Source: an uncultured Bacteroidota bacterium (lineage in GTDB: Bacteria; Bacteroidota; Bacteroidia; Bacteroidales; WCHB1-69). From it: DNA of 37,961 nucleotides. Shown here one piece after another: positions 1 to 37,961 of this stretch. The position numbers were made by a program, and so were the translations under genes. Position 1 is the first letter of the stretch. Each line of letters begins with the position of its first letter. Location: the NCBI GenBank assembly GCA_902797625.1, contig CADBTU010000110.1:1-37961 (forward strand), in the 5' to 3' direction. The notes below the pieces were generated by a model. The model saw only the letters and a program-made list of their open reading frames with translations, was not told where the DNA came from and did no database searches.

Positions 1-92
1 AGGGTAGAGCGGGAGCTTTTTTCCTGAACAGAACATATATTGCAATCAGAGCTTATAACGGCATCATGACGATTTACTACAAAAACTTTCAT
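1..92 (-). CDS. N-terminus of an unidentified protein, cut by the window edge
   Basis: An open frame begins with ATG at 92 and stays open for about 30 codons to the left edge (it starts MKVFVVNRHDAV and contains a C-x2-C pair, SDCNIC). It lies 47 bp downstream of the stop of the exporter-like gene on the same strand, so it may be the last visible member of the operon that includes the hydrogenase-like sensor. The fragment is too short to assign to a family. It could be a chance open frame; the short gap and matching strand favour a real gene. Confidence 0.35.
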   Translation of the reverse strand, partial: MKVFVVNRHDAVISSDCNICSVQEKSSRST

Positions 93-139
93 TTGGGAGT
101 TTTAGCGGACCAATATTTAGTATAGTGTAAAGGAAGCGG

Positions 140-1024
140 TTAAACAACCAATAAACCAATAGAACCTACTAAAAAGCCGAAAATGGCAGTAATTATTTTT
201 ATTATAAAAAATGTATTTTTCGAGTGTTCAACGAGAGGAATTCCTGCATGACCATTTTGTGAAATAGAGTTAGCAAGTAAAATAGAAAAAGGTATAGAGC
301 CTTGAAGGAAAAGAACTACAAAAACGAGATGGGGGCCAGAAATAGGCATGATACCAATAGAAACAGCTAACAGAAGAGCTAACCATAATGCAGTTGAGTT
401 GTTTTGTAAAAGAGAATCAATATCTACAGAGAGATTCAGAAATCCTACAGTCAAAAGAGTTAGGAAGATATAAAGAAATATTTTCAATGCGTGTTCTTTG
501 ATTATGTGGTTCCAAAGATGTTCTTTAGCAAAATGTACGATTTTATCTTTCAAAGTTAAGTTTTCATTATAGTGGTTTAGGCAGATATCATCAGATAGAT
601 TTGATTTTATTGAATATTTTTGCGGGGAGATTATATGGAGGGTTATTCCTATAGCAACTCCGAGAATAAAGAGTGTAGTTGTGAGTAGAATGGCAATTTT
701 GGGGTTCTGAGTAAAAAGGAAAATAGCTTCATCACCGAAAGTTGCGGTCATACCAGCGCAAAGAGCTGCGAGAGAGAGCATATTTCTTGAGTACATTGTA
801 ACTAAAATAAAACCACCCGCACATCCAGGCACAGCTCCAAGTGCACACGAAAGAAGTATTTCAAGAATTGGTTTGCCATGAATCTTATTAAAATAGTTAC
901 TTATAGTTGAAATATTAAAAAGTTCTACTAAGAGCATTATTAGTAACACTAATGCAGATACTTCAATAGATTCAGTAAAAGATTCGAATAGGATAGTAAG
1001 GAAAGAATCAGTAAGAGAGTTCAT
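140..1024 (-). CDS. ArsP_2-type putative 10-TM heavy-metal or manganese exporter
   Basis: This is a 294-residue integral membrane protein with about eight to ten hydrophobic segments. It resembles the family annotated as putative 10TM heavy-metal exporter or putative manganese transporter (PF11449). The family-like parts are an acidic patch in the first helices (ELFN), the Gly/Cys-rich stretch GAVPGCAGGF near residue 65, a GDEA motif after the third helix, and a second Gly/Pro-rich repeat (GIMPISGPH) near residue 228. The break between two related halves fits a duplicated transporter fold. The protein is on the short side for the family. It begins 6 bp after the hydrogenase-like sensor gene, so the two are almost certainly co-transcribed. 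The substrate cannot be read from sequence; metal, manganese or another small solute are all possible. Confidence 0.6.
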   Translation of the reverse strand: MNSLTDSFLTILFESFTESIEVSALVLLIMLLVELFNISTISNYFNKIHGKPILEILLSCALGAVPGCAGGFILVTMYSRNMLSLAALCAGMTATFGDEAIFLFTQNPKIAILLTTTLFILGVAIGITLHIISPQKYSIKSNLSDDICLNHYNENLTLKDKIVHFAKEHLWNHIIKEHALKIFLYIFLTLLTVGFLNLSVDIDSLLQNNSTALWLALLLAVSIGIMPISGPHLVFVVLFLQGSIPFSILLANSISQNGHAGIPLVEHSKNTFFIIKIITAIFGFLVGSIGLLVV

Positions 1025-1030
1025 AAAATA

Positions 1031-2404
1031 TTAAAGGTTGAATTTTTTAGCAAGAGAAGGATCTGTTTTTTTTGTGCCCCAAATTTTAGTTGCAATTTTA
1101 TGAGCTTCTTGAGGTGTAAGAAGTTCGCACTGTTCCATAGCTCGTTGAACAAATATACATTGATTTATTTCAGCTTCATTATTAACCACGGCATCAGCCA
1201 ATGATTTGCACGAAGGATAACCGCAAAGATGGCAATCTACCTGAGGTAGGTTTTGATTTATTTCAAAAGAGTGTTTCATTTTTTGCATCGCAATAGAAAC
1301 ATTTTCATCCATTTTGTCCATAGAACGAGGTTCAACAGAGCCGATAACAGAACGTTTACCTTCGAGATAGTCGAAATAATTAAGAAGGTCGTTATCTTCA
1401 TTATCAACTTCATCTGAGCATTTTTGCATTCTTTTACGCTGGCGTTCAATCATTAGGAAGCGATTTTCAGCAGTAAGAATGCCACCGCAACAACTACCAT
1501 CACAAGCTCTTAATTCGAGGAAGTCAATATCTTGAATATCTTCATCTTCAACTTTTTCAAGAAATTCAGATACATTGTGAATATCGTCAATTGCTAAATT
1601 CCTACCATGTTTAAGCATTTTTGTTTCGCCGCCAGTTAAGGGGTAAGAAATGCTTGCTTTCGATAGTCTATGGAATCTTACGGTTTCATCACAAATTTTA
1701 TATTCACCAGTTTTAATCACGCGAAGAACCTTGCTGTAAAGGTAATTCATATTAATAACACCTTTTACTATAGATTTTTCTTCGCCTACAGGACTTTTAA
1801 TAGCAGCGATTTTTGCAGCGCAAGGAGTAACGTAGAAAATGCCGACATCCTCTTCTTTAATACCATCGTCTATTAAGCTTTTACGGATATAGGCCGCAGT
1901 CATATCTAATGGTGGTTTTTTGAGGTAGATATTATCAGTGAGAACTGGGAATTTTACTTGAATTAAGCGAACCACAGCAGGACAGAACGAAGAGATAACG
2001 GGTTTTACAAGTTTTCCAGAATCTAAATCTTGCTGAATTTTAGACTTAATAAAATCAACACTTTTTTCTACTTCATAAACATATTTGAAACCTATGTGAA
2101 AAAGAGCAGAAAGAATGGTTCTTTCTTTAATTTTTTCTTCAAATTGAGATAAGAATATTGATGGAACCAAAAGTACAGGATATGCGCATTCATACACAGT
2201 TTGAAAGTCATCTTGTTCAATATATATGGCGTTTACTGGGCAGGCTACGTAGCAACGCCCGCAGTCAACACAACGATTAGGGTTGAGCACAGGTCTCCCG
2301 TTTTCAACGTGGATAGCATTGGTAGGACAAACGCCAGTACAATGTGAACAACCGATACATAGGTCGTATTTGAACTTCAGTGCATGATGGAAATCTTCTG
2401 CCAT
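1031..2404 (-). CDS. HydS-type [FeFe]-hydrogenase-like iron-sulfur sensor protein
   Basis: The 457-residue protein has three parts. First come two ferredoxin-type [4Fe-4S] sites (C16/19/22/26 and C45/48/51/55). Next is a hydrogenase large-subunit domain (about 75-310). Last is a four-cysteine FeS domain (C391/394/399/416). The four cysteines expected to hold the H-cluster are present: C141 in SSFCPAV, C195 in TPCAAK, and C301 and C305 in ACDGSC. Residues around the distal iron differ from catalytic enzymes: the proton-relay Cys is Phe140, and Met positions before the second and third ligands are Thr and Arg. This fits the sensory branch of the family, not a hydrogen-producing enzyme. There is no PAS domain, which many sensory members carry. 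It lies 21 bp downstream of a GHKL ATPase gene. I infer a hydrogen or redox sensor; a purely electron-carrying role is possible. Confidence 0.8.
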   Translation of the reverse strand: MAEDFHHALKFKYDLCIGCSHCTGVCPTNAIHVENGRPVLNPNRCVDCGRCYVACPVNAIYIEQDDFQTVYECAYPVLLVPSIFLSQFEEKIKERTILSALFHIGFKYVYEVEKSVDFIKSKIQQDLDSGKLVKPVISSFCPAVVRLIQVKFPVLTDNIYLKKPPLDMTAAYIRKSLIDDGIKEEDVGIFYVTPCAAKIAAIKSPVGEEKSIVKGVINMNYLYSKVLRVIKTGEYKICDETVRFHRLSKASISYPLTGGETKMLKHGRNLAIDDIHNVSEFLEKVEDEDIQDIDFLELRACDGSCCGGILTAENRFLMIERQRKRMQKCSDEVDNEDNDLLNYFDYLEGKRSVIGSVEPRSMDKMDENVSIAMQKMKHSFEINQNLPQVDCHLCGYPSCKSLADAVVNNEAEINQCIFVQRAMEQCELLTPQEAHKIATKIWGTKKTDPSLAKKFNL

Positions 2405-2425
2405 AGTTAAGGTGTTAAATTTACG

Positions 2426-2845
2426 TTATTGAGCAAAAAAGTAGTTAGTAAATTCAATGGTAGTACCTTTGCCAACCTCAGATTTTATATTCAGATTATC
2501 TGAGTTGTTTTTTATATTGGGTAATCCCATGCCAGCTCCGAATCCCATCTCACGAACTTTAGGAGAAGCCGTAGAAAATCCTTTTTGCATAGCTTTTTCA
2601 ATATCAGGAATGCCAGGTCCTTCATCAGAAAGGACTATAGTTACGTGATCGTCTTCCAGATTTACGAATATATCTCCGCGATATGCATGAGCAACAATAT
2701 TAACTTCGGCTTCGTAAAGTGCAACTACGGTTTTCTTTACTATTTCTGGGCTTACCCCGATTTTTTTTAACATTCGTTTCACTTGACTGGAAGTTGAACC
2801 AGCATTAGTAAAATCTCCGCCTTCAACGTGGTATGTAAAATTCAT
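2426..2845 (-). CDS. Small GHKL ATPase (anti-sigma factor / RsbW-like)
   Basis: A stand-alone 139-residue ATPase domain of the GHKL fold, as in SpoIIAB and RsbW serine kinases. Visible boxes are the N-box (EAEVNIVAHA, about 46-55), G1 (SDEGPGIPD), G2 (GFGAGMGLPNI) and G3 (GKGTTIEF). There is no sensor, dimerisation or transmembrane part, so it probably acts in the cytoplasm on a partner protein. It sits 15 bp after the DRTGG gene and 21 bp before the hydrogenase-like sensor gene. The same trio of families is found next to hydrogenase genes in anaerobes such as Thermotoga and clostridia. A role as signalling kinase or as an ATP-dependent partner of the sensor is inferred from that context. No phosphorylation target is evident in the window. 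Confidence 0.8.
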   Translation of the reverse strand: MNFTYHVEGGDFTNAGSTSSQVKRMLKKIGVSPEIVKKTVVALYEAEVNIVAHAYRGDIFVNLEDDHVTIVLSDEGPGIPDIEKAMQKGFSTASPKVREMGFGAGMGLPNIKNNSDNLNIKSEVGKGTTIEFTNYFFAQ

Positions 2846-2860
2846 AAATATAAATTTTTG

Positions 2861-3208
2861 TTAATATACAGGGGGGAGCCCCGCAGCATAGAGTATGCCA
2901 GATGTTTTGAACATTGAATATTTAGTTCTAATGATTACCATATCATTATCTTCGGCCAATTCGAGCATATCATCAGTAACCTCTTTACCGCGAACAATCA
3001 AAATGTAGTTGATGTCTGACATTTCGCAAGTTCTAATAGATTGTAAATTGCAAAGGCCAGTAAGAAGCATAAGGCCATCATTGTCTTTTAATGTAAGAAC
3101 ATCACTCATCAAGTCGGAGGCAAATACACAGGCAACCTCTTCTTTTACTCGCTCATCTCCGCAAAGTATCTCACCTTGCACTAAATTGATAATCTCTTCA
3201 ATTGTCAT
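2861..3208 (-). CDS. DRTGG-domain protein, HydS-linked copy
   Basis: A 115-residue protein made of a single DRTGG-like domain, a ligand-binding module otherwise known beside CBS domains and in phosphotransacetylase-type proteins. I chose the ATG at 3208 (MTIEEIINLV). A longer frame reaches 3313, but that would run across the promoter and into cstA, and its extra N-terminus is unlike the family. A TATATTTG -7 box about 30 bp upstream supports this start. Conserved pieces are SDLMSDVL near residue 33 and DDMLELAEDND near 79. The gene opens the operon DRTGG - GHKL ATPase - HydS-like - exporter. It is a clear relative of the DRTGG protein at 28490-28825 and probably senses a nucleotide or small metabolite; the ligand is unknown. 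Confidence 0.75.
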   Translation of the reverse strand: MTIEEIINLVQGEILCGDERVKEEVACVFASDLMSDVLTLKDNDGLMLLTGLCNLQSIRTCEMSDINYILIVRGKEVTDDMLELAEDNDMVIIRTKYSMFKTSGILYAAGLPPVY

Positions 3209-3237
3209 AGTTCTATTTTCGAAATTAAAACAATCCG

Positions 3238-3245
3238 CAAATATA
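3238..3245 (-). promoter_or_regulatory. Promoter -7 box of the DRTGG/HydS operon
   Basis: On the minus strand the sequence reads TATATTTGCG, matching the Bacteroidota -7 consensus TAnnTTTG. It lies about 30 bp upstream of the chosen ATG at 3208. It is divergent from the cstA promoter 34 bp away. Confidence 0.6.
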
Positions 3246-3278
3246 CATTTTCTTAATACATTAAGATTCAAAAAAATG

Positions 3279-3286
3279 TACTTTTG
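3279..3286 (+). promoter_or_regulatory. Promoter -7 box of cstA
   Basis: TGTACTTTTGC contains a perfect TAnnTTTG element 26 bp upstream of the cstA ATG at 3312. No convincing -33 TTTG is seen at the usual spacing. The two divergent promoters share a 103-bp intergenic region, so one regulator could affect both. Confidence 0.6.
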
Positions 3287-3311
3287 CACGTTATTTAAGA
3301 TAAAAATTATC

Positions 3312-4742
3312 ATGATTACTTTTTGGATTTCGTTGATACTATTAGTGTTAGGATATCTTATTTATGGCAAATTTGTAGAGAATATTTTCTGTATAAATGA
3401 AAAGAGTGTAACACCTGCTGTCAGCATGTCGGATGGTGTAGATTATGTTCCTATGAAGTCTTGGAAGCTTTTCTTAATACAATTTCTCAATATAGCTGGT
3501 GTAGGTCCTATATGCGGTGCAATAATGGGAGCTCAATTTGGTTCTGCATCATATCTTTGGATAGTTTTTGGTTGTATCTTCGGAGGAGCTGTACACGATT
3601 TCTTTTCTGGAATGATCTCTCTGAGAGAAAAAGGTGCAAGTCTCCCAGAAATTCACGGAAAATACCTTGGAGATGGCATTAAGCAGTTTATGAGAGGATT
3701 TATGGTTATCCTTATGATTCTTGTAGGTGTAGTTTTTGTAAATACTCCTGCACAACTTTTGCAGTCTCAATTTACGCCAAATTGTAGTGTTTATGTATGG
3801 GTTGTAATTATATTAGGTTATTATCTGATTGCAACATTACTTCCGATAGACAAAGTTATAGGAAAGATTTATCCTATATTCGGTTTTTTACTTATAGGTA
3901 TGGCTTTGGCGATAGTGGCAGCCTTTGTAATATATCGCCCAGAAATACCAGAAATATCTGATGGATTACAAAATTTAAATCCTAATACCGCCGATAATCC
4001 AATATTTCCAATGATGTTTATTTCAATAGCTTGTGGGGCTGTTTCGGGGTTTCACGCAACGCAATCTACACTTGTAGCACGTTGTATGGTAAATGAAAAT
4101 CAAGGGCGAAAAATTTTTTATGGTGCAATGATTATTGAAGGTGTTGTTGCCTTAATATGGGCTGCTGCTGCATCTTATTTCTACCATGATAATCCAGAAT
4201 TGCTCACCAAAAGCGGTCCAGCAATGGTAGGTGTTATAGCCGAAAAATGGTTTCCTCGCACTATTGCTGTGGTAACAGTGTTAGGTGTGATAAGTGCGGC
4301 TATCACATCTGGAGATACAGCTCTGCGTTCTGGAAGATTGATTATTGCCGATTTTTTGAATTTAGAGCAAAAAAGTATAAATAAACGCTTAAGGATAGCT
4401 ATTCCATTATTTCTTGTAACTGCTGTTTTCTTGATTTTTAGCCTCGCAGCTCCCAAAGGCTTTGCAGTTATTTGGCAATATTTTTCATGGGCAAATCAGT
4501 TTTTGGCCGCATTTACTCTTTGGGCTATTACAGTGTATTTGGCACGAACTAATACTAAAAAGTTTTTCTTGGTATCTTTAATACCTGCTCTTTTTATGAC
4601 TATGGTTACTTCGAGTTTTCTATTTGTCTCTAAAACTTGTCTTGGTTTATTTTGTCCATGTACATTGGGATATGTTTTATCCGCTTTAATAACTATTCTA
4701 ACCTTGGTGTTTTTTTTGAAAAAAGAAGTTTATAGATCTTAA
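3312..4742 (+). CDS. cstA: CstA-family carbon starvation / peptide or pyruvate transporter
   Basis: A 476-residue polytopic membrane protein of the CstA family. In Escherichia coli, family members import peptides or pyruvate during carbon limitation. Family features seen are SWKLFLIQFLNIAGVGPICG near residue 50, the segment GAVHDFFSGMISLREKG near 95, and the region ISAAITSGDTALRSGR near 340. I start at ATG 3312 (MITFWISL). The frame is open upstream to 3009, but that part overlaps the divergent gene and has no membrane character. A perfect -7 box lies just upstream. The length matches the short Bacteroidota and clostridial form, not the 700-residue enterobacterial form. A cluster of three cysteines (CLGLFCPC) lies in the last loop. 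Transcription probably ends at the hairpin at 4940-4983. Confidence 0.9.
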   Translation: MITFWISLILLVLGYLIYGKFVENIFCINEKSVTPAVSMSDGVDYVPMKSWKLFLIQFLNIAGVGPICGAIMGAQFGSASYLWIVFGCIFGGAVHDFFSGMISLREKGASLPEIHGKYLGDGIKQFMRGFMVILMILVGVVFVNTPAQLLQSQFTPNCSVYVWVVIILGYYLIATLLPIDKVIGKIYPIFGFLLIGMALAIVAAFVIYRPEIPEISDGLQNLNPNTADNPIFPMMFISIACGAVSGFHATQSTLVARCMVNENQGRKIFYGAMIIEGVVALIWAAAASYFYHDNPELLTKSGPAMVGVIAEKWFPRTIAVVTVLGVISAAITSGDTALRSGRLIIADFLNLEQKSINKRLRIAIPLFLVTAVFLIFSLAAPKGFAVIWQYFSWANQFLAAFTLWAITVYLARTNTKKFFLVSLIPALFMTMVTSSFLFVSKTCLGLFCPCTLGYVLSALITILTLVFFLKKEVYRS

Positions 4743-4745
4743 TGT

Positions 4746-4952
4746 CTATTTTTTGGGAGTGTGTCGCTCTCGTAAATACTTTTCCACGTGTGCGCGATAG
4801 GTACCAAAGCAGTTGCTTCCAATCGTAGGAATAGGCCAAATATGAATACAACTGTGTTTGAGAAGAGAATTGAAATGGATTTCCTGAGAAACAACATAAT
4901 TAAAACAGGTTATTTTATTTTCATAGCGAAAACCTAACAAAACAGAGACCAA
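4746..4952 (-). pseudogene. Possible gene remnant between cstA and the M3 peptidase
   Basis: An open frame on the minus strand ends in a protein-like tail (HIWPIPTIGSNCFGTYRAHV, then EKYLRERHTPKK). It contains no ATG. The only start-like codon, a TTG, lies inside the arm of the terminator hairpin, and upstream codons run into a stop near 5004. I cannot name a family. It may be the decayed 3' end of a lost gene, or a chance open frame. Confidence 0.2.
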
Positions 4953-4983
4953 CCTAAAATTACTTTTTAGTTGGCCTCTGTTT
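4940..4983. terminator. Bidirectional terminator between cstA and the M3 peptidase gene
   Basis: The arms AAACAGAG..CCAAC and GTTGG.CTCTGTTT pair almost fully, with a mismatch and a one-base bulge. They sit between A-rich and T-rich flanks. The hairpin is 26 bp beyond the stop of the minus-strand peptidase gene and about 200 bp beyond the cstA stop, so it can serve both convergent genes. Confidence 0.65.
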
Positions 4984-5009
4984 AATTTTAAGAACAGATT
5001 ACATTATCA

Positions 5010-7133
5010 TTATTTTAGACTTCTATTTTTCAGAAGAGGTTCAATAGAAGGCTTTTGTCCGCGGAAAGCAACATACAAATTCATTGCATCATCAGTGTTT
5101 CCGCGCTCTAAAATATTAGTTCTAAAAGAAATAGCCGTAGCAGGGTCGAATATTCCTTTTTCTTTGAAATATTGGTAAGCATCATTATCCAATACAGCCG
5201 ACCAAGTATAACTATAGTATCCTGCAGCGTATCCACCAGAGAAGATATGCTGGAAATAAGGACTTCTATAACGAGATATTATGGAGTTAATAAGTCCTAT
5301 TTTTTCCATTCTATCATTTTCAAAATCAGGGAGTTTTAAGTTAGTTGATTCTGTAATAACATGGTAATCCATATCTAAAATAGATGCGGCTAAAAGTTCT
5401 GTATTTACAAAGCCTTGTCCGTATGTTGACGCAGCATTAATTTTATCAATAAGTTCATTAGGTATCAATTCGCCAGTTTTATAATGGTGAGCATAAATCT
5501 TCAAAACTTCAGGTTCAAAGGCAAAATGCTCCATAAATTGAGATGGCATTTCAACAAAATCTCTTGGAACATTGGTGCCAGATAGAGTAGGGTAGTGGCA
5601 ACGAGAAAGGATACTATGCAGCGCATGTCCAAATTCGTGATACAGAGTTTCTGTTTCATCAATATTTAAAAGGGAAGGTTTGTCGCCAATAGGTTTTGTG
5701 AAATTGAATACAAGAGAAACAACGGGGATAACATTATTTCCGTTTCTATCATAATATTGTTCACGGAAATTTGTCATCCAAGCACCGCTTCTTTTACTTT
5801 CACGAGGAAAAAAATCCATATATACAATGGCTATAACTTCGTTGTTATCAATAACTTCAAAAGCTTTAACATCTTTATGGTAAACAGGTATTTGAGTGTT
5901 TTCTTTGAAAGTTAAGCCATATAATCTTTCGCACACGTAAAATAGACCTTTTTGAGCAGAATCAAGAGAAAGATAAGGTCTAATATCATCATCATTAAGG
6001 TCATATTTTTCTTTTCTCAATTTTTCAGCATAAAAACGCCAATCGTATGGTTGTAGTGTTCCAGAGAAGCCGTCATTATTAAGCATTTTCTGATATGTGG
6101 CGGCCTCTTCTTTAGCTTTTTCAAGAGCAGGAGTCCAAACTTTCATAAGCAAGTCATAAACGTTGTTTGCATTTTTTGCCATACAATTATCCAAAACATA
6201 ATTTGCATAATTATCAAATCCAAGAATTTGAGCTTTTTCGATTCTTAGATTTGTAATCTCGTTAATTATACTATTGTTTGAAAACTCACCATTGAGGCAT
6301 CGACTTGAATAAGCGGTCCACAATTCTTTTCTAAGATTACGATTTTTACAATTTTGTAAAAATGGTTCCATTGATGGGATATGAACAGTAAAAGCGTATT
6401 TTCCTTTAGGGTTTTCGGAATTTTTGGCAGTTTCCATAGCTGCATCAAGTTGCGCTTCCGTTAATCCATCAAGATCATTTTCATCATTTACGAATAGTAT
6501 ATAGTTGTTCGTGGCTCCAAGCACATTGTTTCCAAATTTAAGGGTTAAGGAAGATATTCTTTCATTGATTTCTCTAAAACGACTTTGTTTTTCTTTTGGA
6601 ATGTTGGCACCGCCACGTACGAAACCATTATAAATAATATAGAGAAGTCTTCTTTGTTCTGGATTTAAATTCTCTTTATCTTGATTTTGATAAACAATCT
6701 TAATCTTTTCGAATAGTTTTTCGTTCAACATCAAATTGTCTTGGTGTCGAGTTAAAAGAGGAATAATAGTATCTGCCAATTGTTCCATCTCTTTATCATT
6801 GCAACATTCAGTGAGATTAAGAAAAACAGAAGCAACTTTATTTAAGAGTTCTCCACTGTATTCGTAAGGAATTACTGTATTGCTAAAAGTAGGTTGTTCG
6901 GAATTAGAGCAGATAGATTCAACAATTTCACACTGTTGGCGAATACCTTCTTTTATAGCAGGTAGGTAATGTTTGTGTTCGATTTTGTTAAATGGAGGAA
7001 CTTCATAAGGTGTTTCCCATTCTTGCATAAAAGGATTGTTTGATAACTGCGAAGAATCATTTTTCTTCTTACAACTTGAAAGTAAACAGGTGGTTGCAAA
7101 TAACACTACCATAAATTTAAAATTATTTCTCAT
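5010..7133 (-). CDS. dcp: M3-family metallopeptidase lipoprotein (peptidyl-dipeptidase Dcp-like)
   Basis: A 707-residue zinc peptidase of family M3, which removes dipeptides from the C-terminus of oligopeptides. The zinc site HEFGHALH is at about residues 499-506. The distal part, with the usual Tyr/His-rich segment (GGYAAGYYSYTW), supports an active enzyme. The start at 7133 gives a lipoprotein signal, MRNNFKFMVVLFATTCLLSSC, with a lipobox ending in Cys21. This puts the enzyme on the cell envelope. The longer frame to 7184 adds 17 residues over the promoter and is unlikely. A TACATTTGC promoter element lies just upstream. The gene stands alone, between a terminator and a divergent promoter region. 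OpdA/oligopeptidase A is an alternative label; the N-terminal region (MQEWETPYEVPPF) is typical of Bacteroidota Dcp. Confidence 0.9.
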   Translation of the reverse strand: MRNNFKFMVVLFATTCLLSSCKKKNDSSQLSNNPFMQEWETPYEVPPFNKIEHKHYLPAIKEGIRQQCEIVESICSNSEQPTFSNTVIPYEYSGELLNKVASVFLNLTECCNDKEMEQLADTIIPLLTRHQDNLMLNEKLFEKIKIVYQNQDKENLNPEQRRLLYIIYNGFVRGGANIPKEKQSRFREINERISSLTLKFGNNVLGATNNYILFVNDENDLDGLTEAQLDAAMETAKNSENPKGKYAFTVHIPSMEPFLQNCKNRNLRKELWTAYSSRCLNGEFSNNSIINEITNLRIEKAQILGFDNYANYVLDNCMAKNANNVYDLLMKVWTPALEKAKEEAATYQKMLNNDGFSGTLQPYDWRFYAEKLRKEKYDLNDDDIRPYLSLDSAQKGLFYVCERLYGLTFKENTQIPVYHKDVKAFEVIDNNEVIAIVYMDFFPRESKRSGAWMTNFREQYYDRNGNNVIPVVSLVFNFTKPIGDKPSLLNIDETETLYHEFGHALHSILSRCHYPTLSGTNVPRDFVEMPSQFMEHFAFEPEVLKIYAHHYKTGELIPNELIDKINAASTYGQGFVNTELLAASILDMDYHVITESTNLKLPDFENDRMEKIGLINSIISRYRSPYFQHIFSGGYAAGYYSYTWSAVLDNDAYQYFKEKGIFDPATAISFRTNILERGNTDDAMNLYVAFRGQKPSIEPLLKNRSLK

Positions 7134-7153
7134 AGATTTTAATTTATAAAACG

Positions 7154-7161
7154 CAAATGTA
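7154..7161 (-). promoter_or_regulatory. Promoter -7 box of the M3 peptidase gene
   Basis: The minus strand reads TGTACATTTGCG, a perfect TAnnTTTG, 21 bp upstream of the chosen ATG at 7133. It supports that start over the upstream one at 7184. Confidence 0.6.
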
Positions 7162-7329
7162 CAAAATAATATGTATAGTCGCATTTATATTTTTATTCTT
7201 AAAACAATAAAAACTTTTACTCTATTTTTTCTAATTAAAGCCAAAATTCTCCGAAATTGAAACAATAAAATTAACTAATATTTATTAAATAATTTTACGT
7301 CGATTTATAACTGTTTGGTTTTAAGGTTG
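7162..7329. other. AT-rich intergenic DNA
   Basis: This is the first part of a 451-bp gap between the peptidase gene and the secreted protein gene. I see no gene, RNA or repeat in it, only very AT-rich sequence leading to the phased A-tracts. Confidence 0.5.
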
Positions 7330-7356
7330 AAAAAAAAATAAAAAAAAATAAAAAAA
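7330..7356 (+). promoter_or_regulatory. Phased A-tracts (bent DNA / UP-like element)
   Basis: Three A-runs of 9, 9 and 7 bases are separated by single T residues, so they repeat every 10 bp. This is close to one helical turn, the arrangement that gives intrinsic curvature. They end three bases before the -33 element of the next promoter, where an UP element would act. Confidence 0.6.
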
Positions 7357-7359
7357 CTC

Positions 7360-7390
7360 TTGACAAAGCATATTTTTGATTGTATTTTTG
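7360..7390 (+). promoter_or_regulatory. Strong promoter for the secreted protein genes at 7585 and 8159
   Basis: A TTG at 7360-7362 is followed, after 20 bases, by TATTTTTG at 7383-7390. This is a good match to Bacteroidota -33 and -7 elements at normal spacing. A second TATTTTTG at 7371-7378 overlaps the spacer and is placed too close to the TTG. The predicted start near 7397 gives a leader of about 190 bases. Confidence 0.6.
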
Positions 7391-7480
7391 TAATGTTCAA
7401 AAGGGTTAGCCTCCCCACGAATAAAAATTAGTTGAAAACAAAAATATTATAAAGGCTTATGAAGAAATAAAACAAATTAA

Positions 7481-7532
7481 AAGGTTGCAATTCCTTAAAA
7501 ATTGCCGCGACAAGAAAACACTTGTCAACCTT
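7481..7532 (+). ncRNA. Predicted three-way-junction RNA in the 5' leader
   Basis: Three perfect 6-bp helices pack into 52 bases. The outer stem is AAGGTT (7481-7486) with AACCTT (7527-7532). Hairpin 1 is GCAATT (7487-7492) with AATTGC (7500-7505) and a 7-base loop. Hairpin 2 is GACAAG (7509-7514) with CTTGTC (7521-7526) and a 6-base loop. The junction has only three unpaired bases (7506-7508). It lies 52 bases upstream of the ATG at 7585. I do not recognise it as a known riboswitch. It could be a cis-regulator, an mRNA stabiliser or a small RNA. Confidence 0.5.
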
Positions 7533-7584
7533 GCGAAAATAGGTAATCACAGAAACAAAATTATTAACCAAAAAAACAAAAACA

Positions 7585-8121
7585 ATGAAAAAAATTTTCT
7601 TATTTATCGGACTAAGCATTTTAAGTTTTAACATCTTTGCCGAGGGAGTTCCTTCAGTGAGTGTAAATAAATCACAAGGTGGTTGGACAGCAATTTTAAA
7701 TTTATACAATTATGTAACATTCACACCTGCAGAGTTAACAGATAATGGTATTGCTCAGTTGAACTGTCAAGGAAGTGGATATAGTTGGTGTAGAGTTCCT
7801 AATTGCAGCACGATGCCAGCATCTAATGGAGTATCAAGAATTGATGTAACAGAGCAAGCAAAAGTGAATATGTTAGCAAATGCTATTAATCAAATTTTAG
7901 AGCAGATAGAGAATGATGATAATGCAAATGCTACAGCAATTAGCACACATAGAGTAGATAACACACGTAAAACTTATACAAAGAAATTAGCAATAAAAAG
8001 TAGTGAAAACCGTGGTAGGGTTAATTGCGACTCCTATGTAGTTAAAGCTGTAAGAAATAATAATCCAAGAATAGGAGGTGAAACTATTGATATTTTTGTT
8101 GACAAAGTGAATCTTTTCTAA
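7585..8121 (+). CDS. Secreted protein of unknown function
   Basis: A 178-residue protein with a clear Sec signal peptide (MKKIFLFIGLSILSFNIFA, cut before EG). I do not recognise the mature part. It has a polar, Asn-rich sequence, a cysteine group (C-x7-C-x4-C in LNCQGSGYSWCRVPNC, near residues 59-72), a short helix (AKVNMLANAINQILEQIEND) and one later Cys (VNCDSY). There is no T9SS tail, no lipobox and no membrane segment, so it is probably periplasmic or released. The strong promoter with phased A-tracts and the structured leader suggest high or regulated expression. The next gene begins 37 bp downstream on the same strand and also encodes an exported unknown, so the two may form a unit. Confidence 0.8.
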   Translation: MKKIFLFIGLSILSFNIFAEGVPSVSVNKSQGGWTAILNLYNYVTFTPAELTDNGIAQLNCQGSGYSWCRVPNCSTMPASNGVSRIDVTEQAKVNMLANAINQILEQIENDDNANATAISTHRVDNTRKTYTKKLAIKSSENRGRVNCDSYVVKAVRNNNPRIGGETIDIFVDKVNLF

Positions 8122-8158
8122 TCTTACATAATCTGATACCACCCTCAAAGGATGTCTT

Positions 8159-9790
8159 ATGAAATCGCGTATTATCACATTTACATGGCTATTGCTAATA
8201 AGCTCTATTAGAGTATCTTCTCAAGAGTGGATAGGAAAAATGTTTACTTTAGATACCACAATACTATTGAGTGCTATTGATAAACCATTAAATATGAATC
8301 ACACTCAATGCAGAATATATAATAACAATTTTTACTTTCTTGAGAAACAAGGTTTTCAATACGAAAAGGGAAATAATAGGTTTGCAGTAATTTACAGCAT
8401 TTCGTTAAGTGATTACGCACAAGAAGAAATTAAAATTCCATATCCAAGTAGGATAAATGAAAACAAAAAGAGAGTTAACTCGGATTTGTGGATTTATGAT
8501 TTCGATTTTTACGAAGATTTGTTGTTAGTAACAACTCAAGAAAATATTGTGATTTACAAAAAAACAGAAGATTCAAGATACGAGATAATTTCAATTGACG
8601 AAAATCATAAAAATCTTTTTACGGCATACTATGATGGTTTACGATTAAATTATTTCGAAGAAGATCACGACAGAGGCTTCAAATGGTTTCAAAAAGACAT
8701 CAACGGTGATTCGGTAATTCTTGTTAGAGAGTTATTATATGATGCTCCCCACGTAGTTCAAATACAACCGAATCGCTACTTTTTCCACAACAAAGAAAAT
8801 GTATTCTTCCTAAGTAATAGATTTCCAAAGATGGATATATACACCAAAGACGGAATGAAACTTCAAACAGTTGAATTCAATTTACCTAATTGGAAAGCGT
8901 TTGAAGATGAATATATCAAACATTCTTTATCAAAGCCATACGGAGTAGAGAGAATAATGGCGGTGAAAGACGATCTATTCTCATATTCATATCCCAAAGT
9001 TGTTTTTCCATTCTTTGATGAATATATGTTATTCTATTTGCAATTTGACACAACTATTGGAAAATCAGTGCTGCAATATGCAATACTAAACCATGATAAG
9101 CAAATTCATCGATACTCTTTTAACTATGAAAACGGCAAGTATGTTGCAGCACAATTTCCATTTAATCTTTTTCGAAGCAGTTATGATAAAGGTAACGTTT
9201 CTGAAGGTAATACTCTCGTACAACTCACATTTTATTCAGATATTAGTTGGAATAATAAAACTGACAAAGAATATCTCACTCAATTGAACAGCTATTTTGA
9301 TAAAAATGAAGCTAATGTAGCTTATAAAATCATGCGATACAATGGAGGAAATGCTAAAAGCGATGAGTATATTAATTCAGGGATTATTCACAATAAGACA
9401 AATGAAAAAGATGTTTACATTATTCACGGTGAATTAGAATGTTCTGGATGTACAAAATCAATATATATAATGTTAAATTCTTCGGAAGAATTATTTAGGA
9501 TTCATCAGATATATAGTAGGCAATTAACAGGTCTTCAACGACAAGAGGTGCAAAGAGATATTAAACAAACCTTAGGTAAGCATTTCTCTATAGAAAATAT
9601 ACAAGATTTAAAAAAAGAAGGTATATCAATTCCAAAATTATCCGAATTAGATTATCCTTGTATAATTTTGAGATGTAATAACAAAAAAACTAGAGTTTAC
9701 AAAGTATCAGACATTTTTACTAATGACGTTTCAATAACCAATTTTAAAAAAGAATTTATTGAAGAATGGGAGGATTTTCTTAGTGAGTAA
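8159..9790 (+). CDS. Exported protein of unknown function with a C-terminal CxxC motif
   Basis: A 543-residue protein starting with a signal peptide (MKSRIITFTWLLLISSIRVSS, cut before QEW). The first 400 residues are rich in short beta-strand-like blocks with aromatic residues and repeated polar turns, as in a beta-propeller, but no repeat is clear enough to count blades. At 418-431 a strand-like segment leads into ECSGC (C428, C431), followed by an amphipathic stretch. Later a second pair occurs (C501, C506 in YPCIILRCN). This could be a degenerate thioredoxin-like fold, but I cannot assign it. The gene follows the unknown secreted protein by 37 bp with no terminator between them, and precedes an independent promoter for the DUF58 gene. 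Confidence 0.75.
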   Translation: MKSRIITFTWLLLISSIRVSSQEWIGKMFTLDTTILLSAIDKPLNMNHTQCRIYNNNFYFLEKQGFQYEKGNNRFAVIYSISLSDYAQEEIKIPYPSRINENKKRVNSDLWIYDFDFYEDLLLVTTQENIVIYKKTEDSRYEIISIDENHKNLFTAYYDGLRLNYFEEDHDRGFKWFQKDINGDSVILVRELLYDAPHVVQIQPNRYFFHNKENVFFLSNRFPKMDIYTKDGMKLQTVEFNLPNWKAFEDEYIKHSLSKPYGVERIMAVKDDLFSYSYPKVVFPFFDEYMLFYLQFDTTIGKSVLQYAILNHDKQIHRYSFNYENGKYVAAQFPFNLFRSSYDKGNVSEGNTLVQLTFYSDISWNNKTDKEYLTQLNSYFDKNEANVAYKIMRYNGGNAKSDEYINSGIIHNKTNEKDVYIIHGELECSGCTKSIYIMLNSSEELFRIHQIYSRQLTGLQRQEVQRDIKQTLGKHFSIENIQDLKKEGISIPKLSELDYPCIILRCNNKKTRVYKVSDIFTNDVSITNFKKEFIEEWEDFLSE

Positions 9791-9803
9791 GAATGAAAAA
9801 TTG

Positions 9804-9811
9804 TACTTTTG
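9804..9811 (+). promoter_or_regulatory. Promoter -7 box of the DUF58 gene
   Basis: TTGTACTTTTGCAC carries a perfect TAnnTTTG 18 bp upstream of the ATG at 9830. It decides the start: the frame is open from 9809, but that would begin inside the promoter. Confidence 0.6.
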
Positions 9812-9829
9812 CACTTCAAAATTTTAGAT

Positions 9830-10765
9830 ATGTCATATAAACTCGATTTATCATCAATAACACAATTTGATCATATAGAATTGATTGCTAAACAGATAGT
9901 AGAAGGTTTTATTACAGGATTACATAAAAGTCCTATGCATGGTTTTTCTGTCGAGTTTGCAGAACATCGTCCATATAACACAGGTGAACCTATTCGGCAC
10001 ATAGATTGGAAACTATATGCTCGTACTGATAAATTATTTGTAAAGCGATACGAAGAAGAGACAAATTTACGATGTCATTTGATAATAGACAACTCATCTT
10101 CTATGTATTTTCCTATACAAGAAAAATATTCATTAGCAAATCCAAGCAAAATATTCTTTTCCGTTTACGGTGCAGCTGTGTTAATGCAAATATTCAAGAC
10201 TCAGCGTGATGCAGTGGGATTGTCTGTTTTTTCAGATATTTTGGAGTTGCACACGCCAGCGCGAGGTGGTGATGCTCACCAAAAGATGATATATAGAGAA
10301 CTGGAGAAAATACTTCAACCTATTGGGGTTGAGACTAAGAGAAACTCTTTCGTTACAAATACGCTTCATCAAATAGCAGAACAAATTCATAGGAGGTCAT
10401 TGGTTGTTATTTTTAGTGATATGCTTGAAACTAATAGTAATTTGGATGAATTATTACTTGCCTTAGGACATCTTAGACATAATAAACACGAGGTAGTTCT
10501 TTTTCATACCTTTGATAAACGATTAGAATGTGATTTTGCTTTTGAAAATCGCCTATATCGCTTTGTTGACATGGAAACTGGACAGGAGGTGAAACTTCAT
10601 GCCAATAATATTAGGGAATACTATCACCAAACTGTGAATAATTATTTCCAAGAGATAAAAGTTAAATGTGGTCAATATCAAATAGATGTTATTCCCGTAG
10701 ATGTATCGCAAGGGTTTGAGCAAATTATGCTTCCTTATCTATTAAAACGATCTCAAATGTATTGA
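9830..10765 (+). CDS. DUF58 (von Willebrand A-like) protein
   Basis: A 311-residue cytoplasmic protein of the DUF58 family. The signature region HGFSVEFAEHRPYNTGEPIRHIDWK is seen (split here as HGFSVEFAEH and RPYNTGEPIRHIDWK, residues 39-64), followed by LYARTDKLFVKRYEEE. After it comes a vWA-like metal site, DNSSSM (about 87-92). Family members usually work with a MoxR AAA+ ATPase in assembling or maturing envelope or metal-containing complexes. No MoxR or BatA/BatB gene is visible here, so this copy is separated from its usual partners, or they lie elsewhere. The gene has its own promoter and ends one base before the first possible start of radC, so the two are probably co-transcribed. Confidence 0.85.
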   Translation: MSYKLDLSSITQFDHIELIAKQIVEGFITGLHKSPMHGFSVEFAEHRPYNTGEPIRHIDWKLYARTDKLFVKRYEEETNLRCHLIIDNSSSMYFPIQEKYSLANPSKIFFSVYGAAVLMQIFKTQRDAVGLSVFSDILELHTPARGGDAHQKMIYRELEKILQPIGVETKRNSFVTNTLHQIAEQIHRRSLVVIFSDMLETNSNLDELLLALGHLRHNKHEVVLFHTFDKRLECDFAFENRLYRFVDMETGQEVKLHANNIREYYHQTVNNYFQEIKVKCGQYQIDVIPVDVSQGFEQIMLPYLLKRSQMY

Positions 10766-10766
10766 T

Positions 10767-11486
10767 TTGATCGTGGTGAAAAATTCTAAAACATATACAG
10801 AAAAGCGATTGACTATAAAAGATTGGGGAATTCAGGACCGACCTAGAGAAAAATATATTGCAAATGGTGGCAGTGCATTATCTGATGCTGAAATACTTGC
10901 AATCCTTATCAGAACAGGAAACCTGCAAGAATCTGCTGTCGAGTTGTCTAAGCGGTTACTGTCTTTTTCTAACAATAGTTTGAATACTTTATCACGGAAA
11001 TCTTTTAAAGAACTATCTTCAATAAAAGGTATAGGAAAAACGAAAGCTATAACTCTGCTTGCTGCTTTTGAATTAGGCAAGAGATTAGGTTTGGAAAAAA
11101 TTGAGTCTAAAAAATCTATTTCCTCTTCTCTCGATGTAGTTGAATTGATGAAGAATAAAATAGCATATCTTTCCCATGAAGAGTTTTGGGTTATACTTCT
11201 GGATAATTCAAATCACATATTAAAAACTTCTCAGGTAAGTAAAGGAGGTATTACGAAAACTATTGTGGATGTTAGGGTTTTATTAAAAGAGGCGTTATCT
11301 ATGAATGCTACAGCATTGATAGTTTGTCATAATCATCCTTCTGAAAATCTTTTGCCAAGCCAAGCCGATAAAGATGTAACACGTAAAATTTCTTCTGCAG
11401 CAAAAACTATTGATATCACCTTAATAGACCATGTTATTTTATCGGGCGAACTCTATTTTAGTTTTGCAGAGCAAGGAATATTATAA
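10767..11486 (+). CDS. radC: RadC-family JAB1/MPN metalloprotein
   Basis: A protein of about 239 residues with the RadC layout. It has an N-terminal UPF0758 motif (SDAEILAILIRTG), a helix-hairpin-helix (LSSIKGIGKTKA, about 83-94), and a C-terminal JAB/MPN domain with the zinc motif CHNHPSENLLPSQADKD (H188, H190, D201). Despite the historic name, a direct role in DNA repair is not established. No ATG is available at the N-terminus: the choices are TTG at 10767 or GTG at 10773 or 10776. All are within the first four codons, so the product hardly changes. It directly follows the DUF58 gene. In the zinc motif, Gly of the common HPSG is Glu. Confidence 0.9.
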   Translation: MIVVKNSKTYTEKRLTIKDWGIQDRPREKYIANGGSALSDAEILAILIRTGNLQESAVELSKRLLSFSNNSLNTLSRKSFKELSSIKGIGKTKAITLLAAFELGKRLGLEKIESKKSISSSLDVVELMKNKIAYLSHEEFWVILLDNSNHILKTSQVSKGGITKTIVDVRVLLKEALSMNATALIVCHNHPSENLLPSQADKDVTRKISSAAKTIDITLIDHVILSGELYFSFAEQGIL

Positions 11487-11603
11487 CTCGTAATCCTAAA
11501 CGTGAATACCAAACATTAAACATGATTATGAAATAATCTTTACAACAATCTTAAGCATAAAAAAAATCACCGAAAAACATATTGTAGTAAGCCGAAGAAT
11601 TTG

Positions 11604-11611
11604 TAAATTTG
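11604..11611 (+). promoter_or_regulatory. Promoter -7 box of pyrK-pyrD
   Basis: TTGTAAATTTGCG contains a perfect TAnnTTTG, 65 bp upstream of the pyrK ATG. It lies in the 190-bp gap after radC, in which I see no terminator and no gene. Confidence 0.55.
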
Positions 11612-11676
11612 CGAACTGCTTTAATAGGCTCATAAATTGCAACAATGAATAAATATTACAACCAAATATCGTAACA

Positions 11677-12414
11677 ATGCATTGTTTAGAAACAATAGTA
11701 GTGAAACACACACAAATAACATCAGACATTTTTGTTTTAGATGTTTTAAATCCTGATCTAACAACCATACCAGGACAGTTTTTTATGCTCAAAAGTTGGG
11801 ATACTGAACCTACTTTTATGCGTCCGATAAGTATTTATAAAGCGGATGACAAAATACTTAGTTTTATGTATCGAGTAGTAGGTAAAGGAACAACTTTAAT
11901 TTCATTATTAAAAGAAAATGACAAAATTAAAATACTTGGTCCTTGTGGCAATGGGTATCCAATACAAGAATTAAGTGGTAAAATTGCCGTTGTTGGTGGT
12001 GGGGTAGGGATTCCGCCTCTTTGCCAAACTTCAAAAATTCTCACTGAAAAAAGTTGTTCTGTTGATGCCTATCTAGGATACAAAGATGAAGTTTTTGCAA
12101 TAGATGATTTTAAAAAACATTGTAACTCGGTTTTAATTTCTACTGAAAATGGTATTATGGGAACTAAAGGCTTTGTTACAGATATTTTGACACCTGAAAA
12201 ATATGACTATATCCTAACTTGTGGACCTGAAATTATGATGCGTAAGGTGGTTGAAAAATCTAAAAAGAGTAAGGCTATTATATATTGTTCTTTAGAACAT
12301 CGTATGGCATGCGGCTTGGGTGCATGTCTTGGTTGTAGTATTAAAACAAATCTTGGTATGCAACGGGTGTGTAAAGATGGCCCTGTTTTTGTTAGTAATA
12401 TTCTTAATTGGTAA
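11677..12414 (+). CDS. pyrK: Dihydroorotate dehydrogenase B, electron-transfer subunit
   Basis: A 245-residue ferredoxin-reductase-like subunit that passes electrons from dihydroorotate oxidation to NAD+ in pyrimidine synthesis. Visible parts are a beta-barrel FAD domain with MRPISIYK (48-55), a nucleotide-binding loop VGGGVGIPPL (106-115), and a C-terminal [2Fe-2S] site with C212, C217, C220 and C232 (ACGLGACLGCSIK and VCKDGP). It is 24 bp upstream of pyrD, and the pair would form the class 1B heterotetramer with PyrD. The start at ATG 11677 gives a normal-length N-terminus (MHCLETIVVK). Confidence 0.95.
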   Translation: MHCLETIVVKHTQITSDIFVLDVLNPDLTTIPGQFFMLKSWDTEPTFMRPISIYKADDKILSFMYRVVGKGTTLISLLKENDKIKILGPCGNGYPIQELSGKIAVVGGGVGIPPLCQTSKILTEKSCSVDAYLGYKDEVFAIDDFKKHCNSVLISTENGIMGTKGFVTDILTPEKYDYILTCGPEIMMRKVVEKSKKSKAIIYCSLEHRMACGLGACLGCSIKTNLGMQRVCKDGPVFVSNILNW

Positions 12415-12438
12415 TATTTACACTTTTTATTGTATATT

Positions 12439-13350
12439 ATGAATAGTAAAATAAACCTTTCAACAGAAATTTGCGGCATAAAATTTAAAAATCCCATAAT
12501 AGCTGCATCTGGGACTTTTGGATTTGGAGAAGAATATAACGAACTCTATGATGTTTCTATTTTAGGTGGTATATCTTCTAAAGGTTTGACATTGAAGCCC
12601 AAAGATGGCAACGAAGGAATTAGAATTTGGGAAACGGCATCTGGAATGATGAATAGTGTTGGTTTACAAAATCCAGGAATTGAAAAATTTATCGAATTAG
12701 GGATAGCTCAGATGCGCAAATTTGACACTGTTTTGATAGCTAATATGGGTGGACATTGTATGGATGATTATACAAAAGGTGCATCCTTATTGTCAGATTC
12801 AGATATAGATATGCTTGAGCTTAACATATCTTGCCCGAATGTAAAAAGTGGGGGAATGGCTTTCGGAATCAAAGCTAATGTTGCAGCTGAAGTTGTTTCA
12901 TCTGTTCGTAAAGTTTGCTCAAAACCGCTAATAGTTAAATTATCGCCTAATGCTGAGAATATTGTTGAGATGGCAAAAGCCTGTGAAAATGCTGGTGCCG
13001 ACTCACTTTCTTTGGTCAATACTTTCCAAGCGATGGCTATTGATATTCACAAACGAAAACCTGTTTTTAATAATATTTATGCAGGATTATCAGGAGCTGC
13101 CGTAAAACCAATTGCTTTACGTATGGTGCACTCTGTGTGTCAGAATGTTAAAATACCAGTAATTGGTCTTGGCGGAATATATACAGCTGAAGATGTTTTA
13201 GAATTTATAATGGCTGGTGCTACCGCAGTTCAAATAGGTACTATCAATTTTAACAACCCATTGGCTGGAGAATCAATCGTAAATTCATTTTATGAATTAT
13301 GCGAAAATGAAAATATTTCTAACTTAAACACAGTGAGAGGTTGCATATAA
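12439..13350 (+). CDS. pyrD: Dihydroorotate dehydrogenase B, catalytic subunit
   Basis: A 303-residue FMN barrel enzyme that oxidises dihydroorotate to orotate in the cytoplasm. Class 1B is shown by the catalytic Cys132 in [11 protein letters not shown] (class 2 enzymes have Ser) and by the partner pyrK just upstream. FMN-site motifs are ASGTFGFG (23-30), [21 protein letters not shown] and the phosphate loop [10 protein letters not shown] start at ATG 12439 (MNSKINLS); the frame is open nine bases further, but only to a TTG. Class 1B with PyrK uses NAD+ instead of quinone, which suits an anaerobe. Confidence 0.95.
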
Positions 13351-13353
13351 AAC

Positions 13354-13367
13354 ATAATGTACATTAT
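13354..13367. promoter_or_regulatory. 14-bp perfect palindrome after pyrD
   Basis: ATAATGTACATTAT is a perfect palindrome three bases after the pyrD stop. It lies about 22 bp upstream of a TATATTTG box at 13389-13396, so it could bind a dimeric regulator, or it may be chance in AT-rich DNA. Confidence 0.3.
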
Positions 13368-13388
13368 TCTCCTGTTTGCAGAACACAA

Positions 13389-13396
13389 TATATTTG
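13389..13396 (+). promoter_or_regulatory. Possible promoter -7 box for the YraN-like gene
   Basis: TATATTTG matches TAnnTTTG, but it is 190 bp upstream of the ATG and is not followed by the GC seen in most other promoters here. The leader between them (13400-13585) has a small hairpin, ATGC-GTAA-GCAT, near 13510-13521 and no gene that I can see. Confidence 0.35.
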
Positions 13397-13585
13397 TCGT
13401 ATAATTTATATTATGTTAAGTAGAAAAAACGCTAAGCTAATTTATAGGATTTATTTTGTGTTGTTTATTTACGTTTTTGTCTTGAGTTCTTTAGAGACCG
13501 TAGGTTAATGCGTAAGCATACAGCATACTCTGTGAAAATAATTTATATATACGTTATGCAAAAATGAGTAATACAAATAATAATT

Positions 13586-13951
13586 ATGAAAACAGAACAA
13601 CAAACTAAAGGATTAGCAGGTGAAGAAATAGCCGTAGATTATTTGCTTAGAAACGGTTATAGAATTTATGAAAAAAATTGGCGTTGTGGTCATTTAGAGG
13701 TTGATATTATAGCTGGTATTGACGATTATATTGTAATTATTGAAGTAAAAACACGAAAAAACACAAAATGTGGAACTCCTGAAAATTTTGTAATCAAGCA
13801 AAAACAAAAGAATCTTATTAGAGCTGCAAATTATTATACAACATTTCGAGGAATTACTAAAGAAGTGCGTTTTGATATTATTTCAATCATCTTAAGCGAG
13901 CAATTAGAAGATATTCGCCATATTACAGATGCTTTTAAACCTTGTTGGTAA
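13586..13951 (+). CDS. YraN family (UPF0102) nuclease-like protein
   Basis: A 121-residue protein of the UPF0102/YraN family with an endonuclease-like fold. The conserved order is visible: KGLAGEEIAVDYLLRNGYRI near the start, then KNWRC.HLEVDII, then IVIIEVKTRKN. The acidic residues and Lys (E in EVDII, E-x-K in EVKTR) match the predicted metal site of the fold. The biological role of the family is not firmly known; roles in DNA processing or recombination have been proposed. The gene is convergent with the RNase P RNA gene, and its stop codon is only six bases from the RNA's 3' end, with a shared A/T run between them. Confidence 0.88.
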   Translation: MKTEQQTKGLAGEEIAVDYLLRNGYRIYEKNWRCGHLEVDIIAGIDDYIVIIEVKTRKNTKCGTPENFVIKQKQKNLIRAANYYTTFRGITKEVRFDIISIILSEQLEDIRHITDAFKPCW

Positions 13952-13957
13952 AAAAAA

Positions 13958-14284
13958 GGAAAACCCGTAAGCTGGGTTCTGTTTTATGTTGTCATTTATC
14001 TCGAACTTGTGTCGCCACAAGTCTCTATCAACCTACCCTCCAGGTCGGACGAGCAGCCCTCATACCCTGGTTTATTTGGTCTTTCAACCCATAAGGTTTA
14101 CCCTCGTTAACATCACTGCTAACGGCGTGAGCTCTTACCTCGCGATTTCACCCTTACCTTTTATTAGGCGGTATATTTTCTGTGGCACTATCTGTCGCAT
14201 CTCTGCGCCTTCCTGTTAGGAAGTATGGTGCTCTGTGTTGCCCAGACTTTCCTCAACTTTTCAGTTGCGACAACTCGGTTTTCC
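13958..14284 (-). ncRNA. rnpB: RNase P RNA, bacterial class A
   Basis: On the minus strand the region has the universal RNase P RNA landmarks in order: GAGGAAAGTC near the 5' end, the GCGACAGATAGTGCCACAGAA block, AAGGTAAGGGTGAAA, GAGGTAAGAGCTCACCG-like sequence (here GAGGTAAGAGCTCACGC), GGTAGGTTGATAGA, and the 3' ACAGAACCCAGCTTACGGGTT. The ends were set by the P1 helix: GGAAAACC at the 5' end (14284-14277) pairs perfectly with GGTTTTCC at the 3' end (13965-13958). The length is about 327 bases. A run of eight T follows the 3' end and can terminate transcription. It starts 17 bp downstream of dnaN on the same strand, and no separate -7 box is seen. Confidence 0.95.
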
Positions 14285-14301
14285 TTTTTATATATTTGTT
14301 T

Positions 14302-15438
14302 TTAACTATTGAGCATTACAGGCATGATCAACATTAAAATATCCTCATTCTCATCTTGAGTTTCCTCAGGAAGTATCAAGGCTGCACTATTAGGTAACGA
14401 AAGTTCCATTCTTATTCTCGAAGAATCGATATTAGAAACCATATCGATTAAGAACTTTGAATTGAAACCAATTTGCATCTCTTGACCGCTGTATTGACAT
14501 TCAATATTTTCTTCACCTTTGTATGAAAAATCAGCATCTTCAGCAGTTAAACGAAGGTTATTTTCCATTAAATCAAGGCGAACTTGGAATGTAGATTTAC
14601 TTGAGTAGTTTCCCAAACGACGAGTGGATTTGAGAAATTCTTCTCTACCTACAGATAGAATATTTGGATTTTCTGTAGGAATAACTCTCTCATAATTTGG
14701 ATATTTACCCTCTTTGAGAGAAGAGAAAAGTTCAAAATTTTCAAACTTGAAAGAGATATGGTGGGTTTGGTCGGAATATTCAACGTGAACTAATTCATTT
14801 TGAGTTCCTAATATACTTTTGAGGTGTGAAATTGGTTTTTTAGGAAGTATGAAAGAAGCGTAATCTTCAGTGCGCACCTCTAAATTTCTATATCTTACGA
14901 GTTTATGAGCATCGGTTGCGACAAACGTTATGTAATCAGAAGATAACTCACAGAAAACCCCAGTCATGTTTGGACGAAGCTCGTCATTACCAGTTGCGAA
15001 AATCGTCTTAGATATTGCGCGTTGAAGTACTGATGCACGTATATCGAAAGATTTTGAATTTTTAATAGGTTTAACCATTGGAAATTCTTCGCTATTGAAA
15101 CACGGAGCTCCATATTCGCCATTAGAAGAAGAGTATTTAAGCTTGAGGTTGTCTGTGTCAATAGCGAAAACTAAAGGCATATCAGGCATAAGCTTTAATG
15201 TTTCAAGAAGAATCTTAGCTGGAACAGCTACCGATCCTTCTCCTTCAACGTTTTCCAATTCAATTACTGCAGACATTGTAGATTCTAAATCAGAAGCAGT
15301 AAGTTTAAGTGTGTTTCCTTCAATTGTCAACAGCACATTTTCCAATATAGGCATGGTACTATTTGCACCAATAACACCATTCACGGCGTTCAAATTGCGA
15401 TATAACAAGTCGCTTGATACGATGAATTTCAATTCCAT
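14302..15438 (-). CDS. dnaN: DNA polymerase III sliding clamp (beta subunit)
   Basis: A 378-residue three-domain clamp that encircles DNA and holds polymerase III and repair factors. Its N-terminus is MELKFIVSSDLLYRNLNAV. Central motifs include FRLNDELRP-like FATGNDELRPNMTGVF (about 145-160) and FVATDAHKLVRYR, both typical. The C-terminus ends LMLIMPVMLNS, matching the usual MPMR/L-type end that forms part of the partner-binding pocket. I use the ATG at 15438; a longer frame reaches 15495 but would include the promoter. A TATATTTGC box is just upstream. The usual neighbours dnaA and recF are absent; rnpB follows instead. Confidence 0.95.
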   Translation of the reverse strand: MELKFIVSSDLLYRNLNAVNGVIGANSTMPILENVLLTIEGNTLKLTASDLESTMSAVIELENVEGEGSVAVPAKILLETLKLMPDMPLVFAIDTDNLKLKYSSSNGEYGAPCFNSEEFPMVKPIKNSKSFDIRASVLQRAISKTIFATGNDELRPNMTGVFCELSSDYITFVATDAHKLVRYRNLEVRTEDYASFILPKKPISHLKSILGTQNELVHVEYSDQTHHISFKFENFELFSSLKEGKYPNYERVIPTENPNILSVGREEFLKSTRRLGNYSSKSTFQVRLDLMENNLRLTAEDADFSYKGEENIECQYSGQEMQIGFNSKFLIDMVSNIDSSRIRMELSLPNSAALILPEETQDENEDILMLIMPVMLNS

Positions 15439-15460
15439 ACTTGAATATTTTAACAAGCCG

Positions 15461-15468
15461 CAAATATA
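15461..15468 (-). promoter_or_regulatory. Promoter -7 box of dnaN (and probably rnpB)
   Basis: The minus strand reads TTATATTTGCGG, a perfect TAnnTTTG, 22 bp upstream of the dnaN ATG at 15438. It supports that start over the one at 15495. Confidence 0.6.
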
Positions 15469-15539
15469 ACATTTTTTTAATAAGGGTAAATACACAACTT
15501 CAAATGAAATTCTTTTATTTTCTCTACAGGATAATTTTA

Positions 15540-15578
15540 TCAGTCTGTGTATATTCGTAATTTATGTACATTTGCACC
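15540..15578 (+). promoter_or_regulatory. pyrE promoter inside a 39-bp element shared with porX
   Basis: The -7 box TACATTTG is at 15567-15574. The whole 39-bp stretch, from TCAGTCTGTGTA to TTTGCACC, matches 23213-23251 upstream of porX at 34 of 39 positions. No other promoter in the window shares the upstream part. This implies common regulation or a recent duplication. Confidence 0.6.
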
Positions 15579-15614
15579 CTATTTGAAAATAATCGAATCT
15601 AAATAATTTATATT

Positions 15615-16184
15615 ATGGAAAACACAAACATCGTAATCGAAGAGTTAAGGCAATCTGAAGCATTGTTGGAGGGGCATTTTCTTCTCTCATCTGGTCGCCA
15701 TAGCGATAGATATTGCCAATGTGCAAAATTACTGCAATACCCAGATAGAGCTGAGCGAGTTATTGCAAAAATCACCGAACAAGTTAAAGCTCTCTCTATT
15801 GATATGGTAGTTGGTCCTGCTATGGGAGGAATAATCGTGGCCTACGAACTTGGACGTCAACTTGGAGTGCCTGCAATATTTACGGAGCGAGTTGATAACA
15901 TTATGACTCTTCGCCGCGGCTTTGAAGTTAAAGAAAATATGCGCCTCATTATATCTGAAGATGTTGTAACTACAGGAAAATCTTCTCTTGAAACTATCGA
16001 GGTTCTTAAATCTTTTGGAGCCGAAGTGATAGGAATAGCTTGCATTGCAGATAGAAGTAATGGTTCTTTCCCCTACCCTATTTTTAGTGCTACAAAACTT
16101 GATATTCAAAATTGGGACGCTAATGAATGTCCCCTTTGTAAACAAGGTATCCCATTCATTAAACCAGGAAGTAGAAAAATATAA
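15615..16184 (+). CDS. pyrE: Orotate phosphoribosyltransferase
   Basis: A 189-residue enzyme that joins orotate to PRPP to make OMP, the fifth step of pyrimidine synthesis. The PRPP loop is ISEDVVTTGKSS (113-124). Other family features are SSGRHSDRY near the start (25-33), GPAMGGIIVAYELGR (67-81) and FTERVDNIMTLRRGF. The length is slightly short but complete for the short form of the family. The gene is separated from pyrK-pyrD by dnaN and rnpB. It has its own promoter, and a terminator follows at 16210-16247, so it is transcribed alone. Confidence 0.93.
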   Translation: MENTNIVIEELRQSEALLEGHFLLSSGRHSDRYCQCAKLLQYPDRAERVIAKITEQVKALSIDMVVGPAMGGIIVAYELGRQLGVPAIFTERVDNIMTLRRGFEVKENMRLIISEDVVTTGKSSLETIEVLKSFGAEVIGIACIADRSNGSFPYPIFSATKLDIQNWDANECPLCKQGIPFIKPGSRKI

Positions 16185-16209
16185 TAATCTGATAATCAAT
16201 TTCTTTACT

Positions 16210-16247
16210 AAAACGTGGATTCAAAAATGTTTCTACGTTTTTATTTT
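16210..16247 (+). terminator. Terminator after pyrE
   Basis: AAAACGTGGA and TCTACGTTTT form a 10-bp stem with one G-T pair around a 12-base loop, followed by TTATTTT. It lies between the pyrE stop and the atpH promoter. Confidence 0.55.
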
Positions 16248-16258
16248 AAAAAATAATG

Positions 16259-16266
16259 TATATTTG
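16259..16266 (+). promoter_or_regulatory. Promoter -7 box of atpHAG
   Basis: TGTATATTTGCCG holds a perfect TAnnTTTG, 21 bp upstream of the atpH ATG. It shows that atpH starts its own transcript here instead of being read from upstream atp genes. Confidence 0.6.
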
Positions 16267-16287
16267 CCGCGCTTTAAAGATTTGTAG

Positions 16288-16845
16288 ATGAAAAACCCTA
16301 AATTATCATATCGATACGCTAAGGCTCTATTTGATTTCGCTAAGGAGTGCGATAAAGTTCATGAAGTGTATGAAGCTATCTTGATGTTTTCTAACACTCT
16401 ACGTGAAAACCGAGAGCTTCAACTTTTCCTTAGGAACCCTGTTGTTGAGCCTAAACAAAAACACGCTATTTTTGAATCTATTTTTAATGGTTCTTTGAAT
16501 GATATAACATACAAATTTTTGGAAGTTTTACTTAAGCAAAGAAGGGAGCCAGCCTTAGATACAATATGTCAAGAGTTTGTCAAATTATTTAACATCGAAA
16601 ATAATATTAGAGAAGTGTTGATAACAACCGCTCAACCTCTTAGTGATGTTTTGCGTTCTAAAATTTTGGCGTTGTTAACTGAACAGACTAAATCTACTAT
16701 AAATTTAAAGGAGTTGATTGACCCTGAGATTGTGGGAGGTTTTATCATCCAGATGAACGACCACTACATCGACCATAGTGTCATATCAAAAATCAACAAA
16801 TTAAAGCAAGAATTTTCACATAATAGTTTTCAAGTACAATTTTAA
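16288..16845 (+). CDS. atpH: F-type ATP synthase delta subunit
   Basis: A 185-residue delta (OSCP) subunit, part of the peripheral stalk that ties F1 to the membrane F0 part. It starts LSYRYAKALFDFAKE, the typical N-terminal helix. It ends with the conserved INLKELIDPEIVGGFIIQMNDH region (about 133-155), which contacts the b subunit. It opens a group atpH-atpA-atpG with gaps of 12 and 2 bp. The genes for a, c and b subunits, which usually stand directly upstream, are missing; pyrE with a terminator is there instead. Confidence 0.92.
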   Translation: MKNPKLSYRYAKALFDFAKECDKVHEVYEAILMFSNTLRENRELQLFLRNPVVEPKQKHAIFESIFNGSLNDITYKFLEVLLKQRREPALDTICQEFVKLFNIENNIREVLITTAQPLSDVLRSKILALLTEQTKSTINLKELIDPEIVGGFIIQMNDHYIDHSVISKINKLKQEFSHNSFQVQF

Positions 16846-16857
16846 TAAAGCATATAA

Positions 16858-18447
16858 ATGGCAGAAATAAAACCATCAGAAGTAACATCTATTTTAAGAA
16901 GTCAGCTTCAGAATTTTAACCAAAGAGCTGAGATGGAAGAAGTTGGCACTGTTTTGCTCGTTGGCGATGGCATTGCACGTGTTTATGGTTTACAAAACGT
17001 TCGCTCTGGCGAATTGGTTGTATTCAACACTAAAAATGGCGACGAAATCACAGGCATAGCCTTAAATCTCGAAGAAGACAATGTTGGTGTTGTGCTTCTT
17101 GGCGATTCTAAGTCCCTGAACGAGGGCGACATCTGTAAACGCACTGGAAGAATTGCATCTATAAAAGTTGGTGAAGGGCTTCTTGGACGTGTAATAAATA
17201 CTTTGGGAGAACCTATAGACGGAAAAGGGTCGATTGAAGGAGATTTATTTGAAATGCCTATTGAACGTAAGGCACCTGGAGTTATTTTTCGTCAACCTGT
17301 TAAAGAACCTTTACAAACAGGTATTAAAGCTGTTGATGCTATGATTCCTATTGGTCGCGGACAACGTGAACTTATTATAGGCGACCGTCAAACAGGAAAA
17401 ACTGCAATAGCAATAGATACTATTATCAACCAAAAATCTTTTTATGATCAGGGAAACCCTGTTTATTGCATTTATGTTGCAGTTGGTCAGAAAGGTTCGT
17501 CTGTTGCTGCGTTAGTAAAAACTTTATCGGAGCGAGGTGCTATGCCTTATACCATAGTAGTTACAGCTACCGCTTCAGATGCCGCTGCTATGCAATTTTA
17601 TGCTCCTTTTGCAGGAGCAGCCATAGGAGAATATTTTAGAGACACTGGACGTAACGCTTTGATTATCTTTGATGATTTATCCAAACAAGCTGTAGCTTAT
17701 CGAGAGGTGTCTTTGCTCTTGCGTCGCCCACCTGGACGTGAAGCCTACCCTGGAGATGTTTTCTATTTGCACTCCAGACTTCTTGAGCGTGCCGCTAAAA
17801 TTATCGAATCTGACGAAATAGCTGCCACAATGAACGATCTCCCTGAATCTTTAAAACCAATTGTTAAGGGAGGTGGCTCGCTGACTGCTCTACCAATTAT
17901 TGAAACACAAGCTGGTGATGTCTCTGCTTATATCCCAACAAATGTAATTTCAATTACAGATGGACAAATATTCCTTGAAACATCTCTTTTCAATGCAGGT
18001 GTTCGTCCAGCTATCAACGTCGGTATTTCTGTTTCACGAGTTGGCGGTAATGCGCAAATTAAATCTATGAAAAAGGTTGCAGGTACTCTAAAACTTGACC
18101 AAGCTCAGTATCGAGAAATGGAATCTTTTGCGAAGTTTGGTTCTGATGTTGACGCTGCTACGCAATTTATACTTGACAAAGGCGTTAGAAATGTTGAAAT
18201 TTTAAAACAACCTCAATACACTCCTTATAAAGTTGAAGAACAGATAGCTATTATTTTCTGCGGTTCTCGTGGATTATTGCAGTCTGTTCCTGTTGCTAAT
18301 ATCAAAAACTTTGAAACAGAATTTTTGTCATATCTGCACGAAAAATATCAAGATTTGCTTGATGTTTTAGCCTCTGGTAAAATTGATGATACCATTATGC
18401 AAAATTTAACCGACATTTGCAATGAGGTTGTAAAAAAATATGAATAA
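16858..18447 (+). CDS. atpA: F-type ATP synthase alpha subunit
   Basis: A 529-residue alpha subunit of the F1 head. It binds nucleotide and shares the catalytic interface with beta. The Walker A loop is GDRQTGKT (175-182). The Walker B region is [12 protein letters not shown]. The alpha/beta signature follows ([13 protein letters not shown], near 381-393), with the arginine that reaches into the beta catalytic site in SVSR. The N-terminus ([17 protein letters not shown]) is typical and the length matches other Bacteroidota. It is 12 bp from atpH and 2 bp from atpG. Confidence 0.96.
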
Positions 18448-18449
18448 AT

Positions 18450-19328
18450 ATGGGGAACCTCAAAGAAATACGAACTCGAATAACATCTATAGAATCAACA
18501 CAAAAGATCACTGCTTCGATGAAGCTTGTGTCTGCGGCTAAACTTCGTAGGGCACAGATTGCGATCCAACATCTTCGTCCATATTCTCAAAAACTTAACG
18601 AAATACTTGGAAATTTGGCCTCTTCGTCTGTAAATATTGAACACTTTCCGCTTTTTGAGAATAGAGAACCTGAACGGATAACTATAGTTGTTATAACATC
18701 TAACAAAGGTCTATGTGGTGCCTTTAATTCAAACATTGTAAAATCTGTTAAAAATCTTGTAAATAAAAGATTTGTGGCTCAACATTCTGCGGGAAATGTT
18801 GAACTTATATGTTTTGGTAAGAAAGGTTATGAACAACTCTCTAAAAGCTTTCCTGTAAAATATTATGACGAAAAATTGATAGATTCGCTCAATTTTTCCA
18901 AAGTTTCTGAAGTTGCAGATAACTTAATGGAAGCCTTTTTGAAGCACAAAACTGATAACGTTGTAATTGTTTATAATCAGTTTATGAACGCTGCTACTCA
19001 GAAAATTACAGTTGAAAATTTTTTACCTGTTTCAAATATCAACGAAAATATTACCACAAGTATTAGTAATGATTATATTATTGAGCCAACAGCAGAAGAA
19101 CTTCTTGGAGAGTTGATACCCAAAATTTTGCGCACACAGTTGTTTAAAACTCTTTCTGATTCAATTGCTTCAGAACACGGGGCGCGGATGATCTCTATGA
19201 CTAAGGCAACCGATAGCGCAACAGAGATTCTTCGAGACCTGCGCCTTAAATATAATAACGCCCGACAGTCTTCTATTACCAATGAATTGATAGAGATTGT
19301 TAGTGGAGCAAATGCTCTTAATGGATAA
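18450..19328 (+). CDS. atpG: F-type ATP synthase gamma subunit
   Basis: A 292-residue gamma subunit, the rotating central shaft. The N-terminal helix (LKEIRTRITSIESTQKITASM) and the C-terminal helix (ARMISMTKATDSATEI, then RLKYNNARQSSITNELIEIV) are the conserved coiled-coil pair. The Rossmann-like middle contains ITSNKGLCGAFNSNI. It begins two bases after atpA. No atpD (beta) or atpC (epsilon) follows; fumC starts 8 bp later, so fumC may be read from the same transcript. Confidence 0.95.
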   Translation: MGNLKEIRTRITSIESTQKITASMKLVSAAKLRRAQIAIQHLRPYSQKLNEILGNLASSSVNIEHFPLFENREPERITIVVITSNKGLCGAFNSNIVKSVKNLVNKRFVAQHSAGNVELICFGKKGYEQLSKSFPVKYYDEKLIDSLNFSKVSEVADNLMEAFLKHKTDNVVIVYNQFMNAATQKITVENFLPVSNINENITTSISNDYIIEPTAEELLGELIPKILRTQLFKTLSDSIASEHGARMISMTKATDSATEILRDLRLKYNNARQSSITNELIEIVSGANALNG

Positions 19329-19336
19329 TTTTTAAT

Positions 19337-20707
19337 ATGGATTATAGGATAGAAAAAGATACTTTGGGCGAAATGAGGGTTGAAAGTAACAAACTTTGGG
19401 GTGCCCAAACCCAAAGGGCTATGGAGAATTTTGTTATAGGTAAGAAGAAAATGCCTATAGAAATAATCTATGGTATTGTATTAGCTAAAAAAGCTGCAGC
19501 TTGTGCTAATTACGATTGCGGAGTGCTTACCGAAAAAAAACGCGACCTTATAGTTACTGTGTGCGATGAAATTCTTTCTGGTAAATGGGACGAACATTTT
19601 CCCCTTCATATTTGGCAAACAGGTTCTGGTACACAAACAAATATGAATGTTAATGAAGTTATTGCACACCGTGGACAACAACTTTACGGTGGCAACCTTG
19701 ATGACTCCAAGCTCTTCCTATCTCCTAACGACGATGTTAATAAATCTCAATCCACTAATGACATTTTTCCTACAGGAATGCGAATTGCTACAGCTCGTAG
19801 CATAATTATTAGCACTATTCCAGCTATCGAAAATATCATCGTAACCTACAAGGAAAAAATTGCTGAATTTTCTGGGATAATGAAAATTGGTCGTACACAC
19901 CTTATGGATGCCACTCCTATAGCTCTATCCGACGAATTATCTGGGCATTTATCTCAATTAGAACATGGATTGGAAGTTATTAAATGCGGTTTAAAACATC
20001 TTATGGAACTTCCTATAGGTGGTACTGCTGTTGGAAATGGTATCAATGCGCCTGAAAATTACGATAAAACAGCCTTAAATTATATCAATAAATTCTCTGG
20101 CTTCGAATTTTATAATTCCACTAATAAGTTTGAAGCTATGGCAACTCACGACTCGCTTTGTGAAATGTCTGGCGCATTAAAAAGATTAGCAGTTTCTTTA
20201 ATGAAAATTGCAAACGATTTTCGACTTCTTAATTCTGGTCCTCGTTGTGGTTTAGGAGAAATAATTTTGCCCGCTAACGAACCAGGCTCTTCTATAATGC
20301 CTGGAAAAGTTAATCCCACTCAATGCGAAGCCTTGTCGCAGGTATGTTGCCAAGTAATCGGTAATGATGTTGCTATCACAACTGGCGCAATGCAAGGACA
20401 TTTACAATTGAATGTCTTTATGCCTCTGATAGGAAGAAATCTTTTGCAATCTTCTCGCCTGCTCGCTGATGTTATCAATTCATTCAACGAACATTGCTTA
20501 AAGGGTATTAAACCTAATAAAGATAGAATCTCAATGCACCTTAATAATTCGTTGATGCTTGTAACAAAATTAAATCCTCATATAGGTTATTACAACGCTG
20601 CTAAAATAGCTCAATATGCTCACGAAAACAATTTAACTCTCAAAGAGTCTGCACTTGAATTGAATATTCTTTCCCCTGAGGATTTTGACCAATGGATGAA
20701 ATTATAG
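19337..20707 (+). CDS. fumC: Fumarate hydratase, class II
   Basis: A 456-residue class II fumarase, interconverting fumarate and malate in the cytoplasm. The signature is GSSIMPGKVNP (317-327). Substrate-site motifs are GSGTQTNMNVNEVI (96-109), the STNDIFPT segment (139-146) and RTHLMDATP, where H188 is the expected catalytic base partner. The TNMNVNEV and length favour fumarase over aspartase, which is the main alternative in this superfamily. Class II enzymes have no iron-sulfur cluster. The gene starts 8 bp after atpG, a close spacing that suggests co-transcription with atpHAG. Confidence 0.93.
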   Translation: MDYRIEKDTLGEMRVESNKLWGAQTQRAMENFVIGKKKMPIEIIYGIVLAKKAAACANYDCGVLTEKKRDLIVTVCDEILSGKWDEHFPLHIWQTGSGTQTNMNVNEVIAHRGQQLYGGNLDDSKLFLSPNDDVNKSQSTNDIFPTGMRIATARSIIISTIPAIENIIVTYKEKIAEFSGIMKIGRTHLMDATPIALSDELSGHLSQLEHGLEVIKCGLKHLMELPIGGTAVGNGINAPENYDKTALNYINKFSGFEFYNSTNKFEAMATHDSLCEMSGALKRLAVSLMKIANDFRLLNSGPRCGLGEIILPANEPGSSIMPGKVNPTQCEALSQVCCQVIGNDVAITTGAMQGHLQLNVFMPLIGRNLLQSSRLLADVINSFNEHCLKGIKPNKDRISMHLNNSLMLVTKLNPHIGYYNAAKIAQYAHENNLTLKESALELNILSPEDFDQWMKL

Positions 20708-20738
20708 GATCTGTAAACTTATGATTCTCAATTAGACT

Positions 20739-21461
20739 ATGGGAAAAAAGAAAGCAACTGAGAATCTTCTGACTTTAGAATCTTTCGGATCCGCTAAAAA
20801 ATATTGGACGGCGTGGGTTTCTTCTCCTCTTTGTCATTTTGCATTCGCTAATCTTTTATCTAAAATATTCTCAAAAAACTGTTCTTTTATAGGTAATGTA
20901 CCTATCTTATACTATGAGGAAAAACTTAACTTTCCTGTCTATTCACTCTGTTTTAATGAAGAGTTTTCGGTTTTTTTAACAATTATTTCCAATAAAACAT
21001 TTTTATCTCATAAAACTTCTTCTAAACTCGATAACCCTCTTTTTGGCGGACTTCTTTTTGATGATGAATATTATATTTTTAATAGTGGCGGACTCTCTAA
21101 AATTTCTTCTACCTTTTCTGATGTTGATTATATCTTACTACTCTCAGCAGATAAGAATTTTGATCCCGATGACTACATCAATTTAATTCTAAATTCTAAT
21201 GAATATAAACTTATAACTACAGGAGAACCTAACGAAATTGCTATAAATCAGAATAAAAATAAATCTAAAATCTTTCTCGATTATCTTCAATATCTCTTCT
21301 ATGAAACAGAATCCATGACTAATGATTTTAGTTATAAAAAATTACGAAAAACACTACATAATACTATGTCTGTCTCTATGTTAAATCACATAAATACAAA
21401 GTATCCTATTGAAGATGAAAGAGTTATAACTAGTATATATCTCAGACGAGAAGATTTTTAA
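20739..21461 (+). CDS. IPExxxVDY-like Bacteroidota protein
   Basis: A 240-residue protein that resembles the Bacteroidota family named after its IPExxxVDY motif. Here the matching site is SKISSTFSDVDYILLLS (about 119-135), where the Pro-Glu is replaced by Ser-Ser. The order of segments also fits: an N-terminal helix (SSPLCHFAFANLLSKIF), strands with FPVYSL and a GG-L-F loop (FGGLLFDDEYYIF), then the motif. It is longer than typical members by a C-terminal extension of about 65 residues (after NEIAINQN). No function is known for the family and there is no signal peptide. It lies 31 bp after fumC and 21 bp before a lipoprotein gene. The family call is tentative. Confidence 0.5.
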   Translation: MGKKKATENLLTLESFGSAKKYWTAWVSSPLCHFAFANLLSKIFSKNCSFIGNVPILYYEEKLNFPVYSLCFNEEFSVFLTIISNKTFLSHKTSSKLDNPLFGGLLFDDEYYIFNSGGLSKISSTFSDVDYILLLSADKNFDPDDYINLILNSNEYKLITTGEPNEIAINQNKNKSKIFLDYLQYLFYETESMTNDFSYKKLRKTLHNTMSVSMLNHINTKYPIEDERVITSIYLRREDF

Positions 21462-21482
21462 TAAAAAAACAAACATAATTGT

Positions 21483-23144
21483 ATGCAGAATAGAATCATA
21501 TTCCCCTCTTTGCTGATATTTTGTGTTTCTCTACTCTTCGGCTGCGCGAAAATTGCTACACCAACTGGTGGACAAAGGGATGTAACCGCACCTAAAATTA
21601 TAACTGTATCTCCAAATAATAACTCTGTAAAATTTGAGGGTAACCTAATAAAAATCTCTTTTGATGAATATTTTACTCTAAACAATCCAACTGAAAATAT
21701 CCTTTTCTCTCCCCCTCTCTCAAAATCACCTGAATATTCTATAAAAGGTAAAACTCTTGTGATAAAATTTAAAGATACTCTTCAACCACAAACAACTTAT
21801 AATATTCTTTTCTCTAATGCTATAAAAGATTATCACGAAGGAAATCCTTTGGGAATGTTTCACTATAGTTTTTCAACAGGCGACAGTATTGATAGATTTA
21901 AAATTAAAGGAAAAATTGTTGATGCAAAAAAGTTAGAGTCTTCTAAAGACTTTTTTGTTATGCTCTATAAAAACAATATAGATTCTTTACCTTTGACCTC
22001 TTTGCCAAACTATATCACAAAATCTAACGATAAAGGCGATTTTGTGTTTAACAATATTTCACCAGGTAGCTATAAAATATTTGCAATTAAAGATATAAAT
22101 TCTAACAATAAATATGATTTGCCAAATGAAGAAATTGCTTTTTTAGACACTATTGTTTATTCTTATTCTTCCGATTTAGATAGTTTGTCTGATAATCTTA
22201 AAATCTCTATACCTGATTTAACACTATATTCGTTTGTGGCTACTGATACTATTCAAAAATTGCAACGTTATGAAAATCCGATGGCGGGAATCTATATTTT
22301 TCCATATAAAATCCCTGTTGAAGTCTTTTCTGCTACTGGTTTAAATAATTCGTATCAATATTTTGAAAAGTTTAATACATCTCGCGATACTGTTACTTGG
22401 TATTTCAAACAAACTGTAAAAGATAGTTTATTATTTAAATTGGTGGCTGATAACCAAGTAGATACCGTTATTTTGAAACCATATACCCAAAAACAAGTCA
22501 GGGGGCGTAATAGAGTTAAAGAAGAAACAAAGTTGAAAGTTACAGCAATAAATAAAGGTGAATATAATAAGCCTCTTACACTTCGTTTCTCCTACCCTAT
22601 CCAACCTATTGATTCTTTCGATGTTATGATTTGCACCATAGGTAAAAACAACAACGATACTATCATTAGAAAGTTTTCTGTGCCTGACTCTTTCGTAACA
22701 CAAATTGCCATACCGTTGGAGTATATTGAAAAAAAATCATATACAATTTTGATTAGAGATTCTATTTTCTGGGGGTATAATAATACAACCAATGATTCTT
22801 TAAAGATAGATTTTGTTGCTAAAGCTCTAAAAGATTATGGAACTTTGACAATGAATTACACTATTCCATCGGATGGGAAACGATATGTTGCAACACTTTA
22901 TAAAGGAGAAACTCCAATAATCACTAATAATTTGAGTTCCTCAGAAACAATTAGCTATCCTTTTCTAAATCCAGACTCATATAGAATTGTAATTTTTTGC
23001 GACGATAATGAAAACGGGAAATGGGATTCTGGTGATTACTATAATAAAAAACAAGCAGAGAAAACTTTTATATTCCCACAAACAATTACAATCAGAGCTT
23101 ATTGGGAAAGCGAAGAAACTTTCGATTTGAGAGAATTTAAGTAG
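21483..23144 (+). CDS. Outer-surface lipoprotein with SbsA-like Ig domain
   Basis: A 553-residue lipoprotein of a Bacteroidota family annotated as Ig-like domain-containing. The signal ends in a lipobox (LLFGC, Cys21). The mature start, IATPTGGQRDVTAPKI, is the family hallmark and is followed by an SbsA-type Ig domain (PF13205; SPNNNSVKF, ISFDEYF, about 45-130). Next comes a segment like a carboxypeptidase regulatory or SpaA fold, DFVFNNISPGSYKIFAIKD, with a DxNxNxKYD calcium-type loop. A second such loop, DDNENGKWD, lies near residue 506. These loops suggest calcium-stabilised beta domains. The function is unknown. It lies upstream of porX, but porX has its own promoter. Confidence 0.8.
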   Translation: MQNRIIFPSLLIFCVSLLFGCAKIATPTGGQRDVTAPKIITVSPNNNSVKFEGNLIKISFDEYFTLNNPTENILFSPPLSKSPEYSIKGKTLVIKFKDTLQPQTTYNILFSNAIKDYHEGNPLGMFHYSFSTGDSIDRFKIKGKIVDAKKLESSKDFFVMLYKNNIDSLPLTSLPNYITKSNDKGDFVFNNISPGSYKIFAIKDINSNNKYDLPNEEIAFLDTIVYSYSSDLDSLSDNLKISIPDLTLYSFVATDTIQKLQRYENPMAGIYIFPYKIPVEVFSATGLNNSYQYFEKFNTSRDTVTWYFKQTVKDSLLFKLVADNQVDTVILKPYTQKQVRGRNRVKEETKLKVTAINKGEYNKPLTLRFSYPIQPIDSFDVMICTIGKNNNDTIIRKFSVPDSFVTQIAIPLEYIEKKSYTILIRDSIFWGYNNTTNDSLKIDFVAKALKDYGTLTMNYTIPSDGKRYVATLYKGETPIITNNLSSSETISYPFLNPDSYRIVIFCDDNENGKWDSGDYYNKKQAEKTFIFPQTITIRAYWESEETFDLREFK

Positions 23145-23489
23145 TCAACCCTCAAAAAAATATTTATCTTCGCCTCTCCTCTTCATCCCCACCGTATCTA
23201 CCCTTATGAGAATCTGTCTGTGTACATTAGTAATTTTTGTACATTTGCATCTATATTTCTCGTCTGTTTACTTGGCGTTACGATCGTAAAAAAATAGGTG
23301 AAAAATATGAGAATTGCAAATTGTATATAGTTAGTTAGCGTGTTTATTTATAGCCAAAATTGAAATTAGTTTACGGAAATTAAAGACAATCGATAATTAT
23401 GTAAAAAATCTATAGGACGCTATTGATTTTTTTACAATAAATCATAAATTAACATCGTTAGTTATGAGAAAATTCAAAATATTTTGAGT
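23145..23489 (+). promoter_or_regulatory. Long porX upstream region with promoter, palindrome and hairpin
   Basis: This 345-bp gap before porX holds the 39-bp promoter element shared with pyrE (23213-23251, -7 box TACATTTG at 23240-23247). Then comes a perfect 12-bp palindrome TTACGATCGTAA (23278-23289), and an inverted repeat at 23401-23435 (GTAAAAAATCTATAG with CTATTGATTTTTTTAC, one mismatch and one bulge). The leader would be about 235 bases. I see no gene longer than seven codons in it. Confidence 0.5.
23213..23251 (+). promoter_or_regulatory. porX promoter inside a 39-bp element shared with pyrE
   Basis: This copy of the element runs from TCTGTCTGTGTA to TTTGCATC, with the -7 box TACATTTG at 23240-23247. 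It equals the pyrE copy at 15540-15578 except at five positions. Confidence 0.6.
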
Positions 23490-25046
23490 ATGAATGTAAA
23501 AATTTTATGGGCAGACGATGAGATAGATTTATTGAAACCTCATATAATGTTTCTCAATTCAAAAGGCTACGATGTAATACCCGTTATGAGTGGCACAGAA
23601 GCTATTGAAATTTTAGAAAAAGAGTTTGTTAATATCATCTTCCTTGATGAAAATATGCCAGGACTAAGTGGCTTAGAAACACTGCAAATAATAAGAAAAA
23701 AATTTGCACATATTCCAATTGTAATGATCACTAAAAGTGAAGAGGAACATATTATGGAAGATGCTATTGGCTCAAGTATTACAGACTATCTTATAAAGCC
23801 TGTAAATCCAAACCAGATTTTACTGTGCCTTAAGAAAAATATTGATAATAAAAAACTCGTTACAGCAAAGGTTACTGTTGATTATCAACAAGCTTTCAGG
23901 GAACTATCGATGAGAATTTCAGACAAGCTTTCTATTCAAGAGTGGGAATCTTTGTACAAAGAATTGGTTAATTGGGAACTTCAAATTGAGAAAATTGAGG
24001 ATGACAGCATTACTGATATGCTAAAAGCTCAAAAAGAAGAAGCAAACATTCAGTTTTCAAAATTCGTTCAACGCAACTATTTAGACTGGATAAATGGTAA
24101 GTCTAACGATAAACCTCTACTATCTCATACCATATTGAAAGAGAAGTTATTCACGAAATTAGATGGCGGGAAAAGTACATTTTTGTTTGTTATCGACAAC
24201 TTGCGCTACGACCAATGGCGAAGCATATACCCAATAGTTCACGATTATTACTACATTCAAGATGAAACAATATGTTATAGCATATTGCCTACTGCAACTC
24301 ATTATGCTCGCAACGCGTTGTTTTCAGGATTGATGCCTTCTATGATAGCAAAAAAATACCCTAAATTTTGGCTCAATGAAAGCGATCAGGGTAGTAAAAA
24401 CCAATTCGAAGAAGAACTACTTGGAGAATATCTCAAAAGATATGGCAAAAACATAAAATATTCATATCACAAAATTTTAAATCCTGATTATGCTAAAAAG
24501 ATATTCGAAAACTTCCATCAGATGCTTAATAATCAGCTTAACGTTATCGTATTCAATTTTGTAGATATGCTGTCTCATGCTGGTACGGATGTGAACGTTG
24601 TGCGAGAACTCGCCGATGACGAAAAATCTTACCGCAGCGTTACAGCCTCATGGTTTCAAAACTCTGTTTTATTTGATATGATAAAGTATCTCTCCGAAAA
24701 GAAAATTCCCATAATCCTCACCACAGATCACGGAACAATCAAAGTTAACCGCGCTTTGAAAATGGTTGGAGAACGCGACCTTAATACTAATCTACGCTAT
24801 AAGGTTGGGCGTAGTAATATGGATTACCCCGCTAAAGATGTTTTCGAAATAAAAAATCCCGATGACGCTTTTCTTCCAAAAGAGAATATGACTCAACGCT
24901 TTATTTTTGCTACTAAATCCGACTTCTTCGCTTATCAAAATAATTTTAATCAATACGTAAATCTTTATAAAAACACATTCCAACATGGAGGTATTTCAAT
25001 GGAAGAGATGATGATTCCATTTGTTTTACTTTCGCCTAAAGCTTAA
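23490..25046 (+). CDS. porX: PorX response regulator with PglZ domain
   Basis: A 518-residue two-domain regulator, the length known for PorX of Porphyromonas, which controls type IX secretion. The receiver domain (1-120) has D9/D10, the phospho-acceptor D53 in FLDENMPG, T81 and K103. The second part (about 205-515) is an alkaline-phosphatase-like PglZ domain. Its metal and nucleophile candidates are D236 (VIDN), T268-H271 (TATH), D359 and H363, D413-H414 (TTDHGT) and H499. In the family this domain is reported to cut cyclic oligonucleotides. I start at ATG 23490 (MNVKILWADDE); the frame is open six bases further to a TTG. The kinase PorY is not in the window. A PNGase F homologue follows 23 bp downstream. 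Confidence 0.93.
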   Translation: MNVKILWADDEIDLLKPHIMFLNSKGYDVIPVMSGTEAIEILEKEFVNIIFLDENMPGLSGLETLQIIRKKFAHIPIVMITKSEEEHIMEDAIGSSITDYLIKPVNPNQILLCLKKNIDNKKLVTAKVTVDYQQAFRELSMRISDKLSIQEWESLYKELVNWELQIEKIEDDSITDMLKAQKEEANIQFSKFVQRNYLDWINGKSNDKPLLSHTILKEKLFTKLDGGKSTFLFVIDNLRYDQWRSIYPIVHDYYYIQDETICYSILPTATHYARNALFSGLMPSMIAKKYPKFWLNESDQGSKNQFEEELLGEYLKRYGKNIKYSYHKILNPDYAKKIFENFHQMLNNQLNVIVFNFVDMLSHAGTDVNVVRELADDEKSYRSVTASWFQNSVLFDMIKYLSEKKIPIILTTDHGTIKVNRALKMVGERDLNTNLRYKVGRSNMDYPAKDVFEIKNPDDAFLPKENMTQRFIFATKSDFFAYQNNFNQYVNLYKNTFQHGGISMEEMMIPFVLLSPKA

Positions 25047-25069
25047 AACTTCATTTATATATATAGCTT

Positions 25070-26755
25070 ATGAAAAGATTTTTAACAGTTCTCACACTAA
25101 TCGTTTTAATAATCACAACATCAGCTCAACAAAATTTGTTGCAATATCAATCATTTGGTATTGGTGGTAGCGACACTTCTCTCACAGAAGTTACCGTATC
25201 TGGAAGTGAACTGATGATTCATTCTGCGAATAAGAAATCTGATAATCCTATCCCTGGAACAGCTAAACATTCAACTTTTATCGACTACGCACATGATACT
25301 GCATTTTACCAACTCTACTATTCTGAAACTGAAAAGTATTTCTCAGGTTTCAGTTTAAAAAACTCTAACGAATATGTCTTTGAAAAGAGTGAAAAAATTG
25401 GTAAATATAACTGTAAAAAATATACCACAACGTTGTTTTCCAACAAGATGGAAATCTGGATATGCGAAGATTTAGGATTTAGAGCTACTCCAACAACTAC
25501 TTTCGCTAATCTTCCTGGAACAGTAGTTCAAATTATCAGAAATGGAAATTATGTAACAAATCTTATCTCTATTAAAAAAGTTAAAAATATTAAAAATCTA
25601 ATACCATCTAATTTAGGTACTTTTCTTGATGGTAGAAGTCTTAACAACCTCGAAAAAGAGAAACTTACTATTACAATCCCCGTATTCGAAGATGCACAAA
25701 TATGTTTTAATCCTAAAATTATTAAACCTACTACCATACCTTACGACACCACCTTATCATTTTCAAACGGAACTGTCATTCTCAAAAGAATTCATGTAAA
25801 AGAGTTGCCCCCTCACTATCAAATTTTTGCTGAAGTTACTGAGCGTTCTAACGGAGATGCCTACGACCGTACAGGGTCAATTTTTATTATACCTGTAGAT
25901 AAAACACCTAATTTCTCTAACGCACTTCTCGAAGGAATAGAGAAACTCCCAATTTTTACCGATAAAAATAAAGAAGAATATCAGGGTATTAAACTTGAAG
26001 AAAATTATATTCCGTTGGTAGAATTGGTTAGATTTTTTACACCTTTCGGAGTTCATTATTTTAATCAGTACCGTTCGCTGCATAACAAAGATTGGGAAGA
26101 TGCAGCTTATTATAAGCAAGATATCAGCGATTTGAGAGATTTTCTTAAAGGTGATGTTTACATTGGAGCTTTTATTGGCAATTACGACGCTGGTGGCCAT
26201 AAGCTCTCACTTGATATTAAGGCATATCCTGAGGATAGAGAATGGATAATTCCTGAAAATCCTACAACTTGGTCGCTACCATTATTTAACACCTGCAACG
26301 TTATGGAGATGTCAGGACAAAACTATGGAAAACTTTTCGAGACCGATAGTCTTAAGGTTACATTTTATGTTCCTGAAGGAATTTCAAACTTACGTCTCCG
26401 TTACATTAGCACTGGACATGGAGGATGGGATACTGGCGACGAGTTTGTACCTAAAGAAAATACAATCATTATTGATGGAAAGGTTTGTTTTAAACATACT
26501 CCGTGGCGTAGTGATTGCGGAACTTATCGAGCTTTTAATCCTGCAAGCGGAAACTTTTGGAACGGTATTTCATCATCTGATTATTCTCGTTCTGGCTGGT
26601 GTCCTGGAACAGCTACTCAACCTGTATATTTCAATATTGGTAACTTAAAACCTGGCAAACATACAATAACTGTTGCAATACCTCAGGGTGCTCGCGAAGG
26701 TAATAATTTTTCAGCTTGGTGTGTTTCAGGTATTTTGTTAGGGGATTTGAAGTAA
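25070..26755 (+). CDS. PNGase F-type peptide N-glycosidase with extra N-terminal domain
   Basis: A 561-residue secreted enzyme (signal MKRFLTVLTLIVLIITTSA). The C-terminal third matches PNGase F, which releases N-glycans from asparagine: RYISTGHGGWDTGDEFVPKE (444-463), PWRSDCGTYRAFNPASGNF and SSSDYSRSGWCPGT, ending SAWCVSGILLGD. The N-domain of PNGase F is around 220-390. D266 (YDRTG) and E458 (GDEF) are likely equivalents of its catalytic Asp60 and Glu206. A further 200 residues precede it and look like a GLPGLI-type beta fold (FSGFSLKN, IGKYNCKKYTTT, LPGTVVQI). Type II PNGase F also has an extra N-terminal domain, so this may be that form. There is no T9SS tail. It lies 23 bp after porX, likely one transcript. 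Confidence 0.88.
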   Translation: MKRFLTVLTLIVLIITTSAQQNLLQYQSFGIGGSDTSLTEVTVSGSELMIHSANKKSDNPIPGTAKHSTFIDYAHDTAFYQLYYSETEKYFSGFSLKNSNEYVFEKSEKIGKYNCKKYTTTLFSNKMEIWICEDLGFRATPTTTFANLPGTVVQIIRNGNYVTNLISIKKVKNIKNLIPSNLGTFLDGRSLNNLEKEKLTITIPVFEDAQICFNPKIIKPTTIPYDTTLSFSNGTVILKRIHVKELPPHYQIFAEVTERSNGDAYDRTGSIFIIPVDKTPNFSNALLEGIEKLPIFTDKNKEEYQGIKLEENYIPLVELVRFFTPFGVHYFNQYRSLHNKDWEDAAYYKQDISDLRDFLKGDVYIGAFIGNYDAGGHKLSLDIKAYPEDREWIIPENPTTWSLPLFNTCNVMEMSGQNYGKLFETDSLKVTFYVPEGISNLRLRYISTGHGGWDTGDEFVPKENTIIIDGKVCFKHTPWRSDCGTYRAFNPASGNFWNGISSSDYSRSGWCPGTATQPVYFNIGNLKPGKHTITVAIPQGAREGNNFSAWCVSGILLGDLK

Positions 26756-26771
26756 TATATTAAGAACTGAT

Positions 26772-27938
26772 ATGCTGTCTCTAATTGCATTTTCACTTTA
26801 TCTTATAATTATTCCATTTTTAGTTCTTTTAGCATCAAAACGATGGAAAATAGTTGATAGAATTAACCCTATGGTGATTCTTTATATTATTGGTCTTATT
26901 GTTGGAAATATCGGACTAATCAACGAAAATGGACTTGTGGCTTGTACTAACTTTTCAAATGTTACGGTGTTGCTTGCAATTCCTCTTATGTTGCTGAGTT
27001 GCGACTTCAAAAAATGGTCTGCAAAATCATCACTTAAAGCATTCTTAGTTGGTCTTTTCAGTGTTATTATTGTTACAATTACGGGATTCTACATTTTTAG
27101 AGGTCAAGCATTTTCCGCAGGACTTAATACAAGTGAATTTGCTAAAGTTAGTGCTGGTATGACTGGCATTTACACTGGTGGTATTCCTAATTTTGCTCCA
27201 GTATCAAAAGCAGTTGGATTACCACAAAACCTATTTTTGATAATCTCTGGTTACGACATCATTGTTACTGCCTCTTATCTTCTTGTTATTGTTTTCTTTG
27301 GACGCAAACTTATAGATCTATTATTTCCAAAAGAAAAACAATCAAAATCTAATTATATTGCTGAGAAAGAAGAAGAAAAAAAAGAAGATACTAAATTATC
27401 AATTTCAACATTAACAAACCGAGCATTGGGAATTGTTGTTGCGATTGTTGTAGTAGCTGTTTCGGTTCTTCTATCAAAGATTATCCCTATAGATAACTCA
27501 ACAGCTGTAATAATAATAATAATAACTACAATATCTATCATGTGCACATTCCTTAAATCTGTAAAAAAATTAAAAGGAACGTTTGATTCTGGATTATATT
27601 TCGTTTACGTATTCTGTCTCGCGGTTGCAACAATGGTAAATCTTCATGAGATGGATTTCTCAAAATACTTATTTATCCTATTCTATGTAGCATTTGCTGT
27701 TTATGGTTCACTAATATTACAAATCATTGGGGCAAAGATATTCAAGATTAGCGGTGCACTAACTCTCACAGCATCAATATCTTTAATAAATTCACCGCCA
27801 TTTGTGCCAATGGTGGCTGCGTCTCTCAATAACAGAGATATAATTCTTCCAGGCATTGCCATAGGACTACTCGGATATGCAGCTGGCAATTATCTCGGTA
27901 TAGGAATATTCTACCTTTTAGAGGCAATTCCCATTTAA
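26772..27938 (+). CDS. DUF819 family membrane protein
   Basis: A 388-residue protein with about ten to twelve hydrophobic helices, of the DUF819 family (PF05684). Members include YjcL-like proteins and have unknown transport roles. Family-like sequence is seen in the first half (GMTGIYTGGIPNFAPVSKAVG, split as GMTGIYTGGI and PNFAPVSKAV, about 133-152) and in the second half (SLINSPPFVPMVAASLNNRD, then GIAIGLLGYAAGNYLG). The two halves have similar Gly/Pro loops, as in inverted-repeat transporters. A charged cytoplasmic loop (AEKEEEKKEDTK) divides them. It starts 16 bp after the PNGase gene and ends 6 bp before a convergent gene, with no terminator between. Confidence 0.85.
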   Translation: MLSLIAFSLYLIIIPFLVLLASKRWKIVDRINPMVILYIIGLIVGNIGLINENGLVACTNFSNVTVLLAIPLMLLSCDFKKWSAKSSLKAFLVGLFSVIIVTITGFYIFRGQAFSAGLNTSEFAKVSAGMTGIYTGGIPNFAPVSKAVGLPQNLFLIISGYDIIVTASYLLVIVFFGRKLIDLLFPKEKQSKSNYIAEKEEEKKEDTKLSISTLTNRALGIVVAIVVVAVSVLLSKIIPIDNSTAVIIIIITTISIMCTFLKSVKKLKGTFDSGLYFVYVFCLAVATMVNLHEMDFSKYLFILFYVAFAVYGSLILQIIGAKIFKISGALTLTASISLINSPPFVPMVAASLNNRDIILPGIAIGLLGYAAGNYLGIGIFYLLEAIPI

Positions 27939-27944
27939 ATATCC

Positions 27945-28487
27945 TTACTGGATGTTCTCCTCTATCATTTCCTTAATATAGTTCATAACTTCTGGCTCTT
28001 GAAGCGAAACTCCATCTAAGGCTTCATATAATTCAGTTGTATCAAGAATATAGTTAACATCTCGTTTTGAATTTGAGCGAACAAAATGAAAAACAAAATG
28101 TATTTCAGGGTGTGCTGCAACAGTTAAAACCATAGTACCAGCAAGGTCGCCCATAGGTGGACGGTCTATGTGAGTTAATCCGAATACTGCAGTTACAATA
28201 GTACCTTCGCCCTCTTTACTGATTATATTCAATGAACCGTTTGTCATTTCAGCATTCTGCTTTAATAACGGAAGTCCAAGACCAACTTTGCGGGTGGTGC
28301 GAGTTGTAAAAAAAGGATTGATAACATTTTTCACCATCTCTTCACTCATGCCACAACCATCATCTTTAAAGACAAGAGTTAACGTATCTGTAGAATAATC
28401 TTCTGATACTTCGAGAGTGATGTTTTTTGCTTTTGCACGCGTGGAATTTTGAAGAATATCCATTATGTGCATCGACAAATCTTTCAT
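27945..28487 (-). CDS. GHKL ATPase with C-terminal extension, second redox-module copy
   Basis: A 180-residue protein. Its first 110 residues are a histidine-kinase-type ATPase domain without the phospho-accepting helix. Boxes are the N-box (DILQNSTRAKA, 10-20), G1 (DDGCGMSEEM), G2 (KVGLGLPLLKQ) and G3 (GEGTIVTAVF). The last 70 residues (from HIDRPPMGDLAG) form an extra alpha/beta domain. This type is known beside NAD-linked hydrogenase genes in anaerobes, between NuoE- and NuoF-like subunits. Here it ends a DUF4410 - PHP - DRTGG - ATPase operon, with a 2-bp gap from the DRTGG gene. It differs from the short ATPase at 2426-2845, so the two are related members, not duplicates. The partner and phosphorylation target are unknown. 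Confidence 0.8.
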   Translation of the reverse strand: MKDLSMHIMDILQNSTRAKAKNITLEVSEDYSTDTLTLVFKDDGCGMSEEMVKNVINPFFTTRTTRKVGLGLPLLKQNAEMTNGSLNIISKEGEGTIVTAVFGLTHIDRPPMGDLAGTMVLTVAAHPEIHFVFHFVRSNSKRDVNYILDTTELYEALDGVSLQEPEVMNYIKEMIEENIQ

Positions 28488-28489
28488 AT

Positions 28490-28825
28490 TTAGTTGTTTA
28501 GATACTTATAAATTTGCCCTGCAACTTCAAAGGTTTGCTCAGAAGTTCCTAAAACAGGTATATCTTCCTCTTTAGCCTGTTCAAGCATATCGTCGTCAGG
28601 TTTATTACTTTTAACAAGTATCACACAAGCAAGCTCTTTAAGCGAAGCTATTGCTATAACATTTTTATGAGTTTGAAGTGTTACCCAAGCATGACCTTCT
28701 TGAGCGAACCCCATCACGTCACTCAATAAATCCGACACATAACCACCTTTAATTTCTGTGTCCATATTATCTTCACCGCAAAAAACGGTCAGATTCATTT
28801 TTTCAACTAATTCTCTAACTGTCAT
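28490..28825 (-). CDS. DRTGG-domain protein, PHP-linked copy
   Basis: A 111-residue protein made of one DRTGG-like domain. It is related to the one at 2861-3208: both begin MT(I/V).E(I/L)(I/V), have SDL(L/M)SDV near residue 32, and share DDMLE.A...D and a C-terminal F..(A/S)G..Y pattern. Identity by eye is about one third. It starts 38 bp after the PHP gene and ends 2 bp before the ATPase gene, so translation may be coupled. The domain probably binds a small ligand. Pairing of a DRTGG protein with a GHKL ATPase, seen in both operons of this window, suggests that they work together. Confidence 0.75.
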   Translation of the reverse strand: MTVRELVEKMNLTVFCGEDNMDTEIKGGYVSDLLSDVMGFAQEGHAWVTLQTHKNVIAIASLKELACVILVKSNKPDDDMLEQAKEEDIPVLGTSEQTFEVAGQIYKYLNN

Positions 28826-28863
28826 AATTTCAATTATATTTGATATTTCTAATTTTTTTATTG

Positions 28864-29610
28864 TTATTCTAACGACAACAACACTTCACGACCATCCTCG
28901 CCGTGCAAGGCTTTACGAATTTCATCAAAACTACGAGTTTCCATTCTCAAATAGCATGGAGAAAAACCAATTCTATCGGGAAAGTGAGCATCAGAACTTC
29001 TTGTAAACATTTTGTTTTTCAAGTATTTGTGAGTTTTTAAAATTTCTTCTTTATCTCCACGGTCAGATAATTCCACTGCATCATATTCTAAATCAAAAGG
29101 TATAAAACCTAACTGTCCAATAAGACTGTTTTTTTGTTTGTCGATATGTGCTGGTATAAAAAGTCCACCAAGACAATGAACTTTGTCTGCAATTTGATTA
29201 ACATTTTGATCAATAGCAGAAGTTAAAAGTCGAGGTTCTTCATATACGATATTCATCTCTTCATCAATCTGAACTTGGTCGCCAAAAACATCTGGATCAT
29301 TGGGGATATTTGGTAGATATTGATCTAAATATTGTTGAAATAACTCTAAAGAGTCGTAATCTCCAAAATAAGCAAGACAATGTGCTTCCTCTTTGGTGGT
29401 AACTTCAGCACCATAAAGCACAAAAATATCTCTATTGTGGGAATAGTGTTCAGCCAAGCGACAATGACGAGTAGAATTATGGTCAGTGATAGCAATAACA
29501 TCAATACCTTTCTCCAAAGCTATGGATATGATACTTTCAGGAGTCATATCCAAATCGCCACACGGAGATAAAAGGGTATGGTTATGCAAGTCTGCCTTAT
29601 AAATATTCAT
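28864..29610 (-). CDS. PHP-domain phosphoesterase
   Basis: A 248-residue stand-alone PHP protein. All metal-binding motifs are visible: DLHNHT (7-12), ITDHNST (about 41-47), the acidic GAEVTT (67-72), PAHID (near 154-158) and SSDAHFPD (near 209-216). This set indicates a trinuclear-metal phosphoesterase, of the group that includes nucleoside-phosphate and oligonucleotide phosphatases. The substrate is unknown. It lies 10 bp after a DUF4410-like gene and 38 bp before the DRTGG gene. PHP genes are recurrent members of hydrogenase-associated regulatory clusters in anaerobes, which supports a signalling role here, perhaps hydrolysing a nucleotide signal. Confidence 0.85.
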   Translation of the reverse strand: MNIYKADLHNHTLLSPCGDLDMTPESIISIALEKGIDVIAITDHNSTRHCRLAEHYSHNRDIFVLYGAEVTTKEEAHCLAYFGDYDSLELFQQYLDQYLPNIPNDPDVFGDQVQIDEEMNIVYEEPRLLTSAIDQNVNQIADKVHCLGGLFIPAHIDKQKNSLIGQLGFIPFDLEYDAVELSDRGDKEEILKTHKYLKNKMFTRSSDAHFPDRIGFSPCYLRMETRSFDEIRKALHGEDGREVLLSLE

Positions 29611-29620
29611 TTAGGCTATG

Positions 29621-30205
29621 CTAAAGTTTTGCAACCATTTTTGCTAAATCCTGCGCTATCGCTTTCACTCCTTTTTTTGCCAAATCTTCATATTTGCGTG
29701 TATCCATAACCGACAATCTTTTCTGGCTAAAGCGAATCACCTCATCATTTCCATCAAAGACAACACCATCAGTGGAAAACTTTGCATTCCCTGCTCCAAA
29801 TCCAACCCAAGCACGCAACGCACGGCTTCCCAAATCTAACTCTTTCCATTTCAGATGGATAACAATAGCTTCAGAATCCCTGAAATCAATTTTGTCTGCA
29901 ACTTTTACAGTATATCCTTGCTTCTGGAGATTATTCTGCATCTCTTCAGCAATAATTTCAGATAAATTTTTCAAAATTTTTGTAACAATTGGATAATTGT
30001 CGTTGTTTTTTTGAGGTAGAGCCACCTCTGATGTTTCAACAGGAAGAATATAAACTATCTTTCTTTGTGTAAAATTATAAGGCTTAATAACCTCAAGCTC
30101 ATCTATAGTATTTTTCCATTCTGTATATTTTCCGACTTCTGTTTGTGCGGTCAGTGAACATATCATAAAATTTACCAAGGTTAAAACTATCATACATTTT
30201 TTCAT
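29621..30205 (-). CDS. DUF4410-like secreted protein
   Basis: A 194-residue exported protein with a signal peptide (MKKCMIVLTLVNFMICSLTA, cut before QTEV). The middle (NLSEIIAEEMQNNLQKQGYTVK) and the block RALRAWVGFGAGNAKFS followed by strands resemble DUF4410 lipoprotein-like proteins, though the Cys of a lipobox is not well placed. No enzymatic role is known. It is the first gene after the minus-strand promoter at 30251-30258, and the PHP gene begins 10 bp behind it. An envelope protein at the head of a cytoplasmic signalling operon is unexpected, so it may belong to the system or merely share the transcript. Confidence 0.6.
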   Translation of the reverse strand: MKKCMIVLTLVNFMICSLTAQTEVGKYTEWKNTIDELEVIKPYNFTQRKIVYILPVETSEVALPQKNNDNYPIVTKILKNLSEIIAEEMQNNLQKQGYTVKVADKIDFRDSEAIVIHLKWKELDLGSRALRAWVGFGAGNAKFSTDGVVFDGNDEVIRFSQKRLSVMDTRKYEDLAKKGVKAIAQDLAKMVAKL

Positions 30206-30250
30206 ACTTAACGCATTTTTATATTAAAGTTACTAAAAATTAAAAGTTTG

Positions 30251-30258
30251 CAAATGTA
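30251..30258 (-). promoter_or_regulatory. Promoter -7 box of the DUF4410-PHP-DRTGG-ATPase operon
   Basis: The minus strand reads CTACATTTGCA, a perfect TAnnTTTG, 45 bp upstream of the ATG at 30205. I see no other -7 box before the following three genes, so they are probably one transcript. Confidence 0.6.
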
Positions 30259-30292
30259 GTTTTTTTATCGTTACAAGATTTAATTTTTTTTG

Positions 30293-30300
30293 TAATATTG
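30293..30300 (+). promoter_or_regulatory. Promoter -7 box of pgi
   Basis: TGTAATATTGC differs from TGTAnnTTTGC at one base. It lies 45 bp upstream of the pgi ATG at 30346 and is divergent from the minus-strand promoter at 30251-30258. Confidence 0.45.
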
Positions 30301-30345
30301 CGCATTCAGTTCATTCTTAGAAAGAATTTTCAAAAAATATCGGTT

Positions 30346-31653
30346 ATGAATATAAATTTCACATTTGAAGATGCTTTTTTTGCATTAAAAGAGAATAAGT
30401 TAAACATTTTAAAACAAATTTCTGAAGATATTTTAAATAAGGTGTTGCAAAAAAATGGAAGAGGAAACGATTTTTTAGGTTGGGTAAATCTTCCTGAAAC
30501 AATTTCTGAATCTGATTTTGAAAACATAGATAAATGCGTTGAAAAATTTTCTGACAAGTCTGAAATTATTGTTGTAATCGGTATTGGTGGTTCTTATTTG
30601 GGAGCACGTGCTGTGATAGAAGCTCTTCAACACTCATTTTCACATTTTGTAAAAAATGATAAACCACATATTCTTTATGCTGGCAACAACATCAGTGAGG
30701 ATTATCTCCACGATTTGCTTGATGTTCTGAACAACTATAATTATTCGATGATTGTAATTTCAAAATCTGGAACAACTACAGAACCAGCTTTAGCATTCAG
30801 AATTTTGAAGAAGCACTGTGAAGATAAATACGGGTACGAAGAGGCTCGAAATCGTATTATAGCAATCACTGACAGAAGTCGCGGTGCATTAAAAACAATG
30901 GCCAACAAAGAAAAATATCCTACTTTTGTAATACCAGATGACGTAGGAGGAAGATATTCTGTACTCACTCCTGTTGGACTTCTTCCGATAGCTTTTGCTG
31001 GATTTAATATCAGAGAGTTGGTAAGAGGTGCTTTAGAGATGCAAAAATTTGTTTCCGAGAACAACACTTTTGATAATAATCCTGTTCTCCAATACGCAAC
31101 AGTTAGGAATTTGTTGTATAACGATGGTTTGAAAGTTGAACTTATGGCTTCGTTTGAACCTCAACTTTTCTATTTTATTGAGTGGTATAAACAACTTTTC
31201 GGTGAAAGTGAAGGGAAAGAACATAAAGGTATTTTCCCTGCAGGAGCAATCTTTTCAACAGATTTACACTCTTTAGGTCAATACATTCAAGAAGGTACGC
31301 GGCAAATTTTTGAAACAGTTATTGCCGTTGAAAATGCTCATCATAAAGTTGCAATCCCCCACGACTCAGAAGATCTTGATAATCTAAATTATTTACAAAA
31401 CCGTTCTATAAATGAAATCAATCAAATAGCACGTAAAGGAACTTGCATGGCTCACATTGAGGGAAAAGTTCCTAATTTAAGAATTATCATACCTGAAATT
31501 AACGAATATTATCTCGGTCAACTTATATATTTCTTTGAGATAAGCTGTGCCATTAGCGGATATATGCTCAATGTTAATCCTTTCGATCAACCTGGCGTTG
31601 AAGCTTACAAAACTAACATGTTTAAACTTTTGGGAAAACCTATAGTTAAGTAG
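30346..31653 (+). CDS. pgi: Glucose-6-phosphate isomerase
   Basis: A 435-residue isomerase for glucose-6-phosphate and fructose-6-phosphate in glycolysis. The family signatures are VISKSGTTTEPALAFRILK (about 137-155), GGRYSVLTPVGLLPIAFAG (near 200-218) and GLPILLA-type C-terminal part with FDQPGVEAYK (near 412-421). GIGGSYLGARA, near residue 80, binds the sugar phosphate. I start at ATG 30346 (MNINFTFEDAFF). A frame from 30298 exists, but it begins beside the promoter box. The protein is the short form common in Firmicutes and Bacteroidota. The symporter gene begins 12 bp after its stop. Confidence 0.95.
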   Translation: MNINFTFEDAFFALKENKLNILKQISEDILNKVLQKNGRGNDFLGWVNLPETISESDFENIDKCVEKFSDKSEIIVVIGIGGSYLGARAVIEALQHSFSHFVKNDKPHILYAGNNISEDYLHDLLDVLNNYNYSMIVISKSGTTTEPALAFRILKKHCEDKYGYEEARNRIIAITDRSRGALKTMANKEKYPTFVIPDDVGGRYSVLTPVGLLPIAFAGFNIRELVRGALEMQKFVSENNTFDNNPVLQYATVRNLLYNDGLKVELMASFEPQLFYFIEWYKQLFGESEGKEHKGIFPAGAIFSTDLHSLGQYIQEGTRQIFETVIAVENAHHKVAIPHDSEDLDNLNYLQNRSINEINQIARKGTCMAHIEGKVPNLRIIIPEINEYYLGQLIYFFEISCAISGYMLNVNPFDQPGVEAYKTNMFKLLGKPIVK

Positions 31654-31665
31654 CTTTCATAACAG

Positions 31666-33150
31666 ATGCAGACCTTTATTTTTACATTCTTTGCTCTATA
31701 TGTAGTTATGCTTTTTATAATCACAAGCGTAACTTCTCGGAAAACAGATAAAATGAGCTATTTTACTGGCAACCGCAAATCACCATGGTTTGTGGTTGCA
31801 TACGGTATGATTGGAAGTTCTCTATCGGGTGTAACTTTTATGTCTGTTCCTGGCGATGTATATACCACTCAGTTTACTTATCTCGGTGTTGTTTTGGGGT
31901 ATATTCTTGGATATATCGTCATCGGTTTATTGCTTCTGCCACTCTATTATCGACTTAATGTTACATCTATATACGAATATCTTGGGGAACGTATTGGTAA
32001 TGAAGCTCATAAAACTGGTGCTTTGTTCTTCTTTATTTCAAGACTTTTGGGATCTGCTTTAAGAATGTATTTGGTAATTTTCGTATTACAAATCTTCGTT
32101 TTTGATGGGTGGAATATTCCTATATGGGCAACTGCAACAGTGATGATTGCTATTATTCTACTTTACACTTTTCGTGGCGGAATAAAAACTGTAGTTTGGA
32201 CTGACATGTTGCAAACCACATTTTTAATTTGTGCTTTGATAATTACTATCGTGGTTATTTTCAAAAATATGAACACAACAATCAGCGACATCTGGCAACA
32301 GATGGCCATTGTAGGCAAAGGCGAAACCGATTGTCGCACGGTGTTCAATTTAGACTGGCGTAATAATAGTTATTTTCTTAAGCAAATATTCGGAGGAATG
32401 TTTATAACAATTGCCATGACAGGACTCGATCAAGATATGATGCAAAAAAATCTTTCCTGCAAATCTCTAAAAGAATCTCAACGAAATATGCTTTCTTTCA
32501 CCATTATTCTTGTTTTAGTAAACCTGTTATTTTTATTTTTAGGCGGACTCCTCTTAGTATTTGCAAATAATAATGGTGTTGATGTAAGTCAATTTCCTAC
32601 CGATAGAATATATCCAGAAATAGCGTTTAATTATCTTGGAAAAATTGGTGCCTTAGTTTTTGTTTTCGGTCTTATTTCTGCAGGATTTTCGAGTGCTGAT
32701 GGAACCTTTACTGCTTTAACTACAACTGTTTGTTATGACATTCTTAATATCGAATCTCGGTTTACAGATGAAAATGCACAAATACGCGTACGTCGCATAG
32801 TTCATTTAGTAATTTCAATACTATTTTTGACTGTTATACTGATAGTTGCAAATCATCACAATGATGCGCTTATACGCATTATTTTCATGGTTGCATCTTA
32901 CACTTATGGTCCTATACTCGGATTGTTTGTATTTGGGATGTTTACAAAACGTATTATCCCAGAAAATCGAAGGTTCCTTGTTCCAATAATATCTGTATCT
33001 ATTCCAACAATATGTTATTTTCTTGCTTCCAACTCCACTACCCTATTAAATGGATATAAATTTGGATATGAACTTCTTGTTTTAAATGGACTTATGGTAT
33101 TTATAACATTGTTATCCATTAGTAAAAATAAATTTCAATTAACCACTTAA
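31666..33150 (+). CDS. Sodium:solute symporter (SSS family)
   Basis: A 494-residue membrane protein with about 13 helices, typical of the SSS family that couples sodium entry to solute uptake. Family features are FTGNRKSPWFVVAYGMIGSS near the start, SLSGVTFMSVPGDVYTTQF (unwound first helix), and the motif GLISAGFSSADGTFTALTT (near 334-352), which carries the Ser residues of the second sodium site. Substrates in the family include sugars, sialic acid, nucleosides and vitamins. No neighbour settles which is used here, although pgi just upstream hints at a sugar. It is 23 bp from the aquaporin gene. Confidence 0.88.
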   Translation: MQTFIFTFFALYVVMLFIITSVTSRKTDKMSYFTGNRKSPWFVVAYGMIGSSLSGVTFMSVPGDVYTTQFTYLGVVLGYILGYIVIGLLLLPLYYRLNVTSIYEYLGERIGNEAHKTGALFFFISRLLGSALRMYLVIFVLQIFVFDGWNIPIWATATVMIAIILLYTFRGGIKTVVWTDMLQTTFLICALIITIVVIFKNMNTTISDIWQQMAIVGKGETDCRTVFNLDWRNNSYFLKQIFGGMFITIAMTGLDQDMMQKNLSCKSLKESQRNMLSFTIILVLVNLLFLFLGGLLLVFANNNGVDVSQFPTDRIYPEIAFNYLGKIGALVFVFGLISAGFSSADGTFTALTTTVCYDILNIESRFTDENAQIRVRRIVHLVISILFLTVILIVANHHNDALIRIIFMVASYTYGPILGLFVFGMFTKRIIPENRRFLVPIISVSIPTICYFLASNSTTLLNGYKFGYELLVLNGLMVFITLLSISKNKFQLTT

Positions 33151-33173
33151 TTATTAATCAAAATTTCAAAGTT

Positions 33174-33863
33174 ATGTTAAAAAAATCTATTGCTGAAATG
33201 ATTGGAACATTTGTTCTCACTCTGCTTGGATGCGGTACTGCAATGTTCCTTGGTTGTGCTACTCCAGCTGGTGTTGTTGGCACAGCAGTTGCTTTCGGTC
33301 TTTCTGTAGTAGCCATGGCCTACACAATTGGTGGCATATCAGGATGTCACATTAACCCAGCGATTACTCTCGGAGTTGCTCTTTCAGGCCGTATGACTTG
33401 GAAAGAAGCTTGTGGATATTGGGGTGGACAATTTGTTGGTGCAATTGTCGCTGGTGCTGTTCTTTTAGCTCTAACTAATATTGTAACTCCATCAGCTGAA
33501 GGTATTGCAGAAGGAATGATTTCTCTTGGCACTAACGGTGTTGCTAATGCTGGCGGCGCGGGTGGTGCTTTTTTAGTTGAAATTATCGCAACATTCATCT
33601 TTGTTTTAGTTGTTCTTGGTACCACCGATAATAAAATAGGGGCAGGCAATTTCGCTGGTCTTGCAATCGGTTTAACTTTGATTCTCGTTCATTTAGTGTG
33701 TATCAATCTCACAGGTACTTCTGTTAACCCAGCTCGTTCTTTTGGTCCTGCTATTTTCGCTGGAGGTGAAGCTTTAGCGAATGTTTGGGTATTCATCCTT
33801 GCTCCTCTTTGCGGTGGTGCTTTAGCTGCCCTTGTTTGGAAATTTTTAGCAGTTGAAAAATAA
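33174..33863 (+). CDS. aqpZ: Aquaporin, MIP family (AqpZ-like)
   Basis: A 229-residue channel with six helices and two re-entrant NPA motifs: HINPAITLG (NPA at 61-63) and SVNPARSFGPA (NPA at 185-187), with the selectivity-filter arginine R188. The sequence HINPAIT and GTSVNPARS favours water-specific AqpZ over glycerol-specific GlpF, which normally has NPARD at the second site. The Gly/Ala-rich N-terminal helix is typical. It lies 23 bp after the symporter and is followed by a strong terminator, so it ends a pgi - symporter - aquaporin unit. A role in osmotic balance during solute uptake is an inference. Confidence 0.93.
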   Translation: MLKKSIAEMIGTFVLTLLGCGTAMFLGCATPAGVVGTAVAFGLSVVAMAYTIGGISGCHINPAITLGVALSGRMTWKEACGYWGGQFVGAIVAGAVLLALTNIVTPSAEGIAEGMISLGTNGVANAGGAGGAFLVEIIATFIFVLVVLGTTDNKIGAGNFAGLAIGLTLILVHLVCINLTGTSVNPARSFGPAIFAGGEALANVWVFILAPLCGGALAALVWKFLAVEK

Positions 33864-33911
33864 AAATTTACAAATAATTCTAAAATACTCTTTTTAGGTA
33901 GAATTTTGATT

Positions 33912-33945
33912 AACACGACAGGAAACATCTTGTCGTGTTTTTTTA
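33912..33945 (+). terminator. Terminator after the aquaporin gene
   Basis: AACACGACA and TGTCGTGTT form a perfect 9-bp stem around a 10-base loop, followed by an uninterrupted T run. It is the clearest intrinsic terminator in the window. Confidence 0.85.
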
Positions 33946-33973
33946 TAAAAAACAGTGCAAAATAAAAAAAAAC

Positions 33974-33981
33974 TATTTTTG
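33974..33981 (+). promoter_or_regulatory. Promoter -7 box of the fused oxidoreductase gene
   Basis: ACTATTTTTGCA contains a perfect TAnnTTTG, 52 bp upstream of the ATG at 34033. It follows the aquaporin terminator, so the gene is transcribed alone. Confidence 0.55.
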
Positions 33982-34032
33982 CATTGGTGAAAATATGAAA
34001 TTTAACAACAACAAACTATAAAATCAACAGTT

Positions 34033-37000
34033 ATGTATCCGATTATACACCATCCTATCTTAGATATTCCAGAAAGGAGTATCACGACCTTTGAATACAA
34101 TGGCCAGCAAATTAAGGCGACTAATGGCTACACAATAGCAACGGCTCTCCATCAAGCAGGCTTTCCTATCCATAGCCACAGTTTGAAAGGTCGCGAACGC
34201 AGTATGGATTGCGGCATAGGCAAATGTGGTGCCTGTGAGATGCTCGTGGATGGCGAGATAAAGCGTATCTGTATAACACTCGTGGATGGAGTGCAAAAAG
34301 TTGAGGAAATTGCACATAACTACCTTCCAGCAATAACAACAAACAAAAATTTGGCTGCTCCTAAAATATATAAAACTGAGGTTGCCATTATTGGTGCAGG
34401 TCCTGCAGGACTCGCCTGTCGCGAACAACTCAACAAGTTCGGGATTTCTAATATAGTAATAGATAATAACGATCGTATTGGTGGACAGTTTACAATGCAG
34501 ACACACCAATTCTTTTTCTTTGAGAAAGAGAAAAAATACGGTGGAATGCGTGGTTTTGATATTGCTGAAACACTTGCTGGCGACGACCTATCTGGCATCC
34601 TACTTAACAGTACGGTTTGGGATATCCTTGAAGGAAAACGTATAGCTGCCAAAAATATGATAGACGATAGTGTATTCTTTGTAGATTCTAACTTTTTAGT
34701 TGTTGCTACTGGAGCCTTTCCCTTTATGCCTACGTTTGAAAACGACGACCTCCCAGGTGTTTATACGGCAGCAGTAGTGCAGAAAATGATGAACCTACAA
34801 CATACCCTACTGGGTAAAAGAATTCTTACTATTGGGGCTGGAAATATCGGATATCTAACATCTTATCAAGCTATACAAGCTGGAGCAAAAGTAGTTGCAA
34901 TAGTAGAGGCTATGGATCACGAGGGTGGATTTCCTGTGCAAGCTAATCGAGTACGGCGCCTTGGTATCCCTATCATAACCTCTCATACTTTACTCAAAGC
35001 CATTCCAAACAATGATCACACAGGCATCGTAGGAGCGGTAATAGCAGAATGCGAGAATTTCAAAGCTGTACCTGGTACTGAACGAATTATAAAAGATATT
35101 GACCTTATCAATATCTGTACAGGACTAAAACCCGATAATCTCATTTTAGAAAAGGGGAAAGTTACTTTCGGACTTAACGCTTTAGGCATTGGCGACGCTA
35201 CGCGCGTGGGCGAAGGTACTTGCGCGGTGCTACGTGGCAAACAAGCAGCAATTGAAATTGCAGAAGCTCTGAATGTGCGCTTTAACTACAACGATTACCT
35301 CACTGTTACTAAAGATTATGCAGATTCTCAGCAACATCCTATTCGAATTCTCGACAAACCTAACATTCCCGATAACAACAGATTGCAAAAACCTTTTGTG
35401 ATTGCAGATTGTCTCTACGGATTCGCTTGCAACCCCTGTACTTTCGCTTGTCCTCAAGGTGCTATAACTAAAATTGCCACAAACCTTGTGCCTCAAATTA
35501 ACTACGATAAGTGTATCGGATGTATGAAATGTATAAATCACTGTCCTGGTTTAGCACTTTTCGGTTATAATATTCCTAAAAATTTACTATTCTTGCCGTT
35601 TGAGTATGAAGCTAAAGAGAACTCCGAAGTATATCTTATAAATGACAATGGTGAGAAAATTGGCGAAGGTATCATTGATAAAATTACTAAAGGTGAGAAT
35701 AAAACCAATATTGCGAGGGTGAAAGCATTAAACATCTGTGGAGAAATGTTGATTAACATAACTGGCTTCATCTTAAAAGAAAACTATCCTGAACCACTAA
35801 AATGGCAAACAGTTGAGAATTTAAACAACGATCCTGCATATATCTGCCATTGCGATGATGTTGATATTGAAACTATATTAGAAACTGTTAATGGTAAAAA
35901 AATTATCTCTGTTGATGAATTAAAACATATCACTCGTATCGGAATGGGACCTTGTCGCGGAAAACGTTGCATTCCTCGCGTAAAATTACTATTAGCAAGT
36001 TATGGTGTTGAGGTAATTGGCGATGCCACCCCTCGAGGGCCACTATCATCACAACTCAATATTGGTGAATTATGTCAAAGTAACAAATCTGCCGAGTTTA
36101 TCACAAATTTCCATAAAAAACAAATCCAAAAAGAGGAATGTGATGTATTTGTTGCTGGAGGCGGAATCACAGGTAGCGCACTATTTCGATACTTCGCTGA
36201 AGCAAACAAAAAAGTGGTGCTTTGTAATGCCGAGCGTGGCTCTTCCTGGCGTTGTATAGGTGGGGGACGTCCAAGTTTCTCAGTTCCCGAAATTGCAGAT
36301 ATAGCAGAACATAACCGCGCTATCTTTGAAGAAATTCAAAAAGTTACTAATATCAACTATAAGCCCATACGCTATATAGGGTTTGCTCACAATGAATCAA
36401 CATACAAGGCTCTTGAAAAATCCCTTGAATGGAGCGATGGATATATGATTGATAAAAAGGATTTCGTTAAAGATGTTTCTCCTTATTTTAACCCGAATCT
36501 TAACACATATCAAGCTGCATGTATCACCAATGCGTGCTGGCAAGCTACCCCAGGTCCTACTATAGACTATATCAGAAATTTAGCTGTTGAACTTGGTGGA
36601 ATACTCTTAGAAGACACTCTTCTTTTAGAAGTGCAAAAAACTGCTGAAGGTTTTATTGCTTTAGTTAAAACTCACGATAAACAATATGTAGAATACCATT
36701 GTGAACATTTTGTAAATGCCCTTGGACCAAATGCTAATATTTTTGCCGAACAATTGGGACTTTATCTTGGATTGTATCCTATTAAACACCAAGCATTTAT
36801 CACGCATAGATTACCCATGTTGGGTAAAAATGGCGAATCTTTAGATATGCTCATCGATCGTAGAAAATATAAAGGATTTTCAGCTGTTTATGGACAACAA
36901 TTTGCAGAGACAGGACAAATTATCGCCTGCGCATCACCTGCCTGTGAACAATTGCAAGCTGCTAAAGAACTAAAATATAACTCCCTAGACTTCCTTCAAG

Positions 37001-37263
37001 TATGTGCAGAGATGTTTATCAATTGGATTCCTCAGCTCAAAAATGTTAGTTTCCAAGCAACGTGGGCTGGTTACTACACTGAACCTCGTTATATTGTAGA
37101 TCCCGAACATGGACTGTTAGTTGGCTTGCGTGGTCATGGATTTATGTTAGGTCAATATTTAGCAAAAATTTATGTTGATAAATACCTTGGCAAAGAGGCT
37201 CCCGCATATATGTCGCGCCTTGCAATCAGTGGCGATGGACTTAGCGAGAATGCATTTCAATAA
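34033..37263 (+). CDS. Fused iron-sulfur flavoprotein dehydrogenase (HcnA-HcnB-HcnC / sarcosine-oxidase-like)
   Basis: A 1076-residue protein joining what are usually separate subunits. In order: a [2Fe-2S] domain with C60, C65, C68 and C80; an NAD/FAD reductase-like domain with GAGPAG (121-126) and GAGNIG (268-273); two [4Fe-4S] sites, C460/466/469/473 and C494/497/500/504; a BFD-like [2Fe-2S] domain with C605, C607, C641 and C646; and a D-amino-acid-oxidase fold with GGGITG (709-714) to the end. The same parts form the subunits of hydrogen cyanide synthase, opine oxidases, and proline or hydroxyproline dehydrogenases. The likely substrate is a secondary or N-substituted amino acid, with electrons leaving through the clusters. 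The substrate cannot be read from sequence. No signal peptide is seen, so it is cytoplasmic. Confidence 0.85.
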   Translation: MYPIIHHPILDIPERSITTFEYNGQQIKATNGYTIATALHQAGFPIHSHSLKGRERSMDCGIGKCGACEMLVDGEIKRICITLVDGVQKVEEIAHNYLPAITTNKNLAAPKIYKTEVAIIGAGPAGLACREQLNKFGISNIVIDNNDRIGGQFTMQTHQFFFFEKEKKYGGMRGFDIAETLAGDDLSGILLNSTVWDILEGKRIAAKNMIDDSVFFVDSNFLVVATGAFPFMPTFENDDLPGVYTAAVVQKMMNLQHTLLGKRILTIGAGNIGYLTSYQAIQAGAKVVAIVEAMDHEGGFPVQANRVRRLGIPIITSHTLLKAIPNNDHTGIVGAVIAECENFKAVPGTERIIKDIDLINICTGLKPDNLILEKGKVTFGLNALGIGDATRVGEGTCAVLRGKQAAIEIAEALNVRFNYNDYLTVTKDYADSQQHPIRILDKPNIPDNNRLQKPFVIADCLYGFACNPCTFACPQGAITKIATNLVPQINYDKCIGCMKCINHCPGLALFGYNIPKNLLFLPFEYEAKENSEVYLINDNGEKIGEGIIDKITKGENKTNIARVKALNICGEMLINITGFILKENYPEPLKWQTVENLNNDPAYICHCDDVDIETILETVNGKKIISVDELKHITRIGMGPCRGKRCIPRVKLLLASYGVEVIGDATPRGPLSSQLNIGELCQSNKSAEFITNFHKKQIQKEECDVFVAGGGITGSALFRYFAEANKKVVLCNAERGSSWRCIGGGRPSFSVPEIADIAEHNRAIFEEIQKVTNINYKPIRYIGFAHNESTYKALEKSLEWSDGYMIDKKDFVKDVSPYFNPNLNTYQAACITNACWQATPGPTIDYIRNLAVELGGILLEDTLLLEVQKTAEGFIALVKTHDKQYVEYHCEHFVNALGPNANIFAEQLGLYLGLYPIKHQAFITHRLPMLGKNGESLDMLIDRRKYKGFSAVYGQQFAETGQIIACASPACEQLQAAKELKYNSLDFLQVCAEMFINWIPQLKNVSFQATWAGYYTEPRYIVDPEHGLLVGLRGHGFMLGQYLAKIYVDKYLGKEAPAYMSRLAISGDGLSENAFQ

Positions 37264-37431
37264 ATTATTAATGAAATTTTTTATTAGTGTGTAAAGTATA
37301 ATGTAGGTGATTTTGTATATTTATAGTGTTTATAAACGATATTGTTTCCAAACCACAGACAACACATATAGATTCCTCCGTCATAAAACATTTTCCATAT
37401 TATGTTCAATGATGCGAGACGAAATATAATC

Positions 37432-37961
37432 TTATAACTTAACAAATTTTGAGGTAAATATCTCTGAATCAGAACCTATTGTAATAAAGTAAACACCTTT
37501 TGAAAAGTTTGATACGTTAACTTCAGAAAAAGATTCAATGTTTTCTGTAATCAACAATTTACCACGAGAATCGTAAATAGATAAAGTTACCTGTTTTTCG
37601 GTAAATTCTTCTAATGAGATTAACAAGTTATCTTTTACAGGATTAGGATATATTTTAAACTTTTTTTCAAAATCTTGTAAACCTGTGCTTTTTACTAATC
37701 TAATATCTTGGGTCTGTTTGCAACCATCTAAAATATCAATTTCTATAGTTTTTGAATGATAACCTGGTGATGAATATGTTACAAAATAATGACCAGCCTT
37801 CAACGGACGATGATAGTCTCCGTGTGGCAATGATGTTTCTACTTCAGAATGATCTACATCGTGATTTTCAATAAAAATTGTGGCTTTCAAAGGCTGTTGA
37901 GTTATTGAGTCAGTAACAACGCCATGTAAACCATTACCTGATTCAGCAATAAAATTAATGA
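37432..37961 (-). CDS. C-terminus of a T9SS-exported protein, probably a zinc carboxypeptidase (M14)
   Basis: The frame is open to the right edge, so only the last 176 residues are visible. A carboxypeptidase-regulatory-type beta domain comes first (NGLHGVVTDSITQQPLKA, then HRPLKAGHYFVTYSSPGYH). In Bacteroidota this arrangement, with the DHSEVETSLPHGDYHRPL stretch, is typical behind M14 zinc carboxypeptidase domains. After a linker comes a type A T9SS sorting domain: KIYPNPVKDNLLISLEEFTE, YDSRGKL, FSKGVYFITI and a C-terminal KFVKL. The protein is therefore expected at the cell surface or outside. The catalytic domain lies beyond the window, so the M14 call is an inference. It is convergent with the fused oxidoreductase gene; the 168-bp gap holds no clear terminator. 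Confidence 0.8.
   Translation of the reverse strand, partial: INFIAESGNGLHGVVTDSITQQPLKATIFIENHDVDHSEVETSLPHGDYHRPLKAGHYFVTYSSPGYHSKTIEIDILDGCKQTQDIRLVKSTGLQDFEKKFKIYPNPVKDNLLISLEEFTEKQVTLSIYDSRGKLLITENIESFSEVNVSNFSKGVYFITIGSDSEIFTSKFVKL

Follow-up and report, generated by a model that had tools for sequence, protein, structure and literature searches.

A conserved, uncatalogued leader RNA with a covarying pseudoknot upstream of an orphan exported-protein gene in one family of Bacteroidales

We analyzed a stretch of 37,961 nucleotides (hereafter, the window) from an uncultured Bacteroidota bacterium of the order Bacteroidales (GenBank assembly GCA_902797625.1, contig CADBTU010000110.1, forward strand) and focused on the leader of a gene for an exported protein, P0001. 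The promoter and the first two genes at this locus, in window coordinates, are as follows.

7360-7390, forward strand: promoter, with a -33 element TTGACA at 7360-7365, a 17-nt spacer, and a -7 box TATTTTTG at 7383-7390
7585-8121, forward strand: P0001, a 178-aa exported protein of an orphan family, with homologs in 36 of the 40 genomes of its genus and in further genera
8159-9790, forward strand: second gene, an exported beta-propeller protein, next after P0001 in 27 of 27 named loci

P0001 had no relative in Pfam, NCBIfam, or the PDB, and its family shares a conserved L-x-C-x-G-x-G-x-x-x-C-x-x-P signature. The second gene was likewise without a match in Pfam; Foldseek matched it to propellers (best E = 8e-8), and it carries an extra C-terminal domain and a conserved E-C-S-G-C motif. 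The order P0001, propeller gene, DUF58-type gene, and radC (gene names assigned by inspection) is kept across the 27 named loci, one of which lies on a contig that ends before radC. Elsewhere in the window, a bacterial class A RNase P RNA lies on the reverse strand at 13952-14286 (273.9 bits), and an ORF at 3009-4742 resembles, on its sequence alone, a carbon starvation transporter of the CstA type.

A strong promoter and a leader of ~190 bases had been described for P0001 in an initial annotation of this DNA, and both are borne out: the TTGACA and TATTTTTG boxes stand at 17-nt spacing, and the leader measures 194 nt from the end of the -7 box (7390) to the ATG (7585), with the transcription start inferred from the promoter position. 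The -7 box fits the Bacteroidetes TAnnTTTG consensus (PMC7366714), and nearly all ortholog leaders have the same promoter arrangement upstream. These leaders are about 180-240 nt long and carry the motif RGGGYYGGCnnCCC, or a close variant, just behind the promoter, as surveyed in every ortholog with upstream DNA except L037, which lies at a contig end. The combined promoter-plus-motif pattern matched essentially once per genome of the genus, and a reversed control almost never matched. No recognizable intrinsic terminator was found in the leader. A leader peptide was considered and rejected, given that relatives have CTG, GTG, or TTG in place of the window's near-start ATG and that indels shift the frame; the conserved short ORF of a leader-peptide attenuator is thus absent from these leaders.

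Within this leader, the initial annotation had singled out a compact three-way junction at 7481-7532, and its three perfect 6-bp helices are all present exactly as described.

7481-7486 with 7527-7532, forward strand: closing helix, AAGGTT/AACCTT, perfectly paired
7487-7492 with 7500-7505, forward strand: first arm, GCAATT/AATTGC, perfectly paired
7509-7514 with 7521-7526, forward strand: second arm, GACAAG/CTTGTC, perfectly paired
7506-7508, forward strand: CGC, the three unpaired junction bases

Such a structure had been called unlikely by chance, and a chance of about 1% is what we estimate, because a scan for three perfect helices of at least 6 bp with at most three junction bases found a single place in the window and a match in 4 of 400 dinucleotide-shuffled whole windows, though this figure has to be read with the caution that the pattern was defined after it had been seen. 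The junction is also the lowest-energy fold of the isolated 52-mer (-12.9 kcal/mol, z = -2.94; 4 of 200 shuffled 52-mers were equally stable), and it reaches -14.0 kcal/mol against -12.9 kcal/mol for the hairpins P3, P4, and P5 (below) when the remainder is left unpaired. These observations favor the junction alone as the functional unit, a reading that we nonetheless regard as very improbable given the behavior of the closing helix and the position of the conserved parts, which extend outside 7481-7532. In the fold of the full leader, the first and second arms form with probabilities of about 0.95 and about 1.0, and the closing helix with a probability of about 0.10, since 7541-7544 is the preferred partner of 7528-7531 (about 0.65); the 3' strand of the closing helix overlaps the 5' strand of P5 and competes with that 3' hairpin. 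In the nearest relative, L034, the AAGG is kept and its CCTT partner is absent, which breaks the closing helix, and the helix did not appear in any other leader that was inspected. Hence, the two arms survive as conserved helices (P3 and P4), with the compensatory changes proposed as a check being found for the P4 equivalents in relatives, and the closing helix, on which the compact unit depended, does not. Since the closing helix is absent in L034 and improbable in the full leader, the three-way junction is a species-specific alternative and not the conserved fold.

Comparison across leaders indicates that the predicted helices of the junction make up the 3' half of a larger, ~160-nt, previously uncatalogued conserved leader RNA, about three times longer than the 52-nt junction and adding to it a 5' hairpin and a pseudoknot.

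7391-7551, forward strand: whole leader RNA element, as delimited by the hold-out covariance model R2 (E = 1.4e-6)
7403-7415, forward strand: hairpin P2, GGG 7403-7405 with CCC 7413-7415 and a 7-nt loop UUAGCCU, in essentially all leaders
7408-7412, forward strand: pseudoknot strand 1, AGCCU in the P2 loop, pairing with 7453-7457, with loop-linker covariation
7453-7457, forward strand: pseudoknot strand 2, AGGCU, with AGC:GCU in place of the usual GGC:GCC
7487-7505, forward strand: helix P3 (the first arm), GCAATT/AATTGC with a 7-nt loop
7509-7526, forward strand: helix P4 (the second arm), GACAAG/CTTGTC, whose equivalents covary
7528-7544, forward strand: 3' hairpin P5, ACCT/AGGT, with GCGAAA at 7533-7538 in its loop

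The 5' edge of the element lies a few bases from the inferred transcription start, and the partner site of the pseudoknot is found about 40-80 nt downstream of the P2 loop. In the loop of P5, CGAAA is near-invariant across the aligned leaders, and the GAGA of genus g34 and the GACA of genus g41 are compatible with a GNRA-like tetraloop; further, the unpaired bases GACG ... CTGCGAAAGTG are conserved across genera. The covarying helices stop well before the ATG, the element leaves the start codon unsequestered, and 39-82 nt of A-rich, weakly structured RNA (56% A) separate the end of the element from the start codon.

Covariation in an alignment of 53 leaders, out of 57 homologous leaders in all from one Bacteroidales family and mostly from rumen genomes, supports this predicted fold of P2, pseudoknot, P3, P4, and P5. 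For P2 and the pseudoknot, 82.8% of cells pair, compared with 31-56% when the partners are slid, and 41 double-sided changes were counted against 16 in shuffles (0 of 500 reached this), with such pair counts overstating the number of independent events as the sequences are related. For example, the P2 stem occurs as GGA/UCC and AGG/UCU variants in relatives, one pseudoknot position shows all four Watson-Crick pairs (A-U, G-C, C-G, and U-A), and GGC:GCC has become AGC:GCU in the window (L033), L172, L152, L162, and L199, which belong to separate lineages. Independently of any alignment, loop-linker complementarity scored 681, whereas exchanging loops among leaders gave 639 +/- 11 and at most 669 in 300 exchanges. 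In 36 of 42 leaders, a P3 helix abuts the conserved (A)CG on its 5' side, compared with 25% in the shuffled null, and its strands vary in concert (TTAATC/GATTAA, CAAATA/TGTTTG, CAATC/GATTG, and CAATG/CATTG, next to GCAATT/AATTGC in the window). In clade A, P3, P4, and P5 together are 95.3% paired with 24 double-sided changes versus 8 in shuffles (0 of 500), and P4 covaries in genera outside clade A as well. In the A2 alignment, the pseudoknot partner is in the wrong place for L033 and L034; for the window, the hold-out model puts it in the right one. The fold is not uniform across the family: the pseudoknot has just 3 bp in L054, L058-L060, L153, and L155, and leaders L159, L165, L166, and L167 of genus g34 keep the 5' hairpin and loop motif with the 3' CGAAA part lost or degraded.

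Vertical inheritance of the locus with its fixed gene order, and the closeness of the most conserved 5' motif to the promoter, might be taken to mean that the conservation acts at the DNA level or reflects descent (i.e., promoter plus initially transcribed region), with the fold being incidental. We find this scarcely credible in view of changes that compensate each other across a distance of about 40-80 nt, of one position at which four types of Watson-Crick pair occur, and of the change of GGC:GCC to AGC:GCU in several separate leaders.

Other pairings were also tried. A long-range helix joining the UGUC at the 5' end to the conserved GACG looked attractive in a number of genera (CGGUGU/GCGCCG in L195 and L196, for example) and was rejected at a score of 661 against 660.5 +/- 18.6 in controls. 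Pairing of the 5' strand of P2 with an AACC site in the spacer near the start codon scored 406.5 against 351 +/- 18 in swapped controls, but sister leaders (e.g., L039, L044, and L046) disrupt it with no compensating change, leaving an unproven, possible second state. In the window, GGTTAG at 7403-7408 can pair with TTAACC at 7565-7570 before the start codon; pairings of this type are frequent in clade A and are not consistently conserved.

The element is narrowly distributed. The hold-out model R2, from which the window and its sister had been excluded, found the window element at 7391-7551, the next match in the window having an E value of 0.34, and also recovered the held-out g41 and g26 leaders L195, L199, L196, and L197 (E values of 2e-10 to 7e-6). 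Among the 104 genomes of the family, 56 have the element, at one copy per genome with few exceptions, and a scan of 295 genomes of the order gave three weak matches alone outside the family, all judged on reading to be chance and not spread beyond it. Convincing matches always lie upstream of P0001-family genes; another match within the family, in genome G076 (27.8 bits), with no ORF found downstream, was taken as chance. Model R1, an earlier version with the window among its sequences, pointed to genus g41, in which the protein profile gave no hit; the RNA there again precedes an exported protein, of 172 aa, whose C-x-G-x-G-x-x-x-C-x-P signature is similar. Three diverged P0001 homologs that had escaped the profile were reached through the RNA model. 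The named records with homologs are Bacteroidales MAGs, mostly from ruminants. Separately, two genomes of the window's genus contain a second, g38-like leader and gene (L157 in G019:C114 and L163 in G006:C61), which may represent MAG contamination or transfer.

In line with the initial annotation, which could name no riboswitch of this shape, Rfam gave no match at gathering threshold for the window leader and 9 homolog loci and no meaningful match at E values up to 3-5 for 21 further loci, and we found no literature on a described motif of this kind. Together with the compensatory changes and the fixed 5' UTR position before homologous genes, this makes a real, uncatalogued family of structured leader RNAs, absent from Rfam, a well-supported conclusion. 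Rfam does hold lineage-specific Bacteroidetes candidates (Bacteroidales-1 RF01693, Bacteroides-1 RF01694, Bacteroid-trp RF01692, and Flavo-1 RF01705; PMC2864571), which resemble the window element in being lineage-restricted structured RNAs recognized by covariation and differ from it in that the element matches no Rfam family even at permissive thresholds. The 6S-Flavo RNA (RF01685) is likewise a single-copy structured Bacteroidetes RNA, whereas the window element is fixed upstream of one coding sequence and has another architecture, and a 6S identity was rejected as no RF01685 match was found in the window or the genome. A hammerhead-like reading of GACGA...GAAA in other genera was also rejected, as it does not fit the CUGANGA core and Rfam gave no match for it.

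With regard to function, a conserved leader fold before one gene suggests that the message is controlled through its leader, and the tight one-to-one link with a single gene favors a role in cis. Our best explanation, which we hold at slightly better than even, is that this ~160-nt element of one Bacteroidales family regulates its own message in cis through a cellular factor that it binds. In the mechanism we propose, the P2 hairpin would form at the inferred mRNA start and its loop would pair with the downstream site, hairpins P3, P4, and the CGAAA-capped P5 would follow, and the conserved unpaired bases would bind a small molecule or an RNA-binding protein, the bound factor then altering the stability or translation of the P0001 mRNA in cis. 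Attenuation is less likely than an effect on message stability or ribosome loading, because the leader shows no recognizable terminator and the element does not enclose the start codon. Against this explanation stand the lack of a clearly recognizable expression platform, the loss or degradation of the CGAAA part in four g34 leaders, and the 3-bp pseudoknots of some leaders. The earlier suggestion of a new cis-regulatory RNA, a stabilizer, or a small RNA thus carries over to a conserved leader RNA with compensatory changes, and not to the junction for which it was made.

A hairpin-loop pseudoknot is a feature of the fluoride/crcB and other riboswitches. Like these, the window element lies in the 5' UTR, has a short 5' hairpin with its loop paired to a strand further downstream, and contains unpaired bases that are conserved; it differs in having no Rfam match, in preceding one gene only, and in showing no clearly recognizable expression platform. 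That the pseudoknotted, CGAAA-capped leader is a new riboswitch class, i.e., a candidate aptamer controlling an exported-protein operon, is a doubtful proposition in our judgment.

A leader may also act without sensing anything, as a 5'-UTR mRNA stabilizer of the E. coli ompA type. A fold at the extreme 5' end would then passively shield a highly transcribed message from 5'-dependent decay, and the window element resembles such stabilizers in its structure, which starts a few bases from the inferred start of a strongly transcribed exported-protein mRNA, the promoter being strong and conserved, the product probably abundant, and the ribosome entry region open. We consider passive stabilization possible and on balance unlikely: a simple stem has no need for so many near-invariant unpaired bases (the pseudoknot loop, GACG, and CTGCGAAAGTG), and the element occurs at one gene per genome, though many strongly expressed genes could use one. 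Improbable, in our estimate, is a 5'-UTR-derived small RNA, in which the leader would be cleaved off or terminated before the coding sequence to act in trans as part of a dual-function transcript. Small RNAs derived from UTRs are known in Bacteroides (PMC7366714), and the element is single-copy and compact with a clean end before the A-rich stretch, but the leader has no terminator, and the same gene family always follows it, even when diverged past profile detection.

Returning to the favored reading, that of a factor-binding regulatory leader, the element adds a leader RNA family from uncultured, mostly rumen bacteria in which gene regulation is little known, and it marks a single orphan exported-protein gene as worth special control. 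The RNA model reached diverged P0001 relatives that the protein profile had missed. Messages of Bacteroidia are without Shine-Dalgarno control, and sensing of a metabolite or of an RNA-binding protein by the leader, if real, would offer a new handle on regulation in this class; if the riboswitch reading were true, the operon under its control would be one confined to a single family of mostly rumen Bacteroidales.
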